NCBI RefSeq assembly: GCF_002024165.1
Contig: NZ_MWQN01000001.1
Coordinates: forward strand, 4,691,501-4,755,500
From: Embleya scabrispora
Lineage (GTDB): Bacteria; Actinomycetota; Actinomycetes; Streptomycetales; Streptomycetaceae
Direction of reading: 5' to 3'
Length of the DNA stretch: 64,000 nucleotides
Shown here: positions 1 through 64,000 of the stretch, one piece after another
Numbering within the stretch: the stretch's first letter is position 1
Layout of the letters: every line of letters starts with the position of its first letter
Position numbers and translations under genes: made by a program
The notes under the pieces: model-generated
What the model saw: only the letters and a program-made list of their open reading frames with translations
Database searches by the model: none
What the model was told of the DNA's origin: nothing

Positions 1-1555
1 GGAGCAGGGCGGTGAGCATCGAGCGCAGGTTGAACTTGCCGCCGGAGACCGCCGTCGCCGGGTCGAGTACGAAGCTGACCGCGTCCGCGAGCAGTCGCTC
101 GATCGGCGTCGAGGGTTTGCCGTCCTCCTCCGTGCCCACCGGCCCGGCGGTGAGCGAGGCGCGGATCTCGTCGATGCGCGTGACGAACTGCTTCACGTCG
201 TCGTCGATCATCCGCTCCATGTCCTCGACACGGCGCGCGACGAGCGGCTTGAGCTCGTTCTCCTGCCACTGCGCGAACTCGACCTGGACCCGCCCGGAGA
301 GATGGTCGGTGATCTCCTTGACCGCCGCCTCCATCTTCTCCCGGGCGTTGAACGGGTTGGCGCCGATGGTGTTGCTCGGGTCGTATTCCTGCGCCCAGGT
401 CGGGATGTTCGCGGCGACCCGGTCCATGAACCGCCGGGTCGCGCCCTCGACCTCGCCGCGGGTCTCGCGCAGGTGCTCCTCCATCTGCGCGACGATCACC
501 CGTCGGTTCTGCTCCAGGCGGGTCAGCGGACCCTGGACCCGCTCGTAGGTGGCGCGCAACTCCTCCACGTCCTGGGTGAGCAGCGCCTCCTTGCGGTCGA
601 TCTGCTCGCGCGCCTCGATCAGCAGGTACTTGAGCTCCCGGGCGGGGGACAGGATCTTGGCCCGGCCGCGCTCGCGGGTCAGGAACTCCTCCAGGCCGCG
701 TTCGAGTTCGGGCATCCCGGACCCGGCCAGCAGGTCCGGGTCGCCCTTTTGCCGACCGGTCAACGCGGCCCGGGCGTTGACGAAGAAGACCCGGTCCGGG
801 CGGGAGAGGTACGGCGACAGGCGCTTGCGGATCTCCCGCTGCACGTCCTCGCGTTCCTCCTCCTCGACGAGGTTGATCTTGTTGCCGACGTAGAAGACGT
901 CCTCGTGGCCGCGCGCCTTGACGTGCACGTCCAGGAACAGCTGTTCGCTGCGCGACATCGCGGCCTGACAGTCCACCACGAACACGAGCACGTCGGCCTG
1001 TTCGAGATAGTTGAGGGTGACCTTCTCCCGCTCCGGCGCCTCGTTCAGGCCGGGGGAGTCGACCACCACCACGCCGTTGCGGCACAGTTCGAGCGGCCAG
1101 CGCACGACCGCCCGCTCGTACGGGTTCGGGGTGTTGTCGTCGTCCGCGCCGATGGTGACGTAGTCGGCGATCTCGTCCACGCCGACGGTCAGCGGCTCAC
1201 CGGCACTGCCGTCCGCCTCCAGCGGATAGATCAGCGCCGAGCGGGTGTCGCCCCACGTCACCTCGTTGATGATCGCGGTGCACGGTCGGGCGAAGGAGGG
1301 CAGCACCTTCTCGCCGAGCATCGAGTTGATCACGGTGCTCTTGCCGCGCTTGAACTCGCCGACGATCATCACCTTGAACGCCTCGGACGCGGCGCGCTGC
1401 TTCAGCGAGTCCAGCTTCTTGACGCCCGCGCCGATGCGCAGCCCGGCCACGATCGGCGTGAGCCGATCGATCAGGCCGACCAGGGTCTCCTGCCGTGCCC
1501 GCCACGCGCCGTAGCCCGCGTAGGCCCCATCGGCCGCCCCGTGACCCGTGTCCAC
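1..1555 (-). CDS. Dynamin-family GTPase (partial, C-terminus outside window)
   Basis: Large GTPase of the bacterial dynamin-like superfamily, expected to bind and remodel membrane; 518 residues are visible and the gene runs off the left edge. The G1 loop GEFKRGKST is at about residues 66-74, the G3 motif DSPG at 166-169 and the G4 motif NKIN at 225-228. A long helical, charged region follows, as in dynamin stalks. The GTG start at 1555 is chosen because a GAGGAGGGG ribosome site lies just upstream. It is the last visible gene of a minus-strand operon containing two other dynamin-like genes and a C39 peptidase, separated from the preceding gene by a 14-bp hairpin. Family assignment is firm; the cellular role is unknown. 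Confidence 0.85.
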   Translation of the reverse strand, partial: MDTGHGAADGAYAGYGAWRARQETLVGLIDRLTPIVAGLRIGAGVKKLDSLKQRAASEAFKVMIVGEFKRGKSTVINSMLGEKVLPSFARPCTAIINEVTWGDTRSALIYPLEADGSAGEPLTVGVDEIADYVTIGADDDNTPNPYERAVVRWPLELCRNGVVVVDSPGLNEAPEREKVTLNYLEQADVLVFVVDCQAAMSRSEQLFLDVHVKARGHEDVFYVGNKINLVEEEEREDVQREIRKRLSPYLSRPDRVFFVNARAALTGRQKGDPDLLAGSGMPELERGLEEFLTRERGRAKILSPARELKYLLIEAREQIDRKEALLTQDVEELRATYERVQGPLTRLEQNRRVIVAQMEEHLRETRGEVEGATRRFMDRVAANIPTWAQEYDPSNTIGANPFNAREKMEAAVKEITDHLSGRVQVEFAQWQENELKPLVARRVEDMERMIDDDVKQFVTRIDEIRASLTAGPVGTEEDGKPSTPIERLLADAVSFVLDPATAVSGGKFNLRSMLTALL

Positions 1556-1582
1556 CTGACCGCTCCCCTCCTCGACGGCTGC

Positions 1583-1616
1583 CCGATGCCGGGACCTGCT
1601 CCGGTCCCGGCATCGG
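1583..1616 (-). terminator. 14-bp perfect hairpin between two dynamin genes
   Basis: Arms 1583-1596 and 1603-1616 pair perfectly around a 6-nt loop. There is no T-tract. It sits in the 70-nt gap between the middle and last visible dynamin genes, so it may be a partial terminator or mRNA processing and stability element that lowers expression of the distal gene. Confidence 0.55.
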
Positions 1617-1625
1617 CGTCCGGCA

Positions 1626-4391
1626 CTAGCCTCTGGCGCCCAGCATGGTGTTGAGCTGGACCGCCAGCTGCTCGCTGCGCGAGACCAGATCCTGCCATGC
1701 GGGCCCATCGGCGCCGACCTTGGCCAGCGCGGTCTGCCGATCGGTGCGCCAGGCCCGCTGGCCGCGCACCGCCTCGTCCATCACTCCGGCGTACAGCGTG
1801 TGCAGCCGCTTGGAGACCTCCTCGGAGAAGCCGCCGAGGACCTCCTCGACCACCGGCTCCAGGGCCTTCATCGCCTGCGCGCGCTGTGCCTCGGTCAGCG
1901 AGGTCGACTTGACCTCGCCGAGCACCATGCCTCCGGCCGACGCCGCCATGCTCGCGCCCATCGGCAGCGCGGAGACGCCGCCGGTGAGCGGGATCAGCAG
2001 CGCGCCGAGCACGGCGACACCGGTCGGGCCGATCCGCCAGGCCAGCTTGCGGCTCTTGAGGTCCTTCAGGCCCAACGACTCCGCCTCGCCGAGCTCGAAC
2101 TCGGTGGACAACTGCTCGACCTTCTCGAGGCGGTAGCCGCTTCCGCGCCCGAAGTGCAGCTTCATCTTCGCGTCCAGCCACTGCACGTCGGCCTGCACGC
2201 TGGAGTGCAGCTGGGCTTCGAACTTCTTGGCCAGCGCGGTCAGTTCGCGGCGCAACCGGAACGGCAGATCGCGTTCCCACCAGGTCCGGGCGTCGGGCGC
2301 GCGTTCGAGTTCGTAGCGCAGCGTGTCCAACAGGTCCCCGCGCGAGAGTTGCAGGTGCTCGCGGAACTTCTCCGACGTCTGCGTGCGGCGCTGCTGGAGT
2401 TCGACCCGGACCCGGCCCCATTCGCCGGCCATCCGGTCGATCTCCACCTCGGACTCCTCGACGGCGCGCCGCCGTTCCGTCTCGCCGAGCGCCGCGGCGG
2501 CCAGTCCGTCCCGGCCCAGGCCCGCCATCTCGTCGAGCAGCGCGAGCAGTTGGCCCGCCGTCTGGCGCGAGCGCATGCTGCGCCGTCCGCCGGAGGTGGT
2601 GTATTCGGTGATCCGCGCGTACACGCCGGCCGCGGGCGAGGCGTCCTCGCGATGCGGGCCGGCCAAAACCTGCAGCGTCGGCGAGATGCGGCGCACCCGG
2701 CCGCCGAGGTAGTCGACGATGTCCTCGCGCTCGTCCTCGTCGACGGTGTCCAGCTTGGACACCACCACGGTGATCCGCGGCACGTGCCGGGCGATCACCT
2801 CCTCCTCCAGGAACGCGGTCTCGGACAGGCCGAGCGGCGCGCTCGCGGAGACCACCATCAGCACCGCGTCGCTGGCCGCGACCGTACGGCGGACCAGGTC
2901 CTCGGTGCGGCGGTCCAGGTCCTCCGCGTCCTCGCCCTTGCCCCGGCCCGCGTTGACGCCGGGGGTGTCCACCAACTCGACGTCCAGGCGGGCCAGTTCG
3001 GGCTCGGCCACCAGGACCCGCACGCCGACCAGGCGGGAGGCGGCCTCGGAGTCGCGGTCCGCGCCGAGCCGGGACACCTCGTCCCAGGTCGCGGCCACCG
3101 CCGGACGCGGCTCGGCGTGCCCGTCGGCGAACTGCAACTCCAGGCGCGGCTCGGGTCCGGCCACGACCACCAGCGGCACCGGGGTGTGCCGGCCCTCGGG
3201 CAGCACGGGGGCGCCGAGCAGCCGGTTGATCAGCGACGTCTTGCCGCGGCCGAACTCGCCGACCACCGCGATCCGCAGCCCCGGTCGGCGCATCCGCGCG
3301 CGCAACCGGTCCAGCTCGGCGGCGATCGCGTCCAGACCGAAGTCGGTGGCGATGGTGTGCGCGTCGTTGATCCGCCGGCCGAGCGTGGTCGCCGACGGCG
3401 CCTGCCGGACCAGGCTCGTCACCGAGCCGGGAGGCGTGGCGGAAGGGGCGGGGGCGAGCGGCGGAGCCGACACCGGCGCGGCGGGGGCTTCGGCGCCCGG
3501 CCGCGGCGCCGGCGGCCGAGGCGCGGTCGGCGCCACCACCGCCGGCGTGCTCTGCCCGGCCGGCCCGGCGTGCGCCGAACCGGCGCCGGGCCCGGCCGCA
3601 CCCGGCGCACCCGCACCCGGCGCACCCGCACCCGGCGCACCCGCACCCGGCCCACCGCCGACGCGCCCCGCCCACCCCTGGTTCGGCCCCGGCGTACCCA
3701 AAGAGTCGTCGCCCGCCGGGCGCGGACCCGGAGCCGGGGCCTGCCTCCGGTCCGCCGTCTGCCCCGACGGGCCGGGTCGGCCGGTGGGCGAGTCGCCCGA
3801 GTCGCGCCGCGCGCCCGCCTCACGCGGTGCACCCGCACGCAGCCACGAGGCGGTCGACGGCACCAGCCGGTGGTACGCGGCCACCGCCCCCACGGGCATC
3901 ACCCGCGCGTAGAGCCCGGCGAGGATCTTCGGTCCGCCGCGCGCGTCCGCCTCCGGATCGGCCAGGAATCGACCGAGCGACTGGAAGAAGCGGGCCCGTT
4001 CCGCCAGTGCGTCCGGCTGCATCGACAACGTCCAGGCGGACACGTCCGAGATGGTGCCCTCGACCGATGCCGCGACCTCGGGCAGCTCGCTCAGCTTGAC
4101 GTGCCGCAGCACGTTCTCGCTCGGCCAGGCCCACTGGACCGCGCCCCAGACCGGATGGATCGGCAACTCCCGCCGTGCCGGGGTGGCCTTGCCGACCCCG
4201 ATCAGGCTCCACAACGTCCAGCCGTCGGCGGTCCGCTCCGGTACCGGCGGCAGCGCCACCGACTCCATGGTGATCCAGCCGCGCAGCTCGTCGCTGCGAT
4301 GGATCCCGCTCAGCAGACCCGCGACGCCCGGACGGCGGCGTGGTTGTACCTGCGCGGCCTGGCGCAGCACGTGTTCACGATCGAACGACAT
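1626..4391 (-). CDS. Dynamin-family GTPase with long N-terminal extension
   Basis: 921-residue dynamin-like GTPase. Residues 1-185 form an unrecognised, Trp-rich globular or helical domain. Residues 190-330 are a Pro/Gly/Ala linker with GAGAP repeats. The GTPase domain follows: G1 GEFGRGKTS at 378-386, G3 DTPG at 475-478 and G4 SKLD at 545-548, then long helices. A hydrophobic hairpin-like stretch (residues about 820-860, Gly/Ala/Leu-rich with GGVSALPMG) could be a membrane paddle. Start is ATG at 4391. It lies 43 nt downstream of the C39 peptidase gene in the same operon. The fold is clear; the N-terminal domain has no assignment I can support. It may pair with the neighbouring dynamins, as bacterial dynamins often act in tandem. 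Confidence 0.85.
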   Translation of the reverse strand: MSFDREHVLRQAAQVQPRRRPGVAGLLSGIHRSDELRGWITMESVALPPVPERTADGWTLWSLIGVGKATPARRELPIHPVWGAVQWAWPSENVLRHVKLSELPEVAASVEGTISDVSAWTLSMQPDALAERARFFQSLGRFLADPEADARGGPKILAGLYARVMPVGAVAAYHRLVPSTASWLRAGAPREAGARRDSGDSPTGRPGPSGQTADRRQAPAPGPRPAGDDSLGTPGPNQGWAGRVGGGPGAGAPGAGAPGAGAPGAAGPGAGSAHAGPAGQSTPAVVAPTAPRPPAPRPGAEAPAAPVSAPPLAPAPSATPPGSVTSLVRQAPSATTLGRRINDAHTIATDFGLDAIAAELDRLRARMRRPGLRIAVVGEFGRGKTSLINRLLGAPVLPEGRHTPVPLVVVAGPEPRLELQFADGHAEPRPAVAATWDEVSRLGADRDSEAASRLVGVRVLVAEPELARLDVELVDTPGVNAGRGKGEDAEDLDRRTEDLVRRTVAASDAVLMVVSASAPLGLSETAFLEEEVIARHVPRITVVVSKLDTVDEDEREDIVDYLGGRVRRISPTLQVLAGPHREDASPAAGVYARITEYTTSGGRRSMRSRQTAGQLLALLDEMAGLGRDGLAAAALGETERRRAVEESEVEIDRMAGEWGRVRVELQQRRTQTSEKFREHLQLSRGDLLDTLRYELERAPDARTWWERDLPFRLRRELTALAKKFEAQLHSSVQADVQWLDAKMKLHFGRGSGYRLEKVEQLSTEFELGEAESLGLKDLKSRKLAWRIGPTGVAVLGALLIPLTGGVSALPMGASMAASAGGMVLGEVKSTSLTEAQRAQAMKALEPVVEEVLGGFSEEVSKRLHTLYAGVMDEAVRGQRAWRTDRQTALAKVGADGPAWQDLVSRSEQLAVQLNTMLGARG
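3604..3648. repeat. Three perfect 15-bp tandem repeats
   Basis: The unit GGCGCACCCGCACCC occurs three times head-to-tail (3604-3618, 3619-3633, 3634-3648). It lies inside the Pro/Gly linker of the second dynamin gene and encodes GAGAP pentapeptides. Being in-frame, copy-number change would only alter linker length. Confidence 0.8.
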
Positions 4392-4434
4392 GTGTGGTCC
4401 CTACTCCCGTCGAATGTGTGCTGGTGTCGAACGA

Positions 4435-5544
4435 TCAGGCGTGCGTGGGGTGGGCCACGATCATCGTGGTGTCCCGGTCCTGCCACGCGTTGACGAAGTC
4501 GGCCAGCGGAATCGGCTCGACCTTGCCGAATGGCGCGCCCGGGTCGTTGAGCAGCACGTACGTCGACCCGTCGGGCCGGGTGTCGACGCCGGTCACCCAC
4601 ACCGCGTGCCCCATCGTGGGGTCCTGCTCCAGCGGCGCGCCGGTGGTCGCGTCGTGCAGCGGCGACCAGATCTCCTGCGCGTCGAGGGCGACGATCACCT
4701 GGTCGCCCTTCTGCAGGGCGTCGAGCATCTGCCGCATGTCGGCGCCCGGGACCATGTCCGTGTCCACGCCGTGCATTTCGAGCAGCTTGCCGATGTCGCC
4801 GGTCTTGGTGCCGTTGGCGGGGTCGTAGATGCCCGCCTGCTGGGCCTCGGTCACCAGCGCGTTCTCGTCCATCGGCATGCCGGTGAGCTTCTCCAGGATC
4901 ATGCCCTGGGAGACCACCGCGCAGCTGGTGTCGCCGGCCTGCTGGTGCCAGTACTTGGCGTCGCCGACCGGGTCGCCGGTGCCCTGGAACTGCTCCGGCG
5001 CCCAGTCCGGCGCGTGGTAGGTCCAGTTGCCCTGGTCGTCGTAGACCGCGCCCCACGAAGCGGGCGTCGCCTCGGTGTAGGTGCTCGGGTCGTACGAGGC
5101 CGGGTCGGCGTACGGGTCGGTGCCGTAGGGGTCGCCGTACGGATCGCCGTACGGGTCGCTGCCGTACGGGTCGCCGTAGGGATCCGCGTACGGGTCGTAC
5201 GGGTCCAGGTACGGGTTGTTCACCTGGTCGTCGTGCCACTGCTGACTGGGCGTGGGCTGGTTGCCGTCGGTCGGGTCGAACGCCTTCGGGTCCCAGGCGT
5301 CGACCTTGCCGTCGCCGTCGCTGTCCGCGTGGAACGGGTCGTAGTTGGGGTCGTGCAGCGGATCGAAGTTGGGATCCGTGTAGGGAAGGGTGGAGTTCGG
5401 GTAGGCGCCGTTGAATCCGCCGGCCGCGTCGGTCTCCCACAGTGGCGCCGCCCCGACGCTTCCCCCGTCGGCGGTGTCCACTGTGTCGATGGTGTCGTCG
5501 GAGACCACCGCGAACAGGTCGTCGTCGTGCGTGTAATCGCTCAT
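4435..5544 (-). CDS. Papain-like C39-family peptidase with Asp/Pro/Tyr repeats
   Basis: 369-residue protein with no signal peptide. The acidic N-terminal half carries an EF-hand or dockerin-like calcium-loop sequence DSDGDGKVD (residues 74-82) and a low-complexity DPYGDPYG repeat tract (residues 111-150). The C-terminal half matches the C39-like papain fold: candidate oxyanion Gln202 and nucleophile Cys208 in QQAGDTSCAV, His313 in MGHAVWV, and Asp/Asn at 333-334 in LLNDPG. It probably cleaves a peptide bond, but the substrate is unknown. Its ATG shares one base with the stop of the upstream dynamin gene (TGATG), so translation is probably coupled. Sitting between two dynamins suggests a shared pathway. 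Conceivably it is an inactive ligand-binding relative, but all active-site residues look present. Confidence 0.8.
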   Translation of the reverse strand: MSDYTHDDDLFAVVSDDTIDTVDTADGGSVGAAPLWETDAAGGFNGAYPNSTLPYTDPNFDPLHDPNYDPFHADSDGDGKVDAWDPKAFDPTDGNQPTPSQQWHDDQVNNPYLDPYDPYADPYGDPYGSDPYGDPYGDPYGTDPYADPASYDPSTYTEATPASWGAVYDDQGNWTYHAPDWAPEQFQGTGDPVGDAKYWHQQAGDTSCAVVSQGMILEKLTGMPMDENALVTEAQQAGIYDPANGTKTGDIGKLLEMHGVDTDMVPGADMRQMLDALQKGDQVIVALDAQEIWSPLHDATTGAPLEQDPTMGHAVWVTGVDTRPDGSTYVLLNDPGAPFGKVEPIPLADFVNAWQDRDTTMIVAHPTHA

Positions 5545-7583
5545 CAGCCGAAATCCCCCCGGTGCGTTAGGCGTTCGCGTTGGCTGTTCACCGTGGCGCG
5601 ACGCCGTTCCGTCTGCCTGTCCGCGTCCTGCAACAGGTTTCTGCGAGCCGCGAGAATATCCTCGCGGCGTTGATGTTCGGCCACCAGTTCGGCGACCGTC
5701 GCCTCGTAGGTGGCCCGGTAGCGGTCCACGTGTTCCGAGACGTCCTGCGAGTAGTGCGTGGTGGCCGTGCGCACGGCCTCGTCGATCTGTCCGGACAAAC
5801 CGTCCGCGACGGTTCGCAGTGTCTGATGCATTTCGGCGCGTGCGTGGTTCCGCAGGGCCGTCATGTCGGTGGATGACAACGAATCGGCCACTTTGGCGAT
5901 GAATCCGCCGAATCCGATCCGCCCGGGAGGAGTGCCCGGGGAGCCGTTGCGGGTGCCGCCGAACCACTGGTCCAGGGCGCCGCCGATCCGCGCGCCCGGG
6001 GTTTTGGGCGCGGTCGGGTCGAGCCGGACGGCTCGGATCTGCTGGGTCACCCCCGTGACGGAACTCTCGTACGCCCGCATCGCCGCGTCCGCGAGTTGAT
6101 GCCCGGTCAACACGGTGACCGCGTCCGATCCGGCCGGTCGGGCCACCGCGCCGAGGCGGGCGTAGGCGGCGGCGAACGCGGTGTCCACGGCCGAGCGCGC
6201 GGTCTCGGCCGCCGTCGACAACGCGCCGGTGACCGCCTGTTGCACGATGTCGCCGATCCGGGGCAGGCCGCGCCGGATCAGTTCGGGGGCCTGTTCGGCG
6301 AGCACCGCGCGCAGTTCGTCGGGGGTGTTCGCGCGGTTCAGGGCCCGATCGATCTCGTCGCGGGTGTAGCCCCACCACTGCGGGGCCATGCCGCCGACCG
6401 CCTGCTGGGCACGCTGGGCGCCGGCGCCGAGCAGGCGAGCGGTCTCGCCGTGCTGGGCCCGGACGAAGGCGGCCATGTCGGCGATCCTCGCCTCGGCCAA
6501 CTCCGCCTCCTCGGCGTCGAGCCGCTGCTCGGCCAGGGTCACCTCGCGGCGCAACTCGTCGAGCAGGTCCTCGAGCAGTCGCAGCAGGTGGTCGGAGACC
6601 GCGACGATGCGCTGGCGCCGCATCAGGTCGCGCAGCCGGGCCACGGTGCGCGGAAACTCCTGGGCCCAGTGCTCCTGTTCGGGGCCGCGCAGGGGCCGTC
6701 CGGTGGCCAGCCGCACGACCGGCTCGGCGGCGACCGGTTCCAGGACCGGGTCGGGCACACCGAGCATCCGGGCGAACCGCTGTCGGACGTGGGCGAGCAG
6801 ATCGTCCCGTTCGTCCTCGTCGATGTGGTCCATCTTGGTGACGAGGATGATGCAGCGGCGCAATTGCCCCGGATCGAGCGCATCGGTGAGGAATTCGGTC
6901 AGCGACACCGGCGACGGCGACGTGGACGCGGTCAGTACGGCCGCCACGTCGGCGACGTCGCGCATCACCGCGCGCGTGATCTCCGTGTGACCTGCCCGGG
7001 CGTTGGTTCCGGGCGTGTCGATGATCACCAGGCCGTCGCGCAGGGCCGGCGCGGGGTGGCGGACCTCCAGGCTCTGCACCTGCGGGGCGATCGCCCCGTC
7101 GGCGGTGAGCAGGCGCAGGATGCCGGCGGTGTCCTCGGGGATCGGGGTGTCCGGCGCGAGGTGCGCGAGCATCCGGCCGAGCGGGCTGTCCGCCCCGGTG
7201 TACCGCCCGGAGGGGTACACATAGCGGATCCCGTGGCCGGTGAAGCGCACCTCGACGGAGAGCTCCTCCCCGTGGGTGATCCGAGTCGCGGCGCCGGTGG
7301 TCGGCAGTGCGGAGGTGGGCAGCAGATCGTCGGCCAGCAGCGCGTTGACGAAGGTGCTCTTGCCGGCCGAGAACTCGCCGATCACCGCCAGGTAGTAGCG
7401 GTCGTCCCGGAGCCGGGTCTCGATCTCGCGGATGCGCGCGGTCAGTTCCCCGAGCCGTTCCTGGTCGCCGACGATGCGGCGGACCATCGCCAACGCGAAG
7501 TCGAGGTGGTCGGAGGTCTCGGTGAGTGCCTCCACCACCTCGCGTCGCCTCGCCCGATCCCCGGCGATGCCGTGTGAATCCAC
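5544..7583 (-). CDS. Dynamin-family GTPase, first gene of operon
   Basis: 679-residue dynamin-like protein. G1 GEFSAGKST lies at residues 69-77, G3 DTPG at 189-192 and G4 TKMD at 249-252, followed by long amphipathic helices rich in Glu, Arg and Ala. A potential membrane-associating region is near the Phe/Gly-rich segment RIGFGGFIAKVAD. Two adjacent GTG codons (7586 and 7583) are possible starts; 7583 gives better spacing to GAGGGGG. The stop overlaps the peptidase start by one base. GTPase sequence differs clearly from both other dynamins in the operon, so these are not recent duplicates. Function is not known; related bacterial proteins act in membrane fusion, cytokinesis or phage tolerance. 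Confidence 0.85.
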   Translation of the reverse strand: MDSHGIAGDRARRREVVEALTETSDHLDFALAMVRRIVGDQERLGELTARIREIETRLRDDRYYLAVIGEFSAGKSTFVNALLADDLLPTSALPTTGAATRITHGEELSVEVRFTGHGIRYVYPSGRYTGADSPLGRMLAHLAPDTPIPEDTAGILRLLTADGAIAPQVQSLEVRHPAPALRDGLVIIDTPGTNARAGHTEITRAVMRDVADVAAVLTASTSPSPVSLTEFLTDALDPGQLRRCIILVTKMDHIDEDERDDLLAHVRQRFARMLGVPDPVLEPVAAEPVVRLATGRPLRGPEQEHWAQEFPRTVARLRDLMRRQRIVAVSDHLLRLLEDLLDELRREVTLAEQRLDAEEAELAEARIADMAAFVRAQHGETARLLGAGAQRAQQAVGGMAPQWWGYTRDEIDRALNRANTPDELRAVLAEQAPELIRRGLPRIGDIVQQAVTGALSTAAETARSAVDTAFAAAYARLGAVARPAGSDAVTVLTGHQLADAAMRAYESSVTGVTQQIRAVRLDPTAPKTPGARIGGALDQWFGGTRNGSPGTPPGRIGFGGFIAKVADSLSSTDMTALRNHARAEMHQTLRTVADGLSGQIDEAVRTATTHYSQDVSEHVDRYRATYEATVAELVAEHQRREDILAARRNLLQDADRQTERRRATVNSQRERLTHRGDFG

Positions 7584-7881
7584 CACCGCGCCCCCTCTCG
7601 ACGGTGCCCTCCCCGATGTACGGGCGATCCTGTCACGCGGGCGGGAATCCCGTCTCGGTCTGTGGACAGTGCGTTCGGCGCGGTCGTCTGCACCCCTGTG
7701 CCCCTTGTGTGACGCCCGTCCGGATGATGCGATGAGGACGTCGAGGCGATCCCTCGCAGCTGATTCCCGTTGCCGTGGCCCCCGACCCGATCGGTCTGAA
7801 AGGCATGAAAACGGCGCATACTGGTTGCGTGGGTGCCGCGACTTGTCCGGCGAGTCGATTCCGATGCGATCAGGAGATGGC

Positions 7882-8775
7882 ATGTTCGAGGAGGCCCAGT
7901 ATCTGGCCCCGGTCACCCGTAGGGCCGACGGCGGAGTCGAGGTCGAGCTGTCCCGCAGCCACCCGGGGTTCGCGGACGAGGTGTACCGCGAACGCCGGAA
8001 CCGGATCGCGGGGCTGGCCCTGGACCACCGGCGCGGCGACCCGATCCCGGAGGTCGAGTACACCGACGAGGAGCACGAGGTCTGGCGCCTGGTCTCCCGG
8101 GAGTTGTCCGCCTCGCACGCGGAGTACGCGGTCGCGGACTACCTGGACGGCGCCGCGCGCCTGAAGCTGCCGACCGAGCGGATCCCCCAGTTGGAGGAGG
8201 TCAGCGAGGCGCTGCAGCCGCTCACGGGCTTTCGCTACCTGCCCGCGGCCGGCCTGGTCCCGCTGCGCGACTTCTACGGGTCGCTGGCCGACTCGTACTT
8301 CCACTCCACGCAGTACATCCGCCACCACAGCGTGCCGCTGTACACCCCCGAGCCGGACGTCGTGCACGAGGTGATCGGCCACGCCAACATGCTCGCCTCG
8401 GACCGCTTCGCGGCGCTGTACCGGGTCGCGGGCGAGGCGGCCCGCCGGGTGGAGAGCCGCGAGGCGCTGGAGTTCGTCTCCAAGGTCTTCTGGTTCACCC
8501 TCGAGTTCGGCGTCATGCACGAGGGCGGCGCGCTCAAGGCCTACGGCGCCGGGATCCTGTCCTCCTACGGCGAGATCCGCGAGTTCCGCACGGTCGACAT
8601 CCGCGACCTGGACCTGGTCGCGATGGGCACGATGCAGTACGACATCACGCACTACCAGGACATCCTGTACGCCGCCCACTCGATGACCCAGCTGGAAGAC
8701 GTCGTCGGCACCTTCTGGGCGGACTGCACCGACGACTCGATCGCCGCGTTGTCGGCCTCGGCGAAGACCCCGTAG
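7882..8775 (+). CDS. Phenylalanine 4-monooxygenase-like aromatic amino acid hydroxylase
   Basis: Pterin- and iron-dependent aromatic amino acid hydroxylase, 297 residues, the usual length of bacterial monomeric enzymes. It would convert phenylalanine to tyrosine with tetrahydropterin and oxygen. The iron-ligand motif HEVIGH is at residues about 172-177, and a downstream Glu in FWFTLEFGV completes the 2-His-1-carboxylate triad. No regulatory ACT domain is present. ATG at 7882 is preferred because CAGGAG lies 5 nt upstream; an in-frame ATG at 7864 is possible. It is divergent from the dynamin operon across a 298-nt gap with no clear regulatory motif, and followed by a 17-bp hairpin. Substrate could also be tryptophan, but the sequence best fits the bacterial phenylalanine group. 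Confidence 0.85.
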   Translation: MFEEAQYLAPVTRRADGGVEVELSRSHPGFADEVYRERRNRIAGLALDHRRGDPIPEVEYTDEEHEVWRLVSRELSASHAEYAVADYLDGAARLKLPTERIPQLEEVSEALQPLTGFRYLPAAGLVPLRDFYGSLADSYFHSTQYIRHHSVPLYTPEPDVVHEVIGHANMLASDRFAALYRVAGEAARRVESREALEFVSKVFWFTLEFGVMHEGGALKAYGAGILSSYGEIREFRTVDIRDLDLVAMGTMQYDITHYQDILYAAHSMTQLEDVVGTFWADCTDDSIAALSASAKTP

Positions 8776-8799
8776 CGCCGCCCCGCATAGTCGTTCACC

Positions 8800-8841
8800 C
8801 GTGCGGGTGACCGGAACCCAAACTTTCCGGTCGCCCGCACG
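8800..8841 (+). terminator. 17-bp hairpin after the aromatic hydroxylase
   Basis: Arms 8800-8816 and 8825-8841 pair over 17 bp with a single T-G wobble and an 8-nt loop. The hairpin starts 24 nt after the hydroxylase stop codon and 41 nt before the next start, which fits a factor-independent terminator without a T-tract, the common actinomycete type. Confidence 0.75.
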
Positions 8842-8882
8842 ACGCGTCCCTATGCTCGCGTCGACTACGGAAGGGGTTCAGA

Positions 8883-9461
8883 ATGTCTGCCATGGCACAC
8901 GAGATCCCCGCGCAGGAAGACGTCATGCTCGACGGCTTCCTGGCGTTGGACACCCCCTTGGGCTTCCGCGCCGAGTTCATCGAGGGGGACATCGTCGTGA
9001 CACCACCGCCGATGGGAAATCACGAGCGCATCATCAGCGCGGTGGTTCGCCAGATTCTGAGCGGCTCGGCCGTGCCGATGGATTTCTCCGGTGGCAAGGG
9101 ATTGGTGGTGGCCGCCGGCGGGGGACCCGCCCCCAACCATGTCATTCCGGACGGCACGTTCGCTCCCGAGGAACTGGACCTGTTCCTGGACGCCGAATCG
9201 TGGATGCCGTGCGCCGGGGTTGCCCTGGTCCTGGAGGTGACGTCGTATCGAGCCGGCTTCGATCGGGAACAGAAGCGACGGGCCTATGCCCGCAGCGGCA
9301 TTCCGCTGTACCTGCTCGTGGATCGAGAGCAGAGCAAGGTCACGCTCTTCCTGGCGCCGAAGGGCGACGACTACCTGGAGAGCCACGCCGGTCCCTTCGG
9401 CAAGCAGATCGATCTTCCCGCGCCGTTCTCGATGACGCTGAGCACCGGCAAGTTCGTGTGA
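8883..9461 (+). CDS. Uma2-family (DUF820) restriction-endonuclease-like protein
   Basis: 192-residue PD-(D/E)XK-fold protein of the Uma2 group, very abundant in actinomycetes and of largely unknown role. The PD motif appears in VIPDGTFAP, the second catalytic segment in LVLEVTS, followed by the typical REQKRRAYARSGIPLYLLVD block that packs the active site. The ATG at 8883 follows a GGAAGGGG ribosome site. The gene stands alone, after a strong hairpin and convergent with a WD40-type gene. Nuclease activity is inferred from the fold only. Confidence 0.8.
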   Translation: MSAMAHEIPAQEDVMLDGFLALDTPLGFRAEFIEGDIVVTPPPMGNHERIISAVVRQILSGSAVPMDFSGGKGLVVAAGGGPAPNHVIPDGTFAPEELDLFLDAESWMPCAGVALVLEVTSYRAGFDREQKRRAYARSGIPLYLLVDREQSKVTLFLAPKGDDYLESHAGPFGKQIDLPAPFSMTLSTGKFV

Positions 9462-9538
9462 CGAACCAGGGGTCCGCGCGTCACCTTTCGAGGGGGCGCC
9501 GTGCCCGAAGTCGACGAGTTCTTCGGTCGGCGCGTGCC

Positions 9539-10744
9539 TCACACCCGCCGGACGAAGACCCGGCCGAAGTCGCCGCCGGTGGCCAGGAGGGTGCCGTCGG
9601 CGGAAAAGGCCAGGCGGCGGATGCGTTGTTCGTCGTAGCCGGGCAGGGCGACGGCGCCGCGCTCGCGCAGCTCCGCGTCGTACACGCGCAGGGCGCTCGT
9701 ACGATGACCGCCCACCGCGATCCGCCGGCCGTCCGGCGAGTAGGCCCACGCGTAGCAGGTCGCCCAGCCCTTCGGGTGGTGCGGATCACCCAGGTGCCAG
9801 GCCGGCTCGCCGGTGTCGATCGAGATCGCGAACGGCCCGTGCACGCGGCCCCGATTGACCAGGAGCAGCGTCTCGCTCGGATCGAAGCCGAGGTCGCCGA
9901 TCTCCCACTCCAGCGGCACCCGCGCGACCGGCCGGCCGGCCTCCACGTCCCACACCTCGACCTCGTTGGTCGGATCCTCGCTCGCGTCCCGGTGCCCGTA
10001 CACCAGCCCGCGACCGACCCGCCACACCGCGAGCAGCCGACCCGAGGGGGACAGCGCGGCGCCCCGGCACTCGGTGGCCGGCGAGCGGGTGGACACCTCG
10101 CAGACCGGCGCGCCGGCCGCGTCCAGGACGCGCACCCGGTCGTCGGCGTCGAACACCACCAGGCGCCGCCGGGCCGCGTCCCAGGCCGGCTGCACGGTGT
10201 GCGGATTGAACAGGGCGTTCTCGAACTGCCGGTAATCGGCCAGCGGTTCCTCGTGCAGCGTGCCCAGGTCGAGCCGCCGGGTCGAGCCGCCGACGGTGTA
10301 GACCACGGCCGAACCGGTCGCGTCGAACAGCGCGGTGGCGATGCCGGTCGGCCGCTCGGCCGCGGGCACCGCGTGCACCGTGCGGCGCACCCCGGTCGCC
10401 ACGTCCACGAGCCGGATCGCGCCGTCGTAGGCGATCAGCACGGTGCGGCCGTCCGGATGCAGGTCCATGGCCCGGGACGAGGTCTTGCCCGGCGGCATGA
10501 ACTCCAGCACCACCGGGTCCTCGGCCCCGCCCAGGCGGACGAACCCGGCGCGCATCGCCTTGCCCACCTCCCGGCGCAGCGCGATCACGGCGGCGGCCGG
10601 GTCGGCGAAGTCCTTGCGCGTCTCCCGGGCCGCCCCGTCACCCGAGCGGGCGGAGCGGACGAACGCGGCGCCGGACACGCCGAACATCCGATACTTCGGC
10701 CCGGCCGAGTCCGGCAATACGAGGGTGATCTCTTCCTGCGCCAT
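9539..10744 (-). CDS. WD40-type beta-propeller protein with possible N-terminal WGR-like domain
   Basis: 401 residues from ATG 10744. The last ~300 residues show successive beta-propeller blades of WD40 type (for example AMDLHPDGRTVLIAYDG, RGAALSPSGRLLAVW, YAWAYSPDGRRIAVGG and RLAFSADGTLLATGG). Residues 1-75 resemble a degenerate WGR domain, with the ending FADPAAAVIAL...AGFVRL. No enzyme motif or signal peptide is visible. Propellers usually scaffold protein interactions; the partner is unknown. The start is uncertain: an in-frame ATG at 10795, 11 nt after the previous stop, would add 17 residues, and neither has a strong ribosome site. The short distance to the DUF3097 gene suggests co-transcription. 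Confidence 0.7.
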   Translation of the reverse strand: MAQEEITLVLPDSAGPKYRMFGVSGAAFVRSARSGDGAARETRKDFADPAAAVIALRREVGKAMRAGFVRLGGAEDPVVLEFMPPGKTSSRAMDLHPDGRTVLIAYDGAIRLVDVATGVRRTVHAVPAAERPTGIATALFDATGSAVVYTVGGSTRRLDLGTLHEEPLADYRQFENALFNPHTVQPAWDAARRRLVVFDADDRVRVLDAAGAPVCEVSTRSPATECRGAALSPSGRLLAVWRVGRGLVYGHRDASEDPTNEVEVWDVEAGRPVARVPLEWEIGDLGFDPSETLLLVNRGRVHGPFAISIDTGEPAWHLGDPHHPKGWATCYAWAYSPDGRRIAVGGHRTSALRVYDAELRERGAVALPGYDEQRIRRLAFSADGTLLATGGDFGRVFVRRV

Positions 10745-10805
10745 CGCCGTACGGTAGCGCCGCAGGTCGTACGTGGTGACGGTCGGCCATCGCATCGCCC
10801 GGGCC

Positions 10806-11636
10806 TCACCCCTCGGGCGGCGCCGTCACGAAGTCGATGAGTTCCTCGACCCGTCCGAGCAGGGCCGGTTCCAGGTCGCGGTACGAGTCGACCGCCGCGA
10901 GGATGCGGCGCCAGGCCGCGGGCGGGTTCACCGGCCAGCCGAGGGCCGCGCAGACGCCCTCCTTCCACGGGACGCCGCGCGGGACGTCCGGCCAGGCCGC
11001 GATGCCGACGGAGGCGGGGCGTACCGCCTGCCAGACGTCGATATAGGGGTGTCCCACCACCAGCACGTGGTCTCCGCCCACCCGACTCGCGATCCGGCTC
11101 TCCTTGGAGCCGGGCACCAGGTGGTCGACCAGCACGCCCAGGCGGCGACCCGGGCCCGGCGCGAACTCGCGGACCACGTCCGGGAGATCGTCGACGCCCT
11201 CCAGATACTCCACGACCACGCCCTCGATCCGCAGGTCGTCGCCCCACACCCGCTCGACCAACTCGGCGTCGTGGCGGCCCTCGACGTAGATCCGCCCGGC
11301 GCGCGCGACCCGGGCCCGGGCGCCCTGTACCGCGATCGAGCCCGACGCGGTGCGCCCCGGGGTGCGGGCCGGACCGGGGGCGGCCGGACGGACCAGGGTG
11401 ACCACCTCGCCGTCGATCAGGAACCCGCGCGGGTCCATCGGGAACACCCGCAGGCGCCCGTGCCGATCCTCCAGCGTGACGGTGAAGCCCTCGGGGGTCT
11501 TCTCCACCCGGACCACCGCGCCGCAGAAGCCGGTGGACGCCTCCTCCACCACCAGATCGCGCTCGGCCGCGACCTCCGGGACCGGCTTGTCCTTCTTCCA
11601 TCCCGGGATCAGCGACTCGGGTCCATAACTGCGCAT
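10806..11636 (-). CDS. DUF3097 family protein
   Basis: Conserved actinobacterial protein of unknown function, 276 residues. It opens with MRSYGPESLIPGW, a typical start for this family, followed by a small beta-barrel-like region and a segment with YVEGRHDAELVERVWGDDLR and VLVDHLVPGSKESRI that resembles a TOPRIM-like nucleotide-processing core (conserved Glu and Asp pairs). No ribosome site is evident; the TAGCGT sequence just upstream could be a -10 element, so a leaderless message starting at GTG 11642 or ATG 11636 is possible. It lies between a hydrolase gene and the propeller gene on the same strand. Family assignment is good; function is not established. Confidence 0.75.
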   Translation of the reverse strand: MRSYGPESLIPGWKKDKPVPEVAAERDLVVEEASTGFCGAVVRVEKTPEGFTVTLEDRHGRLRVFPMDPRGFLIDGEVVTLVRPAAPGPARTPGRTASGSIAVQGARARVARAGRIYVEGRHDAELVERVWGDDLRIEGVVVEYLEGVDDLPDVVREFAPGPGRRLGVLVDHLVPGSKESRIASRVGGDHVLVVGHPYIDVWQAVRPASVGIAAWPDVPRGVPWKEGVCAALGWPVNPPAAWRRILAAVDSYRDLEPALLGRVEELIDFVTAPPEG

Positions 11637-11665
11637 GACCACGACGCTAGCCGGGTGACGGTACG

Positions 11666-12421
11666 TCAGTCCGGTACGACGCGCCCGGCGGCCACCTCGG
11701 CCAGCCAACGGTTCTGCCGGATCACGAACTCCTCGTCGACCACCGCGCCGTGTCCGGGCAGCCAGACACTCGCGTCCAACGCCCGCACCCGGGCGAGCGA
11801 ATCGCTCCACTCGGCGGCGAACGCGTCCGAGCCGAAGACCGGCGGCCCGCTCTCCTCCACCATGTCGCCGGCGATCAGCACGCCGCAGTCCGGCACGTGG
11901 ACGACCACGTCGTGGTCGGTGTGCCCGCGACCGGGCGCGAACAGCACCACCTCGCGCCCGCCCAGGTCCACCGTCACCGGCGTGCCCGCGGACACCGCGC
12001 GCGTCGGCGGCACGATCCGCGCGGCGCGCATCAGTTCCGGGTCGAACCCGTGCTCGACGCCGCTCGCCCGACCGGCCTCGGCCCACCGCTCCAGATACTC
12101 CGGCAGGTCCGCGTGTCCCCAGACCTCCGCGTCGGGGAAGGCGCGCAGCACCTCGTCGTTGCCGAAGCAGTGGTCGAAGTGGCCGTGTGTGTTCACCACC
12201 GCGACCACCCGGTCGGGCAATCCGTGCCCGGGCAGTTCGCGGGCCAGCGAGGCCAGGATGTCGGCGGCCTCGTGGTCGTGCGAACCGCTGTCCACGAGCA
12301 GGATCCCGTCCCGCCCCGTGACGACCGCCACATTCAGTTCGAGCCCGGGCAACCGACGACGCAGTACGCCCGGCCCGATCGGCTCCCAGGTGGCGTGTTT
12401 CGGCTGTTCGGCGCGTAGCAT
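11666..12421 (-). CDS. Metallo-beta-lactamase-fold hydrolase
   Basis: 251-residue MBL-fold protein. The zinc-binding signature THGHFDH is at residues about 98-104, with the further metal ligands in [12 protein letters not shown] and LPGHG. This arrangement fits the class of small hydrolases that includes lactamase-like, lactonase-like and glyoxalase-like enzymes; the substrate cannot be read from sequence. No signal peptide is present, so it is cytosolic. It is divergent from hrcA, so its promoter shares the 150-nt gap that holds the CIRCE element, and HrcA could in principle affect it. Start ATG at 12421. Confidence 0.8.
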
Positions 12422-12475
12422 GCGTCAACCTTGGCACGGACTCAGGGGTACGGTCCGGATCGGGTGACCCGTACA

Positions 12476-12502
12476 CTGGCACTCGGCGGGACGGAGTGCC
12501 AA
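12476..12502 (+). promoter_or_regulatory. CIRCE operator for HrcA
   Basis: The arms CTGGCACTC (12476-12484) and GAGTGCCAA (12494-12502) are separated by exactly 9 nt. This matches the CIRCE consensus TTAGCACTC-N9-GAGTGCTAA with only outer-base changes. A -10-like TACACT (12472-12477) overlaps the left arm. The site lies 69 nt before the hrcA start, so HrcA autoregulation of the hrcA-dnaJ2 operon is expected. Confidence 0.9.
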
Positions 12503-12571
12503 CCAGTGGGACGAACCACCGCCTACGCGACACGGCAATGGGTGGAAGAACGGGTCAGGGAGGTGCGCACC

Positions 12572-13588
12572 ATGCTCGACGATCGGAAACAGGACGTGCT
12601 GCGTGCCATCGTGCAGGACTACGTGGCGACCCAGGAGCCGGTCGGCTCCAAGGCGCTCGCGGACCGACACAACCTCGGGGTCTCCCCGGCCACCATTCGC
12701 AACGACATGGCCGCGCTGGAGGAGGAGGGCTACATCACGCAGCCCCACACCAGTGCCGGCCGGGTGCCCACCGACAAGGGCTACCGGCTGTTCGTCGACC
12801 GGCTCGCGGGCGTCAAGCCGCTGTCCGGCGCCGAGCGCCGGGCGATCCAGACCTTCCTGGCCGGCGCGGTCGACCTGGACGACGTGGTGGGCCGCACGGT
12901 CCGGCTGCTCGCGCAGCTGACCCATCAGGTCGCCGTCGTGCAATACCCCTCGCTGACCCGCTCGACGATCCGGCACGTCGAGTTGCTCACCCTCGCGCCC
13001 ACCCGGGTCATGCTCGTGCTGATCACCAGCACGGGCCGGGTCGAGCAGCGGGTGATGGACACGCCGGGCCCGGTCGGCGAGAACCTGCTCGCCGACGTCC
13101 GGGCGCGGCTGAACAGCCGCATCACCGGCAAGCGGTTCGCCGATGTGCCGTTGCTGGTCCAGGACCTCGCCGAGCCGTTCACCGCCGAGGAACGGCCGAT
13201 CGTGGCGGACATCCTGGCCACCCTGCTCGACACCCTGGTCGAGCACAAGGAAGAGAAGGTCGTCCTGGCCGGGACGGCCAACCTGACCCGTTTCGGCATG
13301 GACTTCCCGAACACGATCCGCCCGGTCCTGGAAGCGCTCGAGGAACACGTCGTATTGCTGCGGCTGTTGGGCGAGGCGACCGACCCGGGCATGGTCGTGC
13401 GGATCGGACACGAGAACATGCACGAAGGACTGGCCGCGACCTCGGTGGTCGCCGTCGGATACGGCAGTGGGCAGGAAACACTGGCGAAGCTCGGAGTGCT
13501 CGGGCCGACCCGGATGGACTACCCCGGAACGATGGGAGCGGTGCGCGCCGTGGCACGGTACGTCGGACAGATCCTCGCGGAGTCGTAG
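12572..13588 (+). CDS. hrcA: Heat-inducible transcription repressor HrcA
   Basis: 338 residues, normal for HrcA. The N-terminal winged helix runs from [17 protein letters not shown] through [31 protein letters not shown], the hallmark of the family, followed by a GAF-like dimerisation domain. HrcA binds CIRCE and represses chaperone genes; folding with GroEL restores its activity after heat shock. The ATG at 12572 follows AGGGAGGTG. The CIRCE element upstream and dnaJ two bases downstream confirm identity. Confidence 0.97.
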
Positions 13589-13590
13589 AG

Positions 13591-14724
13591 TTGGCTACCG
13601 ATTACTACGAGGTCCTCGGGGTACGGCGCGACGCCACCCCGGAGGAAATCAAGAAGGCCTTCCGCCGGCTCGCTCGGGAGCTGCACCCGGACGTCAATCC
13701 GGACCCGAAGACGCAGGACCGGTTCAAGGAGATCAACAACGCCTACGAGGTCCTTTCGGATCCGCAGAAGCGTCAGATGTACGACCTCGGCGGCGACCCG
13801 CTGTCCTCCGGGGGCGGCGGGGGAGGTGGTGGCTTCGGCCAGGCCGGCTTCGGCTTCAGCGACATCATGGACGCGTTCTTCGGCCAGGCCAGCCAGCGCG
13901 GACCGCGCTCGCGCACGCGCCGCGGCCAGGACGCGATGATCCGGATCGAGATCACCCTCGAAGAGGCCGCGTTCGGCACCACCCGGGAGATCCAGGTGGA
14001 CACCGCCGTCACGTGCAACACGTGCAACGGCGAGGGCGCGGCCCCGGGCACCACGGCGCAGACCTGCGACATGTGCCGCGGGCGGGGCGAGGTCAGCCAG
14101 GTCACCAAGTCGTTCCTGGGCCAGGTCATGACGTCGCGGCCGTGTCCGCAGTGCCAGGGCTTCGGCACCGTGGTCCCGCACCCGTGCCCCGAGTGCGCGG
14201 GCGACGGCCGCATCCGCGCGCGCCGCACGCTCACCGTCAAGATCCCGGCGGGCGTGGACAGCGGTACGCGGATCCAGCTCGCGGGCGAGGGCGAGGTCGG
14301 CCCCGGCGGCGGCCCGGCGGGCGATCTCTACGTGGAGATCGTCGAGGTCGCGCACGCCACCTTCCAGCGGCGCGGCGACGACCTGCACTGCACGGTCACC
14401 ATCCCGATGACGGCGGCGTCGCTCGGCACGAAGGTGCCGCTGCAGACGCTGGACGGCACGGAGGAGATCGACATCCGCCCGGGCACCCAGTCGGGCCAGT
14501 CGATCCCCCTGCACGGGCGGGGCATCACCCACCTGCGCGGCGGCGGCCGTGGCGACCTGGTCGTACACGTCGAGGTCCAAACGCCGAACAAGCTCGACCC
14601 CGAGCAGGAGGAACTGCTCCGCCGCCTGGCCAAGCTGCGCGGCGAGGAACGCCCGTCGGGGCAGTTCACCCCGGGGCAACAGGGGCTGTTCTCGCGCCTG
14701 AAGGACGCCTTCAACGGCCGGTAG
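13591..14724 (+). CDS. dnaJ: Chaperone protein DnaJ (second copy type, DnaJ2)
   Basis: 377-residue type I DnaJ. The J domain has the HPD motif in ARELHPDVNPDP, followed by a Gly-rich linker (about residues 70-90). The zinc domain has four CxxCxGxG repeats: CNTCNGEG, CDMCRGRG, CPQCQGFG and CPECAGDG. The C-terminal substrate-binding domain follows. It stimulates DnaK ATPase and holds unfolded protein. The start is a TTG at 13591, two bases after the hrcA stop, because no ATG or GTG fits the frame and GGAG lies 8 nt upstream; the resulting ATDYYEVLGV start is canonical. This is the hrcA-linked copy; actinomycetes carry another in the dnaK operon. Confidence 0.95.
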   Translation: MATDYYEVLGVRRDATPEEIKKAFRRLARELHPDVNPDPKTQDRFKEINNAYEVLSDPQKRQMYDLGGDPLSSGGGGGGGGFGQAGFGFSDIMDAFFGQASQRGPRSRTRRGQDAMIRIEITLEEAAFGTTREIQVDTAVTCNTCNGEGAAPGTTAQTCDMCRGRGEVSQVTKSFLGQVMTSRPCPQCQGFGTVVPHPCPECAGDGRIRARRTLTVKIPAGVDSGTRIQLAGEGEVGPGGGPAGDLYVEIVEVAHATFQRRGDDLHCTVTIPMTAASLGTKVPLQTLDGTEEIDIRPGTQSGQSIPLHGRGITHLRGGGRGDLVVHVEVQTPNKLDPEQEELLRRLAKLRGEERPSGQFTPGQQGLFSRLKDAFNGR

Positions 14725-15277
14725 CGCGGGCGCTCGTCGCGCGTCGTGACATCGTCCCCGGGCGCCGGATGGGCCGGACTCGGCCGAGTCGGGTCCGGCA
14801 GGCGAGCTTGGGGACGCGGAGCGGTCGCGCTGCGCCCCTGGCCGCGGGGCCAGTCCGAGTCTGTGGTGGGTGGGCCGCCGTCGGCGTGCGGGGCTCCACG
14901 GCCCTGGGTTTCCGGCGAGGCGCGTGTGTTGGTCGGCGCAAACGCGGCCGGCGGCGGACCCGGGTGGGGCCCGGGCCGTGTCTGCCGGGCGGGCGTTCCC
15001 GAGTGGGTCGGGTGTCTCCGGCAGGCGTCGCGCTTTCGGCTGCGGGTGGCCGGCGCGCGGCTTGCCCGAGGTGGCGGCGGCCCGCCACCGACTCGGGCCG
15101 GCCCCGCATCGGCCACCCGCAACCGCTCTTGGTCCCCGATCCGGTATCGGCCGCGACCGAGCCCACCTCGTCCGGGGTGTGAGGGTGCTCGACGGCCGGC
15201 GTCTCGCTTCGGGGAACCCGTGGGCGCCTAGGCTTGGGTGGGTGATGGGTGCGTAGTCGAGCGAGGGGACGGGGAGC
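14725..15277. other. 553-nt intergenic region without a supported gene
   Basis: Between dnaJ and the nitronate monooxygenase gene. Several open frames exist on both strands but all are compositional (Arg/Pro/Gly-rich), have no ribosome site and match no family I know. The only clear structure is the nested hairpin at 15041-15121. The last 40 nt hold the presumed promoter and ribosome site (GAGGGGACGGGGAG) of the next gene. Confidence 0.6.
15041..15121 (+). terminator. Nested inverted repeats downstream of dnaJ
   Basis: Outer arms TGCGGGTGGCCG (15041-15052) and CGGCCACCCGCA (15110-15121) are perfect complements. Inside them GCCCGAG (15064-15070) pairs with CTCGGGC (15092-15098) and GTGGCGG (15071-15077) with CCGCCAC (15082-15088). 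Together they could fold into one long stem. It may be a late terminator or an RNA element; it is 317 nt after dnaJ, which is far for a simple terminator. Confidence 0.5.
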
Positions 15278-16348
15278 ATGATGCCGACGAACGTCGATCC
15301 GACCCGGCTGGCCGAACTGCCGATCGTGCAGGCGCCGATGGCCGGTGCGGGCGGGCCCGCGTTGGCGGCGGCGGTCGGGCGTGCCGGCGGGCTCGGGTTC
15401 TTGGCGGCCGGGTATCGGTCGGCCGCGGTGTTGGGCGCCGAGATCGAGGAACTGCGTTCGCTGGTCGGTGACGTGCCGTTCGGGGTCAACGCGTTCATGC
15501 CGCAGCCGCCGCCCACCCGCGCCGAGGGCGAGCTCACCGCGCGCTACGCCCGCTCGCTGGCCCGGGCCGCCGCGCGATACGGCGGCAGCGTCGGCACCCC
15601 CGCGCCGGGCGTCGAGCGCGACGACTGGGACGCCAAGCTCGACCTCCTCGTGGCCCACCCCGTCCCGGTGGTGAGCTTCACCTTCGGCCTGCCCGACATC
15701 GAGGCGGTCGCCGCGCTGCGGGCGGCCGGGACGCTCACCGTCGCCACCGTCACCACCCCCGAGGAGGCCCGGCTCGCCGTCGCCCACGGCGTCGACGCGC
15801 TGTGCGTCCAGGGCGGCGAGGCCGGCGGCCACCAGGGCAGCTTCGACAACCCCGCCGCCCCCGCCCCGTACGGCCTGCTGACGCTGCTCACCCTGATCGC
15901 CGCCGAGACCGACCTCCCGCTGATCGCCGCCGGCGGCCTGATGACCGGCTGGCAGATCGAGGCGGTCCGGCTCGCCGGAGCGAGTGCCGCCCAACTGGGC
16001 ACCGCCTTCCTGCGCTGCCCGGAAAGCGTCGCCTCGACCGCGCACAAGGTCGCGCTCGGCGACCCCGCGTTCGAGCGCAGCGTGCTCACCCGCGCCTTCT
16101 CCGGCCGCTGGGCGCGGGGGCTGCACAACGGCTTCGCCGCCCGGCACGAGGCCGAGGCCCCCGGGGTCTACCCGTACGTCCACCACCTGGTCGCGCCGAT
16201 CCGCAAGGCCGCCGCCGCGCGCGGCGAGGCCGACGGCCTGGCCCTGTGGGCCGGTCAGGGCTGGCGCCTCGCCCGCGAGGAGCCGGCCGCCGAGGTGATC
16301 CACCGGCTCGTCGACGAGATGGCCGCAGCCCGAAAGGCATCCGCTTGA
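15278..16348 (+). CDS. Nitronate monooxygenase
   Basis: 356-residue FMN-dependent TIM-barrel enzyme of the nitronate monooxygenase (2-nitropropane dioxygenase) family, which oxidises alkyl nitronates to carbonyl compounds and nitrite. Diagnostic segments are IVQAPMAGAGGPALAAAV at the N-terminus, the FMN and substrate motif CVQGGEAGGHQG (residues about 180-191) and LPLIAAGGLMTG with LGTAFLRCPES for phosphate binding. Start is ATG 15278, with a second ATG next to it. Its stop overlaps the rsmE TTG start, so the two are translationally coupled, although the functional link between them is unclear. Confidence 0.88.
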   Translation: MMPTNVDPTRLAELPIVQAPMAGAGGPALAAAVGRAGGLGFLAAGYRSAAVLGAEIEELRSLVGDVPFGVNAFMPQPPPTRAEGELTARYARSLARAAARYGGSVGTPAPGVERDDWDAKLDLLVAHPVPVVSFTFGLPDIEAVAALRAAGTLTVATVTTPEEARLAVAHGVDALCVQGGEAGGHQGSFDNPAAPAPYGLLTLLTLIAAETDLPLIAAGGLMTGWQIEAVRLAGASAAQLGTAFLRCPESVASTAHKVALGDPAFERSVLTRAFSGRWARGLHNGFAARHEAEAPGVYPYVHHLVAPIRKAAAARGEADGLALWAGQGWRLAREEPAAEVIHRLVDEMAAARKASA

Positions 16349-17085
16349 GTGCCCCCGTCTTCCTCGCCCCCGGCGACACGATCCGGCACGGCCGGCAGGT
16401 CGTCCTGGACGGCGCCGAGGGCCGACACGCCGTCACGGTGCGCCGACTCGCGACCGGTGAGCCGATCGTCCTCGCCGACGGCGCCGGACTGGCCGTATAC
16501 GGCACGGTCAACCGCACCGAGGGCAAGGACACGCTCTACATCGACGTCGACTCGCGCACCGAGGAACCCGCCCCCGCGCCCCGGATCGTCGTGGTCCAGG
16601 CGCTGCCCAAGGGCGATCGCGGCGAACTCGCGGTGGAGACGACCACCGAGGTCGGCGTCGACGTGATCGTGCCCTGGACCGCCGCCCGCTGCATCACCCA
16701 GTGGAAGGGCGAGCGCGGGGCCAAGGCGCTGGCCAAGTGGCGCGCCACCGCGCGCGAGGCGGGCAAGCAGGCCCGTCGGCTGCACCTGCCCGAGGTCACC
16801 GAACCGATGAGCACCCGGCAGGTGACCGCGCTCCTCGAGGCCGCCTCGTTCGCGGGCGTCCTGCACGAGGCGGCCACCGAGCCGATCGCGACCGCCGCCG
16901 TCCCGGACGAGGGCGACCTGGTCCTGGTGGTCGGCCCCGAGGGCGGGGTCACCCCGGAGGAACTGGCCGCGTTCACCGCCGTCGGCGCGACCGCCTACCG
17001 ACTCGGCCCGACCGTACTGCGCACCTCCACCGCGGGTGTCTCGGCCGCCTCGGTCCTCCTGGCCCGCTCCGGCCGCTGGAGCTGA
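16345..17085 (+). CDS. rsmE: 16S rRNA (uracil1498-N3)-methyltransferase
   Basis: 246-residue SPOUT-class methyltransferase. It has an N-terminal PUA-like domain and the C-terminal knotted SAM site with VLVVGPEGGVTPEEL and RLGPTVLRTSTAGVSA, signatures of RsmE. It methylates N3 of U1498 in 16S rRNA using S-adenosylmethionine. The start is a TTG at 16345 overlapping the preceding stop (TTGA); this gives MSAPVFLAPG, and no better in-frame codon exists downstream. The genes that follow (HIT, RNase Z-like, PhoH, YbeY, Era) form a conserved RNA-related block. Confidence 0.92.
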   Translation: MSAPVFLAPGDTIRHGRQVVLDGAEGRHAVTVRRLATGEPIVLADGAGLAVYGTVNRTEGKDTLYIDVDSRTEEPAPAPRIVVVQALPKGDRGELAVETTTEVGVDVIVPWTAARCITQWKGERGAKALAKWRATAREAGKQARRLHLPEVTEPMSTRQVTALLEAASFAGVLHEAATEPIATAAVPDEGDLVLVVGPEGGVTPEELAAFTAVGATAYRLGPTVLRTSTAGVSAASVLLARSGRWS

Positions 17086-17176
17086 ACCGCCCGGCCGACC
17101 CGCGCGAGCGAGGGGTTCGGCCCACTACGATCGACGGCGACCGCTCGTGATCGACACGGACCCGATGGAGGCACCC

Positions 17177-17539
17177 ATGGCTGCGGGGGAACCCCAGGCC
17201 GACTGCCTGTTCTGCAAGATCCTCGCCGGCGACGTCCCGGCCACGATCGTCCACGAGACCAAGGACGTGGTGGCCTTCCGCGACATCAACCCGCAGGCGC
17301 CCACGCACATCCTCGTCATCCCGCGCGCGCACTACGCCAACGCCGGCGAACTGGGCGCCGATGCCCCCGAACTGGCCGGCGCGCTGCTGGCCGAGGCCGC
17401 CGTGATCGCGACCGCCGAGGACATCGCCGACTCGGGCTACCGGATCGTCTTCAACACCGGCGCCGGCGCCGGCCAGACCGTCTTCCACGTACACGCCCAC
17501 CTCCTCGGCGGCCGCGGGCTGAGCTGGCCTCCCGGTTAG
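17177..17539 (+). CDS. HIT-family nucleotide-binding protein
   Basis: 120-residue histidine triad protein of the Hint type. The motif HVHAHLLGG near residues 104-112 contains the catalytic histidines, and CLFCKI near the N-terminus is typical. Such proteins hydrolyse adenosine phosphoramidates or acyl-adenylates; the physiological substrate here is not known. The ATG at 17177 has GGAGG 5 nt upstream. The gene sits 6 nt before the RNase Z-like gene. Confidence 0.9.
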   Translation: MAAGEPQADCLFCKILAGDVPATIVHETKDVVAFRDINPQAPTHILVIPRAHYANAGELGADAPELAGALLAEAAVIATAEDIADSGYRIVFNTGAGAGQTVFHVHAHLLGGRGLSWPPG

Positions 17540-17545
17540 GCGTAC

Positions 17546-18457
17546 GTGTCCACCAGGGAGTTCGTCGTCCTCGGCACCGCGAGCCAGGCCCCGACGCGGC
17601 AGCGCAACCACAACGGCTACCTGCTGCGCTGGGACGGCGAGGGGCTGCTGTTCGACCCGGGCGAGGGCACCCAGCGCCAGATGTTGCACGCCGGCGTGGC
17701 CGCGCACGACATCACCCGGATCTGCGTCACGCACTTCCACGGTGACCACTGCCTCGGCCTGCCCGGCGTGCTCCAGCGGCTCTCGCTCGACCGGGTCCCG
17801 CACCCGGTGACCGCCCACTTCCCGGCGAGCGGGCAACACTGGTTCGACCGACTGCACCACGCGACCGCGTTCCACGAGGCCGCCGTGCTGGTCGAGCACC
17901 CGCTGGCGGGCGAGCACGTGCACACCCCCGCCGGGCCGTTCACGCTGGAGGCCCGCCGCCTGTCCCACCCGGTCGAGTCCTACGGCTACCGCGTGGTCGA
18001 ACCGGACGGCCGCCGGATACTGCCCGAGCGACTGGCCGCGCACGGCGTGGCCGGGCCCGACGTGGGCCGGATCCAGCGCGAGGGCCGGATCGGCGCGGTG
18101 ACCCTGGAGCAGGTGAGCGTGCCCCGACCAGGGCAGAAGTTCGCCTTCGTGATGGACACCCGGCGCTGCGCGGCCGCGGTCGAGCTGGCTCGCGACGTCG
18201 ACCTGCTCGTATGCGAGTCCACCTTCGCCGACGCCGACGCGGACCTCGCGCACGAGGTCGGCCACCTCACCGCCCGCGAGGCGGCGGCCATCGCGGCCGA
18301 GGCGGGCGCGCGGCAACTGCTGCTCACCCATTTCTCGCAGCGCTACCCCGACGTGGGCCCGCTCCTGGACCAGGCCCGCGAGGTGTTCCCGGACACCGTC
18401 GCCGCCCACGACCTGGACCGGATTCCGATTCCGCGCCGCCGGCCGGCGCCGGAATAA
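17546..18457 (+). CDS. Ribonuclease Z-like MBL-fold protein
   Basis: 303 residues with the RNase Z arrangement: N-terminal [21 protein letters not shown], the zinc motif THFHGDH at about residues 62-68, and a final LLTHFSQRY. RNase Z removes 3' trailers from tRNA precursors. The insert after the zinc motif is short, but residues expected for the two-zinc centre ([17 protein letters not shown]) are present. Starts with GTG at 17546, 6 nt after the HIT gene. It may process tRNA or another RNA; the family call is firm, tRNA specificity is inferred. Confidence 0.85.
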
Positions 18458-18530
18458 TCCCGAAGTTCGCGGGGGCCGGAGAGTTACCATTGAGCAGCAT
18501 CGAACCGCTTCCCGAGCACGGAAATGAGGC

Positions 18531-19724
18531 GTGATCAGGCCGCCAAGGCCGCCCATGGCTCCCACGACGAACGCGCGAGGCGCGAGCTCCGAGAACACCC
18601 CGCGGGACGACTCCCGGGCAACTCCGACCGCGCAGGCCCAGGCGAAGATCACGATCCCCGCCAAGCATCCGATGGTGGCGCTCCTCGGTTCCGGCGACTC
18701 GTTCCTGCGAGTGGTCGAGCAGGGCTTCCCCGAGGTCGACATCCACGTCCGCGGCAACGAGGTCACCGTCTCCGGCAACGAGGCCGAGGTCGCCCTCGTC
18801 CGCCGGCTCTTCGACGAACTCCTGATCATCGTCCGCACCGGCCAGCCCCTCAACGAGGAGGCCGTGGAGCGCTCGGTGGCGATGGTCCGCTCGAACGACG
18901 GACACGGTCCCGCCGAGGTGATGACCCTCAACATCCTGTCCAACCGCGGCCGCACGATCCGTCCCAAGACGCTCAACCAGAAGAGCTACGTGGACGCGAT
19001 CGACGAGCACACCATCGTGTTCGGACTCGGCCCGGCGGGCACCGGCAAGACCTACCTCGCGATGGCGAAGGCCGTCCAGGCCCTCCAGTCCAAGCAGGTC
19101 ACCCGGATCATCCTGACCCGGCCCGCGGTCGAGGCCGGCGAACGCCTCGGCTTCCTGCCCGGCACCCTCTACGAAAAGATCGACCCATACCTGCGCCCGC
19201 TCTACGACGCGCTGCACGACATGATCGACCCCGACTCCATCCCGCGCCTGATGGCCGCCGGCACCATCGAGGTCGCACCACTCGCATACATGCGCGGCCG
19301 CACGCTCAATGACGCGTTCATCATTCTCGACGAGGCGCAGAACACCTCGGCCGAGCAGATGAAGATGTTCCTGACGCGGCTCGGGTTCGGGTCGCGCATG
19401 GTGGTCACCGGGGACACCACCCAGGTCGACCTGCCCGGCGGCACCCAGTCGGGGCTGCGGGTGGTGCAGGAGATCCTGCGCGGCGTGGACGATATCGCGT
19501 TCTGCACGCTCACCAGCGATGATGTGGTCCGACACAAGCTCGTCGGCCGGATCGTGGACGCGTACGCGCGCTACGACATCCGGGTCGAGGCGGACGGGCG
19601 GCCGAACGGCGACGGCTCCGGAAACGGCGACGTGCCCAGGTCGCGCGGCCGGCGGCCGATCGACAAGAACGGCCGCGGCAAGCACACAGTGAACATGCAG
19701 ACAGTGGAACGGGAAGTGAACTGA
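18531..19724 (+). CDS. PhoH-like ATPase
   Basis: 397 residues with an N-terminal KH-like segment followed by a P-loop ATPase domain of the PhoH/PhoL family. Walker A is GPAGTGKT (about residues 165-172), Walker B is [10 protein letters not shown], and [16 protein letters not shown] is diagnostic. The protein is thought to act in RNA metabolism with YbeY, whose gene follows 5 nt later. GTG 18531 is the first start in frame; ATG 18555 (MAPTTNARG) with AAGG upstream is an equally good choice. The C-terminal 40 residues are basic and low complexity. Confidence 0.9.
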
Positions 19725-19729
19725 AGGCC

Positions 19730-20203
19730 ATGTCCATCGACATCGCCAACGAGTCCGGCACGGGGGTGGACGAACACGCGATCGTGGACGTCGCCCGATG
19801 GACCCTGGACCGTATGCGCATCCATCCACTGGCGGAACTGTCCGTGGTCATCGTGGACGAACCCGCGATGGAGCAACTGCACATCCAATGGATGGACCTG
19901 CCCGGTCCGACCGACGTGATGTCCTTTCCGATGGACGAGCTGCGTCCGGGCAAGGCCGACGAGGATCCGCCGCAGGGGCTGCTCGGCGACGTCGTGCTGT
20001 GCCCGACCGTCGCCGAGCGCCAGGGTGCGGCGGCCGGCCACACCATGGACGACGAGCTGCACCTGCTCACCGTGCACGGCGTGCTGCACCTGCTCGGCTA
20101 CGACCACGCGGAGCCCGACGAGGAGCGCGAGATGTTCGCGTTGCAGAAGGAACTGCTCGAATCCTGGCGGGAGGCCCGCCGCGCCGCGGACGACCGCGGA
20201 TGA
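19730..20203 (+). CDS. ybeY: Endoribonuclease YbeY
   Basis: 157-residue UPF0054 metalloprotein. The zinc motif [11 protein letters not shown] (about residues 114-124) contains the three histidines that bind the metal. YbeY is needed for 16S rRNA 3' maturation and ribosome quality control. Start ATG at 19730, immediately after phoH; the phoH-ybeY-CBS protein-era order is conserved in many bacteria and supports the call. Confidence 0.95.
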
Positions 20204-20254
20204 GCCGGCCACGGGATATCCCCGCCCCCGGCCGAGCGCGCGTCGGGGGCGGCA

Positions 20255-21562
20255 GTGCCCGCTGACAGCGTGGTGCGCCTCGTGGTCGGCGCGATCGTCC
20301 TGGTCGTGGTGGCCGGTCTGTTCGCGTGTCTGGAGGCCGCCCTCTCGCGCATCTCGCGGGTCCGCGCCGAGGAACTGGTCCGCGCCGAACGCCGGGGCGC
20401 CAAGCGTTTGCTGACGGTCGTTCAGGACCCCGCCCGGTATCTCAACCTGGCCCTGCTCGTGCGGGTCGCGTGCGAGTTGTCGGCGGCCGTACTGGTCACC
20501 GTGGTGTGCGTGGACGACTTCGACGAGACCTGGCAGGCCGTACTGGTCACCATCGGCATCATGGTCGTGGTGTCCTACGTCGCCGTCGGGGTCTCCCCGC
20601 GTACCGTCGGTCGGCAACACCCGGTGACGGTGGCCACGATCGGTGCGCCCGTGCTGTTCGGGCTCGCGCGGGTGCTCGGGCCGCTGCCGAAGCTGCTGAT
20701 CCTGCTCGGCAACGCGCTCACCCCCGGCAAGGGTTTCCGCGAGGGGCCGTTCGCCTCCGAGGCCGAACTGCGCGCGTTCGTGGACCTCGCCGAGAAGGAC
20801 TCGCTGATCGAGGACGACGAGCGCGAGATGCTGCACTCGGTGCTGCAACTGGGCGACACGATCGTGCGCGAGGTGATGGTGCCGCGCCCGGACATGGTCT
20901 TCATCGAGCGGCACAAGACGTTGCGGCAGGCGATGTCGCTGGCGCTGCGCAGCGGCTACTCGCGGATCCCGGTGATCGGCGAGAACGAGGACGACGTGGT
21001 CGGCATCGTCTTCCTCAAGGACCTGGCCCGGCGCAGCACGATGGGCGATCCGGGCTGGGCCAAGGAGAGCGTCGACTCGATCATGCGCTCCGCGACCTTC
21101 GTGCCGGACAGCAAGCCGGCCGACGACCTGCTGCGCGAGATGCAGTTCGAGCGCACGCACATGGTCGTCGTGGTCGACGAGTACGGCGGCACCGCCGGCC
21201 TGGTCACCATCGAGGACATCCTGGAGGAGATCGTCGGCGAGATCACCGACGAGTACGACACCGAGACCGCGCCGGTCGAGCCGCTGCCCGACGGTGCGTT
21301 CCGGGTCACCGCCCGGCTGCCGGTGGACGAGTTGGGCGAGTTGTTCGGGCTCGAACTCGACGACGAGGACGTGGAGACCGTGGGCGGCCTGTTGGCCAAG
21401 GCCCTGGGCCGGGTGCCGATCCCGGGCGCGACGGCGGTGGTCGAGGGGCTGCGGCTGGTCGCGGAGAGCCCGTCGGGGCGGCGCAACCGGGTCGGCACGA
21501 TCGTGGTGCGCCGGATCGAGCGGGGCGAGGAGCAGCCGGCGGCGTCCGTCGAGGGGGGTTGA
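20255..21562 (+). CDS. CNNM/CorC-like membrane protein with CBS pair
   Basis: 435 residues of the hemolysin-C-like/CNNM family. An N-terminal DUF21 membrane domain has about three to four helices (first VVRLVVGAIVLVVVAGLFA). A paired CBS domain follows (REVMVPRPDM, SRIPVIGENEDDVVGIVFLKDL, FERTHMVVVVDEYGGTAGLVTIEDILEEIVGEI). A C-terminal CorC/HlyC transporter-associated domain ends it. Likely binds adenine nucleotide and affects Mg or Co transport at the membrane. GTG start at 20255. Expressed with ybeY and era in a conserved block. Confidence 0.9.
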   Translation: MPADSVVRLVVGAIVLVVVAGLFACLEAALSRISRVRAEELVRAERRGAKRLLTVVQDPARYLNLALLVRVACELSAAVLVTVVCVDDFDETWQAVLVTIGIMVVVSYVAVGVSPRTVGRQHPVTVATIGAPVLFGLARVLGPLPKLLILLGNALTPGKGFREGPFASEAELRAFVDLAEKDSLIEDDEREMLHSVLQLGDTIVREVMVPRPDMVFIERHKTLRQAMSLALRSGYSRIPVIGENEDDVVGIVFLKDLARRSTMGDPGWAKESVDSIMRSATFVPDSKPADDLLREMQFERTHMVVVVDEYGGTAGLVTIEDILEEIVGEITDEYDTETAPVEPLPDGAFRVTARLPVDELGELFGLELDDEDVETVGGLLAKALGRVPIPGATAVVEGLRLVAESPSGRRNRVGTIVVRRIERGEEQPAASVEGG

Positions 21563-21659
21563 CGTCGGCCCGGTGGGCCGGTTCGGGCCGGTACATCGGG
21601 CGTCGGCGGCGGCAAGTTACTGTGTCGGCATTCGTACCGCGCCGAACAGGAGAGCCCCC

Positions 21660-22019
21660 GTGAGCGCCGAGACGCCCGAGTTCGTCGTCGACCCCGAGGA
21701 CGCCAAGATCGTCACGCTGGCCCGGGCCACCCGAGCCCGCAACGGGGCGAGCGAGGGCGCCGCGGTACGGGACGAGACCGGGCGCACCTACACCGCGTCC
21801 ACGGTCGCGCTGCCCTCGCTCGAGCTGTCCGCGCTGCGCACGGCGGTCGCGATGGCCGTCGCGGGCGGCGCGCGCGGCCTGGAGGCGGCGGCGATCGTCG
21901 GGGCCGACGACACCGTGACCGAGGCCGATCGGGACGCGGTGCGCGACCTCGGCGGCGCCGGCACGCCGATCCTGTCCGCCGGTCCGGACGCGGTCGTACG
22001 CACGATCGTGACGGTCTGA
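21660..22019 (+). CDS. Cytidine deaminase-like protein lacking zinc ligands
   Basis: 119 residues aligning by pattern to cytidine deaminase: GRTYTASTVALPSLELSALRTAVAMAVAGGARGL corresponds to the GxxxxGxNVExxx...CAExxA segment, but the Cys-Ala-Glu and PCxxC zinc motifs are absent (no cysteine in the protein). It therefore cannot work as a standard zinc deaminase. Such proteins occur between the CBS protein and era in actinomycetes. GTG at 21660 has AGGAGA 6 nt upstream. It could be a structural or nucleotide-binding relic; function unknown. Confidence 0.75.
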   Translation: MSAETPEFVVDPEDAKIVTLARATRARNGASEGAAVRDETGRTYTASTVALPSLELSALRTAVAMAVAGGARGLEAAAIVGADDTVTEADRDAVRDLGGAGTPILSAGPDAVVRTIVTV

Positions 22020-22102
22020 GGCCGCCTCCGGGCCGGCCCGCCCCCCGCCGGTGCGACCGCGACCGACCCGCGCGGCGAGGAACGCTCGCGGCTTGAGCGA
22101 CA

Positions 22103-23053
22103 ATGTCACCCATGAGTGATCGCCCCAACCCCTCCGCACCCGTCCACCGCTCGGGCTTCGCGTGCTTCGTGGGCCGCCCCAACGCCGGCAAGTCCACCCT
22201 GACGAACGCGCTGGTGGGCACGAAGGTGGCGATCACGTCGGGCCGCCCCCAGACCACCCGGCACACGGTGCGCGGCATCGTGCACCGCCCCGACGGCCAG
22301 CTCGTCCTGGTCGACACCCCCGGCCTGCACAAGCCGCGCACCCTGCTCGGTCAGCGGCTCAACGACCTGGTCCGGGCCACCTGGGCGGAGGTCGACGTGA
22401 TCGGCTTCTGCATCCCGGCCGACCAGAAGGTCGGTCCCGGCGACCGGTTCATCGCGGCCGAGCTGGCCGAGGCCAAGCGCACGCCCAAGGTCGCGATCGT
22501 CACCAAGACCGACCTCGTGGACCCGCAGACGCTGGTCCAGCAGTTGCTCGCGGTGCAGAAGATGGGCGAGGACGTCGGCATCGAGTGGGCCGAGATCATC
22601 CCGGTCTCCGCGGTCGGCGACAGCCAGGTGACCCTGGTCGCCGATCTGCTGGTGCCGCTGCTGCCGGCCGGCCCGCCGCTGTACCCGGACGGCGAGCTGA
22701 CCGACGAGCCCGAGATGGTGATGGCCGCCGAGCTGATTCGCGAGGCCGCGCTCGAAGGTGTGCGCGACGAACTGCCGCACTCGCTCGCGGTGGTCATCGA
22801 GGAGATGATCCCGCGCGAGGACCGCCCCGCCGACAAACCGCTGCTCGACGTGCACGCGAACCTCTACGTCGAGCGCCCCAGCCAGAAGGCGATCGTCATC
22901 GGGCACAAGGGCGGGCGGCTCAAGGACGTGGGCACGCGCGCCCGCAAGCAGATCGAGGCGCTGCTTGGGACGCCCGTCTACCTGGACCTTCACGTGAAGG
23001 TGGCCAAGGACTGGCAGCGCGACCCCAAGCAGCTCCGCAAGCTCGGATTCTGA
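22103..23053 (+). CDS. era: GTPase Era
   Basis: 316 residues. The TRAFAC GTPase domain has G1 GRPNAGKST, G2 PQTTRH, G3 DTPG and G4 TKTD. The C-terminal KH domain carries VIGHKGGRLKDVG, which binds the 3' end of 16S rRNA. Era assists 30S maturation at the membrane. ATG at 22103 and 22112 are both usable; neither has a strong ribosome site. A convergent terminator follows. Confidence 0.95.
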   Translation: MSPMSDRPNPSAPVHRSGFACFVGRPNAGKSTLTNALVGTKVAITSGRPQTTRHTVRGIVHRPDGQLVLVDTPGLHKPRTLLGQRLNDLVRATWAEVDVIGFCIPADQKVGPGDRFIAAELAEAKRTPKVAIVTKTDLVDPQTLVQQLLAVQKMGEDVGIEWAEIIPVSAVGDSQVTLVADLLVPLLPAGPPLYPDGELTDEPEMVMAAELIREAALEGVRDELPHSLAVVIEEMIPREDRPADKPLLDVHANLYVERPSQKAIVIGHKGGRLKDVGTRARKQIEALLGTPVYLDLHVKVAKDWQRDPKQLRKLGF

Positions 23054-23072
23054 CCCCGAGCCCGCCCCCGAA

Positions 23073-23092
23073 ACCCGTCCCGAAGGGGCGGG

Positions 23093-23093
<1 letters not shown>
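23073..23093. terminator. Bidirectional hairpin between era and membrane protein gene
   Basis: Arms 23073-23081 and 23085-23093 pair over 9 bp (one T-G wobble) with a GAA loop. It lies between convergent genes, 20 nt after the era stop and touching the stop codon of the minus-strand gene, so it can end transcription from both sides. Confidence 0.65.
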
Positions 23094-25916
<2,823 letters not shown>

Positions 25917-25940
25917 CCTCGACGCGGTGAGGCGAGACGA

Positions 25941-25970
25941 CGGCGGCTCCCGGGCGACCGGGGGCCGCCG
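25941..25970 (+). terminator. Terminator after leuA
   Basis: Arms 25941-25951 and 25960-25970 form an 11-bp stem (one T-G wobble) with an 8-nt loop, beginning 25 nt after the leuA stop. Confidence 0.75.
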
Positions 25971-26031
25971 CTTCGCTGTTGCCGACCGGTCCGACGCCAC
26001 TCCTCGTTCCGGGTCGGGAAAAAGTAACCAT

Positions 26032-26089
26032 CTGTCCGCTTTCGATGACGCTTCGTGAAATTCGTGGCAGCATCGAAGCAGGCGGACAG
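26032..26089. promoter_or_regulatory. Long interrupted inverted repeat upstream of TerB-like gene
   Basis: CTGTCCGC (26032-26039) pairs with GCGGACAG (26082-26089), and TTCGATG (26041-26047) with CATCGAA (26071-26077). The region between is AT-richer than its surroundings. It lies just before the TerB-like gene at 26127 and could be a 5' RNA stem or an operator. Confidence 0.4.
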
Positions 26090-26126
26090 AAGGCTCTCCG
26101 CCGCGCGGGACGCAGGGGGCGGCACC

Positions 26127-26735
26127 ATGTTCTTCGTCGTGGGCATCCGGACCATCCGATCGGCGATCGGTGACGGCGAGTTCCACTGTCCGGCGTGCGG
26201 AGGCGATCGGCGCTTCCGCAAGGGCGGCGGTCGGCGTCGGCTCGTGCTGTTCGGCGTGGCGCTGATCCCGCTCGGGCGGGCCGGCTCCGGCGTCGAGTGC
26301 GCGATGTGCTGCACCCGGCACGACGTCGCCGTGCTCGACACGCCGACCGCCCGGGCGCTGACCCTGCTCCTGCGCGAGGCGGTGCGCACGCTGGTGGTGG
26401 CCGTGGTGGCCGCCGTCGACGACGAGCCGCAGGAGGTGGACGCGATCCGCGCGGCGGCGGTCGAGGCGGTCCGGGCCGCGGGCATGCCGAGCTACGACGC
26501 GTGCGCGCTCGCCGTCGACGTCGGGGCGCACCTGGCGCAGGACACCGCGTGGGCGCTCGCCGAGATCGCCCCGCACCTCGCCGTCGCCGGGCGCGAGCAC
26601 CTGGTCGGCGTCGCGGCCCGGGTGGCGCTGGCCTGCGGGGCGTACGACCCGGCGCATCGGGTGATCCTGTACCACGCCGGCGACCAACTCGGGCTCGGCC
26701 GGGCCCGCGTCGACCACGTGCTCGCGGGCCCGTGA
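26127..26735 (+). CDS. Zinc-ribbon plus TerB-like domain protein
   Basis: 202 residues. The N-terminus holds a zinc ribbon with FHCPACGG and CAMCC pairs (four cysteines), around a hydrophobic stretch RRRLVLFGVALIPLGRAGSG. The C-terminal ~130 residues are helical and resemble the TerB/DUF533 fold. Proteins of this design are common in actinomycetes near leuA, but their job is unknown. ATG 26127 is chosen over the longer frame because AGGGGGC lies 6 nt upstream. Confidence 0.7.
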   Translation: MFFVVGIRTIRSAIGDGEFHCPACGGDRRFRKGGGRRRLVLFGVALIPLGRAGSGVECAMCCTRHDVAVLDTPTARALTLLLREAVRTLVVAVVAAVDDEPQEVDAIRAAAVEAVRAAGMPSYDACALAVDVGAHLAQDTAWALAEIAPHLAVAGREHLVGVAARVALACGAYDPAHRVILYHAGDQLGLGRARVDHVLAGP

Positions 26736-26756
26736 CCCGCGGGCACGCGAGGGGGC

Positions 26757-26779
26757 CGGCCGACGCGGCACGTCGGCCG
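26757..26779 (+). terminator. Hairpin between TerB-like gene and recO
   Basis: Arms 26757-26764 and 26772-26779 pair over 8 bp with a 7-nt loop, 21 nt after the upstream stop and 19 nt before recO. Probably a weak terminator. Confidence 0.45.
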
Positions 26780-26798
26780 CGCGCGGCACAATGGGAGC

Positions 26799-27551
26799 AT
26801 GAGCCTCCTCCGTGACGAGGGTGTTGTGTTGCGAACCCAGAAGTTGGGTGAGGCCGACCGCATCATCACCCTGTTGACCCGCGACCACGGGATAGTGCGC
26901 GCCGTGGCGCGCGGGGTGCGCAAGACCAAGTCCAAGTTCGGCGCCCGGGTGGAACCGTTCGCCCACGTCGACGTCCAGTTCTTCACCCGGGGCAGCGACT
27001 TCCCCGGACGGGGCCTGCCGATCATCACGCAGGCCGAGACCCTGGGCGCGTACGGCGGTCGGCTCGCGCTCGACTACGCCGCGTACACCTCGGGCACGGC
27101 GATCCTGGAGACCGCCGAGCGATTGACCGACCACGAACGCGGCCAGCCCGCGTTGCAGCAATACCTGCTGCTGATCGGCGCGCTGCGCACACTGGCCTCG
27201 GGCGCCCACGAGCCCGGTCTGGTCCTGGACGCGTTCCTGCTGCGCTCGCTCGCGGTGGCCGGCTACGCGCCGAGTTTCGCCGACTGCGCCCGCTGCGGCC
27301 TGGACGGACCGAACCGGTTCTTCACCGTCCAGGGCGGTGGGACGGTGTGCGGCGACTGCCGGCCGGCCGGATCCGTCGTACCCTCACCCGAGACCCTTTC
27401 CCTGCTCGGTGCGCTGTTGACCGGCGACTGGGGCCGAGCCGACGCGAGCGAGCCGCGGCACCGGCGCGAGGGCAGCGGCCTGGTGGCCGCGTATCTGCAA
27501 TGGCACCTGGAGCGGGGTATCCGCTCGTTGAGATTGGTGGAGAGATCGTGA
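26799..27551 (+). CDS. recO: DNA repair protein RecO
   Basis: 250 residues. The N-terminal OB fold starts with [26 protein letters not shown], typical for RecO, and a C-terminal helical domain carries a zinc site (CARCGL and VCGDC). RecO loads RecA on SSB-coated single-stranded DNA in recombination repair. Its stop overlaps the uppS GTG start by four bases (GTGA), so the two are coupled, as in other actinomycetes. Confidence 0.95.
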
Positions 27552-28435
27552 GTCAGTCGCGTGGCCGCTTCGGCCTGTTCCCCCGCCGTCGGCGGGCCGA
27601 GTCGGCGCCCGCCCGGGCCGCTCGCGAGCAGCGGCACTACCGCGACCCCAAGCCGCACGCCGAGGGCGCGCTGCCACCGGACATCCCGGCCGATCTGGTG
27701 CCCGAACACGTCGCGCTGGTGATGGACGGCAACGGCCGCTGGGCCAAGGAGCGCGGGCTGGCTCGCACCGACGGGCACACCGCGGGCGAGGCGTCGTTGT
27801 TCGACGTCGTCGAGGGCGCCGCCCAGATCGGCGTCAAGTACGTCTCCGCGTACGCGTTCTCCACCGAGAACTGGAAGCGCTCGCCCGAGGAGGTGCGCTT
27901 CCTGATGGGCTTCAACATCGACACGATCCACCGCCGGATCGACGAGATGGACGAACTCGGCGTGCGGATCCGCTGGTGCGGCCGGCGACCCCGGTTGTGG
28001 GCGAGCGTGATCAAGGAGTTGGAGATCGCCGAGGAGCGCACCAAGGACAACACCCGGCTGACCCTGGCGATGTGCATCAACTACGGCGGCCGGGCCGAGA
28101 TCGCGGACGCCGCCGCGCTGATCGCCGAGGACGTCAAGGCGGGTCGGCTCGACCCGAAGAAGGTCGACGAGAAGACGTTCGCCAAGTATCTGGACGAACC
28201 GGACATGCCGGATGTCGATCTGTTCATCCGCTCCTCCGGTGAGCAGCGCACCTCCAACTTCCTGCTGTGGCAGTCCGCCTACGCCGAGATGGTCTTCCTG
28301 GACGTGTTGTGGCCGGACTTCGACCGGCGGCACATGTGGCAGGCGTGCGAGACGTACGCGTCGCGCGACCGCCGCTACGGCGGCGCGCTGCCGAACGCGA
28401 TCACCGAGCCGGAACCGGTGCCGTCGGGCTCCTGA
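27548..28435 (+). CDS. uppS: Isoprenyl diphosphate synthase (cis-prenyltransferase)
   Basis: 295-residue UppS family enzyme making the polyprenyl carrier for cell-wall synthesis by cis-addition of isopentenyl diphosphate. Diagnostic blocks are [13 protein letters not shown] (catalytic Asp), FSTENWKRS and [19 protein letters not shown] basic N-terminal extension of about 45 residues ([15 protein letters not shown]) is usual in Streptomyces members. GTG 27548 is chosen for the GTGA overlap with recO. Actinomycete genomes often carry a second paralogue, so chain length is not certain. Confidence 0.93.
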
Positions 28436-28475
28436 ACGCTCGCCCCCAGGTTCGGCCCCGGTTCGGCCTCTGCCG

Positions 28476-28489
28476 TTCGGGAGCCCGAA
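28476..28489. repeat. 14-bp palindrome after uppS
   Basis: TTCGGG-AG-CCCGAA is a perfect palindrome. It lies 40 nt after the uppS stop and may act as a weak terminator or as a binding site for a regulator of the metal permease downstream. A 20-bp direct repeat (GGTTCGGCCC type, 28450-28469) precedes it. Confidence 0.4.
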
Positions 28490-28579
28490 ATGTCGGCTCT
28501 CGGCGGCCCGGCGCCCGAAGTCGCGACTCCCGAAGCGTGAAAGCTTCGCAAAGCGGGGTGTGGAGCGAGCGGCGGCGTC

Positions 28580-29680
28580 GTGATCGATGCGAACATGAAC
28601 TCCATGTTCGAAAAGAGTGCGCCGCCGCGCCCCGCTGCCGCCGCGCGGGTGGCGCCCCCACCACCTCGTGGCGCCGAGTCGTCCGCGACCGCCGGGTCCG
28701 CGGCACACGGCCGCCCGCCCGCCGAGCGGTGGCGGCCGGGCCAACTCGAATTCTTCGTACTCGCCCTGCTCGTGCTGCTGTTCGCGCAGCCGTGGATCGT
28801 GGACCGGCTCGGCACGCCCGCGGTGCAGACCTGGGCCACCGTGTTCGTCGCGATCTCCGTCCAGGCGCTGCCGTTCCTGGTCCTGGGCACCCTGCTCTCC
28901 GCCGCGATCACCGCGTTCGTACCGCCCTCGGTGTTCACCAAGGTGCTGCCCAAACGGCAATCCCTCGCGGTGCCGGTGGCGGGTGCCGCCGGGGCGATCC
29001 TGCCGGGCTGCGAGTGCGCGTCGGTGCCGGTGGCCGGCGGACTCATGGCGCGCGGGGTCGCGCCCGCCGCGGCGCTGGCGTTCCTGCTGTCCTCGCCGGC
29101 GATCAACCCGATCGTGCTGACCGCGACCGCGGTCGCCTTCCCCAAGCAGCCCGAGATGGTGCTCGCCCGGTTCGTCGCCTCGCTCGGCACGGCGGTGCTG
29201 ATGGGCTGGTTGTGGGCCCGGTTCGGCCGGCCCGAGTGGATCAAGCCCATGCGCCGTCCGCACGATCACGGCGGCAACGGCAAGTGGGAAAACTTCCGGC
29301 TCGCGCTCCAGCACGACTTCCTGCACGCGGGCGGCTTCCTGGTGATCGGCGCGATCACCGCCGCGACGCTCAACGTCACGGTGCCCAAGCACGTGATCGA
29401 CGCGGTCTCCGGCTCGCCCTGGTTCGCGGTGCTCGCGCTGGCCTTCCTGGCCGTGGTGCTCGCGGTGTGCTCGGAGGCGGACGCGTTCGTGGCGGCGAGC
29501 CTGCTCGGCTTCTCGCCGACCGCGAAGCTGGCCTTCATGGTGGTCGGCCCGATGGTGGACGTGAAGCTGATCGCGCTCCAGTCGGGCACCTTCGGGCGCG
29601 GCTTCGCGGCCCGGTTCTCCTCGGCGACGTTCGTGGTGGCGATCGTCGCGAGCTACGTCGTCGGATGGTGGTTGTTGTGA
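28580..29680 (+). CDS. UPF0718-type permease
   Basis: 366 residues of the DUF318/UPF0718 permease family. After a Pro/Ala-rich cytosolic N-terminus come about eight helices, beginning FFVLALLVLLFAQPWIV, with the conserved loop LPGCECASVPVAGGLMARG (Cys pair) and CSEADAFVAASLLG. Substrate is not established; the family often neighbours metal regulators, and here zur lies 1.5 kb downstream. A His-rich loop (RRPHDHGGNG) could bind metal. GTG 28580 gives the longest frame; ATG 28595 or 28604 are alternatives. Overlaps the next gene by four bases. Confidence 0.82.
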   Translation: MIDANMNSMFEKSAPPRPAAAARVAPPPPRGAESSATAGSAAHGRPPAERWRPGQLEFFVLALLVLLFAQPWIVDRLGTPAVQTWATVFVAISVQALPFLVLGTLLSAAITAFVPPSVFTKVLPKRQSLAVPVAGAAGAILPGCECASVPVAGGLMARGVAPAAALAFLLSSPAINPIVLTATAVAFPKQPEMVLARFVASLGTAVLMGWLWARFGRPEWIKPMRRPHDHGGNGKWENFRLALQHDFLHAGGFLVIGAITAATLNVTVPKHVIDAVSGSPWFAVLALAFLAVVLAVCSEADAFVAASLLGFSPTAKLAFMVVGPMVDVKLIALQSGTFGRGFAARFSSATFVVAIVASYVVGWWLL

Positions 29681-30459
29681 GGCGGGACGTCCAGGCGGTG
29701 CTGTTGATCCTGATCGGCGGCGCGCTGCTGCGGATCTCGTTGACCGACATGTACCTGCGCTACGTCAAGGACGGTCTGCGGCCCGCGCTGATCGCGGCGG
29801 GCGCGATCCTGCTCCTGGTCGGCCTGGTCTCGGCGGTCCGGGACGGGATCAAGGGGCGGGTGGCGGAACCCGCGGCCGATGTCGAGCACGCGCACGCGGC
29901 GGGCGGGGAGGCTCCCGTGCCCGCGCCGGACGAGGCCGGGCACGGGCATGACCACTCGGCGGGCCCGCGCGCGGCCTGGCTGCTGTGTCTGCCGGTGCTC
30001 GCGCTGTTCCTGATCGCACCGCCGGCGCTCGGGTCGTACACCGCCTCGCGCTCGGACAACGTGGTGGCCAAACCGGCCGCCGCGAACAACGACGCCGGCT
30101 TTCCCGCGCTGCCGCCGGGGGACCCGCTGCCGATGACCCTGGCCGACTTCCTGATCCGCTCGGTGTGGGACACCGCCGCGCCGCTGAAGGACCGCAACGT
30201 CCAGCTCACCGGCTTCGTCACACCCGGCAAGACCGCGGGCACCTGGTACGTGACCCGGATGGTGATCAGCTGCTGCGCGGCGGACGCGTTCGCACGCAAG
30301 ATCGAGGTGCACGGCGTCGAGGCCCCGCCGACCGACTCGTGGGTGACCGTCACCGGCCGCTGGCTGCCCAACGGCCAGGTCCAGGCCGACGACGCGATGC
30401 CGGCCCTGACCGCGACCAAGGTCGATCGGGTGCCGACTCCGAAGGAGCCGTACGAGTAG
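29677..30459 (+). CDS. TIGR03943-family membrane protein
   Basis: 260 residues, partner protein of the UPF0718 permease. Two N-terminal helices (VLLILIGGALLRI and ALIAAGAILLLVGLVSAV), then a His-rich loop with EHAHAAGGE and GHGHDHSAG, then a third helix and an extracytoplasmic domain containing ISCCAADAFARKIEV. GTG 29677 overlaps the permease stop (GTGA); an ATG at 29665 would overlap by 16 nt. The His tract and context suggest a metal-handling complex; no biochemical role can be claimed. Confidence 0.8.
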   Translation: MRRDVQAVLLILIGGALLRISLTDMYLRYVKDGLRPALIAAGAILLLVGLVSAVRDGIKGRVAEPAADVEHAHAAGGEAPVPAPDEAGHGHDHSAGPRAAWLLCLPVLALFLIAPPALGSYTASRSDNVVAKPAAANNDAGFPALPPGDPLPMTLADFLIRSVWDTAAPLKDRNVQLTGFVTPGKTAGTWYVTRMVISCCAADAFARKIEVHGVEAPPTDSWVTVTGRWLPNGQVQADDAMPALTATKVDRVPTPKEPYE

Positions 30460-30622
30460 GCACGTTGTGACGATCGGCCGCGTTGTGACGATGTCACCGT
30501 CCGGTCACCGCCGCGTTCGCGTCCTGCGAGCGCGGCGGTGCGGCAAGTTCGGTTCGCCTAGCGTGAGTTCGCGGACGGATCGCCTGGGGAGGACGATCCG
30601 CCGAATTCTCGGGGGAATCGTC

Positions 30623-31174
30623 ATGGGCTGGGGAATTCGTCGTGCCGTCGTCGCGGCGGCCGTCGTGGGCGTACTCGTATCGGGTGCGACGGCGTGTCAA
30701 AAGCAGGATCGGGGAGCGGACGCCGACCCGAAGGGCAAGACGAGCGAGCCGGTCCAGACCGCCGACACGGACGGCAAGGCCGGCGACGGGGACCTCCGGG
30801 TCAAGGGCGTGTTCCTGACCGTCACGCCCGGCACGCTGGCCGGCGTCCGGTGCAGGACCGCGTTCATGGAGACGTACATCGGCACGATCACCTTCGCCGA
30901 CGGGCACCGGGGCGGCCGGATCACCATCTCCTACGGCGGATCGTCCGGCGGCATGAAGCAGGAGGAGATCGACGTGCCCGCGGGCAAGAAGTCGATCACC
31001 AAGACGTTCGCCTACTCGGAGTTCCTGTCCGGCGGCTCGATCGCGGCCGGGCAGCTCAACGTGCTGAAGCCGAATCCGGTCGGCTCGGCCACGGTGCGGC
31101 CCACGGGCACGTGCTCCGAGGGCGGAACGTGGGGCGGCACCACGACCGGTGCGACCGGGGGCGGCGGCTGGTAG
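30623..31174 (+). CDS. Predicted secreted lipoprotein
   Basis: 183 residues. A signal sequence (GIRRAVVAAAVVGVLVSGATAC) ends in a lipobox with Cys at about residue 25. The mature part is beta-rich (LRVKGVFLTVTPGTL, RITISYGGSSGG) and ends with a Gly/Thr-rich tail. No family recognised. ATG 30623 follows GGGGGAA. It is convergent with zur. Confidence 0.65.
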   Translation: MGWGIRRAVVAAAVVGVLVSGATACQKQDRGADADPKGKTSEPVQTADTDGKAGDGDLRVKGVFLTVTPGTLAGVRCRTAFMETYIGTITFADGHRGGRITISYGGSSGGMKQEEIDVPAGKKSITKTFAYSEFLSGGSIAAGQLNVLKPNPVGSATVRPTGTCSEGGTWGGTTTGATGGGGW

Positions 31175-31195
31175 CCGGCGCCGAGCGGGGCGGGG

Positions 31196-31615
31196 TCAGC
31201 CCGGCGTGCCGGCGCACTGGGCGCACGTGCCGAAGATCTCCAGTTCGTGCGAGACGTCGCCGAAGCCGTGTTCGGCGGCGATCCGATTCGCCCAGCGCTC
31301 GACCGCCGGGCCCTCGACCTCGACGGTGCGGCCGCAGGAGCGGCAGACCAGGTGGTGGTGGTGCCCACGGCTGCATCGACGGTAGACCGACTCGCCGTCC
31401 TGGGTGCGCAGGACGTCGACCTCGTCCGCGTCCGCCAGAGCCTGGAGGGTGCGGTACACCGTGGTCAGGCCGACCGCCTCGCCGCGCTGCTTGAGCAGGT
31501 CGTGCAGATCTTGCGCACTGCGGAAGTCCTCGATCTCGTCGAGGAGCGCGGAGACGGCGGCACGCTGCCGGGTGGACCGACCCCGAACCGGGCTCGTGCC
31601 GTGGGCGGTGGTCAC
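31196..31615 (-). CDS. zur: Zinc uptake regulator Zur (Fur family)
   Basis: 139 residues. A winged helix (STRQRAAVSALLDEI...GLTTVYRTLQAL) is followed by a dimerisation domain with HHHHLVCRSCG and GTCAQCAG, whose two CxxC pairs bind structural zinc. Position at the end of the znuACB operon identifies it as Zur rather than Fur. The GTG start at 31615 has a strong GAGGAGG site and overlaps the znuB stop (GTGA). With zinc bound it should repress the operators at 34303-34339. Confidence 0.93.
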   Translation of the reverse strand: MTTAHGTSPVRGRSTRQRAAVSALLDEIEDFRSAQDLHDLLKQRGEAVGLTTVYRTLQALADADEVDVLRTQDGESVYRRCSRGHHHHLVCRSCGRTVEVEGPAVERWANRIAAEHGFGDVSHELEIFGTCAQCAGTPG

Positions 31616-32570
31616 CTGGGTGCCTCCTCGATGGGTACGGGCCGGACGACGCCGCCGGGTGCCTGTCCCGCCATTGTGCCGGCGCCGGGGGCCTTCGCGT
31701 CCACACGCACGTCGTCGATCCGAGGCGCGTCCACCTCCCCCGCCGCCGCCTCCGCGCGTCGGGCCCGGCGCCGATTCAACGGCGTCGCGAGCACTCCCAC
31801 CAGAACGAACAGTCCGATCGCGAGCAACACGATGGTCGCCCCGGGCGGCGCGTCGACGTAGTACGTCAGCGCGGTGCCGGAGACCGAGACCAGCACGCCG
31901 ACCACGATCGCGAGCGCCGCGGTCATCGAGAACGTGCGAGAGAGCTGCTGCGCGACCGCGACCGGGACCACCATCAGCGCGCTGACCAGGAGCAGGCCCA
32001 CCACCCGCATCGCGACCGTGACGGTGACCGCGGCGGTGACCGCGAGCAGCAGGTTCAGCGCGCGCACCGGCAGCCCGGTGACCCGGGCGAAGTCCTCGTC
32101 CTGGCACACGGTGAACAGCGCGCGGCGCAGTCCGAGGGTGACCGCGAGCACGGCCGCGGCCAGGATCGTGATCACCCGGATGTCCTCGGGCGAGACCGAG
32201 GTCAGCGAGCCGAACAGGTACGACTGGAGATTGGCGTTCGAGCCCTCGGGGGCCAGGTTGATCAGCATCACCCCGCCCGCGATGCCGCCGTAGAACAGCA
32301 CGGAGAGCGCGACGTCGCCGCTGACCCGGCTGCGCTCGCGGATCAGTTCGATCAACACCGCGCCGACCGACGCGGTGAGCACCGCGGTGAGCACGGGGGA
32401 GGTGCTGAGCAGGAAGCCGAGACCCACCCCGGTGAGCGCGACGTGCCCGATGCCGTCGCCCATGAACGCCTGCCGGCGCTGCACGAGGTATACGCCGACG
32501 GCGGGCGCGGTCATGCCCACGAGCAGGGCCGCGAGCAGCGCGCGCTGCATGAAGGGGAAGTCCAGGATCG

Positions 32571-32574
<4 letters not shown>
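31612..32574 (-). CDS. znuB: Zinc ABC transporter permease ZnuB
   Basis: 320-residue ABC-3 family permease with about eight helices, beginning ILDFPFMQRALLAALLVGMTAPAVG. The conserved coupling region FMGDGIGHVALTGVGLGFLL and VGLLLVSALMVVPVAVAQQL are typical of manganese/zinc transporters. The C-terminal tail of about 50 residues is hydrophilic. GTG start overlaps the znuC stop (GTGA). Confidence 0.95.
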
Positions 32575-33343
<769 letters not shown>

Positions 33344-33347
<4 letters not shown>

Positions 33348-34303
33348 GAGCAGCCCAGCCCCTTCCGCAGCGCGTCCAGGTTGGCGCGCATCACCGAGAA
33401 GTAATCGTCGTGCGCCTCGTCTTTTATGCCCTCGAGCGGATCCAGGACCGCGGTCTGCACGTGCAGGTCCTCGGCGAGCGTCCTGGCGGTCTTGGGTTCG
33501 GCCAGGGTCTCGAAGAAGATCGTGGTCACCCCCCGGTCCCGGGCCAGGCGCTGGATGTCGGCCCGCCGGGCGGGGGAGGGCTCGGACTCCGGGTTGACGC
33601 CGTTGACCGCGATCTGGTTCAGGTGGTAACGCTCCGCGACGTAGCCGAAGGCGGCGTGGCTGGTCACCACGTCCTTGCGGGCGCAGGTGGCCAGACCCGC
33701 GGTGAACTCGCCGTCGAGGGTCTTCAGCCGGGTCACGAGCGCCGCGGCGCGCTCGCGGTAGTCGGCCGCGTTGGCCGGGTCGGCGCCGGCGAGCGATTCG
33801 CCCACGCCGGTCGCGATGGCGGCCAGCCGGATCGGGTCGAGCCACACGTGCGGGTCGCCGTGTTCGGCGTCGGCGTGGTCGTGGCCCGCGTGCTCGTCCT
33901 CGGCGCCGTGTACCTCGGTGCCGTGCTCCTCCAGCGGTGCGAACCGGCTCGCCTCGGCGATGTGCTTCGGCTTGTTCTGCGAGATCGCCTTGTCCACGGC
34001 CGGCTGCAGGCCCTTGAGGTAGACCACCAGATCGGCCTGCGAGACGGCGCCGACCTGCTTGGGGGTCAACTCCAGATCGTGCGGCTCGGCCCCGGCCTTG
34101 GTCAGGTTGGTCACCTTCACGTGCGGGCCGCCGACCTGCTGTGCGACGAATTTCATCGGGTAGAACGCGGCGATCACCCGCACCTTCGCACCCGCCCCGG
34201 TGTCCGCCTTCGCGTCGTCGGTGCCGGCGCATCCGGAGAGCAGCAGCGCGGATGCGGCAGCGGTCGCGAGCAGGGCGACCGGGGCGGAGCGACGTATCTT
34301 CAT
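33344..34303 (-). CDS. znuA: Zinc-binding lipoprotein ZnuA
   Basis: 319 residues of the cluster-9 solute-binding family. The signal peptide ends in the lipobox LLLSGC. The core has the metal ligands GGPHVKVTNL, PHDLELTPKQ and FGYVAERYHL and a His/Glu/Asp-rich loop (GHDHADAEHGDPH) that captures zinc. ATG 34303 is preferred since it gives a compact signal; TTG 34318 and ATG 34312 are in frame but lie inside the operator. Transcription is divergent from glyS. Confidence 0.93.
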
Positions 34304-34339
34304 GACAATCATTCTCAACTAGAATGACAATCGTTGTCA
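34303..34339 (-). promoter_or_regulatory. Two Zur-type operators over the znuA promoter
   Basis: TGACAATCATTCTCA (34303-34317) and TGACAATCGTTGTCA (34325-34339) are similar 15-bp inverted repeats whose starts are 22 bp apart; the second has perfect 6-bp arms. On the minus strand TTGACA (34340-34335) is a good -35 hexamer and overlaps the distal site, and GAGAAT (34316-34311) could be the -10. Zinc-bound Zur dimers on adjacent faces would block the promoter and the start codon. Confidence 0.85.
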
Positions 34340-34466
34340 ATAATACGGGTTTGGGCCAACCGTGGCGGACCCGGGTCGGCAGTTATCGATTTACGGGGGT
34401 GACCAGCACGCCGGTAGCCTGTGCCGACACTGTCACTGCCCGCATCGTCGCACCGAAGAGAGCATT

Positions 34467-35849
34467 GTGGCCGCCGACAAGATCGACACCATCGTCAGCC
34501 TGAGCAAGCGCCGAGGCTTCGTTTACCCCTGTAGTGAGATCTACGGCGGCCAGCGGGCCGCCTGGGACTACGGTCCTCTCGGCGTGGAGCTCAAGGAGAA
34601 CATCAAGCGCCAGTGGTGGCGCACGATGGTCACCTCGCGTGACGACATCGTCGGTCTGGACTCCTCGGTCATCCTCGCCCGCGAGGTGTGGGAGGCGTCC
34701 GGCCATGTCGAGGCGTTCGTCGACCCGCTGACCGAGTGCACCTCGTGCCACAAGCGCTACCGCGCCGACCACCTCGAAGAGGCGTACGAGGCCAAGCGCG
34801 GCCGGCTGCCGGAGAACGGCCTCGCCGACATCACCTGTCCCAACTGCGGCAACAAGGGCACGTTCACCGAGCCCAAGATGTTCAACGGTCTGTTGCAGAC
34901 CTTCCTCGGCCCCACCCAGGACGAGTCCGGCCGCGCCTTCCTGCGCCCGGAGACCGCCCAGGGCATCTTCGTCAACTACAAGGCCGTCGAGCAGACCTCG
35001 CGCAAGAAGCCGCCGTTCGGCATCGCCCAGACCGGCAAGAGCTTCCGCAACGAGATCACGCCGGGCAACTTCATCTTCCGCACGCGCGAGTTCGAGCAGA
35101 TGGAGATGGAGTTCTTCGTCAAGCCCGGCGAGGACGAGCAGTGGCAGGAATACTGGATGCAGCAGCGCTGGGACTGGTACGTCGGTCTCGGCCTGAACCC
35201 GGACAACATGCGCTTCTTCGAGCACCCGAAGGAGAAGTTGTCGCACTACTCGAAGCGCACCGTCGACATCGAGTACCGCTTCAACTTCGGCGGCAGCGAG
35301 TTCTCCGAACTGGAGGGCATCGCCAACCGCACGGACTACGACCTGCGCACCCACTCGGAGAAGTCCGGCACCGACCTGTCGTACTTCGACCAGGACGCCA
35401 ATGAGCGCTGGTTCCCGTACGTCATCGAGCCGGCCGCGGGGCTGAACCGGGCGATGCTCGCATTCCTGCTCGACGCCTACTTCGAGGACGAGGCGCCGAA
35501 CGCCAAGGGCAAGCTGGAAAAGCGCACCGTGCTGCGGCTCGACCCGCGCCTGGCGCCGGTCAAGGCGGCCATCCTGCCGCTGTCGCGCAACGCCGACCTG
35601 TCGCCGAAGGCCCGGAGCCTGGCCGCCGACCTGCGGCAATACTGGAACTGCGACTTCGACGACGCCGGTGCGATCGGCCGCCGCTACCGCCGCCAGGACG
35701 AGATCGGCACGCCGTTCTGCATCACCGTCGACTTCGACACGCTCGAGGACGACGCGGTGACCGTGCGCTCGCGCGACACGATGCAGCAGGAGCGGGTCTC
35801 GCTCGACCAGGTCGTGGGCTATCTCGCGGCGCGCCTGCCGGGCTGCTGA
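34467..35849 (+). CDS. glyS: Glycyl-tRNA synthetase (dimeric type)
   Basis: 460-residue class II enzyme, alpha2 type. Motif 1 surrounds [12 protein letters not shown], motif 2 is [20 protein letters not shown] and motif 3 is [14 protein letters not shown]; the C-terminal anticodon-binding domain follows. Zinc-like Cys pairs occur in CTSCHKR and [10 protein letters not shown] 34467 is the start because [10 protein letters not shown] is the usual beginning. A 15-bp terminator follows 31 nt after the stop. The Zur operators lie upstream but point to znuA. Confidence 0.96.
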
Positions 35850-35880
35850 CCCGAAACCGGCCGCGGGCCGGGTGAACGCG

Positions 35881-35913
35881 GTGAGGGGCGCCGTCGCGGA
35901 CGGCGCCCCTCAC
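35881..35913. terminator. 15-bp perfect hairpin between glyS and the convergent gene
   Basis: Arms 35881-35895 and 35899-35913 are perfect complements around a GCG loop. It lies 31 nt after glyS and 49 nt after the convergent gene at 35963, so it serves both strands. Confidence 0.85.
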
Positions 35914-35962
35914 GGATGTCCCGGGTCGGATCGTGCTTCCCCGCGATTCGGGTGTTGGCGAG

Positions 35963-37000
35963 CTACTTGAAGACGCCCGCCACGATGCGGTCGGTCATCC
36001 GGAAGCTCAGGTCGCTCAGCACGTTGCCCGCGGCCTTCGAGGCCTCCTCGCCCTGGCCCTTCATCGGCCCGCCGTCGGCCCGGCCGATGTCCAGGACCAG
36101 GACGTAGTGTCCGGTCGTGGTGGCGATGGCGGCGTGCTCGGAGCCGTCCTTGAAGGTGACCCCGCTCGACGCCGGCGGCTGGAGCCAGGCGATCGGGGAA
36201 TTGGACAGCGCGATCGTGCCCAGCCCCTTCTTCACCGCCTCGGCCTTCTCCTTGTTCGGCATCGAGATCACCGACAGCGTCACCGCATACTTCCCGGCCG
36301 AGTCCTTGTACGACCCGCGCAGCACACCCACGCAACCGTTCCGGGTGACCGCCGAGCCGCCGGCCGTGATCACCTTCGAGCAGTCCTTGACCGCCGAGTC
36401 GTCGCTGCTCAACTGCCGATACTTCGCGCCGGTGCGGCCCTGGAACTCGGCGGTGTCCTTGAAGAAGTAGTCGGTGGTGAAGGACAACTTGTCGGTCGAC
36501 AGGTCGTCGATGGCCGAGTTGTTCGGCGGCGGCGCCGACTGGAACCCCTTGGGCTCGTCACCGCCCGGCCCGGGCGAACCGCCGGTCGCGGGCAGCGAAC
36601 CGCCGGTCGCGGGCAGCGACCCGCCGTTGGCGGGGGCGGTCGGCGAGGTCTGCGCGGCGGGCTTCTTGTCGTCGTCCTTGTCGTTGGACAGGAAGAAGAA
36701 CACCCCGCCGCCGATCACCGCGAGCGCCACCACCGCGGCCGTCGGCACCAGCCACTTCGGCCGGCCCGACGGCGGGGGCGGCGGCTGGCCGTAACCCTGG
36801 CCGTACTGCTGAGGGTAGGGCTGCTGCCCGTACGGCTGCTGCCCATACGGTTGTTGTCCGTACGGCTGTTGCCCGTAGGCCGGTTGACCCTGGGGCTGCT
36901 GCCCGTAGGCCGACCGGCCGTTGTTCGGTTGTCCGTACGGCTGTTGCCCGTGGCCGTAGCCGGGCCCGTTCGGGGGCTGCGGGGGCGGGAAGGCACTCAT
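35963..37000 (-). CDS. Membrane-anchored protein with YGQQP repeats
   Basis: 345 residues. Residues 1-78 are a disordered tail with about nine YGQQP/PYGQQ repeats. One transmembrane helix ([22 protein letters not shown], about 84-105) follows, then a Pro/Gly/Ser linker with GGSLPAT repeats and a C-terminal extracytoplasmic domain (about 170-345) with two cysteines (DCSKV and NGCVG). Topology is N-in, C-out. The tail resembles the gene at 23093. Function unknown. Confidence 0.72.
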
Positions 37001-37014
37001 GTGCGGAGGTTAGT

Positions 37015-37707
37015 TCATCCGGACGACGGTGCAGGAGCCGATTCCGACACCGCGCGATCGTGCCCTCCGGCCGACGCGGTCGAGTCGGGCGAGGCGCCGG
37101 AGCCGGCCGCGCCGGCCAGCCGGGCCCGGGCCGCCATCAGCGCGAAGCCGAGCAGGTTCAGCCCGCGCCAGTGCTCGGGGTCGCCCGCCCGCTCGTCGTC
37201 GGCGGCCAGCCCGATGCCCCAGATCCGGTCCAGCGGACTGGCCTCGACCAGGATCCGCCGCCCGGTGCCGAGCAAAAACGCGCCCATGTCCGAGTGCTGC
37301 CCGAACTTGGCCACGTTGCCGCGCACGATCAACTCGAACCGCTCGTCCACCCAGCGCCGCTCGTCGAAGCCGCGCACCTGGCGTCCGATCGTCTTGGCCC
37401 CCTTGGGGTGAGCGGCCGCAAGCACCCGGCGCTCCGCGTCGGCGTCGCCGAACATCCGGGCCTTGCCGGCCATCATCCAGTGTTCGGCGGTGCGATAGGT
37501 GATCCCGTCCACCTCGAACGGCGACGGATACCACTGACTCAGACAGCTCGCGTCCACTCCGCGGATCGGCTCGCGGTGGCCCCAGAAGAAGACGTACTTG
37601 AGCCGGGGCTGCCGCCGGGCCCGCAGGATCAGGGACGCGACGTCGAGCGGCTCACGGTCGGACTCGGCGGCGGACCCGGCGGACGCCGGCGGAAGGTCGG
37701 AGGTCAT
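37015..37707 (-). CDS. NADAR-family protein (DUF1768)
   Basis: 230 residues. The NADAR/YbiA core is clear: YVFFWGH, LSQWYPSPFEVDGITYRTAEHWMM, KAKTIGRQVRGF-type spacing and IWGIGLAADDERAGDPEHWRGLNLLG. Family members remove ADP-ribose from nucleobases or deal with riboflavin intermediates. A ~40-residue low-complexity C-terminal tail has no counterpart. ATG 37707 is chosen (MTSDLPPASAG); the longer frame to 37827 would overlap the dus promoter. Divergent from dus. Confidence 0.82.
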   Translation of the reverse strand: MTSDLPPASAGSAAESDREPLDVASLILRARRQPRLKYVFFWGHREPIRGVDASCLSQWYPSPFEVDGITYRTAEHWMMAGKARMFGDADAERRVLAAAHPKGAKTIGRQVRGFDERRWVDERFELIVRGNVAKFGQHSDMGAFLLGTGRRILVEASPLDRIWGIGLAADDERAGDPEHWRGLNLLGFALMAARARLAGAAGSGASPDSTASAGGHDRAVSESAPAPSSG

Positions 37708-37808
37708 GACGGCGATGCTGTCAGGACGCGGTGACACCCGGAAACCGCTTTTCCCGGTGGGGGACAATGGATCGGACCCATCCCCGCACCCCTCCTGGAG
37801 CACCGTCC

Positions 37809-39005
37809 ATGGCACCCGCCGACGCACCCACGCCCGACGCCACCGGCAGCCCGTGGCCGCCGCTGCGCCTGGGCGCCTTCGGCGGTGCGCTGATTCGGCC
37901 GCCCGTGGTGCTGGCCCCCATGGCCGGTATCACCAACGCGCCGTTTCGCACGCTCTGCCAGGAGCAGGCCGAGGCGGCCACCACCGCGCGCCCGGCCGGG
38001 TTGTACGTCAGCGAGATGATCACCACCCGCGCGCTGGTCGAGCGGGACGCCAAGACGCTGCGGCTGATCCGCTTCGCCGAGACCGAGCGCCCGCGCAGCA
38101 TCCAGCTGTACGGGGTCGACCCGCACATCGTCGGCCGCGCGGTCGCGATGATCGTGGACGAGGGCCTGGCCGACCACATCGACCTCAACTTCGGCTGCCC
38201 GGTGCCCAAGGTGACCCGCAAGGGCGGCGGTTCCGCGCTGCCCTACAAGCGCAACCTGCTGCGCGACATCCTGCGCTCGGCGGTCAAGAACGCGCGGGGC
38301 GTGCCGGTCACCATCAAGATGCGCAAGGGCATCGACGACGACCACCTGACCTACCTCGACGCGGGCCGGATCGCCGTGGACGAGGGCGTCACCTGGGTCG
38401 CCCTGCACGGCCGCACCGCCGAGCAGCACTACGGCGGCACCGCCGACTGGTCCGCCATCGCGCGGCTGAAGGAGGTCGTCACCGACATCCCGGTGCTCGG
38501 CAACGGTGACATCTGGGACGCCGAGGACGCGCTGCGGATGATGCGCGAGACCGGTTGCGACGGCGTCGTGGTCGGTCGCGGCTGCCTGGGCCGCCCGTGG
38601 TTGTTCCGCGACCTGGTCTCCGCCTTCGAGGGCAGCGCGGACCGGGCCCGGCCGACCCTGGGGGAGGTCACCACGATCATGCGCCGACACGCGGTGCTGC
38701 TCGCCGAGTGGATCGGCGACGAGACCCACGGGGTCACCGACCTGCGCAAGCACGTCGCCTGGTACATGAAGGGCTTCTCCGTCGGCGGCACCATCCGCCG
38801 CGGCCTTGCCACCGCGAGCAGCCTGGCCGAACTCGACGACTGGTTCGGGCAACTCGACCTGGACCAGCCGTGGCCGATCGGCGCCGACGGCCCGCGCGGG
38901 CGCACCGCGGGCGGCAAGCGCGTCGTGCTGCCCGAGGGCTGGCTCGACGACCCCGAGTGCGCGCTGCCCCCGGTCGACGCCGAACTGGACCACTCCGGCG
39001 GCTGA
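37809..39005 (+). CDS. tRNA-dihydrouridine synthase
   Basis: 398-residue FMN enzyme of the DusB type reducing uridine to dihydrouridine in tRNA. VVLAPMAGITNAPFR begins the barrel; the catalytic Cys is in LNFGCPVPKVTRKGGGSAL; VALHGRTAEQHY and VLGNGDIWDAEDAL follow, then GVVVGRGCLGRPWLF. ATG 37809 has GGAG 8 nt upstream; the longer GTG frame from 37731 adds an unlikely N-terminus. A 36-nt tandem repeat follows its stop. Confidence 0.92.
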   Translation: MAPADAPTPDATGSPWPPLRLGAFGGALIRPPVVLAPMAGITNAPFRTLCQEQAEAATTARPAGLYVSEMITTRALVERDAKTLRLIRFAETERPRSIQLYGVDPHIVGRAVAMIVDEGLADHIDLNFGCPVPKVTRKGGGSALPYKRNLLRDILRSAVKNARGVPVTIKMRKGIDDDHLTYLDAGRIAVDEGVTWVALHGRTAEQHYGGTADWSAIARLKEVVTDIPVLGNGDIWDAEDALRMMRETGCDGVVVGRGCLGRPWLFRDLVSAFEGSADRARPTLGEVTTIMRRHAVLLAEWIGDETHGVTDLRKHVAWYMKGFSVGGTIRRGLATASSLAELDDWFGQLDLDQPWPIGADGPRGRTAGGKRVVLPEGWLDDPECALPPVDAELDHSGG

Positions 39006-39036
39006 CCGCGCCGCCGCGAGGCACCGCGCACCCGGG

Positions 39037-39072
39037 ATCCGGGAAATCCGGGAAATCCGGGAAATCCGGGAA
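39037..39072. repeat. Four perfect 9-bp tandem repeats
   Basis: ATCCGGGAA is repeated exactly four times head-to-tail, 32 nt after the dus stop and 50 nt before the tetR start. A -10-like TAGAGT lies at 39110-39115. The repeats could be an operator array for the adjacent TetR protein or simply slippage-prone DNA. Confidence 0.85.
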
Positions 39073-39121
39073 TTGGGCAAGCTCCCCGATGGCACGCACG
39101 GTGACGTCGTAGAGTGAGGGG

Positions 39122-39703
39122 ATGCCCAAGATTCGAGCCTCCTCCGTCGCCGAGCACCGTGCGATGCAGCACGCCGCGCTGCTCGACGCCGCCCGGAGCC
39201 TGCTCGACGAGGGCGGCTTCGCCGCGCTCACCTTCCCCGCCCTGGCCGAACGCACCGGCCTGGCCCGCTCCTCGCTCTATGAATACTTCGCCTCGCGCGC
39301 GGCCGTGGTCGAGGAGCTGTGCGCCGTCGACCTGCCCGCGTGGGTGGCCGAGGTCGAGGACGCGATGGGCGCGACCGAGGACCCGGCGCAGAAGATCGCG
39401 GCCTACGTCGCGCGCCAGTTGGAACTGGTCGGTGATCGTCGTCATCGTGTCGTCGTCGCGATCTCCACCGGCGAGCTGGACACGAACGCGCGCGAGCGCA
39501 TCCGGGCCGCCCACGGGCGGATCGTCGAACTGGTGGTGGACGCGCTGTCCGCGCTCGGCCACCGGGACCCGATGCTGGTCGCCACGCTGGTCCAGGGCAT
39601 GGTCGACGCGGCGGTCCGGCGGATCGAGGGCGGTGCCGATCCCGCCGAGGTCGAGTCCGCCACCCTGGCCCTGGTGCTCGGCGGCGTCGCCCGGGTCGCA
39701 TAG
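39122..39703 (+). CDS. TetR-family transcriptional regulator
   Basis: 193 residues. The N-terminal helix-turn-helix runs from AALLDAARSLLDEGGFAALTF to LARSSLYEYFASRAAVVEEL. The C-terminal ligand domain is divergent, as usual. The ATG at 39122 is 7 nt after the TAGAGT box, so the message may be leaderless or very short-leadered. Its 3' third is overlapped by the antisense M23 frame. Target genes are unknown; its own promoter repeats or the neighbouring dus or peptidase genes are candidates. Confidence 0.85.
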   Translation: MPKIRASSVAEHRAMQHAALLDAARSLLDEGGFAALTFPALAERTGLARSSLYEYFASRAAVVEELCAVDLPAWVAEVEDAMGATEDPAQKIAAYVARQLELVGDRRHRVVVAISTGELDTNARERIRAAHGRIVELVVDALSALGHRDPMLVATLVQGMVDAAVRRIEGGADPAEVESATLALVLGGVARVA

Positions 39704-40269
39704 CCCGCCGAACCGGCCGAGCCCGACCCCGGGCGGTTCGGGTACAGCCGCACCCGCACCCGGCGCAGCAGCGAGAGCGGGTCGTGATACGCGGGCACCA
39801 GCAACCCCCAGTGCAGACACGGCACCGGCAGATGGAACGGCCCCGGCGCCAGCACCCCGATCGGTTCACCCGCCGCGACCACCCGGCCCGCCGCCACCGA
39901 CGCGAGCACCGGCTCGTAGGTGGTGCGCACGTCGCCGTGCCGCACGGTGATCACCCCGCGCCCGGCCACCGCGCCGGCGAACACCACCACCCCCGCGCCC
40001 GCCGCGCGCACCGACTGGCCCACCGTCGCGGCCAGATCCACCCCACGATGCCCGGCCAGCCACGCCGCAGCCGGCGGCTCGAACCCGCGCAGCACCACCG
40101 GCCGCGGATCCAGCGGCCACACCCAGCGCCGCGCCTCCGGCGCGGCCCGCGCCGCCCCCGACGCGAGCGGCACCGGGGAGGCGAGGGGCGATGCGACCGT
40201 CGACACCACGGCGGTGAGCAACAGCAGACCCATCACGGCGGGTCCGCGACCCGCCCTCGATTCGTTCAT
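39442..40269 (-). CDS. M23-family peptidase, frame continues antisense into tetR
   Basis: 275 residues as an open frame. The N-terminal signal peptide (VMGLLLLTAVVSTVASPLA) is followed by the LytM/M23 fold: WPLDPRPVVLRGF, GHRGVDLAA with zinc ligands His and Asp, YEPVLASVAAGRVVAAGEPIG and CLHWGLLVP with the last zinc His. The family part ends at about residue 180 (RVRVRLYP); the remaining ~95 residues are Ser/Thr/Arg-rich antisense translation of tetR. Likely a cell-wall hydrolase. It diverges from rpsB. Confidence 0.75.
   Translation of the reverse strand: MNESRAGRGPAVMGLLLLTAVVSTVASPLASPVPLASGAARAAPEARRWVWPLDPRPVVLRGFEPPAAAWLAGHRGVDLAATVGQSVRAAGAGVVVFAGAVAGRGVITVRHGDVRTTYEPVLASVAAGRVVAAGEPIGVLAPGPFHLPVPCLHWGLLVPAYHDPLSLLRRVRVRLYPNRPGSGSAGSAGYATRATPPSTRARVADSTSAGSAPPSIRRTAASTMPWTSVATSIGSRWPSADSASTTSSTIRPWAARMRSRAFVSSSPVEIATTTR
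39708..39741. terminator. Hairpin between tetR and M23 domain end
   Basis: CCGAACCG (39708-39715) pairs with CGGTTCGG (39734-39741). It begins 5 nt after the tetR stop and lies just past the conserved part of the peptidase, the expected place for a bidirectional terminator. Confidence 0.5.
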
Positions 40270-40723
40270 GCGCCCACACTCACCGCCCGCGCCGGACGCG
40301 TGCGCCGATCCGCGCCGGCCTGTGGACAAACAGCCGTCCGATGCGCGTAGACAACTCTTTCGTCCACAAGCGGTCGCCGATCGCCGAAGTGCGATACGCC
40401 ACGAAAAGCCGGCATACAAGCCGACGAGGCGGTGGAAAAGGGTGGCCGGAAGGCGAGTCGCCCGGCCGCGTACCGGTCCCGTACACTTCCCGGAGCGGCC
40501 CGGCCTTCCGGGTCGACTTCGCGCGCCCACCTTCGAGCCGCCGACGTCCCGCATGGCGAGACGCCAGTGAGCGGGACTCGATGGGGACACCTCTCGGTCC
40601 GGGAATCCGCAAGGACCTCGGCGTGGTGTCGCGGGCGTCAGGCGTGACGGCGACCCGTCGTCACGACACAACCGAGAGTCCCGGGCTCGATCGCCGGGAC
40701 GAGAGTCCAAGGAGCGTACGGCC
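40270..40723 (+). promoter_or_regulatory. 454-nt rpsB upstream region with DnaA-box-like sites
   Basis: No gene is supported here. TGTGGACAA (40321-40329) is a perfect reverse DnaA box (TTGTCCACA), and TCGTCCACA (40360-40368) is a one-mismatch box in the opposite orientation. A -10-like TACACT occurs at 40482-40487. Short stems near 40640-40700 precede the ribosome site AAGGAG (40709-40714), so a long structured rpsB leader is likely. Confidence 0.5.
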
Positions 40724-41662
40724 ATGGCCGTCGTCACGATGCGGGAGCTGCTGGAAAGCGGCGTCCACTTCGGTCACCAGACCCGCCGCTGGAACCCGAA
40801 GATGAAGCGCTTCATCTTCACGGAGCGCAACGGCATCTACATCATCGACCTGCTCCAGTCGCTGTCGTACATCGACCGCGCCTACGAGTTCGTCAAGGAG
40901 ACCGTCGCCCACGGCGGCACGATCCTGTTCGTCGGCACCAAGAAGCAGGCGCAGGAGGCGATCGCCGAGCAGGCGACGCGCGTGGGCATGCCCTACGTCA
41001 ACCAGCGCTGGCTCGGCGGCATGCTGACCAACTTCTCGACCGTCTACAAGCGCCTCCAGCGCCTGAAGGAGCTCGAGCAGCTGGACTTCGACGACGTGGC
41101 CGGCTCGGGCATGACGAAGAAGGAACTGCTCGTCCTCAAGCGCGAGAAGGACAAGCTGGCGAAGACCCTCGGCGGCATCCGCGACATGCAGCGCGTGCCC
41201 TCGGCCGTGTGGATCGTGGACACCAAGAAGGAGCACATCGGCGTCGGCGAGGCCCGGAAGCTGCACATCCCGGTCGTCGCGATCCTCGACACCAACTGTG
41301 ACCCCGACGAGGTCGACTACAAGATCCCGGGCAACGACGACGCGATCCGCTCGGTCACGCTGCTCACCCGCGTGATCGCCGACGCCGTCGCCGACGGTCT
41401 CATGTCGCGTGCCGGTGGCGCCGCCGCCGACACCAAGGCCACCGCCGGCGAGCCCCTCGCCGACTGGGAGCGCGAGCTCCTCGAGGCGGGCAAGAAGGAC
41501 GAGGCCGCTCCGGCCGAGGCCGCCCCCGCCGCCGAAGAGGTCGCCGAGTCCGGCTCGGTCACCGAGGCCGACGTCGAGGCCGAGGCCACCGAGGCCGCTC
41601 CGGCCGCCGAGGCCGCCCCGGCCACCGAGGCGCCCGCCGCCGAGGCCGACCCGCAGGCCTGA
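40724..41662 (+). CDS. rpsB: 30S ribosomal protein S2
   Basis: 312 residues. The S2 core ([56 protein letters not shown]) is complete. The C-terminal 70 residues are an Ala/Glu/Pro-rich tail typical of Streptomyces S2. Ribosome site AAGGAG lies 9 nt before the ATG. A hairpin separates it from tsf. Confidence 0.98.
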
Positions 41663-41670
41663 CCCTGGAA

Positions 41671-41705
41671 CGAGGGGTACGACGGCCCGGCCGGCGTACC
41701 CCTCG
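41671..41705 (+). terminator. 11-bp hairpin between rpsB and tsf
   Basis: CGAGGGGTACG (41671-41681) and CGTACCCCTCG (41695-41705) pair perfectly with a 13-nt loop, 8 nt after rpsB. Probably a partial terminator that sets the S2 to EF-Ts ratio. A TTGACC hexamer (about 41780) could begin a secondary tsf promoter. Confidence 0.7.
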
Positions 41706-41865
41706 CCCTGTGCCGGGACCCGATCACGGCGCGTACGCATCCCGTACGTCCCCGTATGTGTCGGAATACCGCACGGACCCTTGACCTTCATCGGGTGGGG
41801 CGACACCCTCACCCCCAGTCGCTCGGGCAACCGGGCCGCTGACCGAGAGACGAGAGAATCAGGAC

Positions 41866-42699
41866 ATGGCGAACTTCTCCGCCGCGGACGTGAAGAAGCT
41901 CCGTGAGCTCACCGCCGCGGGCATGATGGACTGCAAGAAGGCCCTCGAAGAGGCCGAAGGCGACGTCGACAAGGCGGTCGAGATCCTTCGCGTCAAGGGC
42001 CAGAAGGGCGTCACCAAGCGCGAGGGTCGCTCGGCGTCCAACGGCGCGGTCGTCGCGCTGCTCGACGGCAACGCCTCCGGCGTCCTGGTCGAGCTCAAGT
42101 GCGAGACCGACTTCGTGGCCAAGAGCCCGAAGTTCATCGAGGCCGCCAACGCGATCGCCGCGCACGTCGCCAAGACCTCGCCCGCCGACATCGCCGCGCT
42201 GCTCGCGAGCGAGATCGAGGCCGGCAAGAGCGTCCAGCAGTTCGTGGACGACGCGAACGTCACGCTCGGCGAGAAGATCGTGCTCGACCGCTTCGCGCAG
42301 TACGCCGACGGCTTCGTCGCCGCGTACCTGCACAAGACCAGCCCCGACCTGCCCGCGCAGATCGGCGTGCTGATCGAGCTGGACGGCGCCAACGCCGAGG
42401 TGGCCAAGGACGTCGCGCAGCACATCGCCGCGTTCTCGCCCACCGTGCTCGCCCGCGAGGACGTGCCGGCCGAGACGGTCGCGACCGAGCGTCGGGTGGC
42501 CGAGGCCACCGCGCGCGAGGAGGGCAAGCCCGAGGCCGCCCTGTCCAAGATCGTCGAGGGTCGGGTGACCGGCTACTTCAAGGACAACGTGCTGCTCGAC
42601 CAGGCGTTCGCCAAGGACAGCAAGAAGTCCGTGGGCAAGGTCCTGGACGAGGCCGGCGTCAAGGTCAAGCGCTTCACCCGCTTCAAGGTCGGCGTCTGA
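41866..42699 (+). CDS. tsf: Elongation factor Ts
   Basis: 277 residues. N-terminal UBA-like domain VKKLRELTAAGMMDCKKALEE is the EF-Ts signature; the core domain (ASNGAVVALLDGNASGVLVELKCETDFVAK) catalyses GDP release from EF-Tu. ATG at 41866. Conserved order rpsB-tsf-pyrH-frr. Confidence 0.98.
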   Translation: MANFSAADVKKLRELTAAGMMDCKKALEEAEGDVDKAVEILRVKGQKGVTKREGRSASNGAVVALLDGNASGVLVELKCETDFVAKSPKFIEAANAIAAHVAKTSPADIAALLASEIEAGKSVQQFVDDANVTLGEKIVLDRFAQYADGFVAAYLHKTSPDLPAQIGVLIELDGANAEVAKDVAQHIAAFSPTVLAREDVPAETVATERRVAEATAREEGKPEAALSKIVEGRVTGYFKDNVLLDQAFAKDSKKSVGKVLDEAGVKVKRFTRFKVGV

Positions 42700-42812
42700 T
42701 CGCCACTTGCGGCACCGCTTCGGCCGGGAAGTGAACACGGCCGGGGCATGTAGTAGGCATGAACGCAGTGAAAAGCAGTATGGCGAGGAGGCCGCAAGGC
42801 GTGGAGGGAACC

Positions 42813-43589
42813 GTGCAGGAAACCGAAACGAAGGCGGCCTCCTCGTCGTCCGCCGAGGGCGACGAGCCGAACCCCTACGCGCGCCGGGTGCTGCTCAAGC
42901 TCTCCGGTGAGGCGTTCGCGGGCGGCGGGGCCCTCGGCGTCGACCCCGACACCGTGCAGACCATCGCGCTCCAGATCGCCGACGTGGTCCGTCGCGGCAC
43001 CCAGGTCGCCATCGTGATCGGTGGCGGCAACTTCTTCCGCGGCGCCGAGTTGCAGATCCGCGGCATGGACCGGGCCCGCTCGGACTACATGGGCATGCTC
43101 GGCACCGTGATGAACTGCCTGGCGCTCCAGGACTTCCTGGAGAAGCAGGGCATCGACACCCGCGTGCAGACCGCCATCACGATGGGCCAGGTCGCCGAGC
43201 CGTACATCCCGCGCCGCGCCGTGCGACACCTGGAGAAGGGCCGCGTGGTCATCTTCGGCGCGGGCATGGGCATGCCCTACTTCTCCACCGACACCACGGC
43301 CGCCCAGCGCGCGCTCGAGATCGACGCGGTCGCGCTGCTCATGGCCAAGGGCGTCGACGGCGTATACGACTGCGACCCGAAGTCCAACCCGGACGCGGTC
43401 ATGTTCGATCGTCTGGATCACGCCGAGGTGCTCGCCCGCGGGCTCAAGGTCGCGGACGCCACCGCGATCAGCCTGTGCATGGACAACGAACTGCCGATCG
43501 TCGTCTTCAACCTGCTCGTCGAGGGCAACATCGCCCGCGCCGTGCGGGGTGAGAAGATCGGCACCCTGGTCAGCCGTACCGACGGCTGA
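42813..43589 (+). CDS. pyrH: Uridylate kinase
   Basis: 258-residue amino-acid-kinase-fold UMP kinase making [22 protein letters not shown] starts the core, with [26 protein letters not shown] and [17 protein letters not shown] 42813 with GGAGGG 6 nt upstream is chosen over the longer ATG frame at 42759. Confidence 0.96.
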
Positions 43590-43621
43590 TCGACGGCGAC
43601 AGGACCGGGACAGGAGCCGAC

Positions 43622-44179
43622 ATGATCGACGAGATTCTCCTCGAGGCCGAGGAAAAGATGGAGAAGGCCGTCGCGGTCGCCAAGGACGACTTCGCGGCGA
43701 TCCGCACGGGCCGGGCCACCCCGGCCATGTTCAACAAGATCCTCGTGGACTACTACGGCTCGCCGACCCCGGTGAACCAGCTCGCGTCGTTCACCACCCC
43801 CGAGCCGCGGATGGTCCTGGTGACCCCGTTCGACGGCGGTTCGAGGAACGCGATCGTCAAGGCGATCCGCGACTCCGACCTCGGGGTCAACCCGACCGAC
43901 GACGGCAAGGTCATCCGGGTCGTCTTCCCGCAGCTCACCGAGGAACGCCGCAAGGAGTTCATCAAGGTGGCGCGGAGCAAGGGCGAGGACGCGAAGATCT
44001 CGCTGCGGTCGATCCGCCGCAAGGCCAAGGACACGCTCGACAAGCTGGTCAAGGACGGCGAGTCCGGCGAGGACGAGGTGCGTCGCGCCGAGAAGGAACT
44101 CGACGACACGACCCACAAGTACGTCGCGCAGATCGACGAGTTGCTCAAGCACAAGGAAGCCGAGCTGCTCGAAGTCTGA
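43622..44179 (+). CDS. frr: Ribosome recycling factor
   Basis: 185 residues, full length for [17 protein letters not shown] and the region [16 protein letters not shown] are diagnostic. It splits post-termination ribosomes with EF-G. Its stop shares one base with the cdsA start (TGATG). Confidence 0.98.
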
Positions 44180-45453
44180 TGAACGACTCGACCTGGGGCG
44201 GTACGCCGCCGGCCGATCCGCCCGCGGGAGCGCACCCCGATCTGCCGCCCGGCCACGACCCGTACGGGTCGTACGGCGCGTGGCCGGAGCAGGTCCCGGA
44301 CGCGCCGACGGGTTACGACGCGGCCCCCTACGATGCGATCCGGCCCGGCAGGCCGGACGGCCACGGCGACGGTGCCACTCGTGCGCAGCAGCACTTTCCC
44401 GCCGGCGTCGGGGTACGGACACAGGATGACCACACGCAGGTGCTCTCACCGATCGCGGGTCACGACCCGGACGACGGATCGCAAGCCGACGCGGGCGAGC
44501 CGTTTCACGAGGAGCCCATTCGACGGGACCCGGCGCACGCCGAGGCACCACGCGAGGGCCGTGTGGTGACCGGGGACCAACCCGCGAAACCGGTCGGCAA
44601 GGCCGGACGCAACCTGCCCCAGGCGATCGGCGTCGGCCTCGCCCTCGGCGGGGTGATCGTGGCCTCGCTGCTCACCGTCCAGGTGTTGTTCGTGGGCGTC
44701 GTGCTGCTCGCGGTCCTGGTCGGACTGTGGGAGCTGGCGGGCGCCTTCGGCCGGGCCGAGGCGGTCGCCGACGCGGCCGGGCGGACCGCGCAGGGCGCCA
44801 CCGTCGGGCGCGGGATCCGGATCCCGGTGATCCCGCTCGCGGTCGGCTCGGCGGCGATGTTGATCGCCGCCTACGCGCGCGGTGCGCAGGGGTTGGCCGT
44901 GGCGACCGCGCTGACCGCCGTGGCGGTGATGATCTGGCGGATGACCGAGGGCCCCGAGGACTTCCTGCGGGACATGACGGCGGGTGTGTTCACCGTCTTC
45001 TACCTGCCGTTCCTGGCCGGCTTCGCGGTGCTCATGCTGGGCGACGACGACGGCGCGAAGCGGGTGCTGACCTTCATCGTGCTGGTGGTGTGCGCCGACA
45101 CCGGCGCCTACGCGGCCGGGGTGATCTCCGGGGGCCGACACAAGATGGCGCCCACGATCAGTCCGGGCAAGAGCTGGGAGGGCTTCGCCGGCGGCGTGGT
45201 GCTGGCCGCCGCCGCGGGCGCGCTGTGCGTGATGTCCATGCTGGACGGCGCGTGGTGGCAGGGCGCCGTGGTGGGCGTCGCGGCCGCGGCCGTGTCCGCG
45301 CTCGGCGACCTCGCCGAATCGATGATCAAGCGCGACCTCAAGGTCAAGGACATGGGCAGCCTGCTGCCCGGTCACGGCGGCGTGATGGACCGCCTCGACT
45401 CGCTGCTCGCCGCCGCCCCGGTGGTGTGGCTGCTGCTCGCCGTATTCGTATGA
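44179..45453 (+). CDS. cdsA: Phosphatidate cytidylyltransferase
   Basis: 424 residues. The first ~140 are a disordered acidic and Pro-rich tail, longer than in most bacteria but usual in actinomycetes. Then about eight helices and the CDP-alcohol signature SALGDLAESMIKRDLKVKDMG...GHGGVMDRLDSL near the C-terminus. Makes CDP-diacylglycerol from phosphatidate and CTP in the membrane. The GATG overlap couples it to frr. Confidence 0.95.
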   Translation: MNDSTWGGTPPADPPAGAHPDLPPGHDPYGSYGAWPEQVPDAPTGYDAAPYDAIRPGRPDGHGDGATRAQQHFPAGVGVRTQDDHTQVLSPIAGHDPDDGSQADAGEPFHEEPIRRDPAHAEAPREGRVVTGDQPAKPVGKAGRNLPQAIGVGLALGGVIVASLLTVQVLFVGVVLLAVLVGLWELAGAFGRAEAVADAAGRTAQGATVGRGIRIPVIPLAVGSAAMLIAAYARGAQGLAVATALTAVAVMIWRMTEGPEDFLRDMTAGVFTVFYLPFLAGFAVLMLGDDDGAKRVLTFIVLVVCADTGAYAAGVISGGRHKMAPTISPGKSWEGFAGGVVLAAAAGALCVMSMLDGAWWQGAVVGVAAAAVSALGDLAESMIKRDLKVKDMGSLLPGHGGVMDRLDSLLAAAPVVWLLLAVFV

Positions 45454-45551
45454 CCCGGACCTGATCCGGCAGCACCTCGGACCAGGCCACGCAGACGCAC
45501 GGAGCGGGGTCGATCCGGCCCCGCCCGTACACCTGCGACACTGGACGAGCC

Positions 45552-46658
45552 ATGCCCAAACCAGGAGAACTCACCTTCACCGCGCCGCCGCGTCGTTCGA
45601 AGCCGCCGCGCCACCTTGCCGACCTCACCCTCGCCGAGCGCCGCGAGGCGGTGGCCGAGCTGGGCGAGAAGCCGTTTCGCGCGGCCCAACTGTCCAAGCA
45701 CTACTTCGGCCACCTCTCGGACGACCCGGAGCAGTGGACCGACATGCCCGCCGCGACCCGGGCCAGGCTCGCCGAGGCGCTGCTGCCCTCGCTGATGACC
45801 TCCGTACGGGACATCTCCTGCGACGACGGGGCCACCCGGAAGTCGTTGTGGAAGCTCTTCGACGGCACCCTCGTCGAGGCCGTCCTGATGCGCTACCCCG
45901 ACCGGGTCACGATGTGCGTGTCCTCGCAGGCGGGCTGCGGGATGAACTGCCCGTTCTGCGCCACCGGCCAGGCGGGCCTGACCCGCAACCTGTCCACCGG
46001 CGAGATCGTCGAGCAGGTGCTCGCCGGCGCCCGGTCGCTCGCGCGCGGCGAGGTGCCCGGCGGTCCGGGACGGGTCAGCAACATCGTCTTCATGGGGATG
46101 GGCGAGCCGCTGGCCAACTACAAGGCCGTGGTCGGCGCGGTGCGCCGGCTCGTCGACCCGAGCCCCGAGGGCCTGGGCATCTCCGCCCGCTCGGTGACCA
46201 TGTCCACGGTCGGCCTGGTCCCCGCGATGTACAAGCTCGCCGAGGAGCGGATCCCGGTCACCCTCGCGCTGTCCCTGCACGCGCCGGACGACGAGCTGCG
46301 CAACACGCTCGTCCCGGTCAACACCCGCTGGGACGTGCGCGAGGTGCTGGACGCCGCCTGGCACTACGAGGGCGTCACCGGTCGCCGGGTCTCCGTCGAG
46401 TACGCGCTGATCAAGGACATCAACGACCACGGCTGGCGGGCCGACCTGCTCGGGCGTCGGCTGAAGAACCACAACGCGCACGTCAACCTGATCCCGCTCA
46501 ACCCGACCCCGGGGTCGAAGTGGACCGCCTCCACGGCCGAGCGCCAGGAGGAGTTCGTCCGGCTGTTGACCAAGCACGGCGTGCCGGTCACCGTCCGGGA
46601 CACCCGAGGCCGCGACATCGACGGCGCGTGCGGACAGCTCGCCGCCGCCGAGGTCTGA
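45552..46658 (+). CDS. rlmN: 23S rRNA (adenine2503-C2)-methyltransferase
   Basis: 368-residue radical SAM enzyme. The cluster motif [20 protein letters not shown] and [10 protein letters not shown] are diagnostic. The second catalytic Cys lies near the C-terminus in GACGQL. It methylates A2503 of 23S rRNA and A37 of some tRNAs. ATG 45552. Confidence 0.96.
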
Positions 46659-47048
46659 TTCCGCGGCGTGATCGGCGGGCGGCCCACGCCGGCCCGCCGA
46701 TCCACGGGGACACAGTCGGCAAGCGGGACAATCGGTGCAGGTCACGGGTGCGCGGCGCGGCGATATAGAACGGGTAACGAATCCTTATCGGATTCTTAGG
46801 CCGCACAGGGCAGACTGATCTCAGTGCCAAGCCGTCGGATCCTTTGATCCCCCCGTTCGAATGATCCGGCGGTGGCACGCCCAAGCCGCCGGTCGAAGGG
46901 ACACGATCCGGCGCACGGCTCGGGGTCGCGTGGCCCCCGAGACGAGAAGCACTTCGAGCCCGTCGCGGAAGGGGACGCCGCGCCGGGCTCGGAGTGTTTT
47001 CCCATGTCCGAGTGTTTTTCGGGCTGGACGTCTTCCCATGTCCGGGGT
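46659..47048. other. 390-nt convergent intergenic region with repeats
   Basis: Downstream of rlmN and of the minus-strand ABC permease. Besides the terminator at 46670-46702, an AT-rich inverted repeat GAATCC/GGATTC lies at 46779-46795. Two direct copies of TTCCCATGTCCG lie at 46999-47010 and 47033-47044, and GAGTGTTTT occurs twice near 46992 and 47010. Frames are short and unsupported. Confidence 0.55.
46670..46702 (+). terminator. Terminator after rlmN
   Basis: Arms 46670-46680 and 46692-46702 pair over 11 bp, loop 11 nt, starting 11 nt after the stop. Confidence 0.75.
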
Positions 47049-48359
47049 TCAGGCCCGGCGCCGCCGCCGCGGTCGTTCGTCCCGCAGGATCACCGCCGCC
47101 GCCGCGATCAGCGCGGCCGCCGGCAGGCCGACCGCCCAGACCGTGCCGAGCAGCGCGGCGTGGGTGGAAACCGTCGGGAACGGATTCGCGCCCTCGTGTG
47201 CGGGCCAGGCCGCCAGTGCGCCGACCGTGATCGCCGTCGGCACGCAGACCAGGACCGGGACGGCGAGGGCGACCAGGGCCGCGCGGCGATCCGTCGGGGT
47301 GGCCGCGCCGATCGTGTGCAGGGTTCGCGAGGTCTCCCGGCGGGCCGGGCCGTACTCGATCACCACCGCGAACAACATCGCCGCCGCACACAGCGAGACC
47401 GTGGCCACCGTCAGGAACAGTGGTGCGTCGGCCATCCGGACCGGCGTGCGCTCGCCCGCGAGCCGGCCGGTGGTGACCACCGCCAGCGCGATCGTGGTCA
47501 GTCCGAGCGGCAGCGCCAAGCCGTGCGCGCCGGCCTCCATCCGCCGGGCCGCGCACAACGTCCAGACCCGACCGGCCCGGGAGGCCCAGCCGCCGCCGAT
47601 CCAGGCCACCAACCACGGCACGGTCAGCGCGGCCCCGATCAGCACCGCGGCGTATCCCGCCACCGCCGCCGGCAGCGCGCCGTGCGGCAACTGCTCGGGG
47701 CGCGCCGGGTCGGCGATCAGGTACTGCGCGAGCAGCCCGGCGAGCACCAGGAGCGGTCCGACGTACGGCGCCACCCGCGGCGACGACCGGGGCGACGGGC
47801 CCCGCACCGCGCTCGCCGCGGCGATCGCCGCGATCGTGGGCACCACCACGAGCAGCGCCACCAGGCCCGGCCAGTGCACCTCGGCGCCCACCACGAGCAG
47901 TCGGCGAACCGCGGGCGGGACCGAATCCCGCACCGAGCGCAGCAGCAGGTGTGCCTGCATCCCGGCAATCGTGCCGACCAGGGCCGTGATCGCCGCCTCC
48001 GTCGCGACCGCCCCCCGCCCCCTCGCGTGCCCTGCCCCATGTCCCGCGGCCGGCGGGCCCTCGGCGATCGCGGCCCGAGCGTGCCGGGCGCGGTCGGCCC
48101 GGTCGTGCCGGTGCAGGATCGCGAGCCGGGTGCCGACCGCGGTCAGCACCGCCACGGCGGCCAGCACCGGCAGCGCCGCGAGCAGCGGACCGGTCGGCGC
48201 CGGTGCCGCGCGCCCGCTCGGGCGCGCCCAGGCCAGCAGGCAGAGCAGCACGATCGTGGCACTGCCCGCCAGCGCCGCGCCGGCCAGTACCCGCACCGCG
48301 TCGACCCGGGACGCGCCGTGCCACGCGTCGCGCAAGAACCGTGCGCCGGTTCCGGACAT
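47049..48359 (-). CDS. ABC transporter permease subunit
   Basis: 436 residues, about ten hydrophobic helices (for example VLAGAALAGSATIVLLCLLAW, VALLVVVPTIAAIAAASAV, AVAGYAAVLIGAALTVPWLVA and LTVATVSLCAAAMLFAVVI). It resembles FtsX/MacB-like permeases but is highly divergent. Partner ATPase starts 4 nt upstream. Substrate unknown. Confidence 0.7.
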   Translation of the reverse strand: MSGTGARFLRDAWHGASRVDAVRVLAGAALAGSATIVLLCLLAWARPSGRAAPAPTGPLLAALPVLAAVAVLTAVGTRLAILHRHDRADRARHARAAIAEGPPAAGHGAGHARGRGAVATEAAITALVGTIAGMQAHLLLRSVRDSVPPAVRRLLVVGAEVHWPGLVALLVVVPTIAAIAAASAVRGPSPRSSPRVAPYVGPLLVLAGLLAQYLIADPARPEQLPHGALPAAVAGYAAVLIGAALTVPWLVAWIGGGWASRAGRVWTLCAARRMEAGAHGLALPLGLTTIALAVVTTGRLAGERTPVRMADAPLFLTVATVSLCAAAMLFAVVIEYGPARRETSRTLHTIGAATPTDRRAALVALAVPVLVCVPTAITVGALAAWPAHEGANPFPTVSTHAALLGTVWAVGLPAAALIAAAAVILRDERPRRRRRA

Positions 48360-48363
48360 CGCC

Positions 48364-49113
48364 CTACCACCCCTCCGCGCGCGGATCGAGACGGCCCTCG
48401 CGCAGGATCAGACCGTGGTCCGCGTGCGCCGCCACCCGCCGATCGGCGGTGGCCAGCACGAGGGTGATCCCGTGCGAGCGCACGGCGGAGACCAGGATCC
48501 GCATCAGATGGTCGAGTTCGACGCCGGCCAGGCCGTGCGCCGGCTCGTCCGCGAAGACCACCGCCGGTCGGGTGACCAGCGCGCGGGCGACCGCCGCCCG
48601 ACGCAGCAGCGCCGGCCCCAGGCCCGGCGGCCGGGACTCGGCGTACTCCGTGACGTCGAGCCGGTCCATCCAGTGCCGGGCGATCGCGAACGCCTCGGTG
48701 CGGCGCATACGATCCAGCAGCAGCGGCAGGGCGACGTTCTCCGCGACGGTCAACTCCGGCAGCAGCCGGGTGCGGCCGTCGACCAGGCCGAAGTACCTGC
48801 GCCGCAGCGCGGTACGGCCCTTCTCGTCGAGCACGTGCACCGGACCGCTGTTGAACCAGACCTCGCCGGCGTCGGGGGCGAGCACGCCGGACAGGCACGC
48901 GAGGAGCGCCGACTTGCCGGCGCCGTCGGGCCCGGTGATCGCGAACGTCTCGTCGGCGCGGACCGCGGCCGAGACGTCGCGCAGCAGCGTGCGCGGCCCC
49001 TGGGTGAGGGTCAGTCCGCGAGCGCGCAGCACGTCGTTGTCGGGCGGCGCGGTCGGCGCGTCGGCGACGGCGCGCCGGTCGGCGGGTCTGGTCGCGCGGG
49101 ACGACAGGGACAT
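48364..49113 (-). CDS. ABC transporter ATPase with degenerate catalytic motifs
   Basis: 249 residues, MacB/LolD-like order. Walker A GPDGAGKS (61-68) and Walker B VVFADEP (Glu190) are intact. The signature LSGGQ is replaced by PPGLGPALLRR (about 162-172), the Q-loop Gln is replaced (FGLVDGRTRLLPEL) and the H-switch reads LATADRRV without His. So ATP may bind but be hydrolysed poorly. GGGAGG precedes the ATG. Confidence 0.8.
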   Translation of the reverse strand: MSLSSRATRPADRRAVADAPTAPPDNDVLRARGLTLTQGPRTLLRDVSAAVRADETFAITGPDGAGKSALLACLSGVLAPDAGEVWFNSGPVHVLDEKGRTALRRRYFGLVDGRTRLLPELTVAENVALPLLLDRMRRTEAFAIARHWMDRLDVTEYAESRPPGLGPALLRRAAVARALVTRPAVVFADEPAHGLAGVELDHLMRILVSAVRSHGITLVLATADRRVAAHADHGLILREGRLDPRAEGW

Positions 49114-49293
49114 GGCACACCTCCCGCAGAGTTACGTTCGTAGCCGCCCGTTCTCCTCCAACGAGCGTCGCGGCACGTGGTTTCGGCACGGACGACAAAC
49201 CCCCTCGGTCGGGGAGCCCTGTCGGCGGCGGGAGTTCGCACACATCATGATGAGGCGAACAGGTGTCTCGAACGCGTTCCGAACGGGGTGCAC

Positions 49294-50100
49294 ATGAACC
49301 GCCGACTCGATCTTCCAGATCTGCTCAATGCCCGCGACGTCGGCGACCTACCGCTGATCGGTGGCGGTGTCACTCGAACGGGGGTACTGATGCGGTCCGA
49401 GACCCCGGACCTGCTCACCCCCGAGGGGGTCGACCGATTGATCCATACCTATCGCGTACGGCACGTGCTCGATCTGCGTTCGGACCACGAGGGGTTGCCC
49501 CTGACCGAGTGGGCGGGCGTGGTCCGACACCGGCTGCCGCTGCTGGGTCGACGCTCGGCGCTGGCCGCCGACCGGGCCGCGATCGGTGACGTGTCGGCCG
49601 GGCAGACCCAGGGCCTGGAATTGGACGACGACATCGACCTGGGCAGCGTGGACGAGTTCGGGGCCGGGCTGCTCTACATGCGGATGGCCGAGCGCGGCCG
49701 CGAGTCGTACGTACGCTCGCTGGAGATCCTGGCCGGCGACGGCGGGGTGCCGGCGCTGGTGCACTGCACCGCCGGCAAGGATCGGACCGGGATCCTGGTC
49801 GCCCTGCTCCTGTCGGTCGCCGGGGTCGAGCGCGAGGCGATCATCGCCGACTACACCGAGACCGAGACGCATCTCGTGGAGATGTTCGAACGTATCGACC
49901 GATTGCCGCGTCAGCCCCGGATCGACCCGTCGCATCCGGTCGCGCCCGCGATGCGCGGTGCGGCGCGGGCGTCCATCGACACCTTCCTGCGGGTGCTGGA
50001 GGAGCGGCACGGCTCGGCGGCGGAGTTCCTGCTCAAGGCGGGTGCGGCGCCGGACCACCTGGAGTCCTGGCGCCGCACCATCCGAGGGGGAACGGGGTGA
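49294..50100 (+). CDS. Tyrosine/dual-specificity-type phosphatase
   Basis: 268 residues. The phosphatase loop HCTAGKDRTG (about 165-174) has the catalytic Cys and Arg; N-terminal LNARDVGDLPLIGGGVTRTGVLMRS is typical of the PtpB-like group found in actinobacteria, which can act on phosphotyrosine or phosphoinositides. ATG 49294 follows GGGGTG. Confidence 0.85.
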   Translation: MNRRLDLPDLLNARDVGDLPLIGGGVTRTGVLMRSETPDLLTPEGVDRLIHTYRVRHVLDLRSDHEGLPLTEWAGVVRHRLPLLGRRSALAADRAAIGDVSAGQTQGLELDDDIDLGSVDEFGAGLLYMRMAERGRESYVRSLEILAGDGGVPALVHCTAGKDRTGILVALLLSVAGVEREAIIADYTETETHLVEMFERIDRLPRQPRIDPSHPVAPAMRGAARASIDTFLRVLEERHGSAAEFLLKAGAAPDHLESWRRTIRGGTG

Positions 50101-50110
50101 CCGGCCGGTC

Positions 50111-51490
50111 TCAGTGACCCAGGAAGCGGCCGAACGCGTGCGCCAGGCGTGATTCGCGCCCGGTGCGCCGCTCCTCGACGTCGGCGCCCGCCATCACCCG
50201 CAGGCCCACGTTGGTGCCGATCCAGCGCAGCGGCTCCGGCTCCCACCGGGGCGAGCGGTGTCGGACCCAGGGCAGCCGGGTCAGGTCGGTGTACTCGTCG
50301 CGGATCAGGTCGGCCAGGGTGCGGCCGGCGAGGTTGGCGGTGCCCACGCCGTCGCCGACGTAGCCGCCGGCCCAGGCCAGTTTGCGGGCGCGGTCCAGGC
50401 CGCAGCTCGCGTACCAGTCGCGGGCCACGCCCAGCGGGCCGCCCCAGGTGTGGGTGATCCGCGCGTCGGCGACGGCCGGGAACAACTCGGTGATCACCCG
50501 GCGCAGTTCGGCGAAGACCTTCTCGTCGCGGTCGAACTCGGGCCGTACCTTCGAGCCGAAGTGGTACGGCGCGCCGCGTCCGCCGAAGGCGAGGCGGTCG
50601 TCGGCGGTGCGCTGGCCGTAGATGATCAGGTGCCGCATGTCGCTGAAGCTCTCCCGGCGGGCCAGGCCCACCTCGTCCCAGAAGGCCTTCGGCAGCGGCT
50701 CGGTGGCGATCATCAGCGAGTAGACCGGCGCGAGGTCGCGGTGGAAGCCGGCCAGTTCGGGGGTGTAGCCCTCGGTGGCGCGGACCACCACGTCGGCGCG
50801 GACCCGGCCGTGCGGGGTGACGGCGACGCCGTCCTCGATCGAGAGCACGGGTGTTTGCTCGTGGACGCGCACGCCGAGGCCGGCCACCGTCTCGGCCAGG
50901 CCGCGGGCCAGCTTGGCGGGGTGGAGCACCGCGCAGTGCGGGGTGTAGGTGCCGCCGAGCACGTCGGTGGCGCCGACCATCGCGCGCGCCTCGGCGGCGT
51001 CGAGCAGTCGGGCGTCGGACGTGTCGAAGCCCCACGCGTGTTCCGCGGCGACCGCCTCGCGCGCGCGGGAAAGCTGTACCGGGGTGCGGGCCAGCACGAC
51101 CGTGCCGCCCTTGTCGAAGTCGCAGTCGATGCCCTCGGCGGCGACCACCCGGCCGACTTCGTCGACGGTCGCGTTCATGGCCCGCTGCTGGGCGATGGCG
51201 CGTTCCCGGGTGCTGTCGCGGGCCACCTTGGCGATGGACGCGGGGAACAGCGCCGAGCACCAGCCGCCGTTGCGGCCGGACGCGCCGAAGCCGGCGACCT
51301 CGCGCTCCAGCACCACGATCCGCAGCGAGGGGTCGGCCCGGGCCAGGTAGTACGCCGTCCACAGGCCGGTGTAGCCGGCGCCGACGATCGCCACGTCGAC
51401 GTCCAGGTCGCCCGCGAGCGCGGGGCGTGCGGTGACGTCCGCGCCGAGGGTGTCGAACCACAGGGACACGTCGCGGTAGTCGGCGGTCAT
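50111..51490 (-). CDS. FAD-dependent amine/amino-acid oxidoreductase (DAO family)
   Basis: 459 residues. N-terminal Rossmann motif VAIVGAGYTGLWTAYYLA (about 32-49), GFGASGRNGGWCSALFP, and C-terminal WAGGYVGDGVGTANLAGRTLADLI are typical of gamma-glutamylputrescine-oxidase-like (PuuB) proteins. Likely deaminates a polyamine derivative or amino acid. Its ATG overlaps the stop of the PPOX-like gene. Substrate is inferred from context. Confidence 0.82.
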   Translation of the reverse strand: MTADYRDVSLWFDTLGADVTARPALAGDLDVDVAIVGAGYTGLWTAYYLARADPSLRIVVLEREVAGFGASGRNGGWCSALFPASIAKVARDSTRERAIAQQRAMNATVDEVGRVVAAEGIDCDFDKGGTVVLARTPVQLSRAREAVAAEHAWGFDTSDARLLDAAEARAMVGATDVLGGTYTPHCAVLHPAKLARGLAETVAGLGVRVHEQTPVLSIEDGVAVTPHGRVRADVVVRATEGYTPELAGFHRDLAPVYSLMIATEPLPKAFWDEVGLARRESFSDMRHLIIYGQRTADDRLAFGGRGAPYHFGSKVRPEFDRDEKVFAELRRVITELFPAVADARITHTWGGPLGVARDWYASCGLDRARKLAWAGGYVGDGVGTANLAGRTLADLIRDEYTDLTRLPWVRHRSPRWEPEPLRWIGTNVGLRVMAGADVEERRTGRESRLAHAFGRFLGH

Positions 51491-52143
51491 CGGGTCCACG
51501 TCCCTACATAGTTCGGCGCGGGGAGGTCGAAGCGCAGGTCGGGGGCGGGCACCGGGGTGCCGAAGTGCTCGGTGATCGGGACCGTGCCGGCCCAGATCGG
51601 GGCGTCGAGGTCGGCCTCGTCGTCGTCCGGCGGCCCGGCCGAGATCTTCACCGAGGCCTCGTCGAGGGACAGCGCCAGGACGAGCGTCGCGGCCAGTTCC
51701 TTGGTCGTGTGCGGACGCAGGTCGCCGCGGCGGCCGGGGAGCAGCCGGTCGGTGAGCAGGTCCAGGGCGGCGGTCTTCTCGGCGTCCGGGAGCACCGTGC
51801 ACGAGCCGAGCACCATCGCGCTGCGGTAGTTCATCGACGACTCGAAGGCGGATCGGGCCAGCACCAGGCCGTCGAGCAGGGTCACGGTCAGGCAGGTCGG
51901 CGCGCCCGCGGCCAGGCCGCGGAAGAGTCGGCTGCCGGTCGAGCCGTGGATCAACACCCGCTCGCCGTCCCGGGCGTAGGCGACGGGCAGGACGAACGGC
52001 TGTCCGTCCGCGCCGGTGATGGCGAGGTGGCCGACCAGGCCGGCGTCCAGCACGGCGTGCAGCGCGGCCCGGTCCTCGACGGCGTGATCGGGCAGGCGGC
52101 GTATGCGGGTTCGGGGGGTGGAGCCGGGGACGGGGTGACTCAT
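51487..52143 (-). CDS. Pyridoxamine 5'-phosphate oxidase-like flavin-binding protein
   Basis: 218 residues. A split-barrel fold with RIRRLPDHAVEDRAALHAVLD, GHLAITGADGQPFVLPVAYA, VLIHGSTGSRLFRGLAAG and FESSMNYRSAMVLG, the pattern of the actinobacterial PPOX/F420-like group. Probably binds FMN or heme; not a true PdxH. ATG 52143 with GAAGAGG upstream. TTCGGGG repeats at 52196-52223 lie before it. Confidence 0.78.
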   Translation of the reverse strand: MSHPVPGSTPRTRIRRLPDHAVEDRAALHAVLDAGLVGHLAITGADGQPFVLPVAYARDGERVLIHGSTGSRLFRGLAAGAPTCLTVTLLDGLVLARSAFESSMNYRSAMVLGSCTVLPDAEKTAALDLLTDRLLPGRRGDLRPHTTKELAATLVLALSLDEASVKISAGPPDDDEADLDAPIWAGTVPITEHFGTPVPAPDLRFDLPAPNYVGTWTR

Positions 52144-52195
52144 CGGGCCTCTTCGGGGATGTCGGTGGTGCCGATGGTGCCGGTGGTACGCGGTG

Positions 52196-52223
52196 TTTCG
52201 GGGTATCCCGGGGTATTTCGGGG
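52196..52223. repeat. Direct repeats upstream of PPOX-like gene
   Basis: TTTCGGGG occurs at 52196-52203 and 52216-52223 and CGGGGTAT at 52199-52206 and 52209-52216; a related CTTCGGGGAT is at 52151-52160. Could be a regulator site for the minus-strand operon. Confidence 0.5.
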
Positions 52224-52238
52224 ATTCGGCGCCGGATA

Positions 52239-52288
52239 TGAGTCTGCCGCCGTCGCGCACGGGTGTGTGCGCGACGGCGGCAGACTCA
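52239..52288 (-). terminator. 22-bp perfect hairpin after the aminotransferase
   Basis: Arms 52239-52260 and 52267-52288 pair perfectly over 22 bp with a 6-nt loop, beginning 65 nt after the aminotransferase stop. It is the strongest hairpin seen in the window and separates the Lrp-aminotransferase unit from the PPOX-oxidase unit. Confidence 0.88.
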
Positions 52289-52353
52289 CTGAGGGTTGGT
52301 CGAAATGCCGGTGTGTCCACCGTCGATTCGGATGTCGAGTCGACGGCGGCGTT

Positions 52354-53739
52354 CTACAGCTTGGTCCAGGCCTCGGTCAGCACTCCGCGCAGGATCTGCT
52401 CGATCTCGTCGAACACGCCCTGGTCCGCGACCAGCGGCGGGGAGAGCTGGATGACCGGGTCGCCGCGGTCGTCGGCGCGGCAGTACAGGCCGTTGTCGTA
52501 GAGCGCGGTGGACAGGAAGCCGCGGAGCAGGCGCTCGGCCTCGTCCTCGTTGAACGTCTCCTTGGTGCCCTTGTCCTTGACCATCTCGATGCCGTAGAAG
52601 TACCCGTTGCCGCGCACGTCGCCGACGATCGGCAGGTCCTGGAGCTTTTGCAGGGTGGCCAGGAACTTGGACTCGTTGTCCAGCACGTGCTGGTTCAGGC
52701 CCTCGCGCTCGAAGATGTCGAGGTTGGCCAGCGCCACGGCGGAGGACACCGGGTGCCCGCCGAAGGTGTAGCCGTGCATGAAGACGTTGTCGCTGCCGTT
52801 GTAGAACGGCTCGGCGAGGCGGTCCGAGACGATCATCGCGCCGATCGGGGAGTAGCCCGAGGTCATGCCCTTGGCGCAGGTGATGATGTCCGGCACGTAG
52901 TCGAACTTGTCGCACGCGAACATGGTGCCGAGTCGGCCGAACGCGCAGATGACCTCGTCCGAGACGAGCAGCACGTCGTACTGGTCGCAGATCTCGCGCA
53001 CACGCTGGAAGTAGCCGGGCGGCGGCGGGAAGCAGCCACCGGCGTTCTGCACCGGCTCCAGGAAGACCGCGGCGACGGTGTCGGCGCCCTCGTTGAGGAT
53101 CGCCACCTCGATCTGGTCGGCGGCCCAGCGGCCGAACGCCTCGGGCGAGTCGTCGGCGAGGAACTCCGGCTTGCGGTACTGGTTGGTGTTGGGCACCCGG
53201 AAGGTGCTCGGCACCAGCGGCTCGTACGGCGCCTTGTAGTCGGGCAGGCCGGTGATCGACAGCGCGCCCTGCGGGGTGCCGTGGTAGGCGATGGCCCGCG
53301 AGATGACCTTGTGCTTGGTCGGCTTGCCGGTCAGCTTGAAGTAGTGCTTGGCCAGCTTCCACGCGGACTCGACGGCCTCGCCGCCGCCGGTGGTGAAGAA
53401 GACCTTGTTCAGATCGCCCGGGGCGTAGTTCGCCAGGCGCTCGGCCAGCTCGATGGCCTTGGGGTGGGCGTAGCTCCACACCGGGAAGAAGGCCAGCTGC
53501 TCGGCCTGCTTGCGGGCGACCTCGGCCAGCTCGGTGCGGCCGTGCCCGGCCTGTACCACGAACAGGCCGGCGAGGCCGTCGATGTACTTGCGACCGTTGG
53601 TGTCCCAGATGTAGCTGCCTTCACCGCGCACGATGGTCGGCACGGGAGCGTTCTCGTACGACGACATGCGGGTGAAGTGCATCCACAGGTGGTCGTAGGC
53701 GCTCTTGGAGAGGGCCGCGTTGTCGTACTGCTGTGTCAT
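52354..53739 (-). CDS. Class III aminotransferase (omega-amino acid/polyamine type)
   Basis: 461-residue PLP enzyme. VFFTTGGGEAVESAWKLAKHY, LVSDEVICAFGRLG and the catalytic Lys in IITCAKGMTSGYSPIG are intact. Members of this subgroup transfer amino groups from omega-amines (putrescine, beta-alanine, GABA) to pyruvate or 2-oxoglutarate. The adjacent aldehyde dehydrogenase, oxidase and PotD-like protein favour polyamines. ATG 53739 overlaps the lrp stop (ATGA), with GGGG about 6 nt upstream. Confidence 0.88.
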   Translation of the reverse strand: MTQQYDNAALSKSAYDHLWMHFTRMSSYENAPVPTIVRGEGSYIWDTNGRKYIDGLAGLFVVQAGHGRTELAEVARKQAEQLAFFPVWSYAHPKAIELAERLANYAPGDLNKVFFTTGGGEAVESAWKLAKHYFKLTGKPTKHKVISRAIAYHGTPQGALSITGLPDYKAPYEPLVPSTFRVPNTNQYRKPEFLADDSPEAFGRWAADQIEVAILNEGADTVAAVFLEPVQNAGGCFPPPPGYFQRVREICDQYDVLLVSDEVICAFGRLGTMFACDKFDYVPDIITCAKGMTSGYSPIGAMIVSDRLAEPFYNGSDNVFMHGYTFGGHPVSSAVALANLDIFEREGLNQHVLDNESKFLATLQKLQDLPIVGDVRGNGYFYGIEMVKDKGTKETFNEDEAERLLRGFLSTALYDNGLYCRADDRGDPVIQLSPPLVADQGVFDEIEQILRGVLTEAWTKL

Positions 53740-54227
53740 CGAGTACCCCACTGGTAGGTCTGCTTCCGGAGCTTCAGGTAGACGAAGCTCTCGGTGCTCC
53801 GTACGCCCGGAATCGCTCGGATCCTCTTGTTGATGATGTCGAGCAGGTGGTCGTCGTTCTCGCATACGAGTTCCACGATGAGGTCGAACGAACCCGCCGT
53901 GATGACGACGTAGTCCACTTCCTTCATCGTGGCCAGTATGTCCGCTACGGGCTCGATGTCTCCTTCGACCCGAACCCCGACCATGGCCTGGCGATGGAAG
54001 CCGACGGTCAGCGGATCGGTCACCGCGACGATCTGCATCACGCCCTGGTCGAGCAGGCGCTGTACGCGTTGGCGCACGGCGGCCTCCGAGAGACCGACGG
54101 CCTTGCCGATCGCGGCGTACGAGCGGCGTCCGTCCTCTTGGAGCTGCTCGATGATCGCCTTCGACACGGCGTCGGCCGGCGCACTCGGGTTTCTGTCTCG
54201 ACCGGCCACGTGGTCACTCTGCCTCAT
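53736..54227 (-). CDS. Lrp/AsnC-family transcriptional regulator
   Basis: 163 residues. N-terminal helix-turn-helix (AIIEQLQEDGRRSYAAIGKAVGLSEAAVRQRVQRL) and a C-terminal RAM ligand domain (YVVITAGSFDLIVELVCENDDHLLDII). It probably senses an amino acid or amine of the neighbouring pathway. ATG 54227 is chosen over TTG 54245. The palindrome at 54273-54289 is a likely binding site, between it and the divergent dehydrogenase. Confidence 0.88.
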   Translation of the reverse strand: MRQSDHVAGRDRNPSAPADAVSKAIIEQLQEDGRRSYAAIGKAVGLSEAAVRQRVQRLLDQGVMQIVAVTDPLTVGFHRQAMVGVRVEGDIEPVADILATMKEVDYVVITAGSFDLIVELVCENDDHLLDIINKRIRAIPGVRSTESFVYLKLRKQTYQWGTR

Positions 54228-54254
54228 CAGATGGGCCTTTCGCAAGGGAATCCG

Positions 54255-54289
54255 TTGACTTTGCTCAACAGGACAACTGATTCAGTTGT
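54255..54289. promoter_or_regulatory. AT-rich palindrome in the divergent regulatory region
   Basis: ACAACTGATTCAGTTGT (54273-54289) has perfect 7-bp arms around ATT, unusually AT-rich here. A TTGACT hexamer lies at 54255-54260. Placement between lrp and the aldehyde dehydrogenase gene fits an Lrp-family operator. Confidence 0.6.
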
Positions 54290-54413
54290 TGGTGTGTGTT
54301 GGGGATGCGGATACCGACAGCAATCCGGTTAGGCTGGGATCGCGGCCCAGGTCGGGAATCGACCCCCTCGCCGTCCTGCCGGCGCCGCCCCGTTTTCGAA
54401 GGAGACTTGGGAC

Positions 54414-55844
54414 ATGAGCGACCTGCGTACTCTGCGCAACTACATCGACGGCACGTTCACCGACGCCGCGGACGGCGGCACGCTCGACATCGTCGACCCC
54501 GCCACCGGCGAGGTCTACGCGACGTCCCCGCTGTCTCGCGAGCGGGACGTCGACGCGGCGATGCGCGCGGCGGCCACGGCGTTCGAGAGCTGGAGCGAGA
54601 CCACGCCCGCCGAGCGCCAGCTCGCCCTGCTCAAGATCGCCGACGCGGTCGAGAAGCGCGCCGACGAGTTGATCGACGCCGAGTGTCGCAACACCGGCAA
54701 GCCCCGGGCGCTGACCGCGTCCGAGGAGATCCCGCCGATGGTGGACCAGATCCGCTTCTTCGCGGGCGCGGCGCGCATGCTCGAGGGCAAGTCGGCCGGC
54801 GAGTACATGGCGGGGCACACCTCCATGGTGCGGCGGGAGCCGGTCGGTGTCTGCGCCCAGGTGGCGCCGTGGAACTACCCGATGATGATGGCGGTGTGGA
54901 AGTTCGCGCCGGCCATCGCCGCGGGCAACACCGTGGTGCTCAAGCCGTCCGACACCACGCCGGCGTCCACCGTGCTGCTCGCCGAGATCATCGGTGAGAT
55001 CCTGCCCGCCGGCGTGTTCAACGTGATCTGCGGCGACCGCGACACCGGCCGCATGATGGTCGAGCACAAGACCCCGGCGATGGCCTCGATCACCGGCTCG
55101 GTACGCGCCGGCATGTCGGTCGCGGAGAGTGCGTCCAAGGACCTCAAGCGGGTGCACCTCGAACTCGGCGGCAAGGCGCCCGTCGTGGTCTTCGAGGACG
55201 CCGACATCGCCAACGCGGCCGAGGGCATCGCCGGGGCCGGCTTCTTCAACGCCGGCCAGGACTGCACCGCCGCCACCCGGGTGCTCGTGCACTCCTCGAT
55301 CCGTGACGAGTTCGTCGCCGCGCTGGCCGCGGCCGCCAACGACCTCTCCACCGGCCCGCAGGACGACGCGTACTACGGTCCGGTCAACAACGTGAACCAA
55401 CTCGCGCAGGTCAGCGGCTTCATCGAGCGCCTGCCCGCGCACGCGAAGGTGGAGACCGGCGGGCACCAGGTCGGCGACAAGGGCTACTTCTACGCGCCGA
55501 CGGTGGTCTCCGGGCTGAAGCAGGACGACGAGATCATCCAGAACGAGGTCTTCGGCCCGGTGATCACCGTCCAGGCGTTCGAGGACGAGGCCGAGGCGCT
55601 GGCCAACGCCAACGGCGTGCAGTACGCGCTCGCCTCCTCGGTGTGGACCAAGGACCACGGCCGGGCGATGCGGATGGCCAAGCGGCTCGACTTCGGCTGC
55701 GTGTGGATCAACACGCACATCCCGCTGGTCGCCGAGATGCCGCACGGCGGCTTCAAGCACTCCGGTTACGGCAAGGACCTCTCCGGCTACGGCTTCGAGG
55801 ACTACACCCGGATCAAGCACGTGATGACCAACTACGACGCCTGA
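54414..55844 (+). CDS. Aldehyde dehydrogenase (gamma-aminobutyraldehyde type)
   Basis: 476 residues of the ALDH superfamily. Catalytic Glu in LELGGKAPVVVFED, nucleophile Cys in NAGQDCTAATR, cofactor segment PWNYPMMMAVWKFAPAIAAGN and ITGSVRAG. The GQDCTA form is typical of the aminobutyraldehyde group (PatD/Prr). Oxidises aminobutyraldehyde to GABA with NAD. Followed by a 16-bp terminator. Confidence 0.9.
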   Translation: MSDLRTLRNYIDGTFTDAADGGTLDIVDPATGEVYATSPLSRERDVDAAMRAAATAFESWSETTPAERQLALLKIADAVEKRADELIDAECRNTGKPRALTASEEIPPMVDQIRFFAGAARMLEGKSAGEYMAGHTSMVRREPVGVCAQVAPWNYPMMMAVWKFAPAIAAGNTVVLKPSDTTPASTVLLAEIIGEILPAGVFNVICGDRDTGRMMVEHKTPAMASITGSVRAGMSVAESASKDLKRVHLELGGKAPVVVFEDADIANAAEGIAGAGFFNAGQDCTAATRVLVHSSIRDEFVAALAAAANDLSTGPQDDAYYGPVNNVNQLAQVSGFIERLPAHAKVETGGHQVGDKGYFYAPTVVSGLKQDDEIIQNEVFGPVITVQAFEDEAEALANANGVQYALASSVWTKDHGRAMRMAKRLDFGCVWINTHIPLVAEMPHGGFKHSGYGKDLSGYGFEDYTRIKHVMTNYDA

Positions 55845-55881
55845 TCCGCCGCGCCGCGCGAGCGGCACCCCGCGACACCCG

Positions 55882-55927
55882 CACGCACCCTGTCAACTCC
55901 GCTCCGCGAGGGTTGACAGGGTGCGTG
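55882..55927 (+). terminator. 16-bp perfect hairpin after aldehyde dehydrogenase
   Basis: Arms 55882-55897 and 55912-55927 pair perfectly with a 14-nt loop, 37 nt after the stop. Confidence 0.82.
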
Positions 55928-56036
55928 TTGCCGTCCGGGGCGGCACCCGGCCACGATGCGGTGGGCCGTCCGTACGCCCGGCGCGTGCCCGCGCCCGGGG
56001 AGCAGGCCCCCGTTCCGTACCGCCAAGGAGTCGCCG

Positions 56037-57254
56037 ATGATCCGCGCCCGCTCTCGCGCCCAGTCCCCGCTGCGGATTGCCGGGCACCGGGTGGACCGGC
56101 GGATGTTCCTGCGCGGCACCGGAGCGGCCGCGGCCGTCGGCGCGCTGGCCGCGTGCGGCGTGCCCTCGGCGTATGTCGAGGAGTCCAAGCGCGGCGGAAC
56201 GGACCGGTCGGACAGGGAGAAGGTGGTCCGCTTCTCCAACTGGGCGCTGTACATCGACGTCGACGACGAGGACGAGCAGCGCCGGCCCACGCTCGAAGCA
56301 TTCACCGACAAGACCGGGATCAAGGTCCGGTACTCGGAGGAGATCAACGACAACGACGAGTTCTTCGGCAAGATCCACCCGGCCATCCAGGCGGGCAAGG
56401 AGCCGGGGCGCGACGCCATCGTCATCTCCGACTGGATGTGCACCCGCTTCGTCCGGCTCGGCTGGGTGCAGAAGCTGAACAAGGCCAACCTGCCGCAGGT
56501 GGGCGCCAACCTCGCCGAATCGTTGCGCAGTCCCGGCTACGACCCGAAGCGCGAGTACACCGTGCCGTGGCAGAGCGGGATGACCGGCATCGCGTACAAC
56601 AAGAAGCTGGTGGACCGCGAGATCCGGTCGGTGAACGACCTGTGGCGGCCCGAACTCAAGGGCCGGGTCACCGTGTTCGCGGGCTTCATGGAGGCGGTCG
56701 CGCTGCTGATGCTCGGTGAGGGCTCGGACATCCGCACCTTCACCGACGCCGACGTGGACAAGGTGATGGAGCGCATGCAGAAGCTGGTGGACAAGGACCA
56801 CATCCGCAGCTTCACCGGCAACGACTACACCTCGGGCCTGGCCAGTGGCGACATCCTGGCCTGCCAGGCGTATTCCGGCGACGTGGGCCAGCTCAAGCTG
56901 GACAACCCCGACATCGAGTTCGTGGTGCCCGAGGAGGGTGCCGAGCTGTGGTCGGAGAACCTGATGGTGCCGAACAAGGCCGCGCACAAGACCAACGCCG
57001 AGAAGCTGATGGACTTCTACTACGACCCCGAGATCGCCGCGGAGCTGGCGAACTACGTGGCGTACGTGTGTCCGGTGCCGGCCGCGCAGCAGGTGCTGGC
57101 CGAGTCGTCGGACGAGGAGATGCGCGCGTCGGCGACCAACCCGCTGATCTTCCCGGACGCGGAGATGACCGCGAAGCTGCACGGGATGCGGGAGACCACC
57201 GAGGACGAGGAACGGCGCTGGGAGAAGGCGTGGGGGAAGATCATCGGCCTGTGA
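56037..57254 (+). CDS. Polyamine ABC transporter substrate-binding protein (PotD-like)
   Basis: 405 residues. A twin-arginine signal (RRMFLRGTGAAAAVGALAACG) combines with a lipobox Cys, so a Tat-exported lipoprotein. The periplasmic-binding fold has VVRFSNWALYID, VPWQSGMTGIAYNKK, YSGDVGQLKLDNPDIEFVVPEEG and NLMVPNKAAHKTNAEKLMDF, characteristic of spermidine/putrescine binders. No permease or ATPase genes follow in this window. AAGGAG lies 6 nt before ATG 56037. Confidence 0.9.
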   Translation: MIRARSRAQSPLRIAGHRVDRRMFLRGTGAAAAVGALAACGVPSAYVEESKRGGTDRSDREKVVRFSNWALYIDVDDEDEQRRPTLEAFTDKTGIKVRYSEEINDNDEFFGKIHPAIQAGKEPGRDAIVISDWMCTRFVRLGWVQKLNKANLPQVGANLAESLRSPGYDPKREYTVPWQSGMTGIAYNKKLVDREIRSVNDLWRPELKGRVTVFAGFMEAVALLMLGEGSDIRTFTDADVDKVMERMQKLVDKDHIRSFTGNDYTSGLASGDILACQAYSGDVGQLKLDNPDIEFVVPEEGAELWSENLMVPNKAAHKTNAEKLMDFYYDPEIAAELANYVAYVCPVPAAQQVLAESSDEEMRASATNPLIFPDAEMTAKLHGMRETTEDEERRWEKAWGKIIGL

Positions 57255-57327
57255 GCCGGCGGCCGGTGCCTCGCGGGCGGCCGGTGCCCGTCGGGCGGTC
57301 CTCGGTCCTCGGGTCCGGGTGGCGCGG

Positions 57328-58527
57328 TCAGCGCTCCGCCATCGCAGGGTCGGCGGTCCGCGCCCTGCGGTAGGCGCGCAGCCCGAGCAGCGGGAAGACC
57401 AGCACCGAGACCATGCCGGCGCCGACCATCGCGGCCGCGGTGCCCGCCCGCAACTCGCCCTCCGCCACGCCGATCCCGGTGATCACCACGATCAGCGGCA
57501 GGCCGGCCGACGCGATTAGGGCCAGGCCCAGGCGTACCGCGGCCGGGGAACCGCGCTCCACGACATAGGTCGGCACGCCCCGGACCAGCAGGAACAGCGC
57601 CAGGAACAGCGGGAGCAGGGCCACCGTGCCAAGGTCCGCGAACAGCGCCCGCCCGTCGAAGCGCACGCCGCTGATCACGAAGAACACCGGGATGAACATC
57701 CCGAAGCCGATCGCGTCCAGCTTGGCCGCCACCGTCTCCCGCGACTCGGCCGGCATGTCCGACAGCAGCAGCCGGATGATCAGACCGGCCGCGAACGCGC
57801 CGAGCAGCGCGTCGAGGCCGAGTTCGTCCGCCGCCCAGACCAGCGCCGCCAGGACCAACACGGCCATTCGGACGGCGAGTTGGCCGCTGGAGTGCAGGGT
57901 GGCCCGAACCACCCGGTCGAGTGCCGAGGGCAGCGGTCGGCGCGCGAACGCCAGTATCACCAGCGTCACCGCGGCGAAACAGGCCAGCGCGACCGCCGAG
58001 GCATCCGCGTTGCGTCCGCTCAGCAGCAGCGAGACCGCGACGATCGGACCGAACTCGCCGAGGGTGCCGATCGCCATCACCCGCGCGCCGAACCGGGTGG
58101 GCAGCGCCCCCGTGTCGCGCAGGATCGGCAACAGCGTGCCGAGCGCGGTGGTGGTCAGGGCCAGGCCGACCACCAGGCGCGACATGGTCGAGCCGGACCA
58201 CACCAGGAGCAGCCCGACCGCCAGGCCGACCGCCAGGGACACCACCCAACCCAGCGTGGCCAGGCGCAACGGCCGACCGTTGAGCCGGGACGGGTCGATC
58301 TCGAAGCCGGCCAGGAACATCAGGAAGGCCAGCCCGAAGTTGGCGGCGAAGGTGAGCACGGTCGTCTCGTGCACCCGGTCCAGGACGGACGGTCCGACCA
58401 GTACGCCGAGCAGGAGTTCGAGCACGACGGTGGGTACCGGGATCCGTCGCCCGAGCAGATCGGCGGCTGGCGGCGCGACGAAGGCCAGGGCCAGGACGAT
58501 CAGGAACGGCGCGCTGTCGTGGGACAC
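57328..58527 (-). CDS. Cation/proton antiporter (CPA2 type)
   Basis: 399 residues, about 12 helices, from PFLIVLALAFVAPPAADLLG on. Typical segments are VVLELLLGVLVGPSVL, LAFLMFLAGFEID and FIPVFFVISGVRFD. No NAD-binding C-terminal domain. GTG 58527 lies 6 nt after a TATGCT box (minus strand), suggesting a leaderless message; the frame to 58617 is an alternative. Confidence 0.82.
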   Translation of the reverse strand: MSHDSAPFLIVLALAFVAPPAADLLGRRIPVPTVVLELLLGVLVGPSVLDRVHETTVLTFAANFGLAFLMFLAGFEIDPSRLNGRPLRLATLGWVVSLAVGLAVGLLLVWSGSTMSRLVVGLALTTTALGTLLPILRDTGALPTRFGARVMAIGTLGEFGPIVAVSLLLSGRNADASAVALACFAAVTLVILAFARRPLPSALDRVVRATLHSSGQLAVRMAVLVLAALVWAADELGLDALLGAFAAGLIIRLLLSDMPAESRETVAAKLDAIGFGMFIPVFFVISGVRFDGRALFADLGTVALLPLFLALFLLVRGVPTYVVERGSPAAVRLGLALIASAGLPLIVVITGIGVAEGELRAGTAAAMVGAGMVSVLVFPLLGLRAYRRARTADPAMAER

Positions 58528-58644
58528 CGGCGGAGCATAAGGTGCATTCGCCGGCGATTCGGGCCGACGCGCGGGTGGGGTCGCGCATGCGGGTGGGAGC
58601 CGCCCGGACGGACGCACCGCGTGGTGGCACTAGGGTCGATTTCC

Positions 58645-59874
58645 ATGACCAGCATCTCCCCAGAGGCCACCGCCGTGCCCGCCGTCGCAACGCCCGCCGA
58701 CCCCGCCGACGATCCCGGTGATCCCTCGGGTTGGGACGTCGTGGTGATCGGCGCGGGCCCCGCCGGCGCGTCGGCGGCGCTGGCCGCGGCACGCGCGGGA
58801 CGCCGCGTGCTGGTCCTCGACCGGGCCGAGCTCCCGCGCTACAAGACGTGCGGCGGCGGCATCATCGGCCCGTCCAAGAACGCCCTCCCGCCGGGCTTCG
58901 AGCCGCCGGTGGAAGACCTGGTGCGCGAGGTCGAGTTCACCCTGCGCGGACGCCGCCGCCGGGTCCGCTCGGCTCGGACCACGCTGATCGGACTGGTCGA
59001 CCGGGCCCGCTTCGACGAGGCGCTGACCCGGGCGGCGGTGGCCGCGGGCGCGGTGCTGCGCGAGGGCACGGCGGTCTCCCGGATCGTCGAGCGGGACGGT
59101 CTGGTGGAGTTGACCCTCGCGGGCGGCGAGACGGTGCGTGCGCGCGCGGTGGTGGGCGCGGACGGCAGCGCGGGGCGCAGCTCGGCCTATGTCGGGGTCA
59201 CCTTCGAGCAGGTGGATCTGGGCCTGGAGGCGGAGATTCCGGTGCCGCCGGAGGTCGCCGCGCACTGGCGCGGGCGGATCCTGCTCGACTGGGGCCCGCT
59301 GCCGGGCTCGTACGGGTGGGTGTTCCCCAAGGGCGACACGCTGACCGTCGGGGTGATCTGCGCGCGCGGCGAGGGTGAGGCCACCCGTGCCTACCTGCGC
59401 GACTTCATCGGCCGGCTGGGTCTGGCCGGGTTCCGGCCGGCGGTGGAGTCGGGCCATCTGACCCGGTGCCGCAAGGAGAGCGCGCCGCTGTCGCGCGGCC
59501 GGGTGCTGGTCGCCGGGGACGCGGCCGGGCTGCTCGAACCCTGGACGCGCGAGGGCATCTCGTACGCGCTGCGCTCGGGCCGGCTGGCGGGGGAGCGGGC
59601 CGCCCAGGCGGCCGGGGTCGAGACCGTGGCCGAGGTGGACAAGATCGGCGCGGACTACCACGCGGACGTGGACGCGGTGCTCGGTCGCGAGATGCGCGCC
59701 GGGCGGATCCTGCTCGACGTCTTCGAGCGGCACCCGGCGATGTTGCACCACGCGGTGACCACGCTGCCGCAGGGCTGGCGGGTGTTCCGCAAGGTGGTCC
59801 AGGGGCGCACCACGTTCGCCGACCTGCTGGAGCGGCCCGCCGCCCGGCGGGTGTTGGCGCTGACCGGGCACTGA
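58645..59874 (+). CDS. Geranylgeranyl-reductase-family FAD oxidoreductase
   Basis: 409 residues. FAD motif VVVIGAGPAGASAALAAARAG (after a ~30-residue tail), DRAELPRYKTCGGGI and VLVAGDAAGLLEPWTREGISYAL define the GGR group that reduces isoprenoid chains or hydroxylates aromatics. It may saturate menaquinone or other polyprenyl chains. TAGGGT 9 nt before the ATG may be a -10 element. Confidence 0.88.
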   Translation: MTSISPEATAVPAVATPADPADDPGDPSGWDVVVIGAGPAGASAALAAARAGRRVLVLDRAELPRYKTCGGGIIGPSKNALPPGFEPPVEDLVREVEFTLRGRRRRVRSARTTLIGLVDRARFDEALTRAAVAAGAVLREGTAVSRIVERDGLVELTLAGGETVRARAVVGADGSAGRSSAYVGVTFEQVDLGLEAEIPVPPEVAAHWRGRILLDWGPLPGSYGWVFPKGDTLTVGVICARGEGEATRAYLRDFIGRLGLAGFRPAVESGHLTRCRKESAPLSRGRVLVAGDAAGLLEPWTREGISYALRSGRLAGERAAQAAGVETVAEVDKIGADYHADVDAVLGREMRAGRILLDVFERHPAMLHHAVTTLPQGWRVFRKVVQGRTTFADLLERPAARRVLALTGH

Positions 59875-60027
59875 TTCGAGCGCCTGCCGCTCGTCGATCG
59901 GTGGGGTGTACCGGGCACGGCCCCGGGTCCGCGGTGCGCGGGCCCGGGGCCGTTTTCGTGGGGCGTGTGCGGCCGGCCCGGGTGCTGCGGCGGTGCGGTG
60001 TCGCGGTGGGCCGGGTCGGGCTTCCGG

Positions 60028-61242
60028 TCAGTCCTGCTCCTGCTCCGGCTCCTCGTCCTCGGCGGAGTGGATCCGGCGCAGCCGCGCGCCCTGGAACAGC
60101 GCGTTGCCGACGAGCAGCAGGCCGACCGCGCCGCCCGCGAGCGACAGGGTGTCGTCGTCGGGTCCGGTCTTGGGCAGGGTGCTCGGCGGTGTGCGGTCGG
60201 TGTCGCCGGGAGTGGTGCCGTCCGTGGCTCCGCCGGTGTTCGTGCCGGCGGTGCTGCCACCGCCGGTGCTCCCGCCACCGGTGGAACCACCGCTCGTGCC
60301 GCCGCCCGACGTGCCTGCGCCGGTGCTGCCGCCGGAGGTCCCGCCCGGGAAGCTCGGCAGGGGTGTGTCGACGGTGTAGCCGATGAACGACGGGTCGTTG
60401 TTGTCGGCCCGACCGACCAGGGTCAGCGGTCCGGCCCGCCCCAGGATCACCGAGGTGTCCGCGGCGCCCTCGGGTACCACCAGGACGCAGAACGTGGAGA
60501 GGTCGGTCTCCGGCGCGAGCGGGAGCCGTACCTCCGCGCGGGCCGCGCGCGGCGACCCGGCCACGGCGGGCGGGTATTCCACCGAGGCCGACCAGCGCTT
60601 GGTCTCGTGCGGCCGGAGCGAACCGGGCGAGCACTTGAAGCTGGTCGCCCAGGCCGGGCCCGGATCCCGCAGCGCGGGCGCGGCCGAGCAGCCGGCCACC
60701 GAGGTGATCCGCAACCGCCCCGTGCTGTAGGCGTAGACGTCCCGGGCGGGCTGCGCCTTGTCGGTGTCATTGGTGACGGTGAACCAGATCGTGCCCCGGC
60801 CCCGGGCGTCGAAGGTGATCTGGAGGGCGGTCGCCACCTCGATCCGCGTGGTCGGCGGTGCCGTGGTCGACGGCCGAGGGGACGACGAGGTGGTGCCGGG
60901 CCGCCCGGTGGTCGATGGTGGCGTGGTCGGCGGCCGGGTGCTGCTCGGCGGCCGGGTGGTGGTGGGCGGTTCGGTGGTCGGCCGGTGGGTGCCCGGCGGC
61001 GACGTCGTGGCCGGCTTCGTGCTCACCGGCGGTTTGGTGGTGACCGGCGGCCTGGTGCCCTCGCCCGTCGGGGGCCGGGTCAGCGTGTGCCCCCCGCCGC
61101 CGGCTCGCGGTACCGACCCGCTCGCGTCGGTATCCGCAACGGCCAGGCCGGCGTTCAGAATCATTCCCATTCCGATCGGAACAGAAATGATCAACGCGGC
61201 TCGCCTGACATTTTCTGATCGAAGTTTTCTCCACAGGAACAT
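60028..61242 (-). CDS. LPXTG sortase-anchored surface protein
   Basis: 404 residues. A signal peptide (about 1-36) is followed by a Thr/Pro-rich stalk (50-135), an Ig-like beta domain (about 140-270) and a Ser/Gly-repeat linker (about 280-335). The sorting signal LPKTG is at about 355-359, with a hydrophobic helix and RLRR after it. The extracellular domain contains cysteines (VAGCSA, FKCSPG, TFCVL). GGAGGGGG lies before the ATG. Confidence 0.85.
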   Translation of the reverse strand: MFLWRKLRSENVRRAALIISVPIGMGMILNAGLAVADTDASGSVPRAGGGGHTLTRPPTGEGTRPPVTTKPPVSTKPATTSPPGTHRPTTEPPTTTRPPSSTRPPTTPPSTTGRPGTTSSSPRPSTTAPPTTRIEVATALQITFDARGRGTIWFTVTNDTDKAQPARDVYAYSTGRLRITSVAGCSAAPALRDPGPAWATSFKCSPGSLRPHETKRWSASVEYPPAVAGSPRAARAEVRLPLAPETDLSTFCVLVVPEGAADTSVILGRAGPLTLVGRADNNDPSFIGYTVDTPLPSFPGGTSGGSTGAGTSGGGTSGGSTGGGSTGGGSTAGTNTGGATDGTTPGDTDRTPPSTLPKTGPDDDTLSLAGGAVGLLLVGNALFQGARLRRIHSAEDEEPEQEQD

Positions 61243-61287
61243 GCGGTATCCCCCTCCCGCTATGTGTGACGATTCGTTCTACCATGT

Positions 61288-61308
61288 CCGTCCTAAGCTT
61301 TAGGACGG
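61288..61308. promoter_or_regulatory. 21-bp palindrome between surface protein and kinase genes
   Basis: CCGTCCTAA (61288-61296) and TTAGGACGG (61300-61308) are perfect 9-bp arms around GCT, followed on the plus strand by CTTTT. The divergent position favours an operator; the T-run also allows a terminator. Confidence 0.6.
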
Positions 61309-61379
61309 CTTTTGGGGGATAACCCTGGTAAAGCTGAAATGGTCTGATCTTGAAAAGCGGCGAACCTGGGGGAAAGCCG

Positions 61380-63287
61380 ATGTCGGGCGGGCCGGGTGAC
61401 GGTGGGACGGGCTTCGTGGTCGGAGCCCGCTACGAGCTGGTGAGCGTGCTCGGCAGCGGCGGAATGGGCACCGTGTGGCGGGCCCGCGACCGGCTGCTCG
61501 ACCGACCCGTGGCGGCGAAGGTGATCAGCACGGGCTGGGGGCGCAACGCGTCGCAGTCCTTTCGCGAGCGGAGTCTGCGCGAGGCCCAGGCGACCGCCCG
61601 GATCAACCATCCCAACGTGGTGCGGGTCTACGACTACGTCGAGGACGACGACCGGTTGTGGATCGTGATGGAGCTGCTCGACGCCCGCTCGCTGGACACG
61701 ATCCTGGCCGAGGACGGGCCGCTCACCCCGCACGCCGCCGCGGCGATGGCGGTACAGATCGCTCGCGCGCTCGGCGTCGTGCACGCACACGGGGTGATCC
61801 ACCGCGACGTCAAGCCGGGCAACGTCCTGATCGAGCGGGACGGGCACGCGGTGCTCACCGACTTCGGCATCGCCGCCCTGGAGGGCGTGAGCGGACTGAC
61901 CGGGACCGGCGCGATCCTGGGCTCGCCCGAGTTCATGGCGCCGGAGCGCATCGAGAGCGAACACCCGGGGCCGGCCTCGGATTTGTGGTCGCTGGGCGTC
62001 ACGCTGTGCGCGGCGGTCACCGGCGCCTCGCCGTTCCGGCGGGCCACCCCGGTGGCCACGATGCACGCGATCGTGATCGCCGAGCCCGAGGTGCCGGAGG
62101 AGATCGGGCCGCTGGAGCCACTGGTCCGCGACCTGTTTCGGCGCGATCCGACGCTGCGCCCGAACAGCGCCGAGGTGGAGGCGCGGCTGAGCGCGGTGGT
62201 CGCCGCCGAGGGCCGCCGGCGCGCGGGCGATCCGACCCGGCCGATCCGGCCCACCATGCCCGGGCGGGCGTCGGCGTTCGGGGCGGTGGAGGCGGGGGAG
62301 CCGGCCGTGACCGACCCACACCCGACCGACCCACACCCGACCGACCCGCCCGCGACGGACCCGTACCGGACGGATCCGTTCGGCGGTGATCCCGATTCGA
62401 CCGACCCGGACGCGACGCTGGTGCCCTCCCCGCACCGGCAACCGCCGCTGCGCGACCTGCTGCCCACCGCGCGGCCCGCCCCCGACGACGCCGGATCGTT
62501 CGAGCCGCTGCCCCGGGTGCCCGCCGCGCCGCCGCCCGGGCGCCGACCCGGCGGCCCCGCGGAGGCCGGGGATCCGCCGACCTTCCCGCTGCCCTCCCGC
62601 GGCCGGCGCCCGGCCCGCTCGCGCCGTCGGTTGTTGGCGGTCCTGCTCCCGATCGTCACCGTCCTCGTCGCCGGCGCGATCGTGGCGGCGGTGCTGCTCG
62701 CCGGCGCCGGCGGCCGGGGCGGCGACACAGCCGGGGCGTCGCCCCGGGCGAACCCGCCGACGGTCACCGGGTCCGGCTCGCGACCGGCCGCCGATCCGCT
62801 CGCCGGCCTGGCCGCGTACCCCACCGCGCCCCCGGGAAGCGCGCCGATTCCGATACACCGGGTCGACGAGAGCACTTTCGCCTGGCGGGTCCCGCAGGGC
62901 TGGACCCGCAAGGAGCAGAACCAGAGCGTGATCTACACCGACCCCGCCGGCCCGACCGTGTTGACCGGGCGGACCGCCTTCCAGCAGACCAGCGATCTGC
63001 TGGAACAGTGGCGCGACGACGAACAGAACGCCGCCCGGGTATTTCGCGACTATCGAAAAGTGACCTTCGAGTCGCGTGCCATTCACGGCCGCAAAGGCGT
63101 GGTCTGGGAATACACCTGGACCGAGTCCGGTATTGCCCGGCACGCGATGTTGGCGTCGGTGATCATCGACGGGATCTACGTCGAGGTCGATGTGTTCGGC
63201 ACCGAGCAGCTGTGGCCGCGCGACGCGGTCCTGCACGCGCTCGCGATGAACGAATTCACCCTCGCCGGTACCCGGCCGGCCGCCTGA
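61380..63287 (+). CDS. Membrane Ser/Thr protein kinase
   Basis: 635 residues. The Hanks-type kinase domain (about 20-275) has LGSGGMGTVWRARD, VAAKVIS with the ATP-binding Lys, IHRDVKPGNVLI and DFGIAALEG, then a linker with TDPHP repeats. A transmembrane helix (about 418-443, LLAVLLPIVTVLVAGAIVAAVLLAG) leads to an extracytoplasmic domain of ~170 residues that lacks PASTA repeats. ATG 61380 follows GGGGGAAAG. Confidence 0.9.
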   Translation: MSGGPGDGGTGFVVGARYELVSVLGSGGMGTVWRARDRLLDRPVAAKVISTGWGRNASQSFRERSLREAQATARINHPNVVRVYDYVEDDDRLWIVMELLDARSLDTILAEDGPLTPHAAAAMAVQIARALGVVHAHGVIHRDVKPGNVLIERDGHAVLTDFGIAALEGVSGLTGTGAILGSPEFMAPERIESEHPGPASDLWSLGVTLCAAVTGASPFRRATPVATMHAIVIAEPEVPEEIGPLEPLVRDLFRRDPTLRPNSAEVEARLSAVVAAEGRRRAGDPTRPIRPTMPGRASAFGAVEAGEPAVTDPHPTDPHPTDPPATDPYRTDPFGGDPDSTDPDATLVPSPHRQPPLRDLLPTARPAPDDAGSFEPLPRVPAAPPPGRRPGGPAEAGDPPTFPLPSRGRRPARSRRRLLAVLLPIVTVLVAGAIVAAVLLAGAGGRGGDTAGASPRANPPTVTGSGSRPAADPLAGLAAYPTAPPGSAPIPIHRVDESTFAWRVPQGWTRKEQNQSVIYTDPAGPTVLTGRTAFQQTSDLLEQWRDDEQNAARVFRDYRKVTFESRAIHGRKGVVWEYTWTESGIARHAMLASVIIDGIYVEVDVFGTEQLWPRDAVLHALAMNEFTLAGTRPAA

Positions 63288-63294
63288 GCGGCGC

Positions 63295-64000
63295 TCAGCG
63301 CCGGAGCGCCTCCAGGCCGAGCAGCGCCACGTGCAGCGACAGGCAACTCTCCACCTGGTCCAGGTCCACGCCGAGCACCCGCTCGATCCGGTGCAGCCGC
63401 TCGTAGAAGGACGGCCGGGACAGGTGCGCGGCATCGGCGGCGGCGGACTTGTTGCGCCCGTGCTCCAGATAGATCCGCAGCATCGGGACCAACTGGCTGC
63501 CCTGCTGCGCGTCGTAGGCCAGCAGCGGCCCGAGTTCGCGCTCGACGTAGGTCTGCAACCGCGCGTCGTCGCGCAGCAGGTGCAGCAGGCCGCGCAGCCG
63601 TACGTCGGGCAGCCGGTAGAACGCGGCCTTGCCGCCCTGGTGCAGTGCCGCGTCGGCGACCTGGGTCGCCTCCAGGAGCGAGCGTCGCGCGTCGCGCGCC
63701 GCGCCCACCGAGGAGCCCACCGCGACCACGATGTCGTCCGCGAGATCCGGCGCGAGCCGGCGGATCGCGGCCGAGAAGCCCTCCAGCGCACCGTCCTCGG
63801 TGTCCTGCGAGGCGAGCGCGACGAGCAGCCCGACGTTGTCGTCGTCGAGCCCGCCGACCAGCGCGGCCAACCGGCGCTCGCGCACCGCGGCGGCGGCGAT
63901 CTCGGTGAAGTCGCGCAGCCGGGCCTGGGATTCCAGCGCGGCCGGGGTGGTGTTGCGCCGCAGCCGCAACACCACGCCGACCAGACGCCGGCCCTCCAGC
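63295..64000 (-). CDS. PucR-family transcriptional regulator (partial, N-terminus outside)
   Basis: The visible 234 codons are the C-terminal part and read on past the right edge. The GGDEF-like central domain (GLLVALASQDTEDGALEGF through RRSLLEATQVAD) and C-terminal HTH_30 (YLEHGRNKSAAADAAHLSRPSFYERLHRIERVLG) are diagnostic. PucR regulators often control purine, GABA or polyamine use, so a link with the nearby amine cluster is possible. Stop at 63295, 8 nt after the kinase stop. Confidence 0.88.
   Translation of the reverse strand, partial: LEGRRLVGVVLRLRRNTTPAALESQARLRDFTEIAAAAVRERRLAALVGGLDDDNVGLLVALASQDTEDGALEGFSAAIRRLAPDLADDIVVAVGSSVGAARDARRSLLEATQVADAALHQGGKAAFYRLPDVRLRGLLHLLRDDARLQTYVERELGPLLAYDAQQGSQLVPMLRIYLEHGRNKSAAADAAHLSRPSFYERLHRIERVLGVDLDQVESCLSLHVALLGLEALRR

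Follow-up and report, generated by a model that had tools for sequence, protein, structure and literature searches.

Bacterial dynamins have varied roles, in division, vesicle release and repair, and to our knowledge, how they are switched on is still largely an open question. The genes of bacterial dynamin-like pairs lie side by side in operons, as they do here (PMC6104087, in excerpt). In the LeoABC system, LeoC and LeoB together were described as a single dynamin split in two, making Leo a pair as well (PMC4159319, in excerpt), and in Streptomyces venezuelae, sporulation septation was reported to require SepX and DynB together (PMC8748795, in excerpt). We found, at one end of a 64,000-nt stretch of the Embleya scabrispora genome (hereafter, the window), an operon in which three different dynamin-type GTPases are encoded together with one C39-like protein. 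Our searches of open-licence papers listed no account of a three-dynamin/C39-like operon, in agreement with the supposition of the first-pass annotation that it is undescribed.

The four genes are contiguous on the minus strand, in the order DLP1 (positions 5544..7586; 680 aa), the C39-like gene (4435..5544; 369 aa), DLP2 (1626..4391; 921 aa) and DLP3, a BDLP1-like GTPase whose 5' part occupies positions 1..1555 and whose gene extends 418 bases past the window edge. They are separated by gaps of -1, 43 and 70 nt, the ATG of the C39-like gene overlapping the DLP1 stop by one base; DLP1 starts at a GTG at position 7586, with the GTG at 7583 as an alternative. The earlier observation of co-directional genes for three GTPases and a C39-like protein is borne out.

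A dynamin-type G domain occurs in all three GTPases (minus strand, at about 7391-6834 in DLP1, 3272-2760 in DLP2 and 1372-884 in DLP3), with Pfam Dynamin_N above the cut-off (4.8e-21, 7.2e-20 and 9.8e-27, respectively, in the profile search that had been proposed for each), a P-loop (GEFSAGKS in DLP1) and a DxPG motif. The G4 motif reads TKMD and SKLD in two of the dynamins, and NKIN, by alignment, in DLP3. DLP3 also carries the helical domain PF21808 (9.5e-22), which was not among the Pfam matches of DLP1 or DLP2 up to E 0.1. By simple hydropathy, strong hydrophobic segments of the kind that reaches membranes are present in the C-terminal part of DLP2 (1.94) and in DLP3 (2.11). Past residue 250, DLP1 contains nothing strongly hydrophobic (maximum 0.81), compared with maxima of 1.70-2.19 in nine DLP1 relatives from the cassette of other Streptomycetaceae described below; in 3/9 of these the peak is not the hairpin-like segment, which leaves six rows behind the idea that DLP1 lost its paddle. 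DLP2 begins with an extension of about 190 aa (3822..4391, minus strand; defined by alignments), which is followed by a Pro/Gly-rich linker, is conserved across Embleya and Yinghuangia, and is missing in both aligned cassette DLP2 rows. A cyclase origin of this extension was considered, and comparison by eye showed no likeness to a cyclase.

The four-gene unit was present in all seven Embleya and Yinghuangia genomes examined, split over two contigs in one of them, and was adjoined in 7/7 by hemW, fadD and lepA (the lepA of the seventh genome, G030, was found in stretch L102; genes in all comparison stretches were called by a simple codon-usage script). In the co-occurrence survey suggested by the first-pass annotation, the four genes were co-inherited in one order, and the operon appears to be a fixed function of these two genera. 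We consider it to encode a heterotypic three-dynamin machine at the inner face of the cell membrane, the regulatory partner of which was exchanged between lineages, a reading that we regard as about evenly poised between right and wrong.

The C39-like protein was assigned from its fold matches, composition and repeats. Alone, it had no family match in Pfam, NCBIfam or PADLOC, and structure prediction and relatives were therefore needed; two relatives matched PF13529, and the predicted structure gave the C-terminal domain a papain/C39-like fold, with the HlyB CLD (3zua), the C39-like peptidase 3erv and the PCAT1 peptidase domain as its closest known counterparts (pLDDT 59-87 over residues 181-369, and under 50 for a stretch near 289-311). 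The sole PDB sequence match, nvWRAP-T (2.6e-4 over 24 residues), was taken for chance. The N-terminal half is acidic, nearly devoid of Lys and Arg, and carries DPY repeats together with a DxDxDG motif (DSDGDG, residues 74-79; 5308..5325, minus strand), presumably of the calcium-binding type. In an alignment of 11 rows, the predicted catalytic Cys208 (4921..4923, minus strand) and His313 (4606..4608, minus strand) were each present in eight, and both were missing from the same three rows, all from Yinghuangia. The Cys-His-Asp set is thus complete in 4/4 Embleya proteins, including that of the window, whereas 3/3 Yinghuangia proteins lost the Cys and the His and retained the Asp, the domain and the gene position. 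Cutting therefore cannot be the common mechanism, and the earlier suggestion that the peptidase cuts does not stand as a general rule.

The proposed functional link between dynamins and peptidase is, in contrast, credible, because C39-like genes occur near dynamins in five other places, including Rhodococcus and Anabaena plasmids. DxDxDG repeats often accompany these genes, either within the C39-like protein (the G1062 and Anabaena relatives) or in the gene that precedes it (Rhodococcus). The link is not obligatory, since no dynamin was seen among the called genes around five C39-like proteins of inferred Mycobacterium-like genus (L120, L121, L122, L157 and L158), four of which (L120, L121, L157 and L158) have secreted-type starts by eye. 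An active protease switch, in which the Embleya enzyme would cut a dynamin or another protein upon membrane damage or calcium entry and so release the dynamins, comes close to the idea of the first-pass annotation. It would fit the complete set in all four Embleya proteins, the Cys, His and Asp also present in the dynamin-linked relatives from G562 and G1062 (and, on visual inspection, in two proteins of Rhodococcus and the one of Anabaena), and the DxDxDG motifs in or before several of them; we think this possible, although rather improbable.

DLP1, DLP2 and DLP3 form three supported clades that also cover eleven loci of other Streptomycetaceae, in which the dynamins occur in the same order (support of the clades uniting both operon types: 100/96, 99/97 and 96/91, respectively, in a final tree made of the 69 rows of a first tree minus 15 long or near-duplicate ones, plus 6). 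A twelfth locus, L108, from a Negativicutes MAG that matched only a portion of the query, at 25% identity, was left aside, and G069, linking a cyclase to the Embleya-like clade, had a long branch in the first tree. Full-length DLP3 matches (E<1e-200) were found in 7/387 other Streptomycetaceae, and exactly these seven have a full-length cyclase-like gene (E<1e-160) directly after DLP3. This class III cyclase-like gene occurs in 10/10 cassette loci that reach its position (in L107 and L113 it was missed by the gene caller and found by tblastn, and in L149 it was also uncalled), as does a convergent CRP-type regulator (Pfam run on two), and a PycTM-like gene occurs in 7/10 (PADLOC PycTM, 1.2e-6 for L087 and 0.015 for L086). 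A PDB sequence search with the cyclase-like protein gave five matches at E 10 or below, every one a class III cyclase (0.0015 for the best, 0.36-0.74 for the others). Its identity comes from the sequence profile, as 49 of the 50 listed Foldseek rows are cyclases, none under E 0.001, and with a poor model (mean pLDDT 38.6) we take these as agreement only; Pfam scans of nine single sequences gave no cyclase family, and PADLOC no match for the three tested. No cyclase or PycTM match was obtained by tblastn beside the Embleya/Yinghuangia operon (L098, L099, L101 and L102), nor a cyclase or CRP gene by profile search among the called genes of the Embleya/Yinghuangia stretches, so the signalling story is not directly transferable to that operon.

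The related cassettes are sporadic and look mobile. Across the phylum, 27/396 genomes passed 1e-40, with the full profile covered in G000 and G033 only and the other 25 matching roughly one half to two thirds of its length; a plasmid search with a cassette DLP3 returned three records, all with less than 80% query coverage, and a phage search with DLP1 returned no match. The operon may plausibly act against phage or membrane damage, defence being suggested only indirectly. That it is specifically an anti-phage system resembling abortive infection would be in keeping with the sporadic cassette (7/387 genomes), its abrupt boundaries (every other flanking family occurred in at most 2/10 loci), its PycTM-like member in 7/10 loci and the dynamins near C39-like genes on plasmids. 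However, the operon occupies one common locus in 7/7 Embleya and Yinghuangia genomes, only one of ten hand-picked cassette-flanking genes had a PADLOC match, a weak one, and the best PADLOC LeoA/LeoBC scores of DLP1, DLP2 and DLP3 (65.2, 54.6 and 89.1 bits) overlap those of other dynamins (21.2-62.6 bits for IniA/IniC-like genes, one two-dynamin operon and the DynB-like gene, 84.5 for G069, and none for the DynA-like gene), and we accordingly hold this explanation to be doubtful.

We favor the heterotypic machine, built on three dynamin paralogues that are old and have been inherited separately, yet stay together in one order. In such a machine DLP2 and DLP3 would insert into the membrane and remodel or tether it, and DLP1 would be a soluble G-domain partner that sets their assembly. 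The C39-like protein would act as regulatory partner, using its fold and its acidic N-terminal half with the repeats to bind either the complex or a substrate, and the Embleya protein may additionally cut. In the Streptomycetaceae cassette, the dynamins are coupled to a cyclase-like protein and a CRP-type regulator, frequently with a PycTM-like protein as well, so that a stress or infection signal probably activates them there. Nothing in the window names a particular dynamin role; the most likely one would be repair or controlled remodelling of membrane damaged by antibiotic, phage or envelope stress.

A developmental unit for sporulation septa, like DynA/DynB of Streptomyces, would agree with the presence of the operon in all seven genomes examined of two genera and with the joint SepX and DynB requirement in S. 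venezuelae (PMC8748795, in excerpt). This appears unlikely, because Embleya keeps, elsewhere in its genome, a separate pair of divergent GTPases, next to an SSB-like gene, that matches such a pair in other Streptomycetaceae (44% over 392 aa and 38% over 508 aa), and the Streptomyces DynA/DynB-like rows did not join the DLP1-3 clades and had long branches in the first tree. This pair may be DynA/DynB, and replacement of DynA/DynB by the three-dynamin unit was set aside, as the pair remains. That the four genes are merely adjacent, with no common function, is highly improbable given the constant order in 7/7 genomes, the overlap of the DLP1 stop with the C39-like start, the largely congruent gene trees and the C39-like genes located beside dynamins in other lineages.

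More broadly, and tentatively, bacterial dynamins may belong to a modular toolkit for conflict or membrane emergencies that keeps the dynamin engine and exchanges the switch, the Embleya/Yinghuangia operon being a domesticated, switch-swapped version in which the peptidase became a pseudo-peptidase adaptor in one genus. If so, the Streptomyces switch would be the cyclase, CRP-type regulator and PycTM-like protein, making a dynamin-armed, Pycsar-like cassette, and that of other operons a C39-like protein bearing DxDxDG repeats of the calcium type, in many cases accompanied by Hsp70. Dynamins of separate lineages thus have concrete, recurring neighbours, namely a C39-like protein, often with DxDxDG repeats, and a CRP regulator together with a class III cyclase-like protein. 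The intact and lost active sites of the sister genera Embleya and Yinghuangia offer a natural comparison, and both the nature of the C39-like protein, enzyme or adaptor, and cyclic-nucleotide control of dynamins become directly testable.

The Dynamin_N G domain is common to the operon, Nostoc BDLP1, Campylobacter Cj-DLP1/2 and mycobacterial IniA/IniC, and residues 108-687 of DLP3 (P0004) can be aligned with BDLP1 (2j68, E 3.1e-32). These systems have one or two dynamins, as compared with three intact ones here, and lack the C39-like partner of the Embleya operon; IniA/IniC-like pairs (labels inferred from homology) fall in clades apart from DLP1-3. Relative to the C39-like domains of HlyB, 3erv and PCAT1, the operon's gene sits between dynamin genes with no ABC transporter, and its product has an acidic, repeat-rich N-terminal half and no signal-peptide-like start by eye. 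LeoABC/Eleos shares tandem dynamins, and PADLOC LeoA and LeoBC profiles match DLP1, DLP2 and DLP3, but in place of one LeoA and one split or fused LeoBC there are three uninterrupted dynamins. Streptomyces DynA and DynB are two dynamin-like proteins that belong to the same bacterial family as those of the operon (PMC8748795, in excerpt). Finally, the Pycsar layout of a cyclase with a PycTM-type effector is absent beside the Embleya/Yinghuangia operon and present in the Streptomycetaceae cassettes, which share with Pycsar the class III cyclase-like gene and, in 7/10 loci, the PycTM-like protein, and which differ from it in also carrying three dynamins and a CRP regulator.

The operon lies on the minus strand of an 11-Mb genome in the order DLP1, C39-like gene, DLP2 and DLP3, the DLP3 gene ending 418 bases beyond the window start. 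It is convergent with hemW, and on its other side a gene for an aromatic amino acid hydroxylase of phenylalanine type (window 7882-8775) points away from it; the other three Embleya loci have a 297-299-aa gene at this position. The first-pass annotation described three GTPase genes and a C39-like gene as a co-directional operon, and this observation was sound, the genes being contiguous on one strand. By DLP3 alignment, the closest named relatives were Embleya hyalina, E. scabrispora and 'Streptomyces' sp. SID3343, followed by Yinghuangia seranimata and Y. soli, and the three window dynamins share 95-100% identity with their counterparts at the E. hyalina locus (L098). Among 100 relatives searched, strong matches to the C39-like gene (E<1e-40) occurred only in Embleya (4/4) and its sister genus Yinghuangia (3/3), with weaker matches in three other genomes (best 1.4e-8). 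Scattering of the genes, which the annotation had named as a refutation, was not seen within Embleya/Yinghuangia, because all four genes are adjacent in these seven genomes (except in genome G003, where two contigs break inside DLP2) and are accompanied beyond DLP3 by HemW and FadD (7/7) and LepA (7/7; seen in stretch L102 for genome G030). The operon is genuine and represents a conserved variant among the dynamin operons of bacteria. We found no description of the three-dynamin operon, of a C39-like/dynamin operon or of a dynamin/cyclase/CRP cassette in the open-licence literature, an absence that is weak evidence.

Sequence comparisons indicate that the three dynamins form one old unit. Across 394 Streptomycetaceae genomes the DLP3 profile matched 19 at E<=1e-60, and full-length matches (<1e-200) were present in 14/394, comprising the seven Embleya/Yinghuangia genomes and 7 of the 387 others. 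Homologues of DLP1, DLP2 and DLP3 occurred in the same order at 11 loci of other Streptomycetaceae (those named being Streptomyces and Streptantibioticus), a count that combines genome matches with named contigs from the DLP3 search, identical records being counted once; contig ends cut two of these loci, L103 before DLP1 and L109 inside DLP3. In a 60-row tree, DLP1, DLP2 and DLP3 formed three clades (support 100/96, 99/97 and 96/91, respectively), each joining Embleya/Yinghuangia with the other Streptomycetaceae loci, and branching within the clades was largely congruent in the first tree. In two-dynamin operons of other Streptomycetaceae, gene 1 grouped with DLP2 and gene 2 with DLP3 in the 60-row tree. 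A DLP1-DLP3 pair in genome G069 joined the Embleya sequences, its branch being long, and is followed by a cyclase-like gene, with a CRP-type gene ~4 kb further. Elsewhere in the Embleya genome, a divergent two-GTPase pair by an SSB-like gene (L133:6468-7856 and 7933-9888; G000:C1 about 4502467-4505887) possibly corresponds to the Streptomyces dynamins DynA/DynB; its first GTPase has the P-loop GAGRST, with Arg in the usual Lys place.

In the other Streptomycetaceae the three dynamins belong to a larger cassette. Ten of the eleven loci extend past DLP3, and all 10 carry a cyclase-like gene there (tblastn), which encodes ~345-450 aa (nine loci with ends called or translated) and overlaps the DLP3 gene by one base in L086, L103, L104, L110, L111 and L114. 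Its profile gave five matches in the PDB, all class III nucleotidyl cyclases, one of them below E 0.3 (0.0015), and Asp13 and Asp57, which we take to be the two metal ligands, were invariant in nine aligned rows. Full-length matches (E<1e-160; 394 genomes) were confined to exactly the seven cassette genomes; the wider family at 1e-15 has some member in 221/394. A PycTM-like protein was detected at 7/10 loci (tblastn; PADLOC PycTM match 1.2e-6 in L087 and 0.015 in L086), and a convergent gene of one family at 10/10, with Pfam cNMP_binding and HTH_Crp_2 domains in both members scanned. No other flanking family was common to more than 2/10 loci, which marks the cassette edges. Maximum hydropathy of DLP1 was 0.81-1.11 in seven Embleya/Yinghuangia rows versus 1.70-2.19 for the nine rows from cassettes, three of which have their maximum in another segment. 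The C-terminal part of the cyclase-like protein (L086, L103, L106, L107 and L114) has His/Asp/Pro/Tyr-rich repeats of DPYHPDPYH type, and their resemblance to the DPY repeats in the C39-like protein of Embleya may be coincidental.

The ten next-best cyclase relatives fetched included six that adjoin other dynamins, with DO-GTPase-type proteins at the two Pfam-examined loci (L135 and L137); the G042 locus (L090), of the same score rank and fetched separately, also has dynamins. Ten lower-scoring relatives had a dynamin in 0/10 (20-kb stretches). Because a CRP-type gene lies within ~1 kb in 14/20 of these relatives (L149 placed by its match position), the cyclase and CRP pair looks like a portable switch. 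The cyclase-like gene accompanies a different dynamin set at L135, L136, L137, L138, L142, L144 and L090 (CRP-type gene adjacent in 5/7). At L091:4960-12981, a CRP-type gene, a cyclase-like gene, two dynamins and an Hsp70/WD40 protein share one stretch, placing both partner kinds near a single dynamin pair.

The C39-like protein of the window has residues 1-179 predicted at pLDDT <50, a region that is probably disordered, and the remainder is predicted to be a papain/C39-like domain. Cys208, His313 and Asp are retained in all four Embleya proteins, and Cys and His are lost in all three from Yinghuangia, with Asp kept. Peptidase cutting, proposed in the first-pass annotation as coupled to a membrane event sensed by the dynamins, is thus not a general mechanism. 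Tblastn searches of the other dynamin loci did not detect this domain. Its profile (394 genomes of the class, E<=1e-12) matched 11: the window's genome, G562, G1062 and eight genomes from a single further genus, of which two were fetched and encode secreted-type C39-like proteins without dynamin neighbours. In both G562 and G1062 the C39-like gene has a dynamin on either side, and an Hsp70 gene belongs to the same run. Since these dynamins fall among IniA/IniC-like clades, outside DLP1-3 (60-row tree; one on a long branch), the association of C39-like genes with dynamins originated or moved on more than one occasion.

On plasmids the profile matched 27 records, three of which were fetched. Anabaena sp. 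90 pANA01 carries Hsp70, C39-like and two dynamin genes in one run on one strand; Rhodococcus sp. USK13 has Hsp70 as well as a GTPase matching the dynamin profile (93.9 bits), the GTPase lying 3.4 kb upstream; and in R. qingshengii a dynamin lies ~3.6 kb downstream, not in one operon with the C39-like gene because opposite-strand genes intervene. DxDxDG repeats occur inside the C39-like protein in Embleya, G1062 and Anabaena and in the preceding gene in both Rhodococcus, and there were none in Yinghuangia or G562. Runs of Hsp70, DxDxDG-repeat, C39-like and dynamin or dynamin-profile GTPase genes (L159, the Anabaena plasmid; L156; L161) span two phyla, partly on plasmids. Small acidic proteins directly follow the C39-like gene at L156:9933-10241, L160:6657-6989 and L161:6781-7176, with a W..AL..ALDP-type motif by eye.

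The data show that the genes are inherited together, which domains they encode, how the active site differs between the two genera, and that DLP1 is weakly hydrophobic in Embleya/Yinghuangia. A defence role is possible, and the character of related cassettes leads us to guess at membrane damage, phage or antibiotic as the trigger. The C39-like protein would act as an adaptor and, in Embleya, perhaps also as a protease. Pycsar pairs a cyclase with a PycTM effector, and a possible relative of it lies at L153:7012-10355, where a PycTM-like protein (25 bits) and a CRP-type protein of 561 aa are encoded close to a cyclase-like gene and dynamins are absent. By analogy with the Campylobacter pair Cj-DLP1/2 (PMC6104087), the dynamins themselves may assemble into a hetero-oligomer on the inner side of the membrane.
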